A stretch of 59,801 bases of DNA from an uncultured Clostridia bacterium (GTDB taxonomy: Bacteria; Bacillota; Clostridia; Oscillospirales; Acutalibacteraceae). Within the stretch, counting starts at the first letter, position 1; each line of letters opens with the position of its first letter. The notes below the pieces were generated by a model. The model worked only from the letters and a program-made list of their open reading frames with translations. It had not been told where the DNA came from and ran no database searches. The position numbers were made by a program, and so were the translations under genes. This document shows positions 1 to 59,801 of this stretch, piece after piece. Location: the NCBI GenBank assembly GCA_927362715.1, contig CAKMIX010000015.1:1-59801 (forward strand). Direction: 5' to 3'.

Positions 1-4443
<4,443 letters not shown>

Positions 4444-4510
4444 AAATTGACCTCCAATATAATTTTGTTTCCGATAACAAAAAATTATCGGAAGTTAGGT
4501 GGTAAAAAAA

Positions 4511-4711
4511 TTATTTTGTAAATTCAAGAATATCATCCACGCCGCAATTCAAAGCAACGCAAAGGCGTTCAATGCTTTCCAAGGAAATATACTGATCCCG
4601 TTTCAAACGGGTAATAATATTTGCACTGACTCCGGCTTTTTGTGCAAGCTGGGCGTTTGTAATTTTCCGATCAATCAACAAGTGAAAAAGCTTATCATAT
4701 TTAACAGCCAC
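4511..4711 (-). CDS. Small XRE/Cro-type DNA-binding regulator
   Basis: This 66-residue protein is almost entirely one helix-turn-helix domain: ITNAQLAQKAGVSANIITRL is the HTH core, and LESIERLCVALNCGVDDIL is the usual fourth and fifth helix of the YozG-like XRE group. I chose GTG at 4711 because GGAGG lies eight bases upstream; a longer reading from GTG at 4720 would place the start inside that same ribosome site. It lies directly upstream of hsdR on the same strand, so it may control the restriction operon, as C-proteins do for some other restriction systems. That role is inference. It could equally be an element maintenance regulator. Confidence 0.8.
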   Translation of the reverse strand: MAVKYDKLFHLLIDRKITNAQLAQKAGVSANIITRLKRDQYISLESIERLCVALNCGVDDILEFTK

Positions 4712-4873
4712 CAACTTCACCTCCGATAATAATCCAAAAATATCATATCACAAAATCGTGAATATTTCAACAAGAATTGCTGTTTTTTTACGCTCGTAAA
4801 TGCCCGCCTATGTTGGAGGGCAAATTTTTTTGCCTTTTTTCTGAAAAACAGGTTGCGTTTTGACCTCTCAATT

Positions 4874-5440
4874 CCAAATAAGTGAAGGGGTAAAAATTTT
4901 TTGCGATTCAGGGTGTGCATTTGGACGCTCCCGGTGGGAATAAGTGAAGGGGCTTTTTCGGCAAGAAAGTAAAGCCACCCCCAACCGAGTAAAAATTTTT
5001 TCTCATTTTTTCTGTGAAATAGGGTGTCATTTGGCTTTGCAATTCCAAATAAGTGAGAGGGCTTTTTACCAGATAAAAAATTTTTCAGAAACACCCGATA
5101 ATTTGGTACTTCCCAGTGGGAACAAGTGAGGGGATAAATTTTCTCAAGAAATTTTTTGAAGAAAGCCCGAAAATGGGTGTGCATTTCGGCACCCTTTGTC
5201 CAAATGAGTGAGGAGGTTTTTCATTCGGAAATATTTTCCCGTTTAGGGGGTGCATTTGACCTCTGCCAGTGGGAATAGGTGAAGGAACAAATTTTTCAAA
5301 AAGTTTTTTCGGAAAAAGCCCGAAAACGGGTGTGCGTTTGGATACCCCTTGTGCAAATAAGTGAGAGAGATTTCAAATTCTCAAATATTTTCCCATTTAG
5401 ACTTGCCACTTGCCGCTTCCCAGTGGGAATAAGTGAAAGA
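4874..5440. repeat. Array of eight iteron-like repeats in the mobile element
   Basis: Eight copies of a motif ending in AATAAGTGAAGGGG or close variants occur in one orientation, with AGTGA at about 4881, 4943, 5052, 5125, 5207, 5277 (as AGGTGA), 5360 and 5432. Two versions alternate: one preceded by CCAAATAAGTGA, the other by CCCAGTGGGAATAAGTGA. Spacing alternates near 62-73 and 82-83 bases, with one longer interval of 109. The spacers also share GGGTGTGCATTTGG-like words and runs of T and A. No convincing gene lies within. The position just ahead of the VLP-RepA-ParB genes suggests an origin of replication or transfer, or a partition site; this is inference. Confidence 0.65.
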
Positions 5441-5621
5441 CCTTTTCATTGTACCTTGAAAACTGAATAACGATCCGAATTGGATATGACTTTGCCACGA
5501 CCTTACAGGAGCGAGCGAAGCGATGCTGCGGTGAGACTCCGGGGCAGGAACAGAAAAACGGGATTCGGAGAAAACGACAGAATAATTAAATTCCAAGAAA
5601 CGCACAAAGGAGGTGAAAATC
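5441..5621 (+). promoter_or_regulatory. Leader region ahead of the element's plus-strand genes
   Basis: This stretch contains ACCTTGAAAACTGAATAA (about 5453-5470), a word familiar from leaders and rRNA spacers in Firmicutes, then a purine-rich segment and a strong AAAGGAGGTG ribosome site before the ATG at 5622. I see no clear -35/-10 pair. Its role as the transcribed leader for the VLP-RepA-ParB operon is inference. Confidence 0.3.
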
Positions 5622-6005
5622 ATGGTCATAAAAATCACGCCAAAGCAGTCAAAGCGGATCAATGCACTCATCAGAAAGCTCTGCTGCAACTATGTGGACG
5701 GCAACTGCCTTCTGCTGGACGACGGCGAGGAACATTCCTGTGTCCAGTGCATCAGCCGGTACGGAATCTACTGCAACTATTTCAAAAATGCAGTCCTTCC
5801 GGCGGATAGGGAGCTGTTTGCCGAGATCATGCAGCCAAGTCATCAAAAGAGATGTAAAATCTGCAAGTCGTACTTCGTACCGAAGGCAAAGAACCAGCGC
5901 TACTGCCCGGACTGCGCCACCGTCCAAAAGCGGAAGAAAGCCGCCGAGCGCCAGCGCAGGAAACGGGCAGTGCAGTCTCAAGCGGGTTTCAGGGTGCAGC
6001 CCTGA
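5622..6005 (+). CDS. Cysteine-rich VLP-type mobile-element protein
   Basis: This 127-residue basic protein has two cysteine clusters. The first half holds CCNYVDGNCLLLDDG and CVQCISRYGIYCNYF. The second half holds a zinc-ribbon-like pair CKICKSYFV and RYCPDC, followed by a Lys/Arg-rich tail. This matches proteins called cysteine-rich VLP proteins in clostridial conjugative and mobilizable elements; their biochemical role is not known to me. The start at 5622 has AAAGGAGGTG eight bases upstream; a GTG at 5613 lies inside that ribosome site and is rejected. It is the first gene of the element's plus-strand block. The zinc-binding arrangement and basic tail suggest nucleic-acid binding, which is inference. 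Confidence 0.75.
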   Translation: MVIKITPKQSKRINALIRKLCCNYVDGNCLLLDDGEEHSCVQCISRYGIYCNYFKNAVLPADRELFAEIMQPSHQKRCKICKSYFVPKAKNQRYCPDCATVQKRKKAAERQRRKRAVQSQAGFRVQP

Positions 6006-6085
6006 CGAGTGATACTGTTTTGCGACGGTAGGAGTACAAACAGTCTGCTCGCTCCGATAGGGCGGAAATTTAAGAAAGGAATGTT

Positions 6086-6196
6086 CTGCTGCTTGAAGCG
6101 GATGAAAACAGAGTGTCTATGTCACGCTTTTTGAAGCCGCAAAACCGCATAAATCAAGGCTTTTTCCAGGTGAAAATGCCGGATGAAATACCGTAA
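6086..6196 (+). other. Possible small coding remnant between VLP and RepA genes
   Basis: A 36-codon open stretch reads LLLEADENRVSMSRF and then FLKPQNRINQGFFQVKMP before a stop at 6194. Its composition looks like real protein, but it lacks a normal start: the best candidate is CTG at 6086 after AAAGGA, and the first ATG is at 6119. It may be a decayed element gene or a short ORF with a non-standard start. I do not recognise a family. The rest of the 6006-6250 gap holds no clear gene. Confidence 0.25.
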
Positions 6197-6213
6197 TACC
6201 CGAACATACAAAA

Positions 6214-6232
6214 TCACGGTTTAAAACCGTGA
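6214..6232. repeat. Palindrome upstream of the replication initiator gene
   Basis: TCACGGTTTAAAACCGTGA is a 9-bp inverted repeat around a single central base. It ends 18 bases before the proposed repA start. It may be an operator or protein-binding site for replication control, or form a short hairpin in the leader. Confidence 0.45.
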
Positions 6233-6250
6233 CAGAAAGAAGGTGATGAT

Positions 6251-6589
6251 CTGAATCCATATTTTAAACTATCCGAAGCGGAAAACTATGTGTTTTACAA
6301 AGTCCCCAAGGCTTTGTTTACAGAGGAAAAATACAATCCGGTTTCCACCGACGCTAAAATGCTCTATGGCCTACTGCTCGACCGGATGCACCTTTCCGCC
6401 AAAAACGGCTGGACGGACAAGCGTGGACGCATATACCAGTTCTTTACCGTCAAAGAGGCGCAGGAAAAACTGCGCTTCGGGCACGAAAAGATATGCAGGC
6501 TGTTCTCGGAACTGGAGCAGGCTGACCTGATCCTCCGCAAGCGGCAGGGACAGGGCAAGCCGAGCATCATCTACTTAAAAAAGTTCTGA
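6251..6589 (+). CDS. RepA_N-type replication initiator, N-terminal domain only
   Basis: The 112-residue product reads NPYFKLSEAENYVFYKVPKA at its start and continues with DAKMLYGLLLDRMHLSAKNG and YQFFTVKEAQEKLRFGHEK, the winged-helix N-terminal domain of RepA_N initiators found on clostridial plasmids and integrative elements. I place the start at CTG 6251, because AAGGTGAT lies just upstream and the residues before the GTG at 6290 match the family. Full initiators of this family are usually more than twice as long, so this one consists only of the N-terminal DNA-binding domain after a stop at 6587. It may be truncated or a regulator-like version. The ParB-like gene follows 112 bases later. 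Confidence 0.7.
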   Translation: MNPYFKLSEAENYVFYKVPKALFTEEKYNPVSTDAKMLYGLLLDRMHLSAKNGWTDKRGRIYQFFTVKEAQEKLRFGHEKICRLFSELEQADLILRKRQGQGKPSIIYLKKF

Positions 6590-6700
6590 CTTCGGATTTT
6601 TGGACTTCTAAAGTTCCGAAGATCAGAAGCTATTAAGACAAATAGAGTAAGAATACTTACTACCCGAAAAAGAAGAAAAGCAATGGAGGTTTCACAATAT

Positions 6701-7549
6701 ATGAAAGAAAAAGAAACGATTGAATATCTGGATTTAAAACATCTGGTTCCCTTTCGGAATCACCCGTTCAAACTAAGGGACGGAGAAGAAAAGGAACAGC
6801 TTTTGCAGAGCATCAAAACGCAGGGCGCCATCGAGCCGCTGATCGTCCGTCCTCTTTCGGAAAGTGAATACGAGGTCATATCAGGACACAGAAGAATGGA
6901 GATTTGCAAAGAACTCGGCATGGAAAAGATACCTGTTATCGTCCGCAATCTGACCAACGAGCAGGCGGTTTCCATGATGGTAGACGCAAACCTGCACAGG
7001 AACAATATTTTGCCTAGCGAGCGTGCATTCGCCTACAAAATGAAATGGGAAGCGGCAAAAAAATCAGAAAAAACATTGTCGCAACCTGCGACAAGGATGA
7101 GAAATGATGATGTCATAGCTCAAAGCTTCGGTATTGGCAAAGACACCTTGCACCGGTATATCCGTCTGACTTACTTAATTCCCGAATTGCTTGAGATGGT
7201 AGACGAGGGCAGGATTTCACTCACTCCTGCGGTGGAATTGTCGTACTTAACCCATGAAGAACAGCATTTGCTTCTGAACGAAATCGAATATGCGGACGCT
7301 ACGCCGTCCCTTTCACAGGCGCAGAGGCTTCGTGACTTTTCCCGTCAGGGCAGGCTCACTGCCGATGTCATCTTTGCCGTAATGAGCGAGGAAAAAGCCA
7401 ATCAGAAGGAGCAGATCCGCTTTTCCAAAGAGGAGATACAGAAGTATTTTCCCAAAAGCTATACGGGCAAGGATATGCAGAATACCATCCTCAAGCTGCT
7501 GGAAAAATGGCAGCGGCAGAGAGAACGAAACTCAAGGGAGGAACGATAA
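6701..7549 (+). CDS. ParB/Spo0J/RepB-family partition-like protein
   Basis: This 282-residue protein has an N-terminal ParB nuclease-fold domain with GAIEPLIVRP and the signature EVISGHRR, followed by a conserved helical segment ANLHRNNILPSERAFAYKM and a KorB-type helix-turn-helix (AQSFGIGKDTLHRYIRLTYL). ParB proteins bind centromere-like sites and use CTP to spread on DNA. I chose ATG 6701 because GGAGGT is positioned eight bases before it; an ATG at 6683 overlaps that site. No ParA partner is in the window, so it may serve as a site-binding regulator rather than in full partition. The next gene starts directly after its stop codon (TAA-ATG). Confidence 0.85.
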   Translation: MKEKETIEYLDLKHLVPFRNHPFKLRDGEEKEQLLQSIKTQGAIEPLIVRPLSESEYEVISGHRRMEICKELGMEKIPVIVRNLTNEQAVSMMVDANLHRNNILPSERAFAYKMKWEAAKKSEKTLSQPATRMRNDDVIAQSFGIGKDTLHRYIRLTYLIPELLEMVDEGRISLTPAVELSYLTHEEQHLLLNEIEYADATPSLSQAQRLRDFSRQGRLTADVIFAVMSEEKANQKEQIRFSKEEIQKYFPKSYTGKDMQNTILKLLEKWQRQRERNSREER

Positions 7550-7732
7550 ATGGACGATAAAATAATTCCTTTGGGAAGTTTCGTTCCCTACTTTTATTCG
7601 CCGGATAACGATTCCTTTTCCATGCAGATCGGCGGCACGGTTTATGAGGTGACTACCCATTTTGATACAGAGGGCAGAGAAACCGTCCTAAAACAGTTCC
7701 GGGACTTGCTTCTGGAACTGCAAAATATTTAA
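7550..7732 (+). CDS. Small TnpW-like transposon-encoded protein
   Basis: The 60-residue product contains IGGTVYEVTTHFDTEGRETV followed by LKQFRDLLLE. This pattern, a short beta-rich start and a helix that follows the words 'T-HF---GRET', is that of the TnpW family encoded on clostridial transposons. Function is unknown. Its ATG immediately follows the ParB stop, so the two are co-translated. It precedes the recombinase gene by 87 bases. Assignment rests on motif memory and context and is moderately sure. Confidence 0.6.
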   Translation: MDDKIIPLGSFVPYFYSPDNDSFSMQIGGTVYEVTTHFDTEGRETVLKQFRDLLLELQNI

Positions 7733-7744
7733 CCCTGCACATTC

Positions 7745-7798
7745 GACAATGCGGGCACTGCACGGTATACTGGCATTACCCTGCAATGCCCGGTTGTC
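7745..7798. repeat. Imperfect long inverted repeat upstream of the recombinase
   Basis: GACAATGCGGGCA (7745-7757) pairs with TGCCCGGTTGTC (7787-7798) apart from one mismatch and one bulge. Inside it TGCA pairs with TGCA, and GGCATT (7772-7777) can alternatively pair with AATGCC (7785-7790). It sits between the TnpW-like gene and the recombinase ribosome site. It could be a transcript hairpin that limits readthrough into the recombinase, or a recombinase-binding site. Confidence 0.4.
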
Positions 7799-7819
7799 AG
7801 AAAGGAGACTGAAGAATTA

Positions 7820-9520
7820 ATGACAATGCAAAACAAAAACGGGCAGGAAAAAGAAAAAATCACCGCCCTTTACTGCCGTTTGTCGGTGGACGATGACAAG
7901 AAGGATATGGAGTCGAACTCCATTACCAATCAAAAACAGATTTTACTGGACTACGCTAAAAAGCATGGGTATCTTCACCCAGTTTTCTTTGTAGACGACG
8001 GCATTTCCGGGACGACTTTTCAAAGACCGGATTTTCAGCGGATGCAGAGAATGGCGGAGAACGGAGAGGTCGGGACGATCATCGTAAAGGATGTATCCCG
8101 CTTCGGCCGTGAGCAGGTTGAGATGGGCAGGCTGACGCAGGTGGTCTATCCATCTCTTGGCATTACCTTTATCGCCATACAGGAAAATATCAATTCCACA
8201 ACCGGCGAAGGAATGGAAATGCTACCCTTTTACAGCATCTTCAACGAGTGGTATGCGGCGCAGACCAGCAAGAAAATCCGTGCGGTCAATGAGCTGAAAG
8301 CCTCACAGGGCAGGCGGGTTGCTTCTACTGTCGCCTACGGATACAAGAAGATCGAAGGAGACAAAGAACAGTGGTATATCGACGAGCCTGCGGCGCAGGT
8401 GGTGAGAAAAATATTTGCTCTCTGCCTTGCCGGAAGAGGTCCGACACAGATCGCAAAGCAGCTGGAACGGGAAAAAATTCTCGTTCCCACCGCCTACTTT
8501 CATTCTGTAGGAAGAAAGACGAGCAACCCTGTTTCGGCAAATATCTATGGCTGGTGTGAAAGCACAGTAGAGTATATTCTGGACAACAGGCAGTACACGG
8601 GCTGTACGGTAAACGGGAAATCTTCTACGGTCAGCTACAAGGTGCATAAGGTGATTGAGAATCCGAAAGAGGAATATCAGATCATTCCAAATACGCAGGA
8701 AGCAATTATTGATGAGAATGTATGGCTGAGGGTGCAGGAACTTAGAAAAAACAAAAGGCGCAATACCAAGACAGGTAAAAGCAGCTTATTTTCAGGACTG
8801 GTATTCTGTGCGGACTGCAAATCAAAATTACACTTCTGCGCCGCCAAATCACTCAAACGCAATCAGGAATTTTTCCGCTGCGCCAACTACAAGGACGGCA
8901 GAGGAAGCTGTACGATTCATTTTATCCGGGATGTGGTCCTAGAAATGATTGTGAAGGAAGCGGTTGCGGGTTGGGCGGATTTTGTGCGCTGCTATGAGTC
9001 GGTATTCCTCTATATGCAGAAGCAGAAATGTGGGGAGTTCCAGAAAAAACGGCAGCAGGAATTGAAGCTTTCCATAGAAAGCAGCAGAAAGCGGATCGCC
9101 GATCTGGACAAGCTGTTCAGCCGGATTTACGAGGACAATGTGATCGGGAAGCTGTCGGATGAACGCTATTCGAGGATGGCGGCGGAATATGAATCCGAGC
9201 AGAAGGAACTGCTGGAAAAGGTAAATGAGGAAGAAAAGCAGCTATCCGAAATGGAGCAGAAATCGGTGGATATGCGCCTGCTTTTACAGGGGCTACGGGA
9301 ATTTACCGACATGAAAGAGCTTACGCCGACAATCGTCAACAAGCTGATTCGTCGCATTGAGGTGCACAATCCGGAAAAGAAGCACGCCCGAAAAGCGGTG
9401 AAGGTTGACATCTATTTTACAGCGGTGGGGCTGGTGAGTTTACCGGACGAGCAGGAAATCCGAAAAATGATGGAACAGATGCGAAGCACATCACAGATAC
9501 CGAAACAGCTCACTGCATAA
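7820..9520 (+). CDS. Large serine site-specific recombinase (TnpX-like)
   Basis: This 566-residue enzyme should catalyse excision and insertion of the element. The N-terminal resolvase domain holds YCRLS with the catalytic Ser22, then DDGISGTTFQRPDF and VKDVSRFGREQVE. A recombinase domain follows, with a zinc ribbon (CADCKSKLHFC and CANYKDGRGSC), a coiled coil (about 415-490) that in this family joins the synaptic complex, and a C-terminal DUF4368-type end (IRRIEVHNP...VKVDIYFTAV). Length and domain order fit TnpX of Tn4451 and the recombinases of related elements. AAGGAGA lies twelve bases before the ATG. It is the last gene of the element, so the chromosome junction should be close after its stop. 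Confidence 0.93.
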   Translation: MTMQNKNGQEKEKITALYCRLSVDDDKKDMESNSITNQKQILLDYAKKHGYLHPVFFVDDGISGTTFQRPDFQRMQRMAENGEVGTIIVKDVSRFGREQVEMGRLTQVVYPSLGITFIAIQENINSTTGEGMEMLPFYSIFNEWYAAQTSKKIRAVNELKASQGRRVASTVAYGYKKIEGDKEQWYIDEPAAQVVRKIFALCLAGRGPTQIAKQLEREKILVPTAYFHSVGRKTSNPVSANIYGWCESTVEYILDNRQYTGCTVNGKSSTVSYKVHKVIENPKEEYQIIPNTQEAIIDENVWLRVQELRKNKRRNTKTGKSSLFSGLVFCADCKSKLHFCAAKSLKRNQEFFRCANYKDGRGSCTIHFIRDVVLEMIVKEAVAGWADFVRCYESVFLYMQKQKCGEFQKKRQQELKLSIESSRKRIADLDKLFSRIYEDNVIGKLSDERYSRMAAEYESEQKELLEKVNEEEKQLSEMEQKSVDMRLLLQGLREFTDMKELTPTIVNKLIRRIEVHNPEKKHARKAVKVDIYFTAVGLVSLPDEQEIRKMMEQMRSTSQIPKQLTA

Positions 9521-9529
9521 AAAGAAAAC

Positions 9530-9559
9530 GGTGTAACCCGCCACATATCGGGTTACACC
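9530..9559 (+). terminator. Hairpin after the serine recombinase
   Basis: GGTGTAACCCG (9530-9540) and CGGGTTACACC (9549-9559) form a perfect 11-bp stem with an 8-base loop, ten bases after the recombinase stop. The T content after it is modest (ATCTTCTCTACATTTTT). It is a likely terminator, but it could also be part of the element end. Confidence 0.6.
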
Positions 9560-9591
9560 ATCTTCTCTACATTTTTACTGCCTTATCAGCA

Positions 9592-9617
9592 CCCGGCATT
9601 CCCTGCCCGGCTTTTTT
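9592..9617 (+). terminator. Second terminator between recombinase and queT
   Basis: CCCGGCA (9592-9598) pairs with TGCCCGG (9604-9610) with one internal C-C mismatch and is followed by CTTTTTT. It ends plus-strand transcription before the convergent queT gene. Confidence 0.5.
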
Positions 9618-9630
9618 GTTTGTTGCGCGC

Positions 9631-10143
9631 TTATTTCAGCAGCTTTTTTATTCCCGTCTTTTCGATCGCCAGCGAAAGCGGCACACCGCCGACATAGCAG
9701 ACGACCAGTTCCCCGAGCGCGACCCAGAGCGCGTTGATGAGGAAGCCGTAAAAGGTGAAGCCCTCCGGTAAAAACAGCGTGATCTCCGCGCCGACGATCA
9801 GCCCGTTGAACAGAACGGGGAAAAACATCGAAAGAAGCGGCAGGTTTTTCACGCGCACATTGCGCACGGCGTAAGCGCAAAGCGCGGCGAACAGCGTGGC
9901 GAGTGTGCCGCAGACGATGTCCACCATGCCGTAGGGGCTGCCGAGGTTGCCCAAAAAGCAGCCGATCGTAAGGCCCGGGATCGCTGCGGGTGTGAATGCC
10001 GCAAGCACGGTCAGCGCTTCGGAGAAGCGGAACTGCACGTTGCCGTAGGCGAGGTTGGCGGCGGAAGCCGCGTAGGTCAGCGCCGCATACATGGCGGCGA
10101 TGACCGCGCCCTGCACGAGGGCCTTGGTCTTTTGGTTTTGCAT
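9631..10143 (-). CDS. queT: QueT-type queuosine precursor ECF transporter S component
   Basis: This 170-residue membrane protein has about five to six hydrophobic segments. The N-terminal ALVQGAVIAAMYAALTYA and the motif VQFRFSEALTVLAAFTPAAI match QueT proteins, the substrate-binding component of energy-coupling-factor importers for queuosine precursors such as preQ1. It would work with the shared ECF ATPase and transmembrane subunits encoded elsewhere. ACTAAGGAG lies ahead of the ATG in a strongly folded leader, so regulation by a preQ1-type riboswitch is plausible. It stands alone on the minus strand next to the mobile element. Confidence 0.88.
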   Translation of the reverse strand: MQNQKTKALVQGAVIAAMYAALTYAASAANLAYGNVQFRFSEALTVLAAFTPAAIPGLTIGCFLGNLGSPYGMVDIVCGTLATLFAALCAYAVRNVRVKNLPLLSMFFPVLFNGLIVGAEITLFLPEGFTFYGFLINALWVALGELVVCYVGGVPLSLAIEKTGIKKLLK

Positions 10144-10253
10144 AGGTTTTACTCCTTAGTTTTGTTTGGCGCACACGGGGCTTGAAACCCGTTTTTTGCG
10201 CCGGTCGGGATGGTTTCGAACCGACCGCCCGAAAGGAAAAGATTTTTCAGGGC
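10144..10253 (-). promoter_or_regulatory. Structured queT leader, candidate preQ1 riboswitch
   Basis: Read on the minus strand, three hairpins precede queT: 10227-10253 (GCCC-GAAA arms), 10203-10226 (GGTCGG arms) and 10168-10202 (GGCGCA arms with an inner ACGGG/CCCGT stem). An A-rich tail with AAACAAAACTAAGGAG, resembling the 3' end of preQ1 aptamers and containing the ribosome site, leads to the ATG. QueT genes are known preQ1 riboswitch targets, and a class III type was described upstream of queT in Faecalibacterium. I could not match the class I loop consensus (the loop reads TTTCAAG), so the class is open. Confidence 0.5.
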
Positions 10254-10315
10254 AAAGGAATCCTACCCTTTTTGCGGGATTTTGTCAAGAGGGTGCGGAA
10301 AAGTTCCTGAATAAA

Positions 10316-10345
10316 ATAAAAAGCAGCGAGGGCAAAAGCCCTCGC
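10316..10345 (-). terminator. Terminator of the GtrA-HAD-MBL operon
   Basis: GCGAGGGC (10326-10333) and GCCCTCGC (10338-10345) form a perfect 8-bp stem with an AAAA loop. In the minus direction it is followed by TGCTTTTTATTTT, a good intrinsic terminator after the metallo-beta-lactamase gene. Confidence 0.85.
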
Positions 10346-10381
10346 CGTTGATTTGTATAGAAAGCGAAAAAGCACAAAGAC

Positions 10382-11263
10382 TCACGGGCTTGCCATGATC
10401 CCCGTCTGCATACGAATCTCCCCGTTTGCATACAGCGCGGCGCACACGCCGTCGGCTTCCACGGTGGTATAGATCTCTTTGCAGACGTGTTTCAGCTTCA
10501 GCCGGACATCCGGGAAAATGCCGGAACGCTTGTTGGTAACGACGGCAATGCGGGGCTTAAGCGCCCGCAAAAGCCCTGCGGAGGTCGAACCGACCGTGCC
10601 GTGGTGACCGACCTTTAAAAGATCGACCTGCCCGACCGCCCTGCCGATGCGTTTTTCGTCGCCCGTCTTGTAGTTCATATCCGCTGCCAGCAGTACGCGC
10701 GTGCCGCCGGCTTCGAGCAGCGTGACAACGCTGTTGGCATTTTCGCCGTAGCGGATCGGCAGCGTGTTGTGCGTGCCGCAGTAAAAGAATGTCAGCTGCA
10801 TAGCGCCGAGCGAAAGCTGCTTGCCGTCAAAATCCCCGCAAACGGGTGTGCCTGCGCGGTCGAGCGCTTCCCGCATCTGGTCGTGGACCTCCCGGTTGTC
10901 CCAGAACGTGCGCTCCATATGGTTCACGCGGCGATGGTCGTAGGGCCGCAGATATGCCTGTAAAATACGGATGTCCTCGTGCAGCGCCACGGTGTCAAAC
11001 CCGCCCAGGTGGTCAGAGTGCGCGTGTGTGCCGAGCACAAAATCCAGCGTCGCGCGCCCGTCCGCACTGCGGCAGTGACGAAGCAGAAAGTCCACGACTG
11101 TATCTTCATAGCCCTTATATTTCAGGTGCGGCTTGTTTTTCGGATACTCCGTATCCTCCGCTGCGTCGATGAGGGCGTAGTGCCCCTCGCTTTCGAGCAG
11201 GATGCAGTCGGACATGCCTGTGTTCAGAAAATAGATCTTGCCAAGCGGCGCTGTTTCGTCCAT
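10382..11263 (-). CDS. Metallo-beta-lactamase-fold hydrolase, ComEC C-domain-like
   Basis: This 293-residue protein shows the metal-binding motif THAHSDHLGG (His80, His82, Asp84, His85), later VLLAADMN and LKVGHHGTVGS, and the ordered strand-helix pattern of the ComEC/Rec2 C-terminal hydrolase family. No signal peptide or membrane segment is present, so it should act in the cytoplasm. Members of this family cleave phosphodiesters, but its substrate is not known. Its ATG has GGAGGG upstream and lies within the 3' end of the HAD gene (40-base overlap), so the two are translationally linked in one operon. Confidence 0.8.
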   Translation of the reverse strand: MDETAPLGKIYFLNTGMSDCILLESEGHYALIDAAEDTEYPKNKPHLKYKGYEDTVVDFLLRHCRSADGRATLDFVLGTHAHSDHLGGFDTVALHEDIRILQAYLRPYDHRRVNHMERTFWDNREVHDQMREALDRAGTPVCGDFDGKQLSLGAMQLTFFYCGTHNTLPIRYGENANSVVTLLEAGGTRVLLAADMNYKTGDEKRIGRAVGQVDLLKVGHHGTVGSTSAGLLRALKPRIAVVTNKRSGIFPDVRLKLKHVCKEIYTTVEADGVCAALYANGEIRMQTGIMASP

Positions 11264-12123
11264 GTCGTGCCCTCCGTTTTCAGGTCTGTGCGGTTCTGCG
11301 GTTTATAGTGCGAGTATGCGTAGGCGAATGTGTGCGCGTCATTGGAACAGATAACCGCCGTCGCCTTCTCCTTGAGCGCGTTGCACGCGCCCGAAACGGC
11401 AAGCCCCACGCCCACCGCGCGGAACATGGAAAGGTCGTTGCGGCTGTCGCCGACGGCAAGCGTCTGTTCGCGGCGGACGCCGAGCATTTTGCAGAGCTTT
11501 GTCAGCGCCGACCCCTTGTTGATGCCGGGCTGCAAAATCTCCAGATTGCTCTGCATGGAAGTGGTCAGCTCCGCGATACCGCCGTGCGCGAGCCTTGCAA
11601 ATGCTTCGGTGCGCTCGCCCTCGTCTGCAAAAAAGACGTTCATCAGCTCCACGTTGTCTATGTGCTGTTCGGCAAACGCCGCCGGATCCACCACGCCGTG
11701 CCGCGTCTCGTCCATGACCGCGTCGTATTCGGGCTCGATGCGGTAGTGCCGATAGGCGCTTTTATTCAACAGGTCTGCGCGCGCGTAGGGGACGCCGTCT
11801 ACATAGAGTTCCAGCAGCACGTCGTAGCTTCGCAGCACTTCGAGAATATGCCGCACGGCGTCGGAGGGGAACACGCTTTTCCAAAGGATGTCGCCCTTGT
11901 AGTCATAGATCGCCGCGCCGTCCGAGCAGATGCAGTGCGTGTAGCAGCCGCGCGACGTGCGCAGCGCGCGGGGCATTTCAAAAAAGCTTCTGCCCGTGGT
12001 GGGGACCACAAAGCAGCCGTCCGTGCACGCGCGGCGCATCGTGGTGAAGTTGCGGCGGCTCACCGCGCCGTCGGAACCGAGCAGCGTGCCGTCCAGATCG
12101 GTTGCAAAAAGACGGATGTCCAT
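11224..12123 (-). CDS. Cof-type HAD-superfamily sugar or nucleotide phosphatase
   Basis: This 299-residue enzyme has HAD motif I in FATDLDGTLLG (Asp9 nucleophile, Asp11), VPTTGRSFFEM as motif II with the Cof-type PTTGR word, and motif IV GDSRNDLSMF. The C-terminal MGV..AVSGACNALKEKA ending is typical of the class IIB Cof/YidA branch, which dephosphorylates small sugar phosphates or FMN-like compounds. The substrate cannot be read from sequence. The ATG at 12121-12123 follows the upstream GtrA stop closely; a reading that starts further upstream would run antiparallel into the GtrA gene and is not supported. Confidence 0.88.
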   Translation of the reverse strand: MDIRLFATDLDGTLLGSDGAVSRRNFTTMRRACTDGCFVVPTTGRSFFEMPRALRTSRGCYTHCICSDGAAIYDYKGDILWKSVFPSDAVRHILEVLRSYDVLLELYVDGVPYARADLLNKSAYRHYRIEPEYDAVMDETRHGVVDPAAFAEQHIDNVELMNVFFADEGERTEAFARLAHGGIAELTTSMQSNLEILQPGINKGSALTKLCKMLGVRREQTLAVGDSRNDLSMFRAVGVGLAVSGACNALKEKATAVICSNDAHTFAYAYSHYKPQNRTDLKTEGTTWTKQRRLARSIF

Positions 12124-12128
12124 GTCCG

Positions 12129-12650
12129 TTACGCCTTCTTTCTTTGCCGTTGGATAACGAACCGTTCGAGCGGATACGTCCAGATCGTGGGAACGTTGAT
12201 GATGATGCATTTCGCAAGGATCTCGGTCAGCGGCGTGCTCCAGCCGTTGTTCTGCATAATGGTGCCGACTACGCCGCCCAGCCACGAGTCAAACAGGATC
12301 GTGCCCGCGACCATGATGACGTATAAAACGCTGCTGAGCGCGGCGTTGCAGTCGGAGTGGAAGGTCAGCTTGCGGTTGATGAGGTATGCCGCTACATAGC
12401 CGACGGTCGTGGAAATGGCGTAGGAATACAGATACCCTTTGTACTCGATGCGCAAAAACCGCAGCAGCGCGTTGTCCGTGACGGGCACGGCGTTGAGCGA
12501 ATCGAACACATAGTATTGCAGGATGAGGTAAATGCCGACGTCGAGCGCCGTGGTCACGACGATGCACAGATTGAATTTGATGAACTTCCACCACTCGGGA
12601 TGGCGTTCGGAAAAGGGCTGCCTTGCGTCTTGGTTCTGTGTCTGCTTCAA
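12129..12650 (-). CDS. GtrA-family membrane protein, copy 1
   Basis: This 173-residue protein has four hydrophobic segments and the GtrA pattern: FIKFNLCIVVTTALDVGIYL in the first segment, YAISTTVGYVAAYLINRKLTF before the central loop and PTIWTYPLERFVI at the end. GtrA proteins are thought to help move lipid-linked sugars across the membrane for cell-wall or lipopolysaccharide glycosylation. The start is TTG at 12650 with AAAGGAG ten bases upstream, inside the end of the preceding paralogue. It is clearly a duplicate of the next gene. No glycosyltransferase is adjacent, which is unusual for GtrA. Confidence 0.85.
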   Translation of the reverse strand: MKQTQNQDARQPFSERHPEWWKFIKFNLCIVVTTALDVGIYLILQYYVFDSLNAVPVTDNALLRFLRIEYKGYLYSYAISTTVGYVAAYLINRKLTFHSDCNAALSSVLYVIMVAGTILFDSWLGGVVGTIMQNNGWSTPLTEILAKCIIINVPTIWTYPLERFVIQRQRKKA

Positions 12651-12653
12651 GGC

Positions 12654-13163
12654 TTACGACTCCTTTTTCTTGCGGTGGATGACGAAACGGCTTAAGGGGT
12701 ATGTCCAAAGCGTGGGGATGGTCATGACGATGAGCTTTGTGAGCATGTCGATCCAGAAGTTGTTCCAGCCGTTGTTGGTGATCCAGGTGCCGAGGAAGGC
12801 GCCGAACCAGGTGTTGAACAGAATGGTGCACACGACCATGATGATGTAAAGGATGCTCGATAAAACAGGATTCGCATCGGCTTTGAAGGTCAGCTTGCGG
12901 TTCATCACGAACGCCGCCGCGTAGCCGATGGTCGCGGAGATCAGGTAAGAGTACATATACCCCTTATATTCAATGCCGAGGAATTCAAGCAGGGGGCTGT
13001 CTGTTACAGGCACGCCCTGCAGCGAACGGAACACGACGTATTGCAGCAGCGCATAGACCGCCATTTCCAAAACCGAGGTGCTCACGCCCGTAAAGGTGAA
13101 CTTGATGAACTTCCAGATCTCCTTGTGCTTTTCCACAAACGCCTTTGCGCGTTCGTTTGCCAT
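12654..13163 (-). CDS. GtrA-family membrane protein, copy 2
   Basis: This 169-residue protein shares its plan and many words with copy 1: FIKFTFTGVSTSVLEMAVYA, VPVTDSPLLEFLGIEYKGY, YAAAFVMNRKLTF and PTLWTYPLSRFVIHRKKK. Four membrane segments are expected. It is the first gene of the minus-strand unit GtrA-GtrA-HAD-MBL, with GGGAG before its ATG. The insert VTDSPLLEFLGIEYKGYMYS (VTDNALLRFLRIEYKGYLYS in copy 1) sits in the same place in both, so they arose by tandem duplication. A membrane flippase-like role is family knowledge; the substrate is unknown. Confidence 0.85.
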   Translation of the reverse strand: MANERAKAFVEKHKEIWKFIKFTFTGVSTSVLEMAVYALLQYVVFRSLQGVPVTDSPLLEFLGIEYKGYMYSYLISATIGYAAAFVMNRKLTFKADANPVLSSILYIIMVVCTILFNTWFGAFLGTWITNNGWNNFWIDMLTKLIVMTIPTLWTYPLSRFVIHRKKKES

Positions 13164-13387
13164 GCCGTCTCGCTCCCTTTTCGGCCGTGTGCCGCGGTCT
13201 GCGATACCGGCCCTTTATACTTTTCACAGTATCATTTAACCATTTCAAAAGGGCGCGGTCAATCGGATTTACAAAGATTTAACATAAATGGGGAGTTTCG
13301 TGCACCCGCCGTGCGCGATCGTGTCGGATTTTGGAGAATTTGACGCAACCCGACGCGCTGCAGCCCGTGTGCTTTGTACGCTTTTTC

Positions 13388-13416
13388 TTGACATCTGCCC
13401 GGAAAAGCGATAAAAT
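13388..13416 (+). promoter_or_regulatory. Sigma-A promoter of the rny operon
   Basis: TTGACA (13388-13393) and TAAAAT (13411-13416) are separated by 17 bases. The following leader contains GATAATGC (13423-13430) and GCATTATC (13451-13458), an 8-bp inverted repeat that could fold in the transcript before the RNase Y ribosome site. Confidence 0.8.
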
Positions 13417-13525
13417 AATCAAGATAATGCATTATTCTGCGATCAATAAGGCATTATCCGCATTGATTCTTTCTATTTTTTCTTGAATTTGTTTCGATTT
13501 TACCGAAAGGGAGGTGTCAATCTTT

Positions 13526-15082
13526 TTGAATCCCGTAATTATTGCTGTGATTGCTGCCGTCTGTGCGGGCGTCGTGTTCGGCATTTTGGGCTTTGTGCTC
13601 GGCGGGCTGCACCGCAAACGTGTTGCGGAGGCCGCCATCGGTTCCGCAACGGAAGAAGCCCAGCGGATCGTCAACACCGCCGTGCAGACAGCGGAAAACA
13701 AACGTAAGGAAACCATACTCGAAGCGAAGGACGAGGCGCACAGGATCATTACCGAAGCGGAAAAAGAGACCCGCGAACGCCGCGCCGAGGTCCAACGGCA
13801 GGAAAGACGACTTATTCAAAAAGAGGAATCGCTCGACAAAAAAGCCGACGCGATGGAGAAAAAGGAAGAAGCCTTAAACGAAAAGCTGAAGCAGGCGGAT
13901 GACAAGCTCGCCGAGGTCGAACAGCTCAAGCGCGGCCAGCTCGATACGCTGGAAAGAATTTCTTCGCTCACCAAAGAACAGGCGAAGACGATGCTGCTTG
14001 AAAAGCTTGACGAAGAGCTCACGCACGACAAGGCGGTGCGCATCATGGATTGTGAGCAGCGCACCAAGGACGAGACAGACGAGCTCGCGCGCGAGATCAT
14101 TTCGACCGCCATTCAGCGCTGTGCGGCGGAGCAGGCGTCGGAAGCGACGGTGTCCGTCGTCAGCCTGCCCAATGACGAGATGAAGGGCAGGATCATCGGG
14201 CGCGAGGGCCGCAATATCCGCACGCTTGAAACGATCACCGGCGTGGATCTGATCATTGACGACACGCCCGAGGCGATCACCGTTTCCTGTTTCGAGCCCG
14301 TGCGCCGCGAGGTTGCGCGCTTAACGCTCGAAAAGCTCATTTCCGACGGCCGCATCCACCCCGCGCGCATCGAGGAAATGTATGAAAAATCCCGCCGCGA
14401 GGTCGAGCAGACCGTCCGCCAGACCGGCGAGCGTGCTGTGATCGACGCAGGCGTGGGCAGCGTACATCCCGAGCTCGTCAAGCTTTTAGGGCGGCTCAAG
14501 TACCGCACCAGCTACGGCCAGAACGTTTTGAGCCACTCCTTAGAGGTCTCGCACCTTGCAGGGCTTATGGCAGCGGAGATCGGTGCGGACGCCAAAACGG
14601 CAAAGCGCGCAGGGCTGCTGCATGACATCGGCAAAGCGCTCGACCGCGAGTTTGAAGGCTCGCACATCGACCTCGGTGTGGAATACGCTAAAAAGTACCG
14701 TGAAAACGATCAGGTGGTGCACGCCATCGCCGCGCACCACGGCGACATCGAGGCCAAAACCATTGTGGCGTGCCTGGTGCAGGCGGCGGATGCCATTTCC
14801 GCAGCGCGCCCCGGCGCACGGCGTGAAAACGTCCAGAATTACATCAAGCGCCTGGAAAAGCTGGAGGAGATCGCAACTTCCTTTGCGGGCGTGGAAAAAT
14901 CCTTTGCCATTCAGGCGGGCAGGGAGATCCGCATCATGGTGAAGCCCGACGTGATCTCCGACGACCAGATGACCATCGTTGCGCGCGACGTCGTGAAGAA
15001 GATCGAGGAAGAACTCGAATACCCCGGGCAGATCAAGGTGCATATCATCCGCGAAAACCGGGCAATCGACTACGCAAAATAA
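13526..15082 (+). CDS. rny: Ribonuclease Y
   Basis: RNase Y is a membrane-anchored endoribonuclease that starts mRNA decay in Firmicutes. The protein has an N-terminal membrane segment ([20 protein letters not shown]), a long charged coiled coil, a KH RNA-binding domain ([20 protein letters not shown]) and an HD metal-dependent phosphohydrolase domain with HDIGKALD and the later [13 protein letters not shown]. About 518 residues is the normal length. I chose TTG at 13526 because AAAGGGAGGTG lies eleven bases upstream; a GTG at 13514 falls inside that ribosome site. YmdB follows, as in many Firmicutes. Confidence 0.97.
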
Positions 15083-15158
15083 ACGCTTTTCGCCGCCCTG
15101 ATTCTGCCGAGAGTCAGGGCGCGCGCTCTTTTCCGGCAATTTCTGAAAGGAACTTCGG

Positions 15159-15989
15159 ATGAACTTAAAGCGGTGTACGATCCTGTTTATAGGCGACGTG
15201 GTGGGCGACGCGGGGCGCCGTGCGCTTTCGCGCGTGCTGCCGCGTCTGAAAAAGGAATACGGCGTGGATGTCTGTATTGTCAACGGCGAAAACGCGGCGC
15301 AGGGCAACGGACTCACCCCCGATGCGGCGCACGAACTGTTTTCGGCGGGTGCGGACTGTATCACGGGCGGCAACCATACCTTCCGCCGCCGCGAGATCTA
15401 TGGCTTTCTCGACGAAACGGACTTCTGTCTGCGTCCCGCCAATTACGGTGAACGCTGCCCCGGACGGGGCTTTTGCGTGGTGGACAAGGGCAGCGTGCGT
15501 GTCGGGGTTGTAAATCTTTTGGGCACGGTGTTTTTAGAACCGCTCGAAAACCCGTTCGACTGCGCGGACCGCTCGCTCGAAAGCCTCGCGGACGATGTAC
15601 ATTTCACCGTTGTGGATTTCCATGCCGAGGCGACCGCCGAAAAGCGCGCCATGGGGTTTTATCTTGACGGGAAGACCGCCGCTTTGGTCGGCACGCACAC
15701 GCATGTGCAGACCGCCGACGAGCAGATCTTGGAGGGCGGCACGGCATATATCACGGATCTCGGCATGACCGGTCCCAAGCAATCGGTGCTCGGCGTTGAA
15801 CCGGCGCTTGCCATCGAAAAAATGCGCACGCACATGCCCGTGCGCTTTCAAAACCCCGCAGGCGCCTGCCTTGTGCAGGGGCTGCTTGCGGAAATCGACA
15901 AAACGACTGGGAAGGCGCTTTCGGTACAGCGCATTTCCCTTTGCGACGGCGAGACGCCGGGAGGAACGCCATGCGCCGCAGAACGATAA
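15159..15989 (+). CDS. ymdB: YmdB-family metallophosphoesterase (2',3'-cyclic nucleotide phosphodiesterase)
   Basis: This 276-residue protein begins with ILFIGDVVGDAGRRAL and contains VNGENAAQGNG, GGNHTFRRREI, and VGTHTHVQTADEQIL, all signatures of the YmdB/TIGR00282 group. The Asp, Asn, Glu and His residues of the two-metal site are present. In Bacillus YmdB hydrolyses 2',3'-cyclic nucleotides and affects biofilm and motility decisions. It sits 76 bases after rny, the conserved neighbour. Its 3' end overlaps the start of the next gene by 19 bases. Confidence 0.93.
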   Translation: MNLKRCTILFIGDVVGDAGRRALSRVLPRLKKEYGVDVCIVNGENAAQGNGLTPDAAHELFSAGADCITGGNHTFRRREIYGFLDETDFCLRPANYGERCPGRGFCVVDKGSVRVGVVNLLGTVFLEPLENPFDCADRSLESLADDVHFTVVDFHAEATAEKRAMGFYLDGKTAALVGTHTHVQTADEQILEGGTAYITDLGMTGPKQSVLGVEPALAIEKMRTHMPVRFQNPAGACLVQGLLAEIDKTTGKALSVQRISLCDGETPGGTPCAAER

Positions 15990-17482
15990 AAATTTTGTGT
16001 GCGCTGCTCGCACTGCTTTTGCTTTTGACCGCGTGCACGGACACGACCGAGGACGGCGGCACTTCGGGTGACGCCGGGGAAGCCGGGGAGAGCGCGCAGA
16101 CTTCGTTTCCCCTGACGCTGCCGTATTATCCGAATGATTCCCTGAATCCGTACTTTGCCGCCTCCGCGCTCAACCGTGCGCTCGCTTCGCTTTACTGCGA
16201 GCCGCTGTACCGCGTCACGTCGGACTATACGGCGCGCGCCGTCCTCGCAGCAGACGCGCAAAACAGCGGGACGACGCTGACCGTTACACTTGCCGGCGCG
16301 TCTTTTTCCGACGGCGCAGCGCTTTCGGCGGCGGACGTGGTCTATTCCTTTGAACGTGCAAAGGAAAGTGATTGGTATGCGTCGCGTCTCAGTTCCATCA
16401 CCGCCGCGCGCGCGGCGGGTTCGCAGGTGGTGTTCACACTCACCGCGCCCGATGTATATGCGGTCAATCTTCTGACCTTCCCCATCGTGCGCAGCGGCAC
16501 GGCGGATAACGCCGAAAGCGTGCCGACAGGCACGGGCGTATTCACCCTTTCCGCCGACGGGACGCTTGCCGATAACCCGGCGTCGCAAAAGACGTGCGCG
16601 GCGCAGAGCGTGTCCCTGTATGCGGTCAAGGACACGGCGCATCTTGCCAACGCTTTGGAGATCGGCAACATAAGCTACCTGTTTGACGATTTTGACGACG
16701 GTACCTATTCGCGCCCCTCGGCACAGTCCACGTTCGTTACGATGAATAATCTCGTGTATCTCGGGGTAAACGGAACGGGCGTTTTGCAGTCTGCGGCGGT
16801 GCGCACGGCGATCTATTATGCAGTGGATCGGGTAAATCTTGCCGCCTCGGCCTATCAGGGCTGTGCCGAAAGTTCGGCACTGCCGTTCCACCCCGCGTTT
16901 TGTACGGCGCAGGGGCTTGCGGCGGGCACGACTGCGGCGGACGCGGACACGGCGGCGGACATCCTTTCACGTCTCGGCTATAACCGGTATACGGCGGACG
17001 GGCTTCTGACCAACGGGACAAGCACGCTCCAAATGACGCTGCTGGTCAATTCCGAAAACACCTTCCGCGTCACAGCGGCGTATGCGATCGCAGAAGCATT
17101 GAATGCCGCGGGCTTTTCGGTCACGGTCGAAAGCCTGCCCTCCGCCGAATATTTGGCGCGCATCGCCGCCGGGCAGTTCACGCTGTATCTCGGTGAAGTC
17201 AAGCTCGGCGAGAATTTGAGCCTGTCACCGTTCTTTTCGGCGGGCGGCGCGGCTTCTGTGGGGATCGATCAGACCCTGCCCGTATGCAGCGCCTATACGG
17301 CGTTTTGCGCGGGGGAGATAGATGCAGCCGCATTCTGCGAAGCATTTTTAGATGACATGCCGTTTATCCCGCTGTGCTACCGCGCGGGGTTGGCCTCTTA
17401 CAATGCGCAGATCGCGCCGGATTTTTCAACGGCGGCGTATGATATGTACGGGGATATCACCCTGTGGCAGGCAAGCCGGTAA
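15971..17482 (+). CDS. Peptide/nickel-type ABC transporter substrate-binding lipoprotein
   Basis: The 503-residue product has a lipoprotein signal peptide ending LLLLTAC (Cys22) and a Ser/Thr/Gly-rich linker. The mature part follows the SBP_bac_5 fold: NDSLNPYFAASALNRALASL, LTVTLAGASFSDGAALSAAD with the word DVVYSFERAK, and later AVRTAIYYAVDRVNLAASAY. It should bind an oligopeptide or similar ligand outside the membrane. No permease or ATPase gene lies nearby, so it is an orphan binding protein. The start ATG at 15971 has GGGAGG six bases upstream and lies within ymdB. Confidence 0.88.
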   Translation: MRRRTIKILCALLALLLLLTACTDTTEDGGTSGDAGEAGESAQTSFPLTLPYYPNDSLNPYFAASALNRALASLYCEPLYRVTSDYTARAVLAADAQNSGTTLTVTLAGASFSDGAALSAADVVYSFERAKESDWYASRLSSITAARAAGSQVVFTLTAPDVYAVNLLTFPIVRSGTADNAESVPTGTGVFTLSADGTLADNPASQKTCAAQSVSLYAVKDTAHLANALEIGNISYLFDDFDDGTYSRPSAQSTFVTMNNLVYLGVNGTGVLQSAAVRTAIYYAVDRVNLAASAYQGCAESSALPFHPAFCTAQGLAAGTTAADADTAADILSRLGYNRYTADGLLTNGTSTLQMTLLVNSENTFRVTAAYAIAEALNAAGFSVTVESLPSAEYLARIAAGQFTLYLGEVKLGENLSLSPFFSAGGAASVGIDQTLPVCSAYTAFCAGEIDAAAFCEAFLDDMPFIPLCYRAGLASYNAQIAPDFSTAAYDMYGDITLWQASR

Positions 17483-17526
17483 CTGACATTTTTGCTACCT
17501 TTGCTTAAGAAAGGCGGAACAAATTT

Positions 17527-20214
17527 ATGAATACGGTTTTTCGCATGGTCGCGATCATCGTTTCGGCGCTGCTGTCGATCTTAGGCGTCAGCGTCGGTTC
17601 GGGCACGCCCGACAACGGACTGTTCGGCGGTGCGGCCGACACAACGCTGACTGTGGACGCCGGGAGCGTGACGGGGCAGATGACGCATAAGGCGACGGGC
17701 TTTTTGTATGGCTTTGCCGAACCCGATGTGCCGAGCGAAAATACGCTGTCCGCCATCGGCGTGTACACGGCGGTCGCAAAGCCCCAAGCGGGTCTGCAGC
17801 ATCCAATGGGCGACGTGACACAGGTGTATGAGACGTTCTTTAACGCAGGCGGCGAATATCTGCAGGTCTATTGTCAGGATAAGATCGATACCTGGTATTA
17901 CCAGCCTCCGGCGGGCGGACTTTCTGCCTATTATGACATGCTGCGCGAGATCGTCACGGACATCAACAATGCCGTGGACGAGGAATACCGCAGCCGCATC
18001 GTGTATTACCCCTTCAACGAACCGGACGGCGGCGGTGTGAACACGGGCTGGTTCTCGAACAGCGGCTTTTCGGCGGAGTATAACGAGGCGTTCAAGACCA
18101 GCTATGATATCATCAAATCCATCAACCCCGAAGCGAAGGTCGGCGGCCCGAATTTTCAGGGCTATACCGATAACAACGCAAACCAGATGGAAACGTTTTT
18201 GACCTTCTGCCGCGACAACGGCTGTCTGCCGGACGTCATCTCGTGGCATGAGCTGGGCGAGATCGAGACGGGGCTTGACAGCTTCACGGGGCATTATGCG
18301 CAGTACCGTGCGCTGGAGCAGTCTTTAGGGATCGACCCCATTGAGATCTGTATCACGGAATACGGTGCAAAGAGCAGCAACGCCATGCCGTCGAACTCGC
18401 TGAAATGGATCAGCGTCTTTGAAGCGACCGACACCGCCGGCTGCCGCGCGTATTGGCGCACGGCGAACAACATGAACGACCTGACGGGCGACTACAACTC
18501 CCCGAACGCCGACTGGTGGGTCTACAAATGGTATGCCGAAATGCTCGGCGACGAGCTTTCGGTCACATCCTCTAATGCAGGCGTGCTGCGCGGGATCGCG
18601 TCATGGGATGCCGAGGACAGCGCCCTGGACGTGATCTACGCGGGCGCGGGAAGCGACGGCGACGAGACGTGTGTGGCAATCAACAACCTGAACGCCGTGT
18701 TCGGCGGCGTTTCACAGGTGCATATGCGCGTGGAATCGGTGGACTTTGTCGGTCTGACGGGCGAAATGCTCGAACCTGTGCTGCTCTATGACGGCGACAT
18801 GCCCGTAACGAACGGCACAGTCACCTGGCAGGACGGTATCACGACCTCCGGCGCCTATAAGATCACGCTGACCCCCGCCACAGGCGGCGCGACCTATGAA
18901 AACCCGGTCGATCCCATCCGCGTGGAGACACCGACCAGTTCAACCTTTATTGAAATGCCGACCGGCTCCGCACTCGGCGGTGACAAATGGAACGGCAACT
19001 ACACGAGTTACGCCAAATCCAACGGCAGCTATTGCACCAGCGGCAAAAGCCTGCCCGGCAGCAATTCCACCCTGCCCTATCAGGACGCGACCTTTGATTC
19101 GGTGGATGTGACCTACAACGTCACGATCCCCGTCTCGGGCGTGTATAAGTGCGATTTTGTATACAGCAACCAGCATCTGGCAGCGAACGGCGACCGCGCG
19201 CCCGTCAAGATGACGATCCAGTGGAACAATGCGGACGACTACACGGAGATCATGCTCGAAAATACATACACGGTCGCGTATATGGACATGGCGACCGCGT
19301 ACAAATACATCCCTGCCGGGTCTTATACCGTTAAAACCACGGTCACGACCTACGACAGCACGAAGCTGGGGCTTTACGACATCGGCTTCGACTTCATGCA
19401 GCTGACGGCGGTGGATATCGACGCAGACAGCGTGGAAGACTATGAGACAAGGGAGATCACACTTTCTGCTGAGCGCAACGAGACGGAAGACGGCTTTAAG
19501 AAGTTTATGCTTGTCACATCGGACGGCGGGTATTATGACCTGTCCACGAACGGCACGGGCGCAGCGCAGGTGTATCTCGACGGCACGAACGTCGGCGAGA
19601 TGGCGCTGGAGGACTACGCGAGCGTATATCTTCGCAAGGGCGTGAACTACATCGCATTTGACACGGCAACACCGCCGACACAGATCACCCTGCAAAAGAA
19701 CACGGCAAAAACGGAAACCGAGATCCCTGCCAACGCTTCGACCGTCTCCCTTTCGGGGAATGCGGTCTTAGTCGAAAATGCGCTTTCGCCTACGGGCTGG
19801 AACATCGGCATGATCGCGGGCAACGGTACGGACGGCGTAACCTTCGGCTTCAATGTGCCTGCGGCGGGCTGGTACCGCATCACGCTTTCCTATGCCAACG
19901 ACCAGTGCTTCGGCAGCCATGCCTATAACCCACAGCAGATCGACCGATACGCGAGCATCATCTTAAACGGCGAAGATCTCGGCAAGGCGTATTTCCGCAA
20001 TACGCAAAGCTGGAACTATTACAGCGAAAAGACATTGACGCTCTACTGCACTTCGGGGTATAATGAATTGCAGCTCATCAACGACGGCAGCTATGTTTGG
20101 TGGGGCGAGGGTGAGAGCGTGACGATCTCGAGCGGCGCAACCATGAGCCGCGCAGACATCTACGCCCCCGATTTTGCGGGCATCACCGTCGCGGCTGCCT
20201 TTTCCGAACAGTAA
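17527..20214 (+). CDS. Secreted GH39-like glycoside hydrolase with C-terminal CBM-like domains
   Basis: This 895-residue protein has an N-terminal export segment (VAIIVSALLSILGVSVGSG). The catalytic TIM-barrel region (about 50-400) shows YYPFNEPDGGG, whose Glu165 fits the acid/base, and ICITEYGAKS, whose Glu278 fits the nucleophile, as in clan GH-A and most like GH39 xylosidases. Two beta-sandwich regions follow (about 460-640 and 730-890) with CBM6/35-like features such as GVYKCDFVYSNQ and GWYRITLSYAND. It would cleave plant or mucin polysaccharide outside the cell. No anchor or dockerin is visible. Family assignment to GH39 rather than another GH-A family is probable, not certain. Confidence 0.75.
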   Translation: MNTVFRMVAIIVSALLSILGVSVGSGTPDNGLFGGAADTTLTVDAGSVTGQMTHKATGFLYGFAEPDVPSENTLSAIGVYTAVAKPQAGLQHPMGDVTQVYETFFNAGGEYLQVYCQDKIDTWYYQPPAGGLSAYYDMLREIVTDINNAVDEEYRSRIVYYPFNEPDGGGVNTGWFSNSGFSAEYNEAFKTSYDIIKSINPEAKVGGPNFQGYTDNNANQMETFLTFCRDNGCLPDVISWHELGEIETGLDSFTGHYAQYRALEQSLGIDPIEICITEYGAKSSNAMPSNSLKWISVFEATDTAGCRAYWRTANNMNDLTGDYNSPNADWWVYKWYAEMLGDELSVTSSNAGVLRGIASWDAEDSALDVIYAGAGSDGDETCVAINNLNAVFGGVSQVHMRVESVDFVGLTGEMLEPVLLYDGDMPVTNGTVTWQDGITTSGAYKITLTPATGGATYENPVDPIRVETPTSSTFIEMPTGSALGGDKWNGNYTSYAKSNGSYCTSGKSLPGSNSTLPYQDATFDSVDVTYNVTIPVSGVYKCDFVYSNQHLAANGDRAPVKMTIQWNNADDYTEIMLENTYTVAYMDMATAYKYIPAGSYTVKTTVTTYDSTKLGLYDIGFDFMQLTAVDIDADSVEDYETREITLSAERNETEDGFKKFMLVTSDGGYYDLSTNGTGAAQVYLDGTNVGEMALEDYASVYLRKGVNYIAFDTATPPTQITLQKNTAKTETEIPANASTVSLSGNAVLVENALSPTGWNIGMIAGNGTDGVTFGFNVPAAGWYRITLSYANDQCFGSHAYNPQQIDRYASIILNGEDLGKAYFRNTQSWNYYSEKTLTLYCTSGYNELQLINDGSYVWWGEGESVTISSGATMSRADIYAPDFAGITVAAAFSEQ

Positions 20215-20229
20215 AAAGGAGTGTGCCAT

Positions 20230-20583
20230 ATGATCCGTATTGAAAACCATCTCGGCACGATTGAGATCCACGACAACTTTTTTTCCGATTTGATCGGGCA
20301 CACCGTGACCTCCTGCTTCGGCGTGGCGGGCATGGCGAACAGCGGCGCTTCACAGGGGCTGCGCTCGTTTTTCTTCCGGCGGCGTAAGTATCTCGACCAG
20401 GGAGTGCGCGTAGACTCGAACGGCAGCGAACTGACGATCAGCCTGCACATCCTTGTGACCTACGGCGTCAACATTGCCGCGATCGCGGACAGCATCACCA
20501 ACAAGGTGCGTTACACGGTCGAGCAGGCGACAAGCCTTGCCGTCCAAAAGGTCAACGTCTTTGTAGACGGCATGACGGCTTGA
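20230..20583 (+). CDS. Asp23/Gls24-family (YloU-like) protein
   Basis: The 117-residue product has the compact alpha-beta pattern of Asp23/YloU proteins: HDNFFSDLIGHTVTSCFGVA, GVRVDSNGSELTISLHILVT, YGVNIAAIADSITNKVRYTV and a closing VQKVNVFVDGM. Members associate with the membrane and cell envelope stress. It directly precedes the fatty-acid kinase-like gene, the order yloU-yloV known from Bacillus. I chose ATG 20230 with AAAGGAG nine bases upstream; a GTG at 20221 overlaps that site. Confidence 0.88.
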   Translation: MIRIENHLGTIEIHDNFFSDLIGHTVTSCFGVAGMANSGASQGLRSFFFRRRKYLDQGVRVDSNGSELTISLHILVTYGVNIAAIADSITNKVRYTVEQATSLAVQKVNVFVDGMTA

Positions 20584-20596
20584 TGGGAGTGTTACA

Positions 20597-22246
20597 GTGA
20601 TTACAGGACAAATGCTGAAAAATGCCCTGATCTCGGGGGCAAATAACCTGCAAAACCACCGCACGCAGGTGGATGCGCTCAACGTGTTCCCCGTCCCCGA
20701 CGGCGACACGGGCACGAACATGTCGCAGACCTGCGGCTCGGCGGTGCGGGAATTGCAGGTGTGCGGTGACGGAACGCCTGTGTGCGAGATTGCAAAGAAA
20801 GCGGCGAACGCCCTGCTGCGCGGCGCACGCGGGAACTCGGGCGTCATCCTTTCGCTGATCTTCCGCGGCGTGTCCAAGGGCTTCAAGGGGCTTGAGACCG
20901 CCGACGGCAGACAGCTTGCCGCAGCCTTCCAAATGGGGCAGGAATCCGCCTATAAGGCGGTCATGAAGCCTACGGAGGGCACCATCCTCACCGTTGTGCG
21001 CAAAGCGGCGCAGGCGGCGGTGCAGGCGGATGAAGCGGATGAAAAAAAGGTCATTGCCGTTCTTTGCGATGCGGCAAAGGCAGCGCTTGCCGAAACACCG
21101 GAGCTGCTGCCCGTACTTAAAGAAGCGGGCGTGGTGGATGCCGGCGGGCAGGGCTTTTTGTACGTACTCGAAGGCATGCGCGCCGTCATCGCGGACGGCG
21201 TTATGATCCAAAGCGAAGCGGATGGGGAAAAATCCGCTGAAAAGGAGAGCCGTGCCGCAAAATATCCATACCGCTGCTCGCTGCGCGTCCAAACGGGGCA
21301 GAGTGCCGCGGGAAGCGTCGAAAAACTGCGCGCATACCTGCAAAACACCGGCGACGGCGGGCAGGCGGAAGATACGGCGGACGGCATTTCGGTGCGTGTG
21401 GATACGGCGGAACCCGACGGCGTGCTGCGTGCGGCGCTCGCTTGCGGTACGCTGCACGATGTGAAGATCGAATACCGGGCGGACAGCGCCGAAGCGGCGG
21501 AAATGCAAACGCCGCCCCCCGCACCTGAACAGGCGGCACCCGACGCCGCAGAATCCCCTGCCGCACCCGCGCGCGTCGAGCCCGAAAAGGAATACGGCTT
21601 TGTTGCCGTGGCGGCGGGCGAGGGGCTTGAGCAGCTCTTTTATGAACTCGGCGCAGACCGGGTCGTTTCGGGCGGGCAGACCATGAACCCGAGCACGGAC
21701 GATATTTTGAACGCCATCCAGGCGACCCCTGCGCGGCATGTGTTTGTGCTGCCGAACAATAAAAACATCATCATGGCGGCGGAACAGACCGTGCATCTTG
21801 CCGACCGCGGCGTGAGCGTGCTTGCCACGCGCACCGTGCCGCAGGGCATCACCGCCATGCTCAGCTTTGACGAGGATTTAAGTCCCGAAGAGAACCACCT
21901 GCAAATGATGAAGGCTGCCGGCGGCGTGCATACCGCACAGGTGACCTTTGCCGCACGTGACAGCGAGATGCGCGGCGAGCGTATCAAAAAAGGGCAGATG
22001 CTCGGCATGGAGGACGGCAAGATCACGCTGGTGAGCGACGATTTGCTCGATACCGCTTACCGCGTCACGCGCCGCCTTGTGAAAAAATACAGCGGCTCGC
22101 TTGTGACCGTGTTTTACGGCGCAGACGCCGACGAAGCACAGGCGAACGCACTTGTGGAGCGGCTGCAGGCGCGCTTCCCGAATGTGGAGATCAACTGTGT
22201 CAGCGGCGGGCAGCCGGTCTACTATTTTCTCGTTTCCGTGGAGTAA
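20597..22246 (+). CDS. fakA: DAK2-domain fatty acid kinase-like protein (FakA/YloV)
   Basis: This 549-residue protein has the N-terminal Dak2 kinase domain with VFPVPDGDTGTNMSQT, the nucleotide and metal site, and LLRGARGNSGVILSLIFRG. A proline/alanine/glutamate-rich linker (about 300-330) leads to a C-terminal EDD-type domain (GGQTMNPSTDDILNAIQATP). In FakA, fatty acids delivered by FakB proteins are phosphorylated for lipid synthesis. No FakB gene is close. The start is GTG at 20597 with GGGAG upstream. It lies 13 bases after the Asp23-type gene and 24 bases before recG, matching the conserved yloU-yloV-recG block. Confidence 0.92.
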   Translation: MITGQMLKNALISGANNLQNHRTQVDALNVFPVPDGDTGTNMSQTCGSAVRELQVCGDGTPVCEIAKKAANALLRGARGNSGVILSLIFRGVSKGFKGLETADGRQLAAAFQMGQESAYKAVMKPTEGTILTVVRKAAQAAVQADEADEKKVIAVLCDAAKAALAETPELLPVLKEAGVVDAGGQGFLYVLEGMRAVIADGVMIQSEADGEKSAEKESRAAKYPYRCSLRVQTGQSAAGSVEKLRAYLQNTGDGGQAEDTADGISVRVDTAEPDGVLRAALACGTLHDVKIEYRADSAEAAEMQTPPPAPEQAAPDAAESPAAPARVEPEKEYGFVAVAAGEGLEQLFYELGADRVVSGGQTMNPSTDDILNAIQATPARHVFVLPNNKNIIMAAEQTVHLADRGVSVLATRTVPQGITAMLSFDEDLSPEENHLQMMKAAGGVHTAQVTFAARDSEMRGERIKKGQMLGMEDGKITLVSDDLLDTAYRVTRRLVKKYSGSLVTVFYGADADEAQANALVERLQARFPNVEINCVSGGQPVYYFLVSVE

Positions 22247-22270
22247 GAAGAATCGGATGGGGGCGAAAGC

Positions 22271-24304
22271 ATGCAGCTCAAAGCACCGATCCAATATGTC
22301 AAGGGTGTCGGTCCGACGCGCGCCGAGGCTTTTAAAAAGCTTTCGGTCACGACGGTCGGCGCCCTTCTGCGCTATTATCCGCGCGCGTATGAGGATTGGA
22401 GCCGGGTGGTCCCCATCCGCGAAATGCCCGAAAACGAGACCTGCTGCATTCGCGCCACCGTCTGTCACCAGCCGACGAAGATCCGCGTGCCGGGCGGACT
22501 GCTGCTTTATAAGACCTCTGTGACCGACGGCGCGGGGCTTTTGAACCTCACTTTTTTTAACAACAAATATATCGGCAATCAGCTCAAAGAGGGCGAGGAA
22601 TACCTGTTCTTCGGCAAGGCGGCTTACAACAAATACGGTGCGCGTGAAATGGCGTCGCCGCTCTTTCAAAAGCCGCACAGTGCCCACCGCATCCGTCCGA
22701 TCTATCCGTCGAGCGCCGCGCTGCCCTCCAAGACGATCGAACGCTGTGTGCAGAATGCGCTCGATTCGCTCGACGCGCCGATCCCCGATTTCCTCCCCGA
22801 GGAAGTGCGCACGCAAAACGGGCTTTGCACGCTGGACGAAGCCATCCGCGGCATCCATTTCCCGTCGGACAACAAAACGCTTGAAACGGCGCGCAGGCGG
22901 CTGATCTTTGACGAGCTGTTCCTGCTGCAGCTTGGGCTTTTGCAGATGAAAACGCGCGCGCAGACACATACCACCGGCTGCGTGGTCACGCGCGACGAAA
23001 CGCAGGATTTTGCGGCGCACCTGCCCTTTACCATGACGAATGCGCAAAGCCGCGCCGTGCGCGAGGCTGTAGCGGATATGCGCTCGGGCGAGCCGATGAA
23101 CCGCCTTTTGCAGGGGGATGTCGGCTCAGGCAAAACCGCCGTTGCGGCGGCGCTCGTGTATACGGCGGCGGCAAACGGCTTGCAGTCAGCGGTCATGGCG
23201 CCGACCGAGGTGCTCGCCGAGCAGCACCTGCGCACCTTCGAAAACTTTTTTGCGGGCACAAATGTCCGCACCGCCCTTTTGACGGGCTCCATGACTGCCG
23301 CCGAAAAGCGCGCGGTCAAGGCGGCGCTTGCCGACGGCTCGGTGCAGCTTGCGGTCGGTACGCACGCGCTCATCCAGGAGGATGTGGATTTCAAGCGGCT
23401 CGGGCTCGTGGTAACGGATGAGCAGCACCGCTTCGGCGTCGCGCAGCGCGCCACGCTTGCGGCAAAGGGCGACAGCCCGCACATCCTCGTCATGTCCGCA
23501 ACGCCCATCCCGCGCACGCTCGGGCTGATGCTGTACGGGGATTTGGACGTTTCGGTGCTTGACGAGCTGCCCCCCGGGCGGCAGCCTGTGGAGACCTACT
23601 GCGTGGGTACGTCTTACCGCCCGCGCATCTACAATTTTCTGAAAAAACACATCCAAAAGGGCTTGCAGGGTTACATCGTCTGCCCGCTGGTGGAAGAGGG
23701 CGAAAGCGACCTTGTCCCCGCGCAGGAATACTATGCCGAATTACAGAACGGTGCGTTCCGCGGCTACCGTTTGGGGCTTTTGCACGGGCGCATGAAGCCG
23801 AAGGAAAAAGAGAAGGTCATGCGCGCATTCGCAGCGGGTGAGATCGACCTGCTTGTTTCCACGGTCGTCATCGAAGTCGGTGTGGACGTGCCCAATGCCG
23901 TCGTGATGGTGATCGAAAACGCAGAACGCTTCGGGCTCTCGCAGCTGCACCAGCTGCGCGGCAGGGTGGGGCGCGGCAGCGAAAAATCCACCTGTATTTT
24001 GGTGTCCGACGCACAGAATGAAGAGGCGAAGGCGCGCTTCAATGTGCTGTGCGAGACGACGGACGGCTTCAAGATCGCGGACGCGGACTTAAAACTGCGC
24101 GGCCCCGGCGATTTCTTCGGCAAGCGCCAGCACGGGCTGCCCGCCCTGCGGCTGGCGGATCTGCTGCGCGACACGGGGCTGCTCGTAACGGTGCGCCGCG
24201 CGGCGGAACAGCTCCTGCAAACAGACCCGACGCTTGAAATGCCGGAGCACGCGGCGCTTCGGAAACAGACGGACAAAATGTTTGCCGCCGCAAGCGTCGG
24301 ATGA
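22271..24304 (+). CDS. recG: ATP-dependent DNA helicase RecG
   Basis: This 677-residue helicase remodels stalled replication forks and Holliday junctions. The N-terminal wedge domain contains an OB fold (TSVTDGAGLLNLTFFNNKY). The motor has Walker A GDVGSGKTAVAAAL, the DEQH box in VTDEQHRFGVAQR, MSATPIPRTLGLML, and the RecG helical hairpin and TRG region near the end (LHQLRGRVGRGSEK, LRGPGDFFGKRQHG). Length is normal. The stop overlaps an ATG of the following gene region in ATGA, and the block continues with endonuclease IV. Confidence 0.97.
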   Translation: MQLKAPIQYVKGVGPTRAEAFKKLSVTTVGALLRYYPRAYEDWSRVVPIREMPENETCCIRATVCHQPTKIRVPGGLLLYKTSVTDGAGLLNLTFFNNKYIGNQLKEGEEYLFFGKAAYNKYGAREMASPLFQKPHSAHRIRPIYPSSAALPSKTIERCVQNALDSLDAPIPDFLPEEVRTQNGLCTLDEAIRGIHFPSDNKTLETARRRLIFDELFLLQLGLLQMKTRAQTHTTGCVVTRDETQDFAAHLPFTMTNAQSRAVREAVADMRSGEPMNRLLQGDVGSGKTAVAAALVYTAAANGLQSAVMAPTEVLAEQHLRTFENFFAGTNVRTALLTGSMTAAEKRAVKAALADGSVQLAVGTHALIQEDVDFKRLGLVVTDEQHRFGVAQRATLAAKGDSPHILVMSATPIPRTLGLMLYGDLDVSVLDELPPGRQPVETYCVGTSYRPRIYNFLKKHIQKGLQGYIVCPLVEEGESDLVPAQEYYAELQNGAFRGYRLGLLHGRMKPKEKEKVMRAFAAGEIDLLVSTVVIEVGVDVPNAVVMVIENAERFGLSQLHQLRGRVGRGSEKSTCILVSDAQNEEAKARFNVLCETTDGFKIADADLKLRGPGDFFGKRQHGLPALRLADLLRDTGLLVTVRRAAEQLLQTDPTLEMPEHAALRKQTDKMFAAASVG

Positions 24305-24315
24305 AAGGAATCGAT

Positions 24316-25161
24316 ATGGAAACAACGAATACATACAGCTTAGGCGCGCATCTGTCGTGCGCGAAGGGCTTTCTGCATATGGGAAAAGAGGCAAAGGGCG
24401 CTGGCATGAACACCATGCAGTTCTTCCTGCGCAACCCGCGCGGCGCGTCGGCAAAACCGCTTGATGAGACGGATGCGGCGGCGCTGCGGGCGTTCCTTAC
24501 GGAAAACGATTTCGCCCCCGTTGTGGCGCACGCGCCGTATACGCTCAACCCCTGTTCGCCGGATGACCGTGTGCGCGAGCTCGCAGGCGAAATGCTCGCG
24601 GATGATCTGCGGCGGATGGAACATCTGCCGGGGAATTTTTACAATTTCCACCCCGGCTCGCGGCTAAAACAGCCGCCCGATACGGCGGTGGATGCGATCG
24701 CGGGGCTTTTGAACCGGCTGCTCACACCGGAGATGCACACGACCGTGCTTTTGGAGACGATGGCAGGCAAGGGCAGTGAGGTCGGCGGGAGCTTTTCGGA
24801 GCTGCGCGCGATCCTTGACCGTGTGGATTTGCAGGACAAGGTCGGCGTGTGTCTGGATACCTGCCATGTTTGGGATGCAGGCTATGACATTGCCGAAGAT
24901 CTGGATGGCATGCTGGAGAAATTCGACCGCGAGATCGGGCTTGAAAAACTTTGCTTCGTCCATCTGAACGACAGCCTGAACCCCTGCGGCAGCCATAAGG
25001 ACCGCCACGCCCTGCTCGGGAAAGGGGAGATCGGCATGGATGCGCTCTGCCGCGTGGTAACGCATCCGCGCTTGCGGCACCTGCCCTTTGTGCTGGAGAC
25101 CCCGACGGATACCGCGGGCCATGCGGCGGAGATTCAAATGCTTTTGGAACAAATACGATAA
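24316..25161 (+). CDS. nfo: Endonuclease IV (AP endonuclease)
   Basis: This 281-residue TIM-barrel enzyme cuts DNA at abasic sites during base excision repair. It begins LGAHLSCAKGFLHMGKEAKG and contains VVAHAPYTLNPCSPDDRV, FHPGSR, LLETMAGKGSEVG, GVCLDTCHVWDAGYD, HLNDSLNPCGSHKDRH and ends with a conserved FVLETPTDTAGH, which together carry the three-zinc ligands. I chose ATG 24316 because AAAGGA is six bases upstream; an ATG at 24301 overlaps the recG stop and would add five residues. It is the DNA-repair partner of recG in this run. Confidence 0.95.
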   Translation: METTNTYSLGAHLSCAKGFLHMGKEAKGAGMNTMQFFLRNPRGASAKPLDETDAAALRAFLTENDFAPVVAHAPYTLNPCSPDDRVRELAGEMLADDLRRMEHLPGNFYNFHPGSRLKQPPDTAVDAIAGLLNRLLTPEMHTTVLLETMAGKGSEVGGSFSELRAILDRVDLQDKVGVCLDTCHVWDAGYDIAEDLDGMLEKFDREIGLEKLCFVHLNDSLNPCGSHKDRHALLGKGEIGMDALCRVVTHPRLRHLPFVLETPTDTAGHAAEIQMLLEQIR

Positions 25162-25174
25162 GGGAGGACTTTGG

Positions 25175-26095
25175 ATGAAAAAACGGCTGATTGCAGTCCT
25201 GCTGTTCGGCGCCATGCTTTGCGGTGTGCTGACGGGCTGCGGGGACGACGGCAGAATCGAGGACAGCGGCACATCCGATGCGGCGCTGCAAGCGCGGCTT
25301 GCCGACAATTCAGGCCGCGTGATGGTGCTCAGCTACAACACCGCCGCCCCCTGGGGCAGCTTTTGGGACGGCACGTCCTCGAATAAGCGCGCCCCGCTTT
25401 TTGCTGAGCAGATTTTAAGCATCGCGCCCGATTCCATGGGTGTGCAGGAGCTCAACTCGAATTGGGCCGAAAAAATGGAGGAGCTGCTGCCCGCTTACGC
25501 CTATTATGGGGTACAGCGCGGCGGTGACGGCAGCGAAAAGACCTCTGAGATGTGCGGGATCTTCTATCTTAAGGACAAATACGAGCTTTTGGACAGCGGC
25601 ACGTTCTGGCTTTCCGAAACGCCCGACACGGAATCCAAATATGCGGACGCGGGCTGCAACCGCATCTGCTCGTATGTGGTGCTGCAAAACAAAACAACGG
25701 GCTTTGCCTACGCGCATTTCAACACGCATCTTGACAACGTCAGCGAAGCGGCACGAACTCTGGGCGGTAATTTGATCGCCGAACGCGCGACAGCGATGGT
25801 GGAAAGCTACGGCGGGGCTCTGCCGGTGGTCATCACGGGCGACTTTAACCAGAACCGTGACGGGACGGCGTGCGCCGCGCTCGAAGCGGCGGGCTTTGTC
25901 AATACGCAGCCCGAAAAGGAGGATACGCAGCCGACCTATCACGCTTGGGGCGAACAGACCACAGGACAGGCGATCGACTTTATTTTCCGAAACGATGCGT
26001 TCGCTTCGGTGTCGCACCACGTATACGCACAGACGGTGGACGGCACCTGTGTTTCCGACCACTACGCCGTCGGCGCGGAGCTTCAAGCCGAATAA
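25175..26095 (+). CDS. Endonuclease/exonuclease/phosphatase-family lipoprotein
   Basis: The 306-residue product has a lipoprotein signal (VLTGC, Cys22) and the EEP fold: LSYNTAAPWGSF, the metal-binding Glu in MGVQELNSNWAEKM, AYAHFNTHLDN, ITGDFNQNRDG and the terminal CVSDHYAV. All catalytic residues seem present. Extracellular EEP proteins can be nucleases or sphingomyelinase-like phosphodiesterases; which one is not decided by sequence. AAGGGAGGA lies before the ATG. It is the last gene of the rny-to-EEP co-directional run. Confidence 0.85.
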   Translation: MKKRLIAVLLFGAMLCGVLTGCGDDGRIEDSGTSDAALQARLADNSGRVMVLSYNTAAPWGSFWDGTSSNKRAPLFAEQILSIAPDSMGVQELNSNWAEKMEELLPAYAYYGVQRGGDGSEKTSEMCGIFYLKDKYELLDSGTFWLSETPDTESKYADAGCNRICSYVVLQNKTTGFAYAHFNTHLDNVSEAARTLGGNLIAERATAMVESYGGALPVVITGDFNQNRDGTACAALEAAGFVNTQPEKEDTQPTYHAWGEQTTGQAIDFIFRNDAFASVSHHVYAQTVDGTCVSDHYAVGAELQAE

Positions 26096-26123
26096 AGGAC
26101 CTGCGCCAAAACACAAAAGTTTT

Positions 26124-26185
26124 CGCCCGCCTTGGGGGCGGGCGGCGGGGTAGAGGGGCAGCGCCCCCGGCGTCTTGCAGGACGC
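26124..26185. repeat. Cluster of three GC-rich hairpins
   Basis: Three close stems occur after the EEP gene: CGCCCGCC/GGCGGGCG (26124-26144), GGGGC/GCCCC (26155-26167) and GCGTC/GACGC (26170-26185). None has a T run after it. The rest of the 26096-26355 gap holds no gene, apart from a terminator near its right end. The arrangement resembles the GC-rich repeat patches common between genes in this group of bacteria; I cannot test copy number from one window. Confidence 0.4.
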
Positions 26186-26297
26186 GAAATTCTTTTCTGT
26201 AAAAAGCGCAGGAGGGGAAGCCTCGATACGGTGAGCGGCGACGCATAGCACCCGCACCGCAAGCGCAATATCGGCGCATGGATGATTTTGACACAAA

Positions 26298-26326
26298 AGC
26301 AGCCGGGGCATTTGCCCTCGGCTGCT
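26298..26326 (-). terminator. Terminator of the FGGY kinase unit, probably bidirectional
   Basis: AGCAGCCGGGGCA (26298-26310) and GCCCTCGGCTGCT (26314-26326) form a stem with one mismatch and a small loop. In the minus direction it is followed by TTTTGTGTC; in the plus direction by TTCTTCTG. Confidence 0.8.
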
Positions 26327-26355
26327 TTCTTCTGTTATGGAAATTTTCTTTGTGT

Positions 26356-27975
26356 TTACACATTCGCGTTGAGCTTGGCGAAATTGTCCTTGTTCACCTT
26401 GTACAGCGCTTTGTAGACCTCAAAATTGCGGTCATAGATCTTTTTGTTTTCCGTGTTCGGATAGAAGGTCTTTGCGGCGGGGATCAGCTTTTTCGCCTCG
26501 CCCAGATCCTTGATCAGCCCCGTGCCGACTGCGATGGTCGCCGCCGCGCCGACTGCGCCGATGTTCTGCGGGCTCGCGACGGTCTCAATGATCTTACCCG
26601 TGCAGTCCGCCATGATCTGGCAGGTGATGTCGCTCAAGGCTCCGCCGCCGACAAAACGAACTACGTCGGAGGTCTTGATCTTCTTTTCCTGCGTCTCCAG
26701 CATCCAGCGCAGATGATAGCAGACACCCTCGACGACCGCGCGGATCATTTCGGACTTGCCCGTCTCCAGGCTGATGTTAAAGAACATGCCGCGCGCGTTC
26801 GGGTCTTCAAACGGGCAGCGGTTGCCGTGCAGCCACGGGGTGAAGATCACGCCGCCCGCGCCGGCGGGAACGGTGTCTACGACCGCCATCATATAGTCGT
26901 ACAAATTGGTATACACGACCTCGCGGTCCTCGCGGTGATGCTTCAAGTCATGGCTCTTATCGAGATAAATGTCGATCTCATCGAGCGCAAGGTGATCCTT
27001 GACCCATTCCACGCACTTTGCGGCGGTTTCGAGCTCCGCAAAATAGTTGAAGTAACCTTCGCGTGCGCCGACGATCGCTGCGATCATCGCATTTGCATCG
27101 ACCACGCTCTTGTCTACCACGGTGGAGACCCAGCCCGACGTGCCGGAATAGATATGCGTATCCCCGAGGTCTACACTGCCCGCGCCTACGCCGATGAGCG
27201 AAGCGTCGCCGCCGCCGCCGAACACGGCCGTGCCCTCTTCGAGCCCCAGCTCTTCCGCCTGCTGCTTGCGCAGCTTGCCGACGCGGTCGGTGCTGCGGAC
27301 GATCTTTGCCAAATGCTTTTCCTGTACGCCGTACAGCTTGCACATTTCGGGGCTCCAGCCCTCTTTGCCCTTGCGGATATCATACAGCAGCGCGCCGAAG
27401 GCGGAATCGGGCGTCATCACGAACTCGCCCGTCATGCGGCAGATGAGGTATTCTTTGACATCCAGCCACTTATGTACTTTCGCAAAAACTTCGGGCTCAT
27501 GCGCCTCGACCCATTTGTATTTCCAAACGGGGTCTTTGACCGAACAGGCGACCGCACCCGTGACTTGCAGCGCCTTCAAAAGCTTTGGCACATATGCGCC
27601 CGCGATCTGCGGCCCGTAGGCAATGCCCTTTTTCAGTTCCTCGCGCGCGCGCTGATCCATATAGCTCATTGCGCGGCGCACGGCGTTGCCGTTCTCATCC
27701 ACCAGCACGAGCCCCTGCATCTGTGAGCAGAACGAGATGCCGGCGATGTCCTTCTTGTTCACCTTGACCTTTTTCATCACGGTGCGGGTGCTCTTGACCA
27801 TGGCGTCCCACCACTCGTCCGGATCCTGCTCCGCACCGCCGCCGGGCAGCACATACAGGTTGTACCCCTCACTTGCCGCGGCAAGCAGCTCGATCGTGTC
27901 CGTGATCGAGAACAGGCAGGTCTTTACACCCGTCGTACCGATGTCGTAGGCAAGTACATATACCGGATTTACCAT
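26356..27975 (-). CDS. FGGY-family carbohydrate kinase
   Basis: This 539-residue kinase has the N-terminal phosphate-binding motif LAYDIGTTGVKTCLF, ISFCSQMQGLVLVDENG, an ATP-binding central GTSGWVST, and the FGGY C-terminal signature near GGGALSDITCQIMADCTG. It is most like the xylulokinase branch. It should phosphorylate a pentulose or related sugar. It is transcribed leftward with the TetR regulator 16 bases upstream. On the other side of that regulator are a class III aminotransferase and a class II aldolase, so the sugar may feed an aldolase pathway. Substrate is undetermined; the central insert KDPVWKYKWVEAHEPEVF is not enough to tell. Confidence 0.88.
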   Translation of the reverse strand: MVNPVYVLAYDIGTTGVKTCLFSITDTIELLAAASEGYNLYVLPGGGAEQDPDEWWDAMVKSTRTVMKKVKVNKKDIAGISFCSQMQGLVLVDENGNAVRRAMSYMDQRAREELKKGIAYGPQIAGAYVPKLLKALQVTGAVACSVKDPVWKYKWVEAHEPEVFAKVHKWLDVKEYLICRMTGEFVMTPDSAFGALLYDIRKGKEGWSPEMCKLYGVQEKHLAKIVRSTDRVGKLRKQQAEELGLEEGTAVFGGGGDASLIGVGAGSVDLGDTHIYSGTSGWVSTVVDKSVVDANAMIAAIVGAREGYFNYFAELETAAKCVEWVKDHLALDEIDIYLDKSHDLKHHREDREVVYTNLYDYMMAVVDTVPAGAGGVIFTPWLHGNRCPFEDPNARGMFFNISLETGKSEMIRAVVEGVCYHLRWMLETQEKKIKTSDVVRFVGGGALSDITCQIMADCTGKIIETVASPQNIGAVGAAATIAVGTGLIKDLGEAKKLIPAAKTFYPNTENKKIYDRNFEVYKALYKVNKDNFAKLNANV

Positions 27976-27991
27976 AGAATGACCTCCAACG

Positions 27992-28651
27992 TCAGTTTTG
28001 CTTTTTTAAGGCGGATTTCACGAATTTCAGGCACTGCTCTACCACAAAATCGTCCCGCTCGGTGATGTCGCTGCCCGCGTAGATGCGGAAACGCTCGATG
28101 TAATAGTCGCAGGCATAGGAAAATTGCAGCGACATAAAGATGTTGTCCAAAAGCCAGGCGGCAAAAGGCGCGTCGATGTCCTCCCGGATGTCGCCCGCCT
28201 TTTTGCCCTCCTCGATCGCCACGCGGTAGATGCGCGCAGTGAGCGATTCCATTTCATAGGCGAACTGCGACGCGAAACGCGGGTTGATCTCAGCGGTCAT
28301 ACCGTTATACAGGCGCAGCAGCACGGCACTTTCTTTCGAGGTGCGCTGGATCTCGCGGATGATGCGCTCGACTTTGACGAGAATATCCTCCTGGCTTACC
28401 GCCAGACGGTCCAAAAGCTCGGTCATGCTGCGGATGCTGTGCTGTACGACGGTCAGGAACAGATCCTGCTTGCTTTCAAAGTATTTGTAAAGCGAGCCGA
28501 CGCTGACCTGCGCTTTTTTGGCAATAACGGTCATGTTGGCGTTTTCAAAGCCGTGCAGGGAAAACTCCACCGTCGCCGCGTCCAAAATGCGCTGCCGCTT
28601 TTCGGGGGCGATGTTGTCAAAGGTCGGTTTGTGGTGCTTTTGCAGATCCAT
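27992..28651 (-). CDS. TetR/AcrR-family transcriptional regulator
   Basis: The 219-residue product has an N-terminal TetR helix-turn-helix (KAQVSVGSLYKYFESKQDLF) and a helical ligand-binding C-terminal domain. It reads PEKRQRILDAATVEFSLHGF at its start, as typical for the family. It lies between the FGGY kinase and the divergent aminotransferase-aldolase genes, and two matching inverted repeats lie upstream of it. It probably senses a pathway metabolite. Whether it represses or activates the divergent genes is not decided by sequence. Confidence 0.9.
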   Translation of the reverse strand: MDLQKHHKPTFDNIAPEKRQRILDAATVEFSLHGFENANMTVIAKKAQVSVGSLYKYFESKQDLFLTVVQHSIRSMTELLDRLAVSQEDILVKVERIIREIQRTSKESAVLLRLYNGMTAEINPRFASQFAYEMESLTARIYRVAIEEGKKAGDIREDIDAPFAAWLLDNIFMSLQFSYACDYYIERFRIYAGSDITERDDFVVEQCLKFVKSALKKQN

Positions 28652-28699
28652 TTCTCGCGTGCTCCTTTAGCCGGATAACGGCATAAAGCATTATAGTAT

Positions 28700-28728
28700 A
28701 TTCTACCATAAACCCTCTGTGTGTTCAA
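28700..28728 (-). promoter_or_regulatory. Promoter of tetR and FGGY kinase
   Basis: On the minus strand TTGAAC (28723-28728) and TAGAAT (28700-28705) are separated by 17 bases. TATACT and TATAAT further downstream could offer alternative -10 boxes. Confidence 0.65.
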
Positions 28729-28782
28729 GAAAAATTTTAAACGGGGGACACTGCCGAAAGCAAGACGCAAGGAAAGACAAAG

Positions 28783-28799
28783 TAGTTAAAAACTAACTG
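28783..28799. promoter_or_regulatory. Putative TetR operator 1
   Basis: TAGTTA-AAAAC-TAACTG is a near-perfect inverted repeat with a 5-base centre. It matches operator 2 63 bases away and lies between the divergent promoters. Confidence 0.6.
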
Positions 28800-28845
28800 C
28801 GACAGGTGGGGAACAACTGAAAACACCGCTCGCCTCGTCCCGAGG

Positions 28846-28862
28846 TAGTTAAAAAATAACTA
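28846..28862. promoter_or_regulatory. Putative TetR operator 2
   Basis: TAGTTA-AAAAA-TAACTA is a perfect 6-bp inverted repeat with the same 5-base centre as operator 1. Size and symmetry suit a TetR dimer. The rest of the 28650-29024 gap contains the two promoters and no gene. Confidence 0.65.
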
Positions 28863-28921
28863 TAGCGGTCTCGAAAAAATTAAAATTTTTGATTTGTTCA
28901 CATTTTTAACCAAAAAAGGCG

Positions 28922-28949
28922 TTGACATTATGATGTTTTGTGGTATAAT
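28922..28949 (+). promoter_or_regulatory. Promoter of the aminotransferase-aldolase genes
   Basis: Consensus TTGACA (28922-28927) and TATAAT (28944-28949) with a 16-base spacer precede a 75-base leader and GGAGG at the aminotransferase start. This is one of the strongest-looking promoters in the window. Confidence 0.88.
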
Positions 28950-29024
28950 GCAAGTGAATAAAGATTCACCCACTTTCACTTTGCGCGGTGGGTCTCGATC
29001 AAATACATAAAACGGAGGAAGAGT

Positions 29025-30509
29025 ATGGACACCAGATTCGCCATCAGTGAGTACCATGACGCCGCGGCAGTCAACCGCGAGCTGGACGAACTGATCAAAA
29101 AGCCGATCTATACGATCAAGCCGGACGTCCTCAAGCAGTATGAGGAAGAGTACTACGAGAAGAAGTGCGCCAAGTCGAAAGAGATGATCACCAAAGCGCG
29201 TGAGATCATCCCCGGCGGCGTGCAGCACAACCTTGCGTTCAACTATCCCTTCCCGCTGGTTTTCACCAAGGCGGAGGGTGCGTACCTCTACGACGTGGAC
29301 GGCAACAAGTATTTTGACTTCCTGCAGGCGGGCGGCCCCACTGTGCTCGGCTCGAACCCGAAGGTGGTCCGTGAGCAGGTCATCGACCTTCTGAACACCT
29401 GCGGCCCCTCTACCGGCCTTTTCCATGAGTTTGAATACAAGCTTGCCAAGAAGATCTCCGACAGCGTTGAAACCGTCGAGATGTTCCGTATGCTCGGCTC
29501 GGGCACCGAGGCGTGCATGGCGGCTGTGCGTATCGCGCGCCTTGCCACCAAGAACAAGTACATCATCAAAATGGGCGGTGCGTATCACGGCTGGTCCGAC
29601 CAGCTTGCCTACGGCATCCGCGTTTCCGGTACAAAATGGACGCAGGCGCACGGCGTTAAGCTCAACTGCTTCAAATACACGCAGGAGTTCCCGCCGAACG
29701 ACCTCGATGCTTTGGAGCGTCTGCTTCGCATGAACCGCATGCGCGGCGGCACGGCGGCTGTATTCATTGAGCCCGTCGGCCCCGAGAGCGGCACCACGCC
29801 CCTCAACAAGGACTTTAACAAAGGTGTGGAGCGCCTTTGCCGCAAATACGGTGCGCTGCTCGTCTTCGACGAGGTCGTTACGGGCTTCCGTATCGGCATG
29901 GCAGGCGCGCAGGGCTACTACGGCGTTTCGCCTGACCTTACGATCTTCGGCAAGGTCATCGCGGGCGGCTATCCGGGCGCAGGCGGCGTCGGCGGCAAGA
30001 AGGAATACATGAAATATCTCGGCGCAGGCCTTGACTCCAGCGGCAAGAAGATCCACAAGGCGCTCGTTGGCGGCACGATGTCCGCGAACCCGCTGTCCTG
30101 CTGCGCCGGTTACTACACGCTTGAAGAGATCGACAAGCAGAACGCCTGCCAGAAAGCGGGCAAGATGGGCGACCGTCTTACCGAAGGCCTCAAAGCGCTC
30201 GTGCAAAAGCACAACCTGCCGTTCGTGGTTTGGAACGAAGGCTCGATCTGCCACCTCGAAACGGTCGGTACGATGCACTTCTCCATCAACTGGAAAAAGC
30301 CGTGGCAGATCCCGGGCATCCTTTCCGCCACCTCCGAGCGGCAGAAGGAAATGGAGCACATGGGCTGCGCTTACATGGCAGAAGGCCTTGTAACGCTTGC
30401 GGGCAGCCGGTTGTACACATCTGCGGCCTACACGCCGAAGATGATCGACCAGGCGCTCGAGTGCTTCGACAAGGTGTTTGCGAACGTTGGCATCAAGACC
30501 GAAGGCTAA
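29025..30509 (+). CDS. Class III aminotransferase, glutamate-1-semialdehyde aminomutase-like
   Basis: This 494-residue PLP enzyme contains the cofactor Asp282 in LLVFDEVVTGFRIGMAGAQG and the Schiff-base Lys310 in LTIFGKVIAGGYPGAGGVGG. GSGTEACMAAVRIARLATKN and MGGAYHGWSDQLAYG are also typical of the group. It carries a 50-residue N-terminal extension not usual in HemL, and its position in a kinase-aldolase locus argues against a heme-synthesis role. The reaction is probably transfer of an amino group to an aldehyde or ketone intermediate of that pathway; the substrate is unknown. A strong consensus promoter and GGAGG precede it. Confidence 0.82.
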   Translation: MDTRFAISEYHDAAAVNRELDELIKKPIYTIKPDVLKQYEEEYYEKKCAKSKEMITKAREIIPGGVQHNLAFNYPFPLVFTKAEGAYLYDVDGNKYFDFLQAGGPTVLGSNPKVVREQVIDLLNTCGPSTGLFHEFEYKLAKKISDSVETVEMFRMLGSGTEACMAAVRIARLATKNKYIIKMGGAYHGWSDQLAYGIRVSGTKWTQAHGVKLNCFKYTQEFPPNDLDALERLLRMNRMRGGTAAVFIEPVGPESGTTPLNKDFNKGVERLCRKYGALLVFDEVVTGFRIGMAGAQGYYGVSPDLTIFGKVIAGGYPGAGGVGGKKEYMKYLGAGLDSSGKKIHKALVGGTMSANPLSCCAGYYTLEEIDKQNACQKAGKMGDRLTEGLKALVQKHNLPFVVWNEGSICHLETVGTMHFSINWKKPWQIPGILSATSERQKEMEHMGCAYMAEGLVTLAGSRLYTSAAYTPKMIDQALECFDKVFANVGIKTEG

Positions 30510-30522
30510 ACAGAATCAAACG

Positions 30523-30565
30523 GCGGGGGCGCGCGCAAATATGGCGCCGTCCCCGCGCTTTTTCT
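30523..30565 (+). terminator. Possible attenuating hairpin between aminotransferase and aldolase
   Basis: GCGGGG (30523-30528) pairs with CCCCGC (30551-30556), with further pairing inside, and CGCTTTTTCTT follows. It could reduce readthrough into the aldolase gene. Confidence 0.45.
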
Positions 30566-30590
30566 TAGAGAAAGGAGCCGCGGGACATTC

Positions 30591-31814
30591 ATGGACATCC
30601 AACAAGCCAAAGAGCTCGTTATCCGGGCGGGCAAAGAAGTGGTCGCCTCGGGGCTTATCGCCCGCACATGGGGCAATATCTCCTGCCGCGTGAGCGATAC
30701 GCAGTTCGTCATTACCCCCTCGGGCAGAGCGTATGAGGATCTGACCCCCGACGAGATCGTGCTGGTCAACATTGCCGATCTTTCCTATGACGGCGACATC
30801 AAGCCGTCGTCCGAAAAGGGCATCCATGCCGAGGCATACAAGCTTCGCCCCGAAGTCAATTTCGTGATCCACACGCACCAGATGCTCGCGTCGGTCATCA
30901 GCGCGCTGGGCTTTGACATCAATTCGGTCGAAGCGACAAGCGCCGAGATCGTCGGCGACAACGTGCCGCTTGCCGCTTACGGCCTGCCCGGCACGGGCAA
31001 GCTGCGCAAGGGCGTGGTCGCCGCCATGCAGCGCAGCGACTCCAAGGCGGTCATCATGGCGCACCACGGTGCGCTCTGCATGGGCGAGGATTATGCGGAT
31101 GCGTTCGCCGTCGCTTCCGAGCTTGAGAAGATCTGCGAAAGCAGCCTGCGCCGTAAATACAGTGAGGTAACCGGCACCATCGCCGCGGGGCTGGACGCTG
31201 TATATGATTACATCGGCGAAAAGTTTGCCGATGCCAAACGCAGTGAGGCGACGCGCTTCCCCGCCTGCAACAGTGCGCGTGACGGCAGTGTGTTCCATCT
31301 CTCCGCCGTCAACGGCGAGGGCGAGGTCGCGACCATCGACATCAAAAGCGGCGATCTGGTCGCCGGCGACGATTATCCCGCCGCTGCGGAGCTGCACCGC
31401 GCGATCTACAAAAAGCGTGCGGATGTCAACTACATCGTGCACAACCAGAGCCCGGCAGTCATGGCGGTCTCCCGCACGAACAAGGTGATGAAACCCTTGC
31501 TCGACGACTTCGCACAGCTCGTAGGCGTGACTGTGAAAAATGCGGTCTATGACCCGAACAACACGCTGAAAACGGCGAAAAAGACTGTCCGAGCGCTCAA
31601 GGGGCGCAACGGTGTGCTGCTTGCCAACAACGGTGCGCTGTGCGTCGCGGGCAGTGAATATGACGCCACCGCCGTGGAAATGGTCATGGAAAAGGGCTGC
31701 CGCACCGAAGCGGGCAAAAAGCTCTTCGGCACGGGCAAAGCGATCAACCCGATCGAGACCCGCCTGATGCGCTTCATCTACCTTAAGAAATATTCCAAAC
31801 AGGCGCAGAAGTAA
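30591..31814 (+). CDS. Class II aldolase/adducin-family protein with two domains
   Basis: The 407-residue product consists of two class II aldolase folds. The first half has all zinc-ligand positions: SSEKGIHAEAY (Glu75), IHTHQ (His94 and His96) and AHHGALC (His158/159). The second half aligns with the first but is degenerate: the Glu position is Ala in DDYPAAAELH, HTH reads HNQ, and AHHGALC reads ANNGALC. So the first domain is likely catalytic and the second structural. Such enzymes cleave sugar phosphates such as fuculose or rhamnulose phosphates into DHAP plus an aldehyde. It follows the aminotransferase and belongs to the same locus as the FGGY kinase. Confidence 0.88.
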   Translation: MDIQQAKELVIRAGKEVVASGLIARTWGNISCRVSDTQFVITPSGRAYEDLTPDEIVLVNIADLSYDGDIKPSSEKGIHAEAYKLRPEVNFVIHTHQMLASVISALGFDINSVEATSAEIVGDNVPLAAYGLPGTGKLRKGVVAAMQRSDSKAVIMAHHGALCMGEDYADAFAVASELEKICESSLRRKYSEVTGTIAAGLDAVYDYIGEKFADAKRSEATRFPACNSARDGSVFHLSAVNGEGEVATIDIKSGDLVAGDDYPAAAELHRAIYKKRADVNYIVHNQSPAVMAVSRTNKVMKPLLDDFAQLVGVTVKNAVYDPNNTLKTAKKTVRALKGRNGVLLANNGALCVAGSEYDATAVEMVMEKGCRTEAGKKLFGTGKAINPIETRLMRFIYLKKYSKQAQK

Positions 31815-31834
31815 GCGCAAACAACAAAAAGGGA

Positions 31835-31877
31835 TCCCCGCGCACCGAGACAACGCTCGGCGCGCGGGGATTTTTTG
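31835..31877 (+). terminator. Terminator after the aldolase gene
   Basis: ATCCCCGCGC (31835-31844) pairs with GCGCGGGGAT (31863-31872), with CCGAG/CTCGG inside, followed by TTTTTT. Confidence 0.92.
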
Positions 31878-31899
31878 CCAAATTTTCTATACAGCGCGT

Positions 31900-31929
31900 T
31901 GACAAACGTCGGGAAAATGCTTTATAGTT
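31900..31929 (+). promoter_or_regulatory. Promoter of the LRR-dockerin gene
   Basis: TTGACA (31900-31905) and TATAGT (31924-31929) with 18 bases between them, 33 bases before the start codon. Confidence 0.75.
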
Positions 31930-31962
31930 AAAGAAAAGAGTAAAAAGAAAGGAAGAAGCTCC

Positions 31963-33081
31963 ATGCTCAAAAAACGACTCTTTTCGGTATGCCTTGCGGT
32001 GTGCATGGCGTTGACCGTGCTGCCGTTGAGCGGGTTGACCGCGTCTGCCGAAACCACCGGGGACTATACGTATGAGGTCCTTTCTGAATCGGATAAGACC
32101 TGCGCGATTGCGGATTATACGGGTAGCGCGGCAGAGCTTGTCATCCCATCGGAGCTGGATGGGTATACCGTGACGCGCATCATGAATTATGCGTTTCAAA
32201 ACTGTGATACGCTGACGAGCGTAACGGTCGGGGAGGGCATAATGTTTATCGGGACCGGCGCATTTGAGAACTGCACTTCACTTGTACGCATTACGATCCC
32301 GGACAGCGTGACGCACATTGAGGGAAATGCGTTTACCGGCTGTGAAGCGCTGACGGGCATTGCGATCCCGGACAGTGTGATAAGCATTGTGTCTTCTGCG
32401 TTTTGGAAGTGCGAATCGCTGACGAGTATTTCGGTTGCGAAGGACAACCCGAAGTATGCAAGCGAAAACGGGGTGCTGTTCGACAAAGATAAAACAGAGC
32501 TGGTTGCGTATCCGGCGGGAAAATCGGATGCGGAATACAGAATCCCGGAGAGCGTAACGCGTATTGGGCTTGGGGCGTTTTATCTGTGCGCATCCCTGAC
32601 GGGCATCACGATGGGAGACCGTGTGACGGACATCGACGCTTATGCGTTTTACCGGTGCGAATCGCTGACGAACATCACGCTCCCAAACGGCGTGACAAGC
32701 ATTGGGTTTTCGGCGTTTTTTCGGTGCAAGTCACTGACAAGCGTCGTCATTCCGGACAGTGTGACAAGCATAGGGGAATGGGCATTTAGGGACTGTGATG
32801 CTCTGACACTCTATGGATGTCCCGGCAGCTGCGCGGAAACCTACGCTGCGAAAAATGATATTCCGTTTGTCATTTTGGGCTCGGGCGCTGCGTCCGGTGA
32901 TGTGAACGGTGACGGAGATGTGGATGCCGTAGACGCGCGCTGGGTGCTGCAAGCGGCAGCGGGTATACGTCCGCTGGAAGGCTCTGCCCTCGCCGCTGCG
33001 GACGCGAACGGCGACGGCACAGTCGACGCCGTGGATGCGCGCTGGATCTTACAGGCGGCGGCAGATATACGCACCTTATAA
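31963..33081 (+). CDS. Secreted BspA-type leucine-rich-repeat protein with C-terminal dockerin
   Basis: The 372-residue product has a signal peptide ending LTASAE. About nine 23-residue BspA-type repeats follow, for example SLVRITIPDSVTHIEGNAF and SLTSVVIPDSVTSIGEWAF. The C-terminus is a type I dockerin: two calcium loops, GDVNGDGDVDAVDARWVL and ADANGDGTVDAVDARWIL, each with a DxNxDGxxDxxD pattern. A dockerin binds a cohesin, so the repeat domain would be carried on a cellulosome-like scaffold. BspA repeats usually bind host or matrix proteins. No scaffoldin or cohesin is in the window. The gene stands alone between a promoter and a terminator. Confidence 0.9.
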   Translation: MLKKRLFSVCLAVCMALTVLPLSGLTASAETTGDYTYEVLSESDKTCAIADYTGSAAELVIPSELDGYTVTRIMNYAFQNCDTLTSVTVGEGIMFIGTGAFENCTSLVRITIPDSVTHIEGNAFTGCEALTGIAIPDSVISIVSSAFWKCESLTSISVAKDNPKYASENGVLFDKDKTELVAYPAGKSDAEYRIPESVTRIGLGAFYLCASLTGITMGDRVTDIDAYAFYRCESLTNITLPNGVTSIGFSAFFRCKSLTSVVIPDSVTSIGEWAFRDCDALTLYGCPGSCAETYAAKNDIPFVILGSGAASGDVNGDGDVDAVDARWVLQAAAGIRPLEGSALAAADANGDGTVDAVDARWILQAAADIRTL

Positions 33082-33096
33082 GGACTACAAAACCAA

Positions 33097-33123
33097 CCCC
33101 CGGCGGGAGTTTTCCGCCGGGGG
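33097..33123. terminator. Bidirectional terminator between LRR-dockerin and glgP
   Basis: CCCCCGGCGG (33097-33106) pairs with CCGCCGGGGG (33114-33123). The minus direction is followed by TTGGTTTTG, which would serve glgP; the plus direction lacks a T run. Confidence 0.65.
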
Positions 33124-33184
33124 TACTGCGTTGTATGCCGTTCATTTTCCGCTCATATGCAGCGATTCAAATTTTGCACAGGAT

Positions 33185-35704
33185 TTATTTCTTCCCCTTA
33201 CCGTTTTTCGTCGCCGGCTTTTCGGCTTTTGCACTCTTTTGCGGCGCCTTCCCTGCGGCTTTCGATGCGGTGCGCGCGTTTGGCTCGCTTTCGTCGGCCG
33301 CAAAGGCAGATTTCGTGTGCCAGATGTTCTGCGCGTATTCGTTGATGGCACGGTCTGCCGCGAAGCGGCCCGCGCCCGAAATATTCATCAGCGACATGCG
33401 GTTCCAAGCGAGCGTATCGCCGTAAGCCGCCACCGCGCGGTGCTGGGTGCTGCGGTAGTCGGCAAAGTCCGCAAGCACCATGTACGGGTCGTTGGTCAAA
33501 AGCCCGCTGATCTCGGGGAAGGTCTTGCCCGCAATAGCGTTACGGGCGACGAAGTCGAGCACATTGTGCAGCTCGGTATTGTTGTTGTAATAGTTTTGCG
33601 GGTTGTAGCCGCGGCGCTTGAGCTCTTCGACCTCCGGCGTGCGCATGCCGAAAATAAAGATGTTGTCCGCACCGACCGCGTCATGGATCTCGATGTTCGC
33701 ACCATCCATGGTGCCTAAGGTGACGGCGCCGTTGAGCATCAGCTTCATGTTGCCCGTGCCGCTCGCCTCTGTGCCCGCAAGCGAGATCTGCTCGGAAATG
33801 TCTGCCGCCGGCATCAGGTTTTCCGCCATGGTGACGTTATAGTCTTCACAGTAAACGACCTTTAAGCGCCCACGCACATCGGGATCATTGTTGATCATAT
33901 CACCGAGCGCACAGATAAAGCTGATGATCTTTTTCGCCATATAATAGCCCGATGCCGCCTTTGCGCCGAAGATATAGGTGTGCGGGACAAAATCTGCGTT
34001 CGGGTTCGCCTTGATGGCGAGATACTGCGCCAAAATGTTCAGCGCGTTCAAATGCTGACGCTTGTACTCGTGCAGACGCTTGACCTGCACGTCAAAAATC
34101 GAATCCGGGTCGAGCCGGATGCCGGTCTGCTTCTGCACGTGCTCGGCAAAGCGCACCTTGTTCGTGCGCTTGATCTTCGCGAGTTCTTGAAGTACGGATT
34201 TGTCATCCTTGTAGTCGCGCAGCTTCAGAAGCTCGTCGGCGTGCAGCACATAGCCGTCGCCGATCAGATCATCCAAAAGCGCGGAAAGCTGCGGATTCGC
34301 CTGGCACAGCCAGCGGCGGTGTGCGATGCCGTTGGTAACGTTTTTGAATTTATTGGGCGTGAGGGTATAGAAGTCGTGGAAGACGGAGTCCTTGAGGATC
34401 TCGCTGTGCAGTGCCGAAACGCCGTTGACGGCGTGTGACGCCGCAACGCACAGGTTTGCCATGCGCACCACGCCGTTGGAAATGACCGCCATGCGCTCCA
34501 CGCGGTCGGCGTCGTTCGTCGCCTGCCACACAAAGCTGCGGAAGCGGTTGTCGATCTCCTTCGTGATCTGCCAGATGCGGGGCATCAGGCGGCGGTAGAG
34601 ATCCTCGGGCCAGCATTCGAGCGCCTCACGCATGACCGTGTGGTTCGTGTAGGCGACGGCGTTCGTAACGATCTTCCATGCGTCGTCCCAGCCGTAGCCG
34701 CATTCGTCCAGCAGGATGCGCATCAGCTCCGGGATCGCGAGCGTCGGGTGGGTATCATTGATGTGGATCGCGACCTTGTCCGCGAAGTTGTCCATCGTGC
34801 CGTACACGCACAAATGGCGGTGGACGATGTCCTGTATCGAAGCGGAAACGAGGAAGTACTGCTGCCGAAGCCGCAGGGATTTGCCCTCCGGGTGGTTGTC
34901 GGCAGGATAGAGCACCTTGGAGATGACCTCCGCCATGGCGTTTTGTTCCATGGCGCGCATATAGTCGCCCTGGTTGAACAGCGACATGTCCAAAGCAGGT
35001 GCCTTCGCCGACCACAGGCGCAGGACGGAAATGCCCTTGCCGTCCTTGCCGGAAACATACATATCATAGGGAACGGCCTGTACGGGGTTATAATTCACAA
35101 GCTCAACGTGATGGAACTTGTCATCCCACGAGTCGCGCACCTCGCCCTCAAAGCGAACCTCCAGCGCGCTTTCCTCGTGCGGAACAAGCCATACGTCGCC
35201 GCCGGGCAGCCAGAAGTCGGGCAGCTCCGTCTGCCAGCCGTCCACGAGCTTCTGCTTGAAAATGCCCGCCTCATACAGAATGGAGTAGCCGCGCGCGGGG
35301 TAGCCTTGTGTTGCAAGCCCGTCCAAATAACACGCCGCAAGCCGACCGAGCCCGCCGTTGCCGAGACCCGCGTCCGGCTCACATTCATATAGGTTGTCGA
35401 GCTTGACGCCGTAATCTGCCAGCACGCTTTCAAAAACGTGTGTAAGATTAAGGTTGTACAGGTTGTTTTTGAGGGAGCGGCCCATCAGAAACTCCATGCA
35501 AAGGTAATAGACCTTTTTGGTGCCCGCCTTGGTCGCCTTTTCGGAAAATTCCGCACGGCCCGCGCTCATCATATCACGCAAAATCAGCGCGATCGCCTTG
35601 TAATACTGTTCGTCGGTCGCCTCCTCGGGCGACACGCCCATAAAGTGGGAGAGCTTGGCTTCGAGCAGCTCTTTTGCTTTCTTTTTAGATAGTGCGTAAT
35701 TCAT
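33185..35704 (-). CDS. glgP: Glycogen/maltodextrin phosphorylase
   Basis: This 839-residue PLP enzyme releases glucose 1-phosphate from alpha-glucans. It has ECEPDAGLGNGGLGRLAACY, IHINDTHPTLAIPELMRIL, VKRLHEYKRQHLN and the PLP-binding ASGTGNMKLMLNGAVTLGTM, all intact. The start ATG (35702-35704) has GGAGGA upstream. An Ala/Lys-rich low-complexity tail (about the last 35 residues: SKAAGKAPQKSAKAEKPATK) extends beyond the usual end. It is monocistronic with its own promoter. The tail is odd for a cytoplasmic enzyme; it may be a charged, unstructured extension. Confidence 0.96.
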   Translation of the reverse strand: MNYALSKKKAKELLEAKLSHFMGVSPEEATDEQYYKAIALILRDMMSAGRAEFSEKATKAGTKKVYYLCMEFLMGRSLKNNLYNLNLTHVFESVLADYGVKLDNLYECEPDAGLGNGGLGRLAACYLDGLATQGYPARGYSILYEAGIFKQKLVDGWQTELPDFWLPGGDVWLVPHEESALEVRFEGEVRDSWDDKFHHVELVNYNPVQAVPYDMYVSGKDGKGISVLRLWSAKAPALDMSLFNQGDYMRAMEQNAMAEVISKVLYPADNHPEGKSLRLRQQYFLVSASIQDIVHRHLCVYGTMDNFADKVAIHINDTHPTLAIPELMRILLDECGYGWDDAWKIVTNAVAYTNHTVMREALECWPEDLYRRLMPRIWQITKEIDNRFRSFVWQATNDADRVERMAVISNGVVRMANLCVAASHAVNGVSALHSEILKDSVFHDFYTLTPNKFKNVTNGIAHRRWLCQANPQLSALLDDLIGDGYVLHADELLKLRDYKDDKSVLQELAKIKRTNKVRFAEHVQKQTGIRLDPDSIFDVQVKRLHEYKRQHLNALNILAQYLAIKANPNADFVPHTYIFGAKAASGYYMAKKIISFICALGDMINNDPDVRGRLKVVYCEDYNVTMAENLMPAADISEQISLAGTEASGTGNMKLMLNGAVTLGTMDGANIEIHDAVGADNIFIFGMRTPEVEELKRRGYNPQNYYNNNTELHNVLDFVARNAIAGKTFPEISGLLTNDPYMVLADFADYRSTQHRAVAAYGDTLAWNRMSLMNISGAGRFAADRAINEYAQNIWHTKSAFAADESEPNARTASKAAGKAPQKSAKAEKPATKNGKGKK

Positions 35705-35759
35705 ACAAATCCTCCAAAATATTTTCGAGAAACCCAAAAGGTGAATATTCTATTTGTAT

Positions 35760-35788
35760 ATAATATACTAATTTCCGTAAAATAGCAA
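35760..35788 (-). promoter_or_regulatory. Promoter of glgP
   Basis: On the minus strand TTGCTA (35783-35788) and TATTAT (35760-35765) are separated by 17 bases, 56 bases from the ATG. Confidence 0.6.
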
Positions 35789-35874
35789 CCACAAGTAAAA
35801 GATTTCAGCGTTATATACAAAAACGGGAAAACGGCGAGAACCGTAAAAATCACCGCAGGGCGGACAGCACGCGG

Positions 35875-35925
35875 CGCGCCGAAGATCCCGCGTATGCCGC
35901 CGCCGACGTCAATGATGCCGATCAT
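35875..35925 (-). pseudogene. 5' remnant of a patatin-like phospholipase gene
   Basis: On the minus strand an ATG (35923-35925) preceded by GGAAGCGAG opens MIGIIDVGGGIRGIFGA, which matches the start of patatin-like proteins with the oxyanion-hole motif DxGGGxRGxxGA. After about 17 codons the match ends and no later patatin motif (GxSxG) follows. A TATAAT (35943-35948) with TG two bases before it on the minus strand may be its old extended -10 promoter. The rest of the 35790-36136 gap has no gene. Assignment rests on a short motif. Confidence 0.45.
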
Positions 35926-36136
35926 TTTCTCGCTTCCGCCGAATTATATCATGCCGCCGAGCGCGCAAGTGCGAGGCAGGCGTGATACAATGTTCTCCGG
36001 CTCTCTAAAAAGCTCTGCGTTTCCGAGATCCGTGAGGTTATTAAACCATAGTATGGGCAAAATTGCAAAGGGGAAATCCGCAAAACAGAAAAACAGCGGG
36101 CATGTTTTGCTGTATAAACGCATAGCAAGATTCTCC

Positions 36137-36165
36137 TTGACAAGCCGAAAAAGACGGTATATAAT
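36137..36165 (+). promoter_or_regulatory. Promoter of rpsO-pnp with a 118-base leader
   Basis: TTGACA (36137-36142) and TATAAT (36160-36165) are separated by 17 bases. The leader to rpsO contains ACCCGG/CCGGGT (about 36207-36228) as a hairpin and AGAGGTG as the ribosome site. S15 often regulates its own leader, so this fold is worth checking. Confidence 0.88.
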
Positions 36166-36283
36166 AGCAACGCTGATTCGGTACGCACGGATTTTGGCGC
36201 AGACCCGGTACGCAAACGCCGGGTATTCACCTAACCTTCTTCTGTGCTGCGCGACAGGCAAATCTTAAAAGAGGTGAAACCAA

Positions 36284-36547
36284 ATGACCAAAGAAGAAAA
36301 GCAGGCCATCATGGCGGAGTATGCCACCCACGAGGGCGACACCGGCTCGCCCGAGGTACAGGTCGCGGTGCTCACGAAGCGCATCAACGATCTGACCGAG
36401 CACTTGAAGACCCACAAAAAGGACCATCACTCCCGCCGCGGGCTTTTGATGATGGTCGGTCACAGACGCAACCTGCTTGCGTATCTGCAAAAGACCGACA
36501 TCGAGCGCTATCGTTCGCTCATCGCAAGGCTCGGCATCCGCAAATAA
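36284..36547 (+). CDS. rpsO: 30S ribosomal protein S15
   Basis: The 87-residue product has the S15 core: [39 protein letters not shown] and [19 protein letters not shown]. It binds 16S rRNA in the central domain and starts platform assembly. It lies upstream of pnp as in most bacteria, separated by 214 bases with a hairpin. Confidence 0.98.
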
Positions 36548-36556
36548 AATGCGCGT

Positions 36557-36588
36557 AAGGCAAGCGGTCCGCTGCGGCTGCTTGCCTT
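36557..36588 (+). terminator. Hairpin between rpsO and pnp
   Basis: AAGGCAAGC (36557-36565) pairs with GCTTGCCTT (36580-36588), followed by GCTTTGCTTTTG. It is a partial terminator or a processing site in the rpsO-pnp transcript, where RNase cleavage is known in other bacteria. Confidence 0.5.
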
Positions 36589-36761
36589 GCTTTGCTTTTG
36601 CCAAGCTTTGCAAAACCGTTCCCGGCGGAGGCGCGTCGGATGTTTTAGCGGTAAATGGAGCTTTCCGGCTTTCGGACGGCCGCATTTATTGCTAAAAACC
36701 GAACCGAGCCTCCGAGGAAATAGAAAACGCGCCTTCGTGCGCAAAAGAAAGAGGTAAGGTA

Positions 36762-38936
36762 ATGTTTTTCAAGGACTACAAACGCTTTGAGACCGAGCTC
36801 GCAGGCAGACCGCTTGTCGTCGAGGTCGGCAAAATGGCGCAGCTTGCCGGCGGCAGCTGCATGGTGCGCTACGGCGAGACCGAAATTCTGTGCACCGCGA
36901 CCATGTCCGCAAAGCCGCGCGACGGCATCGACTTTTTCCCGCTCTCCGTAGATTTTGAGGAAAAGCTCTATTCCGTCGGCCGCATCCCCGGTTCGTTCCT
37001 GCGCCGCGAGGGCAGAGCGAGCGAAAAGGCGACGCTGGCTTCGAGACTCATCGACCGCCCGATCCGTCCGCTGTTCCCCAAGGATATGCGCAACGACGTC
37101 GGCGTTGTGGCAACGGTCATGTCCGTTGATCCCGACTGCGCGCCCGACGTCACCGCGATGATCGGTGTTTCCGTCGCCATCAGCATTTCCGAGATCCCGT
37201 GGGACGGCCCCATCAGCGGCGTGTCCGTGGGTCTTGTGGACGGCGAATATGTCATCAACCCCACCGCCGAGCAGCGTGAGAAATCGGAGATGGCGGTCAC
37301 CGTCGCTTCGACCGATTCGCTCGTTGCCATGATCGAAGCGGGCGCGAATGAAGTGCCCAACGACGTCATGTTTGACGGCATCATGTTCGGCCATAAGGCA
37401 AACCAGAAGATCGTGGAGTTTATTAAGGGCATCCGCGAAGAAGTCGGCAAGGAAAAAGTGGAGTTCCCGTCGAACGACCCCTCGCCCGAGCTTTACGAAG
37501 CGGTCAAGGATTTCGCGATCGAGGATGTGCGCGCCGCGCTCGACACCGACGATAAGCGCATCCGCGACGAGCGCCTGAAGCCCGTTTACGACGCCGTGCA
37601 TGAAAAATTTGACGAGCAGTTCCCCGAAGAGGCGGACAAAATCGACGACTGCCTGTACAAACTCCAGAAGTTCGTCGTGCGCCGCTGGCTTTTGGACGAC
37701 GGCAAGCGTGTGGACGGCAGAGGCATCGACGAGATCCGTCCCCTGAATGCCGAAGTCGATCTGCTTTCCCGCGTGCACGGTTCGGGCATGTTCACCCGCG
37801 GGCAGACACAGTGCCTGTCGGTCACGACCTTAGGCCCGATGAGCAGCGCACAGCTTTTGGACGGCATTGACAGCCAGACCGAAAAACGCTATATGCATCA
37901 TTATAACTTCCCGTCCTATTCCGTGGGTGAGACCAGACCCTCCCGCGGGCCGGGCAGACGCGAGATCGGCCACGGCGCACTTGCCGAGCGCGCACTGCTG
38001 CCGGTGATCCCGTCGGTCGAGGACTTCCCGTATGTCATCCGCGTCGTTTCCGAGGTGCTTTCCTCCAACGGCTCGACCTCGCAGGGCTCGATCTGCGGCT
38101 CTACGCTGTCGCTGATGGCGGCGGGCGTGCCGATCAAAGCGCCCGTGGCGGGCATCTCCTGCGGCCTTGTGACCGAGGGCGACCGCTTCATGACCATGGT
38201 GGACATCCAGGGCGTGGAAGACTTCTTCGGCGACATGGACTTCAAGGTTGCCGGTACGAAAAAGGGCATCACCGCCATCCAGATGGATTTGAAGATCCAC
38301 GGCCTGACGCCGGAGATCATCCGCGAGGCACTCGACAAGACCTACGCCGCGCGCTGCTATATCCTCGATGAGATCATGCTGCCCGTTATCGCCGAGCCGC
38401 GCAAGGAGCTGTCGAAGTGGGCGCCCAAGATGCTCACCACACACATCGACCCTGAAAAGATCGGCGATGTCATCGGCAAGCAGGGCAAGGTCATCCAGAA
38501 GATCTGCGCCGAGTGCGACTGCAAGATCGACGTCAACGAGGACGGGCAGGTGTTCGTCTCCGCGCTCGATATCGAAAACGCCAAAAAGGCCGTATTCATT
38601 GTGGATACCATCGCCAACGGACCCGAGGTCGGCTCGATCTACAAGGGCGTCGTCACAAGGCTTATGAGCTTCGGCGTGTTCGTCGAGATCGTCCCCGGCG
38701 TGGAGGGCATGGTGCACATCAGCCACCTTGACGTCAAGCGCACCGAGCGCGTAGAGGACGTTGTGAACGTCGGCGACGAGATCATCGTCAAGGTGCTCCC
38801 GCGTGACGAGCAGGGCAGACTGAACCTGTCCCGCCGCGAGGCGCTCATTGAGGTCGAGGGCTTAACGCCCGAAAACGAGATCTCCGACCGCCGCCCGCCG
38901 CGCCGAGACCACCGTCGCCCGCGCTACGACAAGTAA
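36762..38936 (+). CDS. pnp: Polynucleotide phosphorylase
   Basis: This 724-residue exoribonuclease degrades RNA 3'-5' with phosphate. It has two RNase PH domains (for example GRIPGSFLRREGRASEKATL and SSNGSTSQGSICGSTLSLMA), a helical linker, a KH domain (IGDVIGKQGKVIQKICAECD) and an S1 domain (GSIYKGVVTRLMSFGVFVEI). The tail is arginine-rich (RRPPRRDHRRPRY). With RNase Y encoded earlier in the window, both main decay enzymes of the Firmicute RNA degradosome are nearby. Confidence 0.98.
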   Translation: MFFKDYKRFETELAGRPLVVEVGKMAQLAGGSCMVRYGETEILCTATMSAKPRDGIDFFPLSVDFEEKLYSVGRIPGSFLRREGRASEKATLASRLIDRPIRPLFPKDMRNDVGVVATVMSVDPDCAPDVTAMIGVSVAISISEIPWDGPISGVSVGLVDGEYVINPTAEQREKSEMAVTVASTDSLVAMIEAGANEVPNDVMFDGIMFGHKANQKIVEFIKGIREEVGKEKVEFPSNDPSPELYEAVKDFAIEDVRAALDTDDKRIRDERLKPVYDAVHEKFDEQFPEEADKIDDCLYKLQKFVVRRWLLDDGKRVDGRGIDEIRPLNAEVDLLSRVHGSGMFTRGQTQCLSVTTLGPMSSAQLLDGIDSQTEKRYMHHYNFPSYSVGETRPSRGPGRREIGHGALAERALLPVIPSVEDFPYVIRVVSEVLSSNGSTSQGSICGSTLSLMAAGVPIKAPVAGISCGLVTEGDRFMTMVDIQGVEDFFGDMDFKVAGTKKGITAIQMDLKIHGLTPEIIREALDKTYAARCYILDEIMLPVIAEPRKELSKWAPKMLTTHIDPEKIGDVIGKQGKVIQKICAECDCKIDVNEDGQVFVSALDIENAKKAVFIVDTIANGPEVGSIYKGVVTRLMSFGVFVEIVPGVEGMVHISHLDVKRTERVEDVVNVGDEIIVKVLPRDEQGRLNLSRREALIEVEGLTPENEISDRRPPRRDHRRPRYDK

Positions 38937-38966
38937 GCGTATCGGAACACCGAAATCAAATAGGAA

Positions 38967-38999
38967 AACCGGGCGGATGCATCGCATCCGCCCGGTTTT
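38967..38999. terminator. Bidirectional terminator of pnp and MATE gene
   Basis: ACCGGGCGGATGC (38968-38980) and GCATCCGCCCGGT (38984-38996) form a perfect stem followed by TTTTTG on the plus strand and TTTTCC on the minus strand. Confidence 0.93.
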
Positions 39000-39013
39000 T
39001 GCCTTGTGTCGTG

Positions 39014-40375
39014 TTATGCCAGCTTTTTGAGCGCGTGCTTGAAGCGGAAAGCGAACAGCACAGCGGTAAAGAGAATGGCAATGAGATCCGCCACGGGCTC
39101 CGCCGTATAGACTGCCATGGTATCATCCACAGGCAAAACGGCCGGCAGCAGATAGATGAGCGGCAGCAGCAGAACGAACTTGCGCACGACCGCCACGGCA
39201 ATAGATTCCTTGGCACGTCCGAGGGAGGTGAACGTCATTTGGCAAGCGGTCTGGATGCCGAACAGGCACAGCACGGCCGTGTAAATGCGCAGTGCGGGCG
39301 CGGTGAACGAAAGCAGCGCTTCGTCTGAAGTGAACATTGCGGCGAAGGCGCGCGGGAAGAGCTGCACGCACGCCCACAAAAGCACCGAATAGCAGAGGCT
39401 TGAGAAGAGAAGCAGTTTGAATGTCTTTTTAACGCGCTGCGTATTTTTGGCGCCGTAGTTGTAGCTGATGATCGGCTGTGCACCCTGCCCCAGGCCCTGC
39501 ATGGGCAGCATGGCGAACTGCATGACGCTGCTTAAAATGGTCATCGCGCCTACGGCGATGTCGCCGCCGTAGCGCTGCAATGAAGCGTTGAAGCAGACGG
39601 TGATAATGCTTTCGCTTGCCTGCATGATAAAGGTGGAAAGCCCCAGCGCGAGACTCGGGAACAGCAGCTTCGGGCGGAAGCGCATGCAGCTTGTGCGCAG
39701 CTTCCAGATCGTCTTGCGCCCGAGCAGGAACGACACCACCCAAATACAAGAAAGCGCCTGGGAAAGGACCGTCGCGAGCGCCGCCCCGCGCACGCCCATG
39801 CCGAAACCGAAAATGAAAACGGGGTCGAGCACGATATTCGCCACCGCTCCGATCAGCACGGAAAGCATGCCGGTCTTTGTAAAGCCCTGCGCCGTGATAA
39901 AGGCGTTGAGCCCCAAGGTGAGTTGTACGAAAATGGTGCCGAGCGCATAAATGTTCATGTAGTCGAGCGCATAACCAATGGTGTTTTCGCTCGCGCCGAA
40001 CGCCATCAGCAATTCTTCGTTCCAAACGAGCAGCACCGCCGTCAGCAGCACGGAAATGACCAGCTGTGCTACAAAGCAGTTGCCCAAGGTGCGTTCGGCG
40101 GATTCGTTGTCCCCCTTGCCCATAAAGATGGATGCGCGCGGCGCGCCGCCGTTGCCGACGAGCGCTGCGAACGCCGACACGATCATAATGAGCGGCAGGC
40201 AGACGCCCACGCCCGTAAGCGCCGCAGCGCCGATGTCGGGGATGTGCCCGATGTAGATGCGGTCTACGATGTTGTAGAGCATGTTGATGATCTGCGCCGC
40301 CACCGTCGGAAGTGCCAGCCGCCAAAGGAGTTTCCCTACAGGTGCGGTCTCTAAAAAGTTCTTTTTCTCACCCAT
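39014..40375 (-). CDS. MATE-family multidrug efflux transporter
   Basis: This 453-residue protein has twelve hydrophobic segments and MATE words: PVGKLLWRLALPTVAAQIIN at the N-terminus, IGHIPDIGAAALTGVGV, and GQGAQPIISYNYGAKNTQRV in the middle. It should export cationic drugs or metabolites using a Na+ or H+ gradient. It overlaps the marR stop by 8 bases, so it is expressed from the marR promoter. A MarR regulator that senses the exported compound is the common arrangement. Confidence 0.93.
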   Translation of the reverse strand: MGEKKNFLETAPVGKLLWRLALPTVAAQIINMLYNIVDRIYIGHIPDIGAAALTGVGVCLPLIMIVSAFAALVGNGGAPRASIFMGKGDNESAERTLGNCFVAQLVISVLLTAVLLVWNEELLMAFGASENTIGYALDYMNIYALGTIFVQLTLGLNAFITAQGFTKTGMLSVLIGAVANIVLDPVFIFGFGMGVRGAALATVLSQALSCIWVVSFLLGRKTIWKLRTSCMRFRPKLLFPSLALGLSTFIMQASESIITVCFNASLQRYGGDIAVGAMTILSSVMQFAMLPMQGLGQGAQPIISYNYGAKNTQRVKKTFKLLLFSSLCYSVLLWACVQLFPRAFAAMFTSDEALLSFTAPALRIYTAVLCLFGIQTACQMTFTSLGRAKESIAVAVVRKFVLLLPLIYLLPAVLPVDDTMAVYTAEPVADLIAILFTAVLFAFRFKHALKKLA

Positions 40376-40817
40376 GGCGTTTCCTCCGCCGCATAGCTAT
40401 ATAAGTGTTTTCCTCCAGCCGCAGCGTCAGCGCATGGAATTGACGGAGCTCTGCGCGGGAAAACCCGTCGGTCAGTTCGCCGAAAAGATCGTCAAAGATC
40501 TGCTGCACGTCGCGCACAATGGGGTCTGCGGCCGGCAGCAGGCACAGCCGCAGGCTGCGGCGGTCATATTCGTCCGTTTGGCGCTCCAACAGCCCTTTTT
40601 CCACGAGCCCGTCCACCGCCGTGGAAACGTTGCCTTTCGAGAGCATCCGAAGCTGCGCGATCTGCGCGGCGGTGTTTTTGTCGGGATTATTGCATAAAAA
40701 GCTGATCACAGCCGCCTGCGTGTTGCTGAGCGAATAGCGCTGGCAGACGGTCTTGAGCATAGACTCATGCAGCTTGACAATGCAGCGCATGCAGTTAAGA
40801 TATTCCGTGGTTTTCAT
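40368..40817 (-). CDS. MarR-family transcriptional regulator
   Basis: The 149-residue product has the winged-helix MarR fold: YSLSNTQAAVISFLCNNPDK, the recognition region AQLRMLSKGNVSTAVDGLVE, and the wing LLERQTDEYDRRSLRLCLLP. Dimerisation helices flank it. It is co-transcribed with the MATE transporter and probably represses that operon until an inducer binds. Confidence 0.92.
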   Translation of the reverse strand: MKTTEYLNCMRCIVKLHESMLKTVCQRYSLSNTQAAVISFLCNNPDKNTAAQIAQLRMLSKGNVSTAVDGLVEKGLLERQTDEYDRRSLRLCLLPAADPIVRDVQQIFDDLFGELTDGFSRAELRQFHALTLRLEENTYIAMRRRKRHG

Positions 40818-40864
40818 TCTTTGCTCCCATGAAAATAGTTTTAGATAGAACCAATCCGCAATCT

Positions 40865-40892
40865 ATTATACATTTTAGGTACAATTTGTCAA
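40865..40892 (-). promoter_or_regulatory. Promoter of the marR-MATE operon
   Basis: On the minus strand consensus TTGACA (40887-40892) and TATAAT (40865-40870) have a 16-base spacer. An A/T-rich stretch with TTCTATCTAAAACTAT between promoter and ATG may hold the MarR site, but its symmetry is weak. Confidence 0.88.
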
Positions 40893-40925
40893 TGTTTATT
40901 TGCGCTTTTTCGCCCAAGCGCAGCA

Positions 40926-40954
40926 TTGACTTCCCGGCGGCGTTTTGTTACACT
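40926..40954 (+). promoter_or_regulatory. Promoter of the phosphoesterase-propeller gene
   Basis: TTGACT (40926-40931) and TACACT (40949-40954) with 17 bases between, divergent from the marR promoter. Confidence 0.65.
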
Positions 40955-41005
40955 GAATTGTGAGCACCTTTGCCGAAAGGCAGAGACGGTACGGGAGGAG
41001 AAAAC

Positions 41006-43096
41006 ATGTCGAAAAAGACGATCATCCTTTTGGTTTGCGCGCTGGTCGTGGTGATCGGCGTGGGGGTTTTGCTGTACGTTTTGCTGTCCGCGGGCGGGCC
41101 GTATTCGGGCACGGTCACCGTTGCCGACACGGGCGCGGGGCTCGCCGGTGTCAGCGTCTCCGACGGCAGGAACGTCGTCAAGACCGACGAAAACGGCAAT
41201 TTTGAGCTTCCGGGCTATCGCAAAACGCGGTTCATCACCGTGACCGCCCCGGCGGGGTATGAAACGGAAAATTACTACATCCCCGTCAGCCGGGAAACGG
41301 AACGGTATGACTTCACCTTGCAGGTGTCCGACCTCCCTGCGGGCGCGGCGCACAGCTTTTTGCAGATCACCGATACGGAGATCGGCGAGGACGGCGCGGG
41401 GGAGTGGCTCGACCACGTGAAAAGCCTTGCCGACGAATTGCAGCCGGCGTTTCTCATCCACACGGGCGATATTTGCTATGAAGCGGGGCTCAAACGCCAT
41501 ATTCAGGATATGAACACCGAAAATATGGGGCTGCCCGTGCGCTACATCATGGGCAATCACGACTATGTGGACGGCAAATACGGCGAGGAATTGTTTGAAA
41601 GCCTGTACGGCCCGGCGTGGTATTCCTTTGAGGTCGGCAACGTGCACTACGTCGTAACGCCGTTCCAAAACGGCGACTACAAATCCGGTTACAACAAAAA
41701 CGACCGCTGGCGCTGGCTTGCAAACGATCTCCAAAACACCGACCCCGATATGAAGGTTGTCATGTTCAACCACACGATCTCGCCGAGCGAAAATTATGTG
41801 ATCGAATTCGACCGGCAGTCGCTTGACCTCAAGGAACACAATCTGATCGCCTGGGTATACGGGCATTACCATTATAACTATGTGCAGAACAACGACGGCG
41901 TGCTGAACATCTGTACCGGCCGTCCCGACTGCGGCGGCATCGACCAGTCCGCCAGCGGCACGCGGCATATTTCGATCGCTGAGGACGGTACGGTCTCCAC
42001 GCAGATGTACTACTACGATATGCCCGAAAGCCCCGCCCTGCCCGACGGCGCGCAGTTTTCCACCACACTTTCCGGCAATGTCCTGTTCTGTGATACGGTG
42101 CTCGAAGGCGACCGCCTTTACACGGCGACGGCGGACGACGACTACCCGCGCAGCTGCGGCGTGTACTGCCTGTCTGCGGCGGACGGCAGCGTGATCTGGT
42201 CGTACATGACCGAAAATTCCGTCAAAAACAATGTCGTGGTCGCGAACGGCTGCGTCTACGCGCAGGACTGCGAGGGCTATGTCTATTGCTTGTCTGCGGA
42301 AAACGGCGGCCTCAACTGGAAAACGCAGGTGGATCTCGGTACGGGGCTTTGTACGAGCAGCGGGATCACCTTAGACGGCGATGTGCTGTATACGGGCTGC
42401 GCGGCGGCGGTGACCGCCCTGCGCGCGGACACGGGCAAGGTCGTTTGGGAAAATATCCGCAACCGCGGCGAAGGCTCGGCGGCGGAATTTGTGGTCGCGG
42501 GCGACAAGCTGCTTGTAAGCTCCCACTGGGACGCGCTCGTCGCGCTCGACAAGGCCACCGGCAAGGAGCTTTGGGCAAATGAAGATGAGGATGTGCGCTT
42601 CCGCAGCTCCACCCCCGTTGTCGTAGATGATACAATGATCCTGGTTGCCGACGATGACGCCGTGATGCAGATCGACGCCGCGACAGGCGAGATCCGCAGT
42701 AAGACGAATGTAGAGGATACCGCGCTTTCTTCGAGTGCACAGCCCGTCGTCGCCAACGGTATCGCGTATATCGCCACGGCGGACAGCGGCGTGCTCGCCT
42801 TTTCGCTCTCGGAAAACCGTGTATTATGGCAGACAGCCGTCGGCGAAGCTATGGTCTTTACCGCACCTTACAAAGGGGACGGCGCCGAGACCGTGGAAAG
42901 CACGCCGGTGCTTGAAAACGGACAGCTTTGGTTCGGTGCGTCGGATGGGAACATCTATTGCCTGAACGCCGCCGACGGCAGCGTTTTGCGGACCTATTCG
43001 GCCGGTGCACCCGTGCTCGGCAAGCTTGTCTTGACAGAGGACAGCGTTTACGGCGCGGATTTCGCGGGCAGAGTGTTCCGCTTTGCGCGCGGCTAA
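41006..43096 (+). CDS. Membrane-anchored metallophosphoesterase fused to a PQQ-type beta-propeller
   Basis: This 696-residue protein has an N-terminal membrane anchor (IILLVCALVVVIGVGVLLYV), a short Ig-like carboxypeptidase-regulatory domain (about 33-100), and a calcineurin-like phosphoesterase domain with HTGDICY, MGNHDYVDG, FNHTISPSE and GHYHYNY. The C-terminal half is a PQQ-enzyme-like propeller with repeated LSAADGSVIW, LSAENGGLNWKTQV, LDKATGKELW and LNAADGSVLRTY words. The metal site of the first motif is unusual (LQITDTEIG). It should act outside the membrane. Substrate is unknown. GGGAGGAG precedes the ATG, and the gene stands alone. Confidence 0.85.
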   Translation: MSKKTIILLVCALVVVIGVGVLLYVLLSAGGPYSGTVTVADTGAGLAGVSVSDGRNVVKTDENGNFELPGYRKTRFITVTAPAGYETENYYIPVSRETERYDFTLQVSDLPAGAAHSFLQITDTEIGEDGAGEWLDHVKSLADELQPAFLIHTGDICYEAGLKRHIQDMNTENMGLPVRYIMGNHDYVDGKYGEELFESLYGPAWYSFEVGNVHYVVTPFQNGDYKSGYNKNDRWRWLANDLQNTDPDMKVVMFNHTISPSENYVIEFDRQSLDLKEHNLIAWVYGHYHYNYVQNNDGVLNICTGRPDCGGIDQSASGTRHISIAEDGTVSTQMYYYDMPESPALPDGAQFSTTLSGNVLFCDTVLEGDRLYTATADDDYPRSCGVYCLSAADGSVIWSYMTENSVKNNVVVANGCVYAQDCEGYVYCLSAENGGLNWKTQVDLGTGLCTSSGITLDGDVLYTGCAAAVTALRADTGKVVWENIRNRGEGSAAEFVVAGDKLLVSSHWDALVALDKATGKELWANEDEDVRFRSSTPVVVDDTMILVADDDAVMQIDAATGEIRSKTNVEDTALSSSAQPVVANGIAYIATADSGVLAFSLSENRVLWQTAVGEAMVFTAPYKGDGAETVESTPVLENGQLWFGASDGNIYCLNAADGSVLRTYSAGAPVLGKLVLTEDSVYGADFAGRVFRFARG

Positions 43097-43100
43097 AATA

Positions 43101-43129
43101 AAGGGGACGCGGTTTCGCGTCCCCTTTTT
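43101..43129 (+). terminator. Terminator after the phosphoesterase-propeller gene
   Basis: AAGGGGACGCG (43101-43111) and CGCGTCCCCTT (43116-43126) form a strong stem ending in a T run. Confidence 0.92.
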
Positions 43130-43268
43130 AGATGTTAGATATTAGATGTTAGATGTTAGATGTGGGGCAGGCGGGTTTGTGCGTAGCCGAAAACCGGCGC
43201 CAACCGTAGGGACAGCCCTTGCGGCTGTCCGTTTTAGATTTTAGATGTTAGACGTTAGATGTTAGACG
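43128..43268. repeat. Two 5 x 7-bp tandem arrays flanking a palindrome
   Basis: TTAGATG-like heptads occur five times in a row at 43128-43162 and again five times at 43234-43268 (with TTAGATT and TTAGACG variants). Between them lies GGACAGCC-CTTGC-GGCTGTCC (43210-43230), an 8-bp inverted repeat. No gene is present. The array starts right at the T run of the preceding terminator and ends just beyond the convergent SDR stop. Confidence 0.75.
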
Positions 43269-43289
43269 TGGTGTAGGCAGGTTTTCCGG

Positions 43290-44024
43290 TCAGATCACCA
43301 GCCCGCCGTTGACGGAAAGCACCTGCCCGGTGATGTAGGCGGCGTCATCGCCTGCCAAAAACGCGACCGCGCCCGCAATGTCTTCGGGCGTGCCGAGCCG
43401 CCCGAGCGGGATCTCCTCGGTGAGCATCGCGCACGTTTCGTCGCCGAGCGCGCGCAGCATGGGTGTGTCCACCGCGCCGGGCGAGACGCAGTTGACCGTG
43501 ATCCCGGAGGGCGCAAGCTCCTTGGCGAGCGCTTTGACCATGCCGATGAGCCCCGCCTTCACAGCGGAGTAATCCACCTCGCACGAGCCGCCTGTCTCGC
43601 CCCACATGGAGGCAATATGGATGATGCGCCCGCATTTTTTGTGCAGCATATCCGGCAGCACCGCGCGCGTCAAGTAAAACGCGCCGTCGAGGTGCACCCC
43701 GCGCATTTCGTCCCATTCCTCGTCCGTAATGTCCTGAAACAGCTTTTGCCGCGCGACCCCCGCACTGCCGACGAGCACGTCTACCGTGCCGAGCTTTGTG
43801 TGTACGGCGTCCACCGCATTCGCCACGGCGCGGCTGTCGCGTATGTCACAAACGAACGCCGCCGCCGTGCCGCCCGCCGCTGTGATCTCCTGCACGAGCG
43901 CTTCTGCACCCGCTGCATCTTGATGGTACAGCGCCGCAACGGCAAAGCCCTCTTTTGCCAATCGCGCGGCGATCGCTGCGCCGATGCCGCCCGACGCGCC
44001 CGACACCAGAGCCGTTTTCTGCAT
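43290..44024 (-). CDS. Short-chain dehydrogenase/reductase (FabG-like)
   Basis: This 244-residue classical SDR has the nucleotide-binding SGASGGIG (residues 8-15), catalytic Ser139, Tyr152 and Lys156 (IASMWGETGGSCEVDYSAVK), and the PGAVDTPML and GQVLSVNGGL ends of the family. It should reduce a ketone or oxoacyl group with NAD(P)H. The start ATG (44022-44024) has GAAAGGGG upstream. It diverges from the GH16 gene. It resembles 3-oxoacyl-ACP reductase, but outside a fatty-acid operon the substrate is uncertain. Confidence 0.9.
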   Translation of the reverse strand: MQKTALVSGASGGIGAAIAARLAKEGFAVAALYHQDAAGAEALVQEITAAGGTAAAFVCDIRDSRAVANAVDAVHTKLGTVDVLVGSAGVARQKLFQDITDEEWDEMRGVHLDGAFYLTRAVLPDMLHKKCGRIIHIASMWGETGGSCEVDYSAVKAGLIGMVKALAKELAPSGITVNCVSPGAVDTPMLRALGDETCAMLTEEIPLGRLGTPEDIAGAVAFLAGDDAAYITGQVLSVNGGLVI

Positions 44025-44112
44025 AACGGAAAACCCCTTTCCGAAAGTCTGTCCCCTGTATTGTAGCACATTTTCAAATATTTGCATACCGCATTTGCAA
44101 AGGAGCCTTTGT

Positions 44113-45051
44113 ATGCTGAAACCGATCCCCAAAACCGAACGCCTGATTCTTCCCGAAAAAGAATGGGTGTGTACCTTTTCGGACGATTTTGCCTTCCTTG
44201 ACCGCGCGAAATGGAAATTTGACCTGCCGCACGACCCGAAGGACCCCACGCGCGACGGCGTGCGCCGCTGCTGCTTCAATGTGGATGACGAGGACGTTGT
44301 GTTTGCCCGTGACGGACAGCTTCATATCCGCACGCTGTGGAAAAACGGGAAATACGGCGAGGGCTGGTATTCCGCCATGCTCGATACCGGCCGCTTCGGA
44401 AGCTTTGTAAGCGCAGACGGCTTTGCGCCCGAATACCGGGGATTTTCGCAAACCTACGGATATTTTGAGGTGCGCTGCAAGGTGCCGAAGGCGGTGGGGA
44501 TCTGGTCGGCGTTTTGGCTGATGCCCGACAACGACATCGCGTTTTCCGAAAACGACGTGCAGTTCAGCGGCGAGGACGGTGTGGAGATCGACGTGATGGA
44601 ATCCCCGCATATGTTTATGCGCACGCGCTTCGGCAAGAACCGCAATATCCATTGTATCCATGCCGACGGCTATGACGACCGGCTCAAAAGCGTGCGTTCC
44701 CCCGCCTTTTATGTGCCGCGCATGTACGATGACTTCCATACCTACGGCCTGCTCTGGGAACAGGACAAATACAGCTTTTACATCGACGGGTACAAGACGT
44801 GGGAGACGGAGCATATTTATAAAGGGCGCCGCATGGGCGTCTGCCGCGTGCCGGAATATCTGCTTTTGTCCACCGAGGTTGCGGGCTTTATGGAAAACGG
44901 CAAACCGTACCCGGGCAAGCAGAAAGACCCCAAAACCGGGAAACTCACGCCGTATTGGTGCGGCAACCCCGACAAAAATGACAAAACCGTACCCTATGAT
45001 TTCGTGGTGGATTGGGTGAAGGTGTATCAAAAAAAGGGAAAAGTTCGATGA
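44113..45051 (+). CDS. GH16-family glycoside hydrolase, apparently cytoplasmic
   Basis: This 312-residue protein has the GH16 jelly-roll and the catalytic word VEIDVMES, with Glu158 as nucleophile, Asp160 and Glu163 as acid/base. YGYFEVRCKVPKAVGIWSAF and DDFHTYGLLWEQDKYSFYID are also characteristic. Members cleave beta-1,3/1,4-glucans, agar, or related galactans. No signal peptide is present, which is unusual for GH16. AAAGGAG precedes the ATG. It is first in a run with a CehA/PHP protein, a GPH sugar transporter and a ChbG deacetylase, so it may act on an imported oligosaccharide. Confidence 0.88.
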   Translation: MLKPIPKTERLILPEKEWVCTFSDDFAFLDRAKWKFDLPHDPKDPTRDGVRRCCFNVDDEDVVFARDGQLHIRTLWKNGKYGEGWYSAMLDTGRFGSFVSADGFAPEYRGFSQTYGYFEVRCKVPKAVGIWSAFWLMPDNDIAFSENDVQFSGEDGVEIDVMESPHMFMRTRFGKNRNIHCIHADGYDDRLKSVRSPAFYVPRMYDDFHTYGLLWEQDKYSFYIDGYKTWETEHIYKGRRMGVCRVPEYLLLSTEVAGFMENGKPYPGKQKDPKTGKLTPYWCGNPDKNDKTVPYDFVVDWVKVYQKKGKVR

Positions 45052-45093
45052 AAAACAAACCGGACAATATCCATAAAATAATTTAAATTTTCA

Positions 45094-45121
45094 TTGACTT
45101 TTTATACGGAATAAATATAAT
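45094..45121 (+). promoter_or_regulatory. Promoter of the CehA-MFS-ChbG genes
   Basis: TTGACT (45094-45099) and TATAAT (45116-45121) with a 16-base spacer lie in an AT-rich gap of 97 bases, 27 bases before the CehA-type start. Confidence 0.75.
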
Positions 45122-45148
45122 TATAAAAGGGGCGTATCGGAGGCACCA

Positions 45149-46420
45149 ATGGCAACGCACAAGTTCACGCATTTCGTCCCAAAAGAAAAAGAGGGGACAT
45201 ATTATACGGTCGATTTTACCGTGCCGCAGAACACCGAGCGCGTCACGGTCTCTTACGCGTATGCACAGCCTGTCAAGGGGGTGCTGCGCGATTTTTTTCC
45301 GACCAATATCATCGACATCGGGCTTATGGACGGCGACGGGCAGTTTTTAGGCTGGTCGGGCAGCGCGCACAGCACGATTTTTGTCGGCGAATTTGATTCG
45401 ACGCGCGGCTACCTTTGCACGCCCGTCCGCGCGGGGACTTGGAAGATCCTCGTCGGCGCGTACCGGGTGCTGGGGAACGGCGTGGAGGTGACCTATACCG
45501 TCACATTTGACGAAAAACGTGAGCATCTTTTGTTCGGCGACACGCATGTGCATTCCGATGCCTCCGACGGTAAATACGACGCGGCGACGCTCGGCAAAAT
45601 GGCAAAGGCCAAGGGACTCGACTTTTTAGCGCTCGCGAACCACAACAACTTTGCCGAGAATTTCCATCTGCCGCATATTCCGGGGCTGACGTTTGTGCCC
45701 GCGGTGGAATGGACGCATTATAAGGGACATATGAATTTTTTCGGCGTGCCTGCGCCGTTTGAAAATACCTTTGTCGCCAATTCCCGCGAAGAAATGCGCG
45801 CGCTCATCGAAGCGGTGCGTTCGCGCGGCGCGGTCGTATCGGTCAACCACCCGAAGTGCAATATCTGTCCGTATTTATGGGAGGACGACGAGGCATTTGA
45901 CATGGTCGAGGTGTGGAACGGCCCGATGCGCGGCACCAATCGGCGCGGCATCGCGTGGTGGACAAAGCTTTTGCAAGCGGGCAGGCGGCTGCCGATCGTC
46001 GGCGGCAGCGATTTCCATAAAAAGACGCCGTATATCCGGCTGGGAAATCCCGTTACGGCGGTTTACACACCGACGCCGCGCGCCGAGGATATCGTAATGA
46101 GCCTTGCGGCGGGGCATGCGTTTGTAAGCTGCGGGCGAAACGGCCCGCGGCTGTATATGGAGTACGGTTCGGCGAGGATGGGGGATACGGCGGTGCGGCA
46201 GCCGCAGACGGAACTGAAGATCGAAGCGACGCGCCTTCGCGGCGCGCGCGTGATCCTTGTGACCGACAAGGGCGAAACACCGCTGCAAAGGCAGAGCGCA
46301 CAGAGCCTTCGCTGTACCGTGCCGGTACGCGACGAGACCTTTATGTATCTGAAGGTGCAAAGGGGGCTCGGCGCAAAGGCGCGCGTGCTCGCCGTCGGCA
46401 ACCCCGTGTATTTTGTGTAG
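45149..46420 (+). CDS. CehA/McbA-family PHP-domain metallohydrolase
   Basis: The 423-residue product has an N-terminal beta domain (about 1-125) and a PHP domain with FGDTHVHSDASDGKYD, LALANHNNFAE, VNHPKCN and VGGSDFHKK, which carry the metal ligands. A C-terminal beta domain follows. CehA/McbA members hydrolyse esters, amides or phosphoesters; the substrate here is unknown. No signal peptide is present. The MFS transporter follows ten bases later, which links its action to an imported compound. Confidence 0.85.
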   Translation: MATHKFTHFVPKEKEGTYYTVDFTVPQNTERVTVSYAYAQPVKGVLRDFFPTNIIDIGLMDGDGQFLGWSGSAHSTIFVGEFDSTRGYLCTPVRAGTWKILVGAYRVLGNGVEVTYTVTFDEKREHLLFGDTHVHSDASDGKYDAATLGKMAKAKGLDFLALANHNNFAENFHLPHIPGLTFVPAVEWTHYKGHMNFFGVPAPFENTFVANSREEMRALIEAVRSRGAVVSVNHPKCNICPYLWEDDEAFDMVEVWNGPMRGTNRRGIAWWTKLLQAGRRLPIVGGSDFHKKTPYIRLGNPVTAVYTPTPRAEDIVMSLAAGHAFVSCGRNGPRLYMEYGSARMGDTAVRQPQTELKIEATRLRGARVILVTDKGETPLQRQSAQSLRCTVPVRDETFMYLKVQRGLGAKARVLAVGNPVYFV

Positions 46421-46430
46421 GAGGTACGCT

Positions 46431-47792
46431 ATGCAGGAAACAAGATCCCCATCCCCGCTCGTCAAGCCGACATCGCCGTTTCGGTACGGCGTCGGGATGT
46501 TCGGCACGTCCATCCCCGTCAATATGTTCAAGTCCTTCGCCGCCATCTACTATGTGGATACGCTGGGCTTAAGCATGAAGCACTATTCGCTCGTGCTGTT
46601 TATCTACACCTTTCTGGATGCGATCGACAACCCCGTTTACGGCTTTTTGTCGGACAATACCCGCACCCGCTGGGGGCGCCGGCGGCCGTGGCTCGTGATC
46701 GGTACGCCGCTTTTAGTGCTGTTCTTCATTCTATTTTATAATGTGCCGAGCTTCGTCCAAAGTGACGAAAATCGGTTGTTCTGGTACATGCTCGCCACCT
46801 ATCTGCTCACCGGCACGCTCGACTCCGTGATGAATGCGGGCTACGGTGCCTTGTTCCCGGAGCTTTTCAAAAGCGACCGCGACCGCGCCAAAGCGAATGC
46901 CGTCCGCCAGACCTTCCAGCTGCTCGCCATGGTTATCAGCATCGCACTCACGCCCATGATTACTTCCGCGATCGGGTACAGCTTAACTTCGATCATCTAC
47001 GGCGTGGTGGCATTGGCCGTTGTGCTGTTCTGCGCCTTCGGCTGTCATGAAAATCCCGAAAACTATACCAAAGCACCCCGCCCGCACCTCATTCGCAGCA
47101 TCATAGATTTGGTGCGCAACCCGAAGTTCTGGATCTTCGGCATCGCCGGCGCGTGCTATTCGGCGGCGTTTTCGCTGATCTCGCAGGCAGTCTCCTTCTA
47201 TGTGAAATACACCCTCGGTCTTAGCAGCACCATGACAACCGTCATGCTCGGTGTCGTGCTGTTTGCGGCCGTCATCGGTATCGTATGCTGGTCGTTTGTG
47301 ATTAAAAAGGTTCCGGTCATGAAAGTTTGGCGCACGGGCTTTATTGTTATGGCGGCGGGCTTTATCCCGCTGTATTTTGTTACGAGCTTTGCCGCTGCGG
47401 TCGCTATCGCCTGCATCGTGGGCGTAGGCGTTGCGGCGTGCCTCATTACGATGGACTGCATCGGTGCAAAAATCATGGATGACGATTACGCGCGCCACGG
47501 CGTTCGCCGCGAGGGGACGATCACGAGCCTGATGGGCGTGATGAACCGCTTAAACGGGCTGTATACGTCGCTTGCGTTTTATGTGGCTTCGAGCGTCTAC
47601 GGCTTTGTCAGCGGCGACGAGCCCGGCGACAACCCCGCCGCTGCGGCAAAGATGCTGCTGTGCGTGTTCCCGGCCATCGCCATGATCATTGCCGCCGTGT
47701 TCTCCTGCTTCCTGCATTTCCGCGAGCCGAAAACAGAGAACGCGGCAAACTCGGAGGAGACAAGTGCGGAAAGCGCGGAAAGCCATGGATAA
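46431..47792 (+). CDS. GPH-family (MelB-like) sugar:cation symporter
   Basis: This 453-residue protein has twelve hydrophobic segments and the GPH signature GFLSDNTRTRWGRRRPWLVI near the second to third segments, then DRDRAKANAVRQTFQLLAMV. MelB-type transporters import disaccharides or glucuronides with Na+ or H+. It follows the CehA gene with AGGAGGT at its start and overlaps the deacetylase gene by 8 bases, so it supplies substrate to these enzymes. Confidence 0.92.
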   Translation: MQETRSPSPLVKPTSPFRYGVGMFGTSIPVNMFKSFAAIYYVDTLGLSMKHYSLVLFIYTFLDAIDNPVYGFLSDNTRTRWGRRRPWLVIGTPLLVLFFILFYNVPSFVQSDENRLFWYMLATYLLTGTLDSVMNAGYGALFPELFKSDRDRAKANAVRQTFQLLAMVISIALTPMITSAIGYSLTSIIYGVVALAVVLFCAFGCHENPENYTKAPRPHLIRSIIDLVRNPKFWIFGIAGACYSAAFSLISQAVSFYVKYTLGLSSTMTTVMLGVVLFAAVIGIVCWSFVIKKVPVMKVWRTGFIVMAAGFIPLYFVTSFAAAVAIACIVGVGVAACLITMDCIGAKIMDDDYARHGVRREGTITSLMGVMNRLNGLYTSLAFYVASSVYGFVSGDEPGDNPAAAAKMLLCVFPAIAMIIAAVFSCFLHFREPKTENAANSEETSAESAESHG

Positions 47793-48639
47793 ATTTCTGA
47801 TCCTCAACGCGGACGATTTCGGCTACAACCCACAGCAGAACGCCGCGATCGCAGAACTTTTGGAAACGGGGCGCATCACTTCCACCTCCGTTTTGACGAT
47901 TGCGCCCGAAGCGGAAGCGGCGGCAACGCTTGCCGGCACGCAAAAATACCCGGTCGGCGTGCATTGGACCATCAATTCCGACAGCGCCGAAGCGCGCTGG
48001 CAGAGTCTTACCGGCGCACGCTCCCTTTCCGATGCAAAAGGCTTGCGGGCAAACGGGGCGGCGCTTGCACTGCACGCGAAACGGCGGGAGGTCTATACCG
48101 AGCTGGAGACGCAGTTCCTGTATTTACAGGCGCGCGGCTGCGCGGTGGATCACGCCGACAACCACTGCGCGACGCTGTACGGCATCAACGGACGGCGGTT
48201 CTTTTTGGATGCATTCGACCTGTGTGCGAAATACCGCCTGCCGTTCCGCTTCCCGAAAACGCCCGGCTTTCTCAAACGCCAAATCGGGCGCAAGCTGCCG
48301 ACGCCGCTCCTGCGGGTACAGCAAATGCTTGTGCACTGCGGCGAAAAACGCGGCGTGCAAATGCCCGATGACGTCGTTTCGAATCCGTGGAACATGGCGC
48401 GTATTCAAAAGTATGAGATACTGCGCCGGTATTACCTCGACGCGGTGGATCGCTGTCTGCCCGGCGTGACGGAAATGTTCCTGCACCCCGCGCAACCGCT
48501 CGAATCCGCCGGCCCCGAATGGCAGAAGCGTGTGTATGAATATGAACTCCTGCAAAGCGGCGACCTGCTCGAACGCGCAAAGCAGAAGGGCGTGCACGTC
48601 GTGTCGTGGTCGATCTTCCGCGAGCTTGCGGACGGGTGA
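47785..48639 (+). CDS. ChbG/YdjC-family carbohydrate deacetylase
   Basis: The 284-residue product has the family start FLILNADDFGYNPQQNAAIA with the metal-binding Asp pair, VGVHWTINSD, VDHADNHCATLYGI and the late EMFLHPAQPLES. Such enzymes remove an acetyl group from chitooligosaccharide-like sugars. The ATG at 47785 lies within the transporter's last codons (stop TAA at 47790-47792), so translation is coupled. Together with the GPH importer and GH16 enzyme it supports use of an acetylated oligosaccharide; the exact substrate is inference. Confidence 0.9.
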   Translation: MDKFLILNADDFGYNPQQNAAIAELLETGRITSTSVLTIAPEAEAAATLAGTQKYPVGVHWTINSDSAEARWQSLTGARSLSDAKGLRANGAALALHAKRREVYTELETQFLYLQARGCAVDHADNHCATLYGINGRRFFLDAFDLCAKYRLPFRFPKTPGFLKRQIGRKLPTPLLRVQQMLVHCGEKRGVQMPDDVVSNPWNMARIQKYEILRRYYLDAVDRCLPGVTEMFLHPAQPLESAGPEWQKRVYEYELLQSGDLLERAKQKGVHVVSWSIFRELADG

Positions 48640-48676
48640 ACCGCAAAACCGCGGAAGCAGATGTTCCTGTATATTC

Positions 48677-48713
48677 CCGCCCGCCGAAGCACAGCCTGCC
48701 GGCGGGCGGTTTT
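48677..48713 (+). terminator. Terminator of the CehA-MFS-ChbG genes
   Basis: CCGCCCGCCG (48677-48686) and CGGCGGGCGG (48700-48709) form a perfect stem followed by TTTT. Confidence 0.9.
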
Positions 48714-48787
48714 AGCTCTTCAAAAACGCCGCAGCGCAACATTTCCCGCGGCTCGCATAAAATAATACGGAAAAGCGAAAAAAACCA

Positions 48788-48816
48788 TTGACACGCAGGA
48801 AATAATCTGCTATTAT
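48788..48816 (+). promoter_or_regulatory. Promoter of tRNA-Asn
   Basis: TTGACA (48788-48793) and TATTAT (48811-48816) with 17 bases between them, 22 bases ahead of the tRNA. Confidence 0.85.
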
Positions 48817-48837
48817 ATTTGAGCGTCAAAAATACAT

Positions 48838-48913
48838 TCCTCCATAGCTCAGTCGGTAGAGCACGCGGCTGTTAACCGCGGTGTCGTTGGTTCGAGTCCA
48901 ACTGGGGGAGCCA
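48838..48913 (+). tRNA. tRNA-Asn (anticodon GTT), CCA encoded
   Basis: The cloverleaf is complete: acceptor TCCTCCA pairs with TGGGGGA (one T-G pair), D arm GCTC/GAGC, anticodon arm CGCGG-CTGTTAA-CCGCG with GTT, and T arm GTTGG-TTCGAGT-CCAAC. The CCA end (48911-48913) is in the DNA. A 19-bp perfect hairpin starts on the next base. Confidence 0.97.
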
Positions 48914-48954
48914 GCCAAGAAAAAGGGATGCCAAAGGCATCCCTTTTTCTTGGC
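48914..48954 (+). terminator. Terminator of tRNA-Asn
   Basis: GCCAAGAAAAAGGGATGCC (48914-48932) pairs perfectly with GGCATCCCTTTTTCTTGGC (48936-48954) over 19 bp with an AAA loop. It contains its own T run. Confidence 0.92.
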
Positions 48955-49386
48955 TTTCTTTGTTTGTACTCGCACCTGCGGCTCTGGTTAACAGCCGCAC
49001 GCGGCTGTTAACCGGCGCAAAGCCCTGCGCCGCCGGGGGCGGAAAAAGCAGGGCTTTGCGCAGGAAGAAACAAGGAGCGCCGCGCAGCGCCGAAAGCTGC
49101 GCGGGGCGACTATGTTTCTGACCGAGGTGTCCCGCGGGAAGAACAGAGGGAATTAAGAAAAGGGATGCCAAAGGCATCCCTTTTTCTTGGCTTTCTTTGT
49201 TTGTGCACGCACCTACAGCCCTGGTTAACAGCCGCGCACGGCTGTTAACCGGCGCAAAGCCCCGCGCCGCCGGGGGCGGAAAAAGCGGGGCTTTGCGCAG
49301 GAAGAAACAAGGAGCACCGCGAAGTGCTCCAAACGAGCGGGGCGACTATATTTCTGACCGAGGTGTCCTGCGGCAAAAACAGATAA
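48919..49386. repeat. 237-bp tandem duplication of a structured intergenic element
   Basis: Two direct copies (about 48919-49155 and 49156-49386) each contain in order: the AAGGGATGCC terminator hairpin, TTCTTGGCTTTCTTTGTTTG, a TTAACAGCCG palindrome (48986-49013; 49223-49250), a 14-bp stem GCGCAAAGCCC... (49015-49061; 49252-49298), a GGAGCRC hairpin, and GGGGCGACTAT-TTTCTGACC with GAGGTGTCC. Paired differences between copies keep the stems: CCCTGC/GCAGGG became CCCCGC/GCGGGG. The minus-strand open frame here runs antisense through the tRNA and is not convincing. Function is unknown. Confidence 0.88.
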
Positions 49387-49394
49387 TAAGCAGG

Positions 49395-49424
49395 AAGCGG
49401 AGCCTTTAGGCTCCGCTTTTTGTC
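49395..49424 (+). terminator. Terminator after the structured repeats
   Basis: AAGCGGAGCC (49395-49404) and GGCTCCGCTT (49409-49418) form a perfect 10-bp stem with a TTTA loop and a T run. Confidence 0.92.
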
Positions 49425-49539
49425 TTTTTCCGAGAGAAAAACGCATAAAGATTTCGCCCGGGAATACTTCCTGTTTCTGTATGGGCAGCCTGCATCTGCA
49501 CGTTATTGAAATATTTTGAAAAAATTTGAAAGAAAATGC

Positions 49540-49568
49540 TTGACAATGATAAAAGTTGCATATATAAT
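49540..49568 (+). promoter_or_regulatory. Promoter of the fructose PTS operon
   Basis: Consensus TTGACA (49540-49545) and TATAAT (49563-49568) with 17 bases between them, 40 bases before fruR. The flanking AT-rich sequence is a likely place for the FruR site. Confidence 0.92.
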
Positions 49569-49608
49569 TAAGGCGAGGTTGGATAAAGTATACTGAGGGC
49601 ATAAAAAA

Positions 49609-50370
49609 ATGATGTTTGAAGAAAGAGCCGCAAAAATTTTGAAAATCGTCAACAGCCGCCGCACCGCGAGCATCGCGGATCTGGCTGCCGCTTTGGGCAC
49701 GAGCGAGTCGACCGTGCGCCGCGATGTAATCGAGCTTGACCGCCGTGGGCAGTTAACGCGCGTACGCGGCGGTGCCGCAGGCGCGGCGAACCCGGTGGTG
49801 ACGGGTGAATACGACGTGCAGACGAAGGCGGGCATCCATGCCGACTTAAAGCAGCGTATCGCAAAGTACGCCGCCGCCGCGATTCGCAGCGACGACCTTG
49901 TTTATCTCGACGCGGGCACGACCACGCTGACCATGATCCCTTACATCGAAGCCCCGGGCGCGGTGTTCGTGACCAACGGCTTTTCCCACGCCAAGGCGCT
50001 GACACAGCGCGGCTATGTGGTGTATATCACGGGCGGGCGGCTCAAGCTGACGACCGAGGCGATCGTGGGCGACAGTGCGGTACGGTCGATCGAACGGTAC
50101 AATTTCACCAAATGCTTTATGGGCACGAACGGCATTGATGAAGCGCGCGGCTTCACCACGCCCGACATTGACGAAGCGCTGATCAAGGAGGCCGCTATGC
50201 AGCATGCCTATATTTCTTACGTGCTGGCGGATTCCTCCAAATTTCGCAGGGTCTCCTCGGTAACGTTTGCCAAGATCGGCAGCGCGTGCATCATCACGGA
50301 CACCGTTCCCGACGAGCGCTATAAAAAGCTGACCGTTATCAAGACGGTGGAGGGAGAGAACAGCTTATGA
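49609..50370 (+). CDS. fruR: DeoR-family regulator of the fructose operon
   Basis: The 253-residue product has the DeoR helix-turn-helix (ASIADLAAALGTSESTVRRD) followed by VIELDRRGQLTRVRGGA, and a C-terminal sugar-phosphate-binding domain (YLDAGTTTLTMIPYIE, FTKCFMGTNGIDEARGFTTP). It is the first gene of the fru operon and probably represses it until fructose 1-phosphate binds. The ATG of fruK overlaps its stop in ATGA. Confidence 0.92.
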   Translation: MMFEERAAKILKIVNSRRTASIADLAAALGTSESTVRRDVIELDRRGQLTRVRGGAAGAANPVVTGEYDVQTKAGIHADLKQRIAKYAAAAIRSDDLVYLDAGTTTLTMIPYIEAPGAVFVTNGFSHAKALTQRGYVVYITGGRLKLTTEAIVGDSAVRSIERYNFTKCFMGTNGIDEARGFTTPDIDEALIKEAAMQHAYISYVLADSSKFRRVSSVTFAKIGSACIITDTVPDERYKKLTVIKTVEGENSL

Positions 50371-51266
50371 TCTATACCTTGACCTTTAATCCCGCGATCG
50401 ATTATGTCATGCGTATCGACCGGCTGCGCCGCGGCGAAACGAACCGCTCCAAGTCCGAGGACATCCAGTTCGGCGGCAAGGGCATCAATGTTTCCACGGT
50501 GCTTGCGAACCTCGGGTGCAAGACGGTCGCGCTGGGCTTTATCGCGGGCTTTACGGGTGAGGCGCTTGACCGTGCCGTGACAGGCCGAGGCGTGCGCACG
50601 GATTTTATCCGGCTGCCCGCAGGCAACACGCGCATCAACGTCAAGCTCAAAAGCGATGCGGAGACCGAGATCAACGCCCAGGGGCCTGTGATCGGCGAGC
50701 AGGATCTCATGAAGCTCTATGAAAAGCTCGATGCGATCGCCGCCGGCGACACGCTGGTGCTCGCGGGCAGCGTCCCCGGCACGCTGCCGCAGGATGTGTA
50801 CGAACAGATCCTGTCGCGCCTGCAGGGGCGGGAGATCCGCTTTGTCGTGGATGCGACCGGGGAGCTCTTGACGAACGTGCTGAAATATCACCCGTTTTTG
50901 ATCAAGCCCAACCGTGCAGAGCTTGAGGAGATCTGCGGGCGGGAACTGCAAACGGATGAGGAGATCGCCGAAGCGGCGCGGGAGCTGAAAGCAAAAGGCG
51001 CGCAGAATGTGCTGGTTTCTTTGGGCGGCGACGGCGCGCTGCTGGTAGACGAATTCGACCGCGTCCACCGGCAGGCAGCCTTCCAAGGCAAGGCGGTCAA
51101 CACCGTCGGCTCGGGCGATTCAATGGTGGCGGGCTTTTTGGTCGGCGCCGAGCGGGATTACGACTATGCACTGACGCTCGGCAATGCAGCGGGCAGCGCA
51201 ACGGCATTTTCGCCGCGACTCGCAACAAAAGAGGAAATTATGGCTTTGTGCCAAAAAAGAGCATAA
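50367..51266 (+). CDS. fruK: 1-phosphofructokinase
   Basis: This 299-residue PfkB-family kinase phosphorylates fructose 1-phosphate to fructose 1,6-bisphosphate. It has the substrate-binding FGGKGINVSTVLANLG (35-50), LAGSVPG, the ATP-site SLGGDGALLVD and the catalytic Asp251 in VNTVGSGDSMVAGF. It overlaps fruR by 4 bases and precedes fruA, the usual order. Confidence 0.95.
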   Translation: MIYTLTFNPAIDYVMRIDRLRRGETNRSKSEDIQFGGKGINVSTVLANLGCKTVALGFIAGFTGEALDRAVTGRGVRTDFIRLPAGNTRINVKLKSDAETEINAQGPVIGEQDLMKLYEKLDAIAAGDTLVLAGSVPGTLPQDVYEQILSRLQGREIRFVVDATGELLTNVLKYHPFLIKPNRAELEEICGRELQTDEEIAEAARELKAKGAQNVLVSLGGDGALLVDEFDRVHRQAAFQGKAVNTVGSGDSMVAGFLVGAERDYDYALTLGNAAGSATAFSPRLATKEEIMALCQKRA

Positions 51267-51282
51267 GAAAGGAGCAAAAACA

Positions 51283-53235
51283 ATGCGTATCGTTGATCTG
51301 TTGAAGCCGGAAGCGATCAGGCTTCATCAAACGCTTGCCGACAAGTCGGAAGCGATCGAACGATTGATCGACCTGCATGCGTCGGTCGGGAATGTACGGG
51401 ATAAGGAGGTGTTCCGCGCAGAGATCCTCAAGCGCGAGGAACTCGGTTCCACTGCGGTCGGCGACGGCATCGCCATCCCGCATGCCAAGAGCGAAACGGT
51501 TGCAGCGCCCGGCCTTGCGGCCATGACCGTGCCGAGCGGCGTGGATTACGGCGCACCGGACGGCAAGCCCTCCGACATCCTGTTTATGATCGCGGCGCCG
51601 CTGGACGGCGACCTGCACTTGGAGGTGCTTTCGCGCCTGATGACCTTATTGATGGACGAGGGGCTTCGCGCAAAGCTCAAGGCGGCGAAAACGCCGGAGG
51701 AATTTTTGGCGGCGATCGACGACATGGAGCGCGAACGCTTTGACGAGCCGAAAGCAGAAGAAAAGCAAGACGGCTACCGCGTGCTCGCCGTGACGGCGTG
51801 CCCGACCGGCATCGCGCATACCTATATGGCGGCGGAGGCGCTCGAAAAGGCGGGAAAAGCGATGGGCTATCCGCTGAAAGCGGAGACCAACGGCTCGGCC
51901 GGCGCGAAAAATGTGCTGACCGCTGATGAGATCGCCGCTTGCGACGGCATCATCATTGCCGCAGACAAAAGCGTGGAAATGAGCCGTTTTGACGGCAAGC
52001 CCGTGCTTTCCGTTTCCGTTTCGGACGGCATCAACAAGCCCGAGGAGCTCATTGAAAAGATTCGCAGCGGAGCGGTAGCGGTCTATCACCATACCGGAGC
52101 GAAAGTCGCTGTTGCGTCCGGGCAAAAGGAAAGCTTCGGCAGACAAATTTACAAGCATTTGATGAACGGCGTTTCCCACATGCTGCCGTTCGTGGTTGCA
52201 GGCGGTATCTTTATTGCACTGGCGTTCCTCATTGATACAGCCATGGGCGTTGACCCGCATGCAGCGGGCGGCGCGTTCGGCACCGTGACACCGGTTGCCG
52301 CCTGGTTCAAGAACATCGGCAACTTTGCGTTTAACCTGATGATCCCCGTCCTTGCGGGCTTTATCGCGATGAGCATCGCGGACCGTCCCGGCTTCCTTGT
52401 GGGTATGGTCGGCGGTATCCTTGCCACAAACGGCGCGACCTTCTCCGACCCTGCGGCGGCAAACACCATTCCGTCGGGCTTCCTCGGCGCACTGCTGGCA
52501 AGCTTTGTGGCAGGCTATCTGATGCGCGGACTTGAAAGGCTCTGCGACCGGCTCCCGCGCTCTTTGGAGGGTATCAAGCCCGTGCTCATTTATCCGCTTG
52601 CAGGCCTTGGCATCGTCGCGGTGATGATGTGCGCGGTCAACCCCTTCATGGGTATGATCAACAGTGCCATGAATGACGGCCTGATGTGGCTGAGCGCACG
52701 CCATCTGGACGTTCTGCTGGGCGCGATCGTAGCGGGCATGATGGCCATCGACATGGGCGGCCCGTTCAACAAAGCGGCATATGTGTTCGGCAGCACGGTC
52801 ATGCTCGGGCAGGCAGCCTCTATGGCGGATCCGAACGTGGCATATCAGATCATGGCGGCGGTCATGATCGGCGGTATGGTCCCGCCCATTGCGATCGCAC
52901 TTTCTACGACCTTCTTCAAAAACAGATGGACAGCCGAAGAGCGCAAAAACGGCGTGGTCAACTATATCATGGGCCTAAGCTTCATCACCGAGGGCGCGAT
53001 CCCCTACGCCGCGTCCTATCCGCTCGCCGTCATCCCCTCGTGCATCGTCGGCTCGGCGGTCGCGGGCGCACTCTCCGTAGTGTTTAAATGCACCCTGATG
53101 GCGCCGCACGGCGGGATCTTCGTGTTCGCCGTGGTGGGGAATTGGTACTGGTATCTGCTGGCGCTTGCCATCGGCTCGGTCGTCAGCATGCTGATGCTCG
53201 CATTGCTCAAGAAAAAGCCGAAGGCAGCAGCCTAA
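51283..53235 (+). CDS. fruA: Fructose PTS enzyme IIABC
   Basis: This 650-residue transporter imports fructose as fructose 1-phosphate. The IIA domain (1-150) has the phospho-His67 in GIAIPHAKSE. The IIB domain (165-265) has Cys173 in VTACPTGIAHTYMAAEAL. The IIC domain (from about 295) has some eight to ten membrane segments, including GVSHMLPFVVAGGIFIALAF and AIDMGGPFNKAAYVFG. AAAGGAG precedes ATG 51283. Order A-B-C is that of fructose-type transporters of Firmicutes. Confidence 0.95.
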   Translation: MRIVDLLKPEAIRLHQTLADKSEAIERLIDLHASVGNVRDKEVFRAEILKREELGSTAVGDGIAIPHAKSETVAAPGLAAMTVPSGVDYGAPDGKPSDILFMIAAPLDGDLHLEVLSRLMTLLMDEGLRAKLKAAKTPEEFLAAIDDMERERFDEPKAEEKQDGYRVLAVTACPTGIAHTYMAAEALEKAGKAMGYPLKAETNGSAGAKNVLTADEIAACDGIIIAADKSVEMSRFDGKPVLSVSVSDGINKPEELIEKIRSGAVAVYHHTGAKVAVASGQKESFGRQIYKHLMNGVSHMLPFVVAGGIFIALAFLIDTAMGVDPHAAGGAFGTVTPVAAWFKNIGNFAFNLMIPVLAGFIAMSIADRPGFLVGMVGGILATNGATFSDPAAANTIPSGFLGALLASFVAGYLMRGLERLCDRLPRSLEGIKPVLIYPLAGLGIVAVMMCAVNPFMGMINSAMNDGLMWLSARHLDVLLGAIVAGMMAIDMGGPFNKAAYVFGSTVMLGQAASMADPNVAYQIMAAVMIGGMVPPIAIALSTTFFKNRWTAEERKNGVVNYIMGLSFITEGAIPYAASYPLAVIPSCIVGSAVAGALSVVFKCTLMAPHGGIFVFAVVGNWYWYLLALAIGSVVSMLMLALLKKKPKAAA

Positions 53236-53256
53236 ATACGAAGGGCAGGAATAACA

Positions 53257-53523
53257 ATGGTATCGAAAACCGTTACAGTCGTGAACTCACAGGGGTTCCA
53301 TATGCGTCCCGCCGCCGCATTTGCGGCGGAGATGGGCAAGTTCAAGTCGCATATCCTTTTGGAAAGCGGCGGGAAAAGTGCTGACGGCAAAAGCCTGATG
53401 AACATCATTGCGGCGTGCATCAAGTGCGGCGCCGAGGTCAAGGTGACCGCATCGGGTGAGGATGAGGACGCGGCGCTCGAAAAGGCTGTGTCCATGATCG
53501 AAGCAGGGCTTGGTGAGACGTAA
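53257..53523 (+). CDS. ptsH: HPr phosphocarrier protein
   Basis: The 88-residue product has the phosphorylated His15 in GFHMRPAAAF and Ser46 in GKSLMNII, the site of HPr kinase in Firmicutes. It carries phosphate from enzyme I to the IIA domain. Its position inside a fructose operon is less common in Firmicutes than a ptsHI operon, but it may be the general HPr; no second copy is in the window. Its stop overlaps the ptsI start (TAATG). Confidence 0.95.
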   Translation: MVSKTVTVVNSQGFHMRPAAAFAAEMGKFKSHILLESGGKSADGKSLMNIIAACIKCGAEVKVTASGEDEDAALEKAVSMIEAGLGET

Positions 53524-55214
53524 TGCTCAAGGGAATCGGGGCGTCGGAGGGCGTCGGCATCGGCAAGGCGCGTAAGCTTTTGGAAAAGCCGATCGTGTAT
53601 GCGGACAAAGCGCCGGCGGATACGGCGGCGGAAAAAGAGCGCCTGCGCTCGGCGGTACAGACCTTTTGCGAAAAAAATGAAGCGCGCGCCGCGCGCATGG
53701 ATGCGTGCGGTGCGGACGGCGACATTCTGCGCGGGCACATCGCCATGCTTTCAGATCCTTACATGCTCTCGCAAATGCAGGAGAGTATCGAAACCGGCGT
53801 GTGCGCGGAAAAAGCGGTGGAAACGGTCTGCGATATGTTTATCGCGGTGTTCTCCGGCACGGACGATGAGCTGACACAGCAGCGTGCCGTGGATGTGGCG
53901 GACATCAAAAAGCAGCTGCAAAAAATATTGCTCGGTATCGAAGATATGGATCTCGGCTGCCTGCCGCCGGATACGGTGCTGATCGTGGAGGAACTGACGC
54001 CGTCCATGACCGTTGAGCTCGACCGGGAAAACGTGGCGGGGATCGTCACGGAACGCGGGGGCAGGACCTCGCATGCGGCGATCCTTTCCCGCTCGCTGAA
54101 AATTCCTGCGGTACTCAGCGTGGAAAATGCACTCACGCTGATCCCATCGGAAAAGGAACTGATCGTAGACGGCGGTACGGGCGAGGTCTATACCGACATC
54201 GACGACGCGACAAAAGCACGCTTCCTGGAAGTGCAAAAGCGTTTTGCCGAAAAGGCCGCGCGCGAGGAGACTTATCGCGGGAAACCTACCGCCACAAAGG
54301 ACGGCGTGCCGAAAAAGCTGTATGCCAACATCGGCTCGCATAAGGATCTGGAGGCGGTGCTCGCAAGCGACGCGGAGGGTGTCGGGCTGTTCCGCACCGA
54401 GTTCCTGTTTATGGACCGCGCCGCTATGCCGACCGAAGAAGAACAGTTTGAAGCGTACAAGGCGGTCGCCGCAGGCCTGCACGGCAAGGAAGTCATCATC
54501 CGCACGCTGGACGTCGGCGGCGATAAAGACATCCCATACCTCAACCTCAAGCACGAGGAAAACCCGTTTTTGGGGTTCCGTGCGGTGCGGTACTGCCTGA
54601 AAAACCGCGATGCATACAAGGTGCAGCTTCGCGCAATTTTACGTGCCTCGGCATTCGGCAACGTCGCCGTTATGGTGCCGCTGGTGACGCGCGTGGACGA
54701 ACTGCTTGCAGTGCGCGCACTGGTGGAGGAGATCAAAGCGGAGCTGGATACACAAAATATCCCGTATAAAAAGGATATACAGATCGGCGTGATGATGGAG
54801 ACGCCCGCCGCCTGCATGATCGCGGATCTGCTGGCGGCGCACGCGGACTTTTTCAGCATCGGCACCAATGACCTGACGGGGTACATCATGGCGGCGGACC
54901 GCGGCAACGCGGATGTCGGGTATCTGTATTCGACCTATGATCCGGCAGTGCTGCGCGCGATCAAGCGGATCATCGCCGCCGCAAACGACCGCGGGATCCC
55001 CTGCGGGATGTGCGGCGAAGCGGCAGCCGACCCACACCTTTTGCCGCTGCTCGTGTCGTTCGGTCTGGACGAATGCAGCGTCAATCCCGCAAGCGTCCTT
55101 TCGGTGCGCAGCACGCTCGCCGAGCTCGACCGAAAGACCTGTGATGCGATCGCGCAAAAGGCGCTCTCGCTGGAGAGCGAAGCGGAGGTTTCCGCCTATC
55201 TCACATCGCTGTAA
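53523..55214 (+). CDS. ptsI: PTS enzyme I
   Basis: This 563-residue enzyme moves phosphate from phosphoenolpyruvate to HPr. His184 in ERGGRTSHAAILSRSLKIP is the phosphorylated residue. The PEP-binding barrel has EGVGLFRTEFLFM, IIRTLDVGGDKDIPYLN, FFSIGTNDLTGYIMAADR and ending GMCGEAAADPHLLPLLV with the catalytic Cys. It is the last gene of the fru operon, directly coupled to ptsH. Confidence 0.96.
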   Translation: MLKGIGASEGVGIGKARKLLEKPIVYADKAPADTAAEKERLRSAVQTFCEKNEARAARMDACGADGDILRGHIAMLSDPYMLSQMQESIETGVCAEKAVETVCDMFIAVFSGTDDELTQQRAVDVADIKKQLQKILLGIEDMDLGCLPPDTVLIVEELTPSMTVELDRENVAGIVTERGGRTSHAAILSRSLKIPAVLSVENALTLIPSEKELIVDGGTGEVYTDIDDATKARFLEVQKRFAEKAAREETYRGKPTATKDGVPKKLYANIGSHKDLEAVLASDAEGVGLFRTEFLFMDRAAMPTEEEQFEAYKAVAAGLHGKEVIIRTLDVGGDKDIPYLNLKHEENPFLGFRAVRYCLKNRDAYKVQLRAILRASAFGNVAVMVPLVTRVDELLAVRALVEEIKAELDTQNIPYKKDIQIGVMMETPAACMIADLLAAHADFFSIGTNDLTGYIMAADRGNADVGYLYSTYDPAVLRAIKRIIAAANDRGIPCGMCGEAAADPHLLPLLVSFGLDECSVNPASVLSVRSTLAELDRKTCDAIAQKALSLESEAEVSAYLTSL

Positions 55215-55241
55215 CGAATGACATACGCAAAAGCATAAACC

Positions 55242-55279
55242 GCAAACACGCACACGGCTTCTGCCGTGTGCGTGTTTGC
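55242..55279 (+). terminator. Hairpin after the fru operon
   Basis: GCAAACACGCACACGGC (55242-55258) and GCCGTGTGCGTGTTTGC (55263-55279) form a perfect 17-bp stem with a TTCT loop. A T run follows only after about 18 bases (AGCTTTTTTTG), so termination may be atypical. Confidence 0.7.
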
Positions 55280-55318
55280 GTGCCAAAAAGGATAAGCTTT
55301 TTTTGTGAAAATTCCCCG

Positions 55319-55347
55319 TTGCCGCACAGCTTTTCCAATGGTAAGAT
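55319..55347 (+). promoter_or_regulatory. Weak promoter of the secreted phosphoesterase
   Basis: TTGCCG (55319-55324) and TAAGAT (55342-55347) with a 17-base spacer, 65 bases before the start. The match to consensus is partial. Confidence 0.4.
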
Positions 55348-55412
55348 AAAGACAGGGCGCGAAAGCGCATACCGAAAAGCAACGCATGTATACGAGTGGA
55401 AAGGAAGGAGAA

Positions 55413-56360
55413 ATGGTGTCCCGCATTTTGCGTTTTTTTGCAGCGATCTTGGCGTTCTTTATTTTTTCACCGTCTGATGCCCAAATCATGCCGTATGAAC
55501 CGTTGGACAAAGACGATCTGCAAATCAGCTTTACGGTGATCTCGGACGGGCATCTGGAGTCCAACAACGCCGAACGCCACAACAATTACGGCGAGGGATT
55601 TTTGGATATGGCGCGTGCCGAGGTGCCGTCTCGTGCGCTGGCCATGGTCGGGGACAACACCATGAACGGGCAGCTGTTTGAACAAGGCATGCTTTACGGC
55701 CTTTTGCGCAAATACAACACGATCGAAAACGTCCTTATGGCGGCGGGCAACCATGACATTTGCGGCAGCGATTACAATATGGCGGATTACGACCGCTTGA
55801 AGAAGCGCTTTATTCGCTATAACAATGCCTTTCTGGATCATCAGATCGACGAGCTGTACCATTATGCAGTCATTGACGGATATTATTTTGTTGTGCTTGG
55901 TTCCGACAAAGACGCGGGCGTTGAGCAATACATTTCGCCCGAGCAGTTCTCGTGGCTGGACGGCGTGCTCAAGGAAGCGTCGGCAAGCGGCAAGCCGGTG
56001 TTCCTGTTCAACCATTGGCCTTTGAACGATGTGTTCCCGGAGGTGTGGACGGAGGGACATGTCGGCGCGCAGAGCGACGAGCTGAAGGCCGCGCTGCAAA
56101 AATACGGCAGCCGCATTTTTTATTTCAGCGGGCATTTACATATGGGTGTGTTTGAAGGCGACGGCGGCTATAAAGAGGAGGGTTTGATCACCTATATCAA
56201 CGTGCCTTCCTTCGGTTCGGAAAACACCAACGGGGATGCGGATGCGCAGGAAACGGGGCTTGGCTTGCAGGTCGAGGTGTATGAAAATGAGCTGGTGGTG
56301 CGTGTGCGCAATTTTGTGCAGCACGAATGGACGGACTATGAATATCGGTTTGCATTATGA
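55413..56360 (+). CDS. Secreted calcineurin-like phosphoesterase
   Basis: The 315-residue product has an N-terminal export segment (ILRFFAAILAFFIFSPSDAQ) and the metallophosphoesterase motifs VISDGHLESNN, MVGDNTMNG, AAGNHDICG, FNHWPLND and SGHLHMGV. The metal site is therefore complete. It should act on a phosphoester outside the cell. AAGGAAGGAG precedes the ATG. It stands alone between the fru and agr loci. Confidence 0.85.
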   Translation: MVSRILRFFAAILAFFIFSPSDAQIMPYEPLDKDDLQISFTVISDGHLESNNAERHNNYGEGFLDMARAEVPSRALAMVGDNTMNGQLFEQGMLYGLLRKYNTIENVLMAAGNHDICGSDYNMADYDRLKKRFIRYNNAFLDHQIDELYHYAVIDGYYFVVLGSDKDAGVEQYISPEQFSWLDGVLKEASASGKPVFLFNHWPLNDVFPEVWTEGHVGAQSDELKAALQKYGSRIFYFSGHLHMGVFEGDGGYKEEGLITYINVPSFGSENTNGDADAQETGLGLQVEVYENELVVRVRNFVQHEWTDYEYRFAL

Positions 56361-56382
56361 TCGCATATAAGGGTTACGGCTT

Positions 56383-56424
56383 GCGCGGGACAGGGCTGCT
56401 TGCCTTGTCCCGCGCGGCCTTTTG
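56383..56424 (+). terminator. Terminator of the secreted phosphoesterase gene
   Basis: GCGCGGGACA (56383-56392) and TGTCCCGCGC (56406-56415) form a perfect 10-bp stem followed by GGCCTTTT. Confidence 0.8.
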
Positions 56425-56514
56425 GCGCAAACGGCGGCGCTTCGACTTACTTTTGCAAGATGTTGCGCTTTGTCTCAAATTCTTGCAAAAATATACAAAA
56501 TTATTCTCGACAAC

Positions 56515-56542
56515 TTGATTTTGACAAAAAATAAGATATACT
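56515..56542 (+). promoter_or_regulatory. Promoter of the regulator-kinase unit of the agr locus
   Basis: TTGATT (56515-56520) and TATACT (56537-56542) with a 16-base spacer. The block ACTTGATTTT through AAAATAAGATATACTTA is nearly repeated ahead of the agrB-type gene. Confidence 0.7.
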
Positions 56543-56654
56543 TAATATATAAAAAAACAAGTCATCTGCAACGCAGCGGGGTATATTTTCCGAGCCGCTT
56601 TGCAAGACTGTTGGCAGACGCAGAACCGCCCAAACGGGTAAAGGGGGAGCAACC

Positions 56655-57365
56655 ATGCGGGTCGCCGTTTGTGACAATGACCGAGCGTTCCGGGAACGCC
56701 TGCTGCGCGCATTGGCGCCGCATACGAAAATTTCGCCTGATGATCTGTTCGACAGCGGCGCGGCGCTGCTTGCGGCGATGCCCGAAAGGGAATACGATGC
56801 CGTGTATCTGGATATCGAAATGCCCGGCATGAACGGGCTGGAGGTCGCGCAGCAGCTGCAGCAGCTTCGCCCGGGCGTGATCATCATCTTCGTCTCCGGC
56901 TATACAAGCTATGTGTCCGGTGCGTTTAAGATCAACGCCTTTCAATATCTTGTGAAAGGCGCTGCGACGGATGAAGAGATCGTTGCGGAGCTTCGGCGGG
57001 CGGAAAAGCGCTATGCCGAGGACCACTACCTGTATACCTTTTATAACCACGCCGAAGCGACCAAGATCCGCATCCAGCACATCGTGTATATCGAGTCCCG
57101 AAACCGGCATTTGTATGTGCACACGAGCGACGGGCAGAGTCATGAATTTCGTGGGCGGCTGGATGCGGAGGAAAACAAACTGCGGCCGTTTCGGTTCGTG
57201 CGTATCCACAAAAGCTATTTGGTCAATATGGCGTATATCGCCCGCATCGGCAAGCTGTCGCTGACACTGGAGGACGAAGCGCAGACGGAGCTGACCATCA
57301 GCCGCACCTATCAGGAAAATCTGCTGCTGACGTACAATACATATATCACCGGGTGCAGCGTATGA
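56655..57365 (+). CDS. LytTR response regulator, AgrA-like
   Basis: The 236-residue product has a receiver domain with the acidic pair near VCDND, phospho-Asp53 in AVYLDIEMPGMNG and Lys101 in FQYLVKGA, followed by a LytTR DNA-binding domain (about 130-236; IVYIESRNRHLYVHTSDG, FRFVRIHKSYLVNMAYI). It pairs with the kinase gene, whose ATG overlaps its stop in ATGA, and is the probable regulator of the agr-type promoters. The upstream gap from 56425 holds a promoter and no gene. Confidence 0.93.
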   Translation: MRVAVCDNDRAFRERLLRALAPHTKISPDDLFDSGAALLAAMPEREYDAVYLDIEMPGMNGLEVAQQLQQLRPGVIIIFVSGYTSYVSGAFKINAFQYLVKGAATDEEIVAELRRAEKRYAEDHYLYTFYNHAEATKIRIQHIVYIESRNRHLYVHTSDGQSHEFRGRLDAEENKLRPFRFVRIHKSYLVNMAYIARIGKLSLTLEDEAQTELTISRTYQENLLLTYNTYITGCSV

Positions 57366-58657
57366 GCAGGGATTATGTATGGATGCAGGTCATCGGCGTC
57401 TTGGGCGAGACGCTCGTGATGTACAGCTTTTTCGACGCGCTTTTGCCCGCGCCGCCGCGCACGCGCAAATTCCGCCCGTGGATGGCGTATCTGCTGTTTG
57501 CCGCCGCCTTTTTTACGCTTAAGATGATTACGGACAATTCTATAGCGGGGATGCTCGGCTTTCTGCTGCTTGCCTTCGCCGTCAGTATGGTCTATGCCGG
57601 GAACTGGAAGAACAAATTTGCTTTAAGTGTGCTGCTGTTTCTGATCTCCGGACTGAGCGAAATGGGCGTGGGCATGGTTCTGGCACTGCAGGCTCCGGGC
57701 AGTGTCGCCAACATGAAAAGTGACACCCTGTTTTATTTTCAGGGCATGTTCATTTCCAAGCTGGTGGAATTGATCATTGTCAAAGTGATTGGGCGCTTTC
57801 GCAATAAGCATGTGTATGCCCTCAAACTGCGGACGTGGTTCGGCATCATGTTGATCCCAATTACAAATATTATCATTACTTATGAACTCTACGATATTGC
57901 CTACCAAAGCAGCGACATGCGAAATAAGTTAAGACTGTTTTTTATCTTTTTGTGTATGCTGGCGACGACTGCCGTAGCGTTCCATTTGTTTGAAAACGAG
58001 CTGAAAATCGTAGAACGGAATGTCCGTCTGGATATGCTGGAAAAGCAGATCGCCAACGAGCAGGCGTATTACAAAGACATTGCCCGCACACAGACCGAGC
58101 TGCAAAAGACCGCGCACGATATGAAAAACGCCCTGCTGGCGGTGCTCGGCACTGTGTCGGACGGCAACGCGCCCGCCGCCGAAGGCAAGCTGCGCGACAT
58201 GCTGCAGGTGGCGACCGACAATCTGCAAACGGTCTATACGGGCAGGGCTACCGTGGACGCCATGCTGAACGTCAAGGCCAGACGCATGCGCGAGAAGCAT
58301 ATCCGCTTTGAGCCGATCTGCTTTCTGCGCAAGGAAATGGCGCTGGACGATATAGATTTCTGCATCTTTTTGGGCAACGCGCTCGACAACGCCATTGAAG
58401 CCTGCGAAAAGCTACCGGAAGAAAAGCGGTATATTCAGTTAAAGCTGTTGGAAAGCGACGGCACGCTCTCGTGCAGCATAGAAAACCCGACCGACGGTGC
58501 ACTGCCCGAAAACGGCGCGCGGACAACGAAGCGCGACCGGCGCCGCCACGGCTTCGGCTTGGAGAATATGCGTGAGATCGTGCGCAAAAACGGCGGCGAA
58601 ATGGAGACGCGCAGTGCAGACGGAAAGTTTGTTTTGTTAGCGGTGTTCCTGCTGTGA
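57362..58657 (+). CDS. AgrC-like GHKL sensor histidine kinase
   Basis: This 431-residue membrane kinase has about six hydrophobic segments (1-210), a coiled region, the phospho-acceptor His252 in KTAHDMKNALLAVLG, and a GHKL ATPase domain with LGNALDNAIEACEK (N box) and HGFGLENMREIV (G box). This is the build of AgrC-type sensors that detect cyclic peptides. It is translationally coupled to the LytTR regulator and lies upstream of AgrB- and AgrD-type genes, so the cyclic peptide encoded at 59593 is its likely ligand. Confidence 0.92.
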   Translation: MSRDYVWMQVIGVLGETLVMYSFFDALLPAPPRTRKFRPWMAYLLFAAAFFTLKMITDNSIAGMLGFLLLAFAVSMVYAGNWKNKFALSVLLFLISGLSEMGVGMVLALQAPGSVANMKSDTLFYFQGMFISKLVELIIVKVIGRFRNKHVYALKLRTWFGIMLIPITNIIITYELYDIAYQSSDMRNKLRLFFIFLCMLATTAVAFHLFENELKIVERNVRLDMLEKQIANEQAYYKDIARTQTELQKTAHDMKNALLAVLGTVSDGNAPAAEGKLRDMLQVATDNLQTVYTGRATVDAMLNVKARRMREKHIRFEPICFLRKEMALDDIDFCIFLGNALDNAIEACEKLPEEKRYIQLKLLESDGTLSCSIENPTDGALPENGARTTKRDRRRHGFGLENMREIVRKNGGEMETRSADGKFVLLAVFLL

Positions 58658-58675
58658 GCCCCTTTCCCAAATTAC

Positions 58676-58704
58676 AACGCCCCAAGGCACAGCCTTGGGG
58701 CGTT
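58676..58704 (+). terminator. Terminator of the regulator-kinase unit
   Basis: AACGCCCCAAGGC (58676-58688) and GCCTTGGGGCGTT (58692-58704) form a perfect 13-bp stem with an ACA loop. Only short T content follows. It separates the kinase from the AgrB-type unit. Confidence 0.8.
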
Positions 58705-58749
58705 GCTGCGCTGTTTGTGCAAAAAAATGCGTTAAAAAGGCAAAAAGAC

Positions 58750-58777
58750 TTGATTTTATCGAAAAATGAGGTATGCT
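58750..58777 (+). promoter_or_regulatory. Promoter of the AgrB-AgrD unit
   Basis: TTGATT (58750-58755) and TATGCT (58772-58777) with a 16-base spacer. It is near-identical to the promoter at 56515. Confidence 0.7.
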
Positions 58778-58857
58778 TATAACATGGAATGTGCTTAATA
58801 ATCACATTTACTGCCGGCGCAGGGGGTTGCGGCGGCACAGGGGAACGGAGGGTTACA

Positions 58858-59520
58858 TTGCTTGCGAAATTGGCGGCCCGTCTTACGGCGCACTTCATCC
58901 GAACGGGCGCGGTGCAGGCGGCGGAACGCGAGGTTTACGAATATCACTTTGAGGTGATGCTGGCGGAAGCGCTCAATTTTGCGGCGCTGCTGGTCGGCGG
59001 GCTTTTGTCGGGGGAGCTTTTGTGCACCCTGCTGTTTACGGCGAGCTTTTTGGTGTTCCGCTCGGTGGGCGGCGGCTTTCATGCAAGCACCCACCTGCGC
59101 TGCTTCTTGACGCTGGCGGCGGTCTACGGCGCACTGCTTTTGCTGCTGCATTTCGGCACGGAAACGCTGCTGCGCTTCGGCGTGGTTGTGATGCTGCTTG
59201 CGGGGACGATCCTGCTGTTCTTTTTGGCACCCGCGGAGCATGAAAACAACCCGATGGAGGAAGCGCAGCGCGAGCGATTGTCCGCGCGAGCAAGACTGCT
59301 GTCGTTGCTGTTCGCGCTGGTGGGGGTGACGCTTTTGTCTGCTATGCCGCAGGCTGCGCCGTGGCTGTTTGCCTGCGTTTACGGCATGTTTTCTGTCGCC
59401 GGGTCCGTACTTGCCGCCCGTATTTTACAAGCGCGCCGGGCAAGAAGCGCCGCGCGTACGGAAGCGGAGCGTGAAAAATACGGTGCTCCCCTCGACCGAA
59501 ACGGCAAAAGAATCGGGTAA
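58858..59520 (+). CDS. agrB: AgrB-like autoinducer peptide processing protease
   Basis: This 220-residue membrane protein has about six hydrophobic segments. The cysteine-protease site reads VGGGFHASTHLRCFLTL: His75 and Cys82 are seven apart, the AgrB spacing. FLAPAEHENNPM is the second family motif. AgrB cuts and cyclises the AgrD prepeptide in the membrane. I chose TTG at 58858 because GGAGGG is five bases upstream; a longer frame begins further upstream without a good site. The AgrD-like gene starts 72 bases after its stop. Confidence 0.9.
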   Translation: MLAKLAARLTAHFIRTGAVQAAEREVYEYHFEVMLAEALNFAALLVGGLLSGELLCTLLFTASFLVFRSVGGGFHASTHLRCFLTLAAVYGALLLLLHFGTETLLRFGVVVMLLAGTILLFFLAPAEHENNPMEEAQRERLSARARLLSLLFALVGVTLLSAMPQAAPWLFACVYGMFSVAGSVLAARILQARRARSAARTEAEREKYGAPLDRNGKRIG

Positions 59521-59592
59521 AACGCCAAGTCTTGTGCATCGTGCAAATGAGGGGATAAAATACAGCCAATCCATTCGAAAGGAGGACGCAAA

Positions 59593-59733
59593 ATGAAACA
59601 GGTCAAACAGACCGGCAAGCTTCTTCCGAAGCTCGCCAAAAAGTGCGGCGACGCCTCGCTGAAGGCGGCGTGCGTTACCTTTTTCTGCCAACCGAAGGTT
59701 CCGGCACAGCTGGACCGCACAAAGCGCAAGTAA
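59593..59733 (+). CDS. agrD: AgrD-like cyclic peptide autoinducer precursor
   Basis: A 46-residue peptide starts at ATG 59593 with AAAGGAGGA eight bases upstream. It has an amphipathic, Lys-rich N-terminal leader (KQVKQTGKLLPKLAKK), then SLKAACVTFFCQPKVPAQL and a basic end (DRTKRK). The C-V-T-F-F stretch followed by C-QPKVP matches AgrD precursors, in which AgrB cuts after a five-residue ring and leaves a tail with a conserved PxxP-like PKVP. The ring would form by a thioester between Cys27 and the last ring residue (Phe31). A further Cys32 follows directly at the cut position, which is unusual. Sequence after 59733 has GC-rich pairing but no clear gene before the window ends. Confidence 0.85.
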   Translation: MKQVKQTGKLLPKLAKKCGDASLKAACVTFFCQPKVPAQLDRTKRK

Positions 59734-59801
59734 AGCTTGCGGTCAAGCCAAAACAAACGGGCGGGGAGAGAAACCGTCACGCCCCCTCTGCCCTTACCGC
59801 G

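Follow-up and report, generated by a model that had tools for sequence, protein, structure and literature searches.

A complete agr-type quorum-sensing locus in the order A-C-B-D, with two predicted transcription units, in an uncultured Clostridia bacterium

The window (the whole stretch of 59,801 nucleotides that was analysed) contains a complete set of agr-type peptide quorum-sensing genes, in which the receiver pair, agrA and agrC, is followed by the signal-making pair, agrB and agrD. This identification is well supported. Our main reading, with a probability of about three in four, is that the genes make up a complete agr-type system in two transcription units, with promoters that have an element in common and that AgrA would switch, and that the agrB-agrD unit has probably been exchanged between species. 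The initial annotation had placed the four genes here in the order A-C then B-D; all were found, on the + strand, in that order (Table 1). The genes are colinear, with 200 bases between agrC and agrB. The contig ends at 59801, 68 bases past agrD, and the right flank can therefore be seen only in relatives. At gathering scores the only Rfam match in the window was one tRNA.

Table 1. Features of the agr locus, in window positions.
Feature	Position	Strand	Description
Promoter element 5' of agrA	56513..56548	+	ACTTGATTTT-N14-TATACT (predicted); -35 TTGATT, 16-base spacer; also precedes agrA in G012 and G019
agrA	56655-57365	+	Response regulator with LytTR DNA-binding domain, 236 aa; Asp53
agrC	57362-58657	+	Membrane GHKL histidine kinase, 431 aa; start ATG overlaps agrA stop; His252 in HDMKN
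Hairpin 3' of agrC	58675-58705	+	14 pairs, 3-base loop; possible terminator, no T-run; sequence kept in G019
Promoter element 5' of agrB	58748..58780	+	ACTTGATTTT-N14-TATGCT (predicted); also in G019 and G012; under sigma-70 scan threshold
agrB	58858-59520	+	Membrane peptidase, 220 aa; TTG start after GGAGGG; His75 and Cys82
agrD	59593-59733	+	46-aa signal precursor; predicted ring CVTFF (residues 27-31), then CQPKVP

AgrA matches the Pfam models Response_reg (65.1 bits) and LytTR (73.8 bits), ie it has both a receiver and a LytTR domain; its four matches to PDB sequences at E <= 1e-8 are confined to the first 121 residues. AgrC matches HATPase_c_5 at 82.8 bits and has hydrophobic stretches spanning residues 10 to 212, as in a multi-pass sensor joined to a GHKL kinase; it gave no match to PDB sequences at E <= 0.01. 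The staphylococcal NCBIfam equivalog models were reached neither by AgrA (28.2 of 400 bits) nor by AgrC (30.8 of 500 bits). AgrB scored 109 bits against PF04647 (cut-off 23), and its AlphaFold model has a mean pLDDT of 95.5; a fold search of AgrB against the PDB returned no match at E <= 0.001. His75 and Cys82, seven residues apart, are invariant in all 32 aligned AgrB sequences, and we take their role to be the one they have in S. aureus AgrB.

The AgrD peptide scored 15.9 bits (E 0.011) against NCBIfam TIGR04223 (AgrD), under the cut-off of 19, so annotation by that curated model alone would miss it. It is accepted as real because two other species of the same genus conserve it, at 96% (G019) and 89% (G012) identity. 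It has the anatomy of an AgrD: a short lysine-rich start, a ring cysteine plus four residues and a P-x-x-P tail, and its gene adjoins agrB. The predicted ring and tail are CVTFF-CQPKVP in the window, CTYIF-HQPKVP in G012 and CVSWF-CQPKVP in G019. The tail that follows the ring in C. perfringens AgrD is similar. A convergent 40-aa frame after agrD in G019 and G012 was considered as an extra gene of the locus and rejected; of the 39 genus genomes 12 have the frame, and 9 of the 12 lack this AgrD (6 of these 9 match only at E above 1e-5). A check of viral contigs gave no relative.

The A-C-B-D order, which the initial annotation proposed to look for in relatives, is kept in those two further species (AgrA identity 98.7% in G019 and 69.9% in G012). 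This agrB occurs in 3 of 36 genus genomes and this agrD in 3 of 39, and all three genomes with this agrB have this agrD, ie the peptide gene is not lost where agrB is kept. The other 11 AgrB loci among the 36 genomes also have A, C, D and B (agrA was not detected in one). Unlike the window, they are all divergent, with C<A< back to back with D>B>, an AgrD of the ANSTTC...QPKAP type and an AgrB 21-32% identical to this one; in an AgrB tree the nine of these 11 that were included form a separate group (support 90/90). The colinear locus is a minority type inside its own genus. At the level of the taxonomic order we surveyed 34 AgrB loci, defined as matches at E <= 1e-12 to a profile of this AgrB in 394 genomes (minimum completeness 80%), with the window's own locus and G007 left out. 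The initial annotation had implied that the order is odd beside a usual B-D-C-A, and this was at most partly supported: A-C-B-D was found in 8 of the 34 and B-D-C-A in none, in a set which, being picked by AgrB profile match, is ranked by similarity and is no unbiased census. B-D or D-B without a detected A or C nearby made up five of the 34 (one on a contig of only 3.8 kb). The sampled relatives do not, as a rule, follow the textbook B-D-C-A order, and since the A-C-B-D layout is also present in distant relatives, the locus is a fresh example of a type of system already known.

The sequence supports a division of the locus in which agrA and agrC, which overlap, would form one unit and agrB and agrD a second with its own predicted promoter. 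The predicted promoters, TTGATT-16-TATACT (56515-56542) and TTGATT-16-TATGCT (58750-58777), fit the starts proposed at about 56550 and 58785. A sigma-70 scan called the former; the agrB promoter is absent from its list in the window, G019 and G012, and the scan found 4 sites against a mean of 3.0 in shuffles. The stretches upstream of agrA and agrB share 27 of 36 bases; shuffling the upstream regions in full never reached this match in 1000 trials, and shuffling just the local AT-rich stretches reached it once in 2000. A related element, ACTTGATTTT-N14-TATNCT, lies 5' of agrA and of agrB in the window genome, G012 and G019. When G012 is taken alone, the best match between its two upstream regions is 22 of 32, reached by 3 of 200 shuffles. 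The 13-base core GACTTGATTTTAT 5' of agrB is unchanged in G012, with 68-83% identity in the windows around it. The twin element would favour two co-regulated units.

With no mismatch allowed, ACTTGATTTT-N14-TATNCTNA occurs at two sites per genome, all at the agr locus (three genomes, incomplete), and a wider regulon was rejected on the restriction of exact matches to these two promoters. A stricter pattern from the own genome, at up to 3 mismatches, gave two sites (control 0). With up to 2 mismatches there are 6, 5 and 4 sites in G000, G012 and G019 (reversed control 0, 2 and 0), and six of the nine weaker sites (1-2 mismatches) are inside reading frames that are 100 codons or longer. Conserved pairs of weaker sites lie 5' of an esterase-like gene (G000, G012) and of an AbrB-like gene (G000, G019), both named by eye without a family search; we do not claim them as targets. 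Inspection by eye of the agr promoters gave no convincing LytTR-type direct repeat. No twin element was found in eight other colinear loci (L073, L074, L078, L079, L081, L083, L085 and L089), where between 66 and 200 of 200 shuffles reached the best match of the locus; left out of that comparison were L080 and L096 (overlapping frames), L076, L092 and L097, and also L075 and L101 because their A and C are on the other strand. The predicted twin element is clade-specific and peculiar to this agr locus.

The hairpin 3' of agrC is very stable (-34.7 kcal/mol for an 81-base stretch, z -4.3), and it is not among the terminator-like + strand sites of the terminator scans. Its counterpart in G019 likewise has no T-run and is not listed by the scan there. 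In G012 the gap between agrC and agrB is about 490 bases, and a hairpin recognised by eye 3' of agrC has an A-run on one side and a T-run on the other; the scan did not call it. Two transcription units, the first closed by a terminator, had been proposed, and the twin promoter element speaks for the two units; the terminator fared less well, the hairpin being strong and non-canonical.

In S. aureus the agr signalling groups are defined by a hypervariable region in agrB, agrD and agrC, according to the available portions of PMC10482373 and PMC12312760. The variation among the three species here appears agr-like in part: in AgrD it is in or beside the ring, in AgrB in the second half, and AgrC shows a concentration in its sensor half in one comparison alone, that of the window with G019. 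AgrD varies at positions 7, 28, 29, 30 and 32, four of the five being within residues 27-32 (p 0.0004, for a region picked after the data were seen), and over the whole gene dN is below dS. AgrB residues 1-80 and 81-220 hold 0 and 21 changes against G019 (p 0.00006), and 2 and 19 against G012 (p 0.007). For AgrC, residues 1-200 and 201-431 hold 22 and 10 changes between the window and G019 (p 0.01), 33 and 37 between the window and G012 (p 0.90, ie no enrichment of the sensor half) and 32 and 39 between G019 and G012 (p 0.90).

Synonymous divergence in the three genomes suggests that the B-D unit has probably been exchanged between species apart from agrA. Between the window and G012 it is 1.14 for agrA, 0.66 for agrC, 0.18 for agrB and 0.14 for agrD, and 0.98 for PTS-IIABC, outside the locus, and 0.88 for EI. 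The window comparison labelled Mfd was left out, having matched a different gene at 42% identity. The high identity starts near the agrB ribosome-binding site. Between G019 and G012 agrB stands at 0.24, against 0.81 and 0.59 for the downstream genes FbaA and MurA. Between the window and G019 the values are 0.058 for EI, 0.062 for agrA and 0.66 for agrC codons 71-200; that of PTS-IIABC is raised too (0.315), ie divergence is patchy in general. Should further genomes bear out the exchange, the locus would permit a direct test of sender-receiver co-evolution.

The same observations bear on other readings. One transcript that starts at the agrA promoter could run through all four genes; agrB would then have an internal promoter, and the hairpin would merely attenuate or protect the RNA. 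The colinear genes, the 200-base gap and a hairpin that lacks a T-run in the window and G019 and is in no scan list would all suit it, but the element precedes agrB in all three species, and the gap of about 490 bases in G012, with its A-run and T-run hairpin (by eye, and in no scan list) also points the other way; we regard a single transcript as possible but unlikely. Alternatively, the likeness of the promoters might reflect just two good general promoters in AT-rich DNA, the units being constitutive. Conservation beyond the hexamers, as in the core kept by G012, and the restriction of exact matches to the agr locus make this doubtful, even though the element includes the -35 and -10, one local shuffle in 2000 reached the score and G012 alone is weak.

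Constraint or chance, with no exchange, might also account for the low B-D divergence between the window and G012, the more so as there are only three metagenome bins and PTS-IIABC shows that divergence is patchy elsewhere. We think this improbable: the agrB and agrD values are about five- to eight-fold under those of EI and agrA, the G019-G012 comparison repeats the contrast with downstream genes, and the onset of high identity is near the ribosome-binding site. Very unlikely, in our estimate, is that the pairs are merely neighbours in separate circuits, with a peptide meant for another receptor or acting as a bacteriocin and a kinase that senses something else. The loci with B-D or D-B and no A or C detected nearby would be in keeping with that, as would the unequal synonymous divergence of agrA and B-D; against it, both pairs have the promoter element in common, all four genes stay together in three species, and the genome encodes a single AgrB and, besides AgrA, just one LytTR regulator.

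Under the main reading of a complete system in two AgrA-switched units, and by homology, AgrB would use His75 and Cys82 to cleave AgrD and assist in closing a thiolactone of five residues, most likely Cys-Val-Thr-Phe-Phe, which would carry a short tail. Once outside the cell, the peptide would bind the membrane half of AgrC, which would autophosphorylate, probably at His252, and pass the phosphate to Asp53 of AgrA. The LytTR domain of AgrA would act on DNA; AgrA may switch both units, so that receiver and signal would rise together. A functional split could go further, with both units under one AgrA-controlled promoter element, B-D traded while the receiver unit stays, and pheromone types changing through exchange of B-D and of an AgrC sensor segment. 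We put this forward tentatively and think it rather unlikely; if true, it would be a natural two-cassette quorum-sensing system whose sending and receiving parts move and evolve apart from each other.

In the available portions of the cited texts, S. aureus agrBDCA has the same four functions as the A-C-B-D locus but in the order B-D-C-A, plus RNAIII (PMC10482373, PMC12312760). C. perfringens agrBD, with the ring CLWFT, resembles the locus in its hydrophobic five-residue thiolactone (predicted here), but is tabulated without agrCA (PMC12312760); VirS is its proposed receptor (PMC7492741). C. acetobutylicum agrBD and agrCA are likewise two predicted units, for signal production and for signal sensing, whereas the kinase there precedes the regulator and the ring, CVLVTL, has six residues (PMC3754575, PMC12312760). 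The agr of Clostridioides difficile R20291 is also a complete four-gene set in a clostridium, with the regulator first, then the kinase, then the signal genes; it differs in having D before B (agrACDB), and its authors suggest a single transcript (PMC3754575). A 2025 primer names the R20291 locus agrB2D2C2A2 (PMC12312760). Going by those portions, both a regulator-first layout, in C. difficile agrACDB, and a two-unit agr, predicted for C. acetobutylicum, are already in print. No published description of the present locus was recognised in literature searches judged mostly by title or abstract opening. To these known systems the locus adds a complete agr system from an uncultured genus of Clostridia, for which the rings CVTFF, CTYIF and CVSWF are predicted.

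The window is one entire contig of a 2.17-Mb genome, ending at position 59801, 68 bases past agrD. All agr features are on the + strand within 56513-59733, and the coordinates and strand confirm the order read in the initial annotation, ie agrA and agrC, then agrB and agrD, at 56655-59733. The genome has a single AgrB and one other LytTR regulator; the frame following the latter resembles a kinase by eye.

Features of the agr locus in the window, and divergent-type AgrDs whose predicted ring residue is threonine (L handles each denote one locus stretch)
Feature	Position	Strand	Remarks
Promoter element before agrA	from 56513	+	sequence
agrA	56655-57365	+	receiver plus LytTR protein, Pfam above cut-off
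agrC	57362-58657	+	ATG overlaps agrA stop; GHKL kinase, Pfam above cut-off
Strong hairpin	58675-58705	+	between agrC and second promoter element
Second promoter element	between hairpin and agrB	+	sequence
agrB	58858-59520	+	TTG start; AgrB by Pfam, above cut-off
agrD	59593-59733	+	NCBIfam AgrD model only, score under cut-off
AgrD, Thr ring	L034 5763-5921		TTMAF before QP
AgrD, Thr ring	L038 6829-6966		TFLSF before QP
AgrD, Thr ring	L041 5803-5952		TTFMY before QP
AgrD, Thr ring	L090 5105-5245		TLSVF before QP

AgrB relatives at 90% identity occur in two further species of the genus, G012 and G019 (public bins CALWVM010000004 and CALWVN010000013), and both keep the order agrA-agrC-agrB-agrD. 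Their AgrDs are 89% (G012) and 96% (G019) identical to that of the window. Loss of the peptide from relatives bearing agrB was looked for, and AgrD was present in every genus genome with this AgrB (3/36); AgrD of this type was found in 3/39 genus genomes, three of the 39 being outside the AgrB search. In AgrB, neither His75 nor Cys82 varies among the aligned sequences (32/32). The predicted AgrB structure is confident, and its comparison by fold with the PDB gave no match at E <= 0.001. A conserved 40-residue frame is convergent with agrD in G019 and G012 (L022 10856-10975, - strand). The copy in the window's own genome (G000:C30:168-287) sits at the beginning of contig C30, so that contig probably continues the window's.

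The stretches upstream of agrA and agrB match at 27/36 bases. Shuffling the upstream regions in full gave this level in 0/1000 trials, and shuffling the local AT-rich stretches in 1/2000. With zero mismatches, the element ACTTGATTTT-N14-TATNCTNA has two sites in each of G000, G012 and G019 (completeness 99%, 97% and 86%), always ahead of agrA and agrB. Allowing up to two mismatches gave 6, 5 and 4 sites, respectively, compared to 0, 2 and 0 for the reversed control. Upstream of agrB in G012 a 13-base core is unchanged from the window, the surrounding 60-base windows being 68-83% identical; taken by itself, G012 has two upstream regions matching at 22/32, which 3/200 shuffles also reach. The twin element was not found in eight other colinear loci, and the agrB promoter is absent from the sigma-70 scan lists for the window, G012 and G019. 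A one-mismatch copy of the pattern (L112, G000:C19:7089-7120) precedes an esterase-like gene and has a counterpart with two mismatches in G012 (L113); that gene is a possible further target.

Downstream of agrC lies a very stable hairpin, kept in G019, that has no T-run. In G012 the gap between agrC and agrB is approximately 490 bases long. Downstream of agrC there, an A-run and a T-run accompany a hairpin seen by eye, which is not among the sites listed by the terminator scan. Two transcription units, the first closed by a terminator, had been proposed initially. The units gain from the promoter element ahead of each pair, and two promoters, one for A-C and one for B-D, are likely from the sequence; the hairpin, lacking a T-run, is a possible but not a canonical terminator, and the transcripts may be only partly separate.

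Among the three species, 4/5 variable AgrD positions fall within residues 27-32, in or beside the ring (p 0.0004, for a region picked after the fact), and the predicted rings are CVTFF, CTYIF and CVSWF. Most AgrB changes, whichever two species are compared, fall in residues 81-220 (1-80/81-220: 0/21, 2/19, 2/25). AgrC of the window differs from that of G019 at 22 positions in residues 1-200 versus 10 in the remainder (p 0.01); against G012 there is no such concentration (33 vs 37 for the window, 32 vs 39 for G019, p 0.90). This agrees in part with the staphylococcal agr groups, where PMC10482373 places the variable region in agrB, agrD and agrC.

At synonymous sites the divergence of G019 from the window is 0.06 in EI and agrA, 0.15 in agrB, and 0.27 in agrC as a whole, rising to 0.66 in codons 71-200; it is also 0.315 in PTS-IIABC, outside the agr locus (flanking gene names are our reading of the proteins). 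Against G012 the values are 0.98 in PTS-IIABC, 0.88 in EI, 1.14 in agrA and 0.66 in agrC, with 0.18 in agrB and 0.14 in agrD, and the high-identity block begins near the agrB ribosome-binding site. G019 and G012 differ by 0.24 in agrB, and by 0.81 and 0.59 in the downstream FbaA and MurA. The simplest reading of these three metagenome-type genomes is that recombination between species probably moved the B-D unit and, separately, an AgrC sensor segment.

An AgrB match was obtained in 14/36 genus genomes: three have the window's type of locus, and the other 11 have the divergent C<A<|D>B> type with a different peptide family (agrA not detected in 1/11). The predicted ring residue of these 11 is Cys in five, Ser in three and Thr in three; a limited search of partly available literature found no description of a threonine lactone. 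One genus member (G001, L038 3266-9605) has a second agrC-agrA pair adjoining its divergent locus. Across the taxonomic order, 29/394 genomes gave 36 AgrB matches at E <= 1e-12, and 34 were classified by hand, excluding the window's own and that of G007: A-C-B-D 8, B-D-A-C 6, A-C-D-B 5, divergent C-A|B-D 2, divergent C-A|D-B 1, A-C-B with no peptide found 3, C-B with or without D 2, B-D or D-B alone 5, and B alone 2. Misses are likely in these counts, because the peptide search relied on a motif and contig ends are close to some of the loci. A second AgrD class in the order has a G-x-AS-x5-QP-like core, suggesting a six-residue serine ring (L086, L087, L091, L093, L094, L095, L098, L099 and L101). 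In an AgrB tree of 32 sequences (3 of the present type, 9/11 divergent, 20/34 order-wide), the three species cluster together on a long branch, and the nine divergent sequences cluster apart from them (support 90/90). Six changes of the A-C-B-D label are required, only two of them forced by well-supported branches, and gene order seems labile on this poorly resolved tree.

By homology, AgrB would process AgrD to a cyclic thiolactone, which AgrC would sense and to which AgrA would respond. Because both promoters share the element, AgrA would be expected to activate both units. According to PMC3754575, C. difficile R20291 has the order agrA, agrC, agrD, agrB, for which its authors suggest a single transcript, and C. 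acetobutylicum is predicted to have two units, agrBD and agrCA. The window locus is regulator-first like that of R20291, but has B before D and is probably split; it shares the probable split with C. acetobutylicum and places the regulator first. The system is of a known kind; less ordinary are its twin promoter element and a signal-making unit that was probably exchanged.
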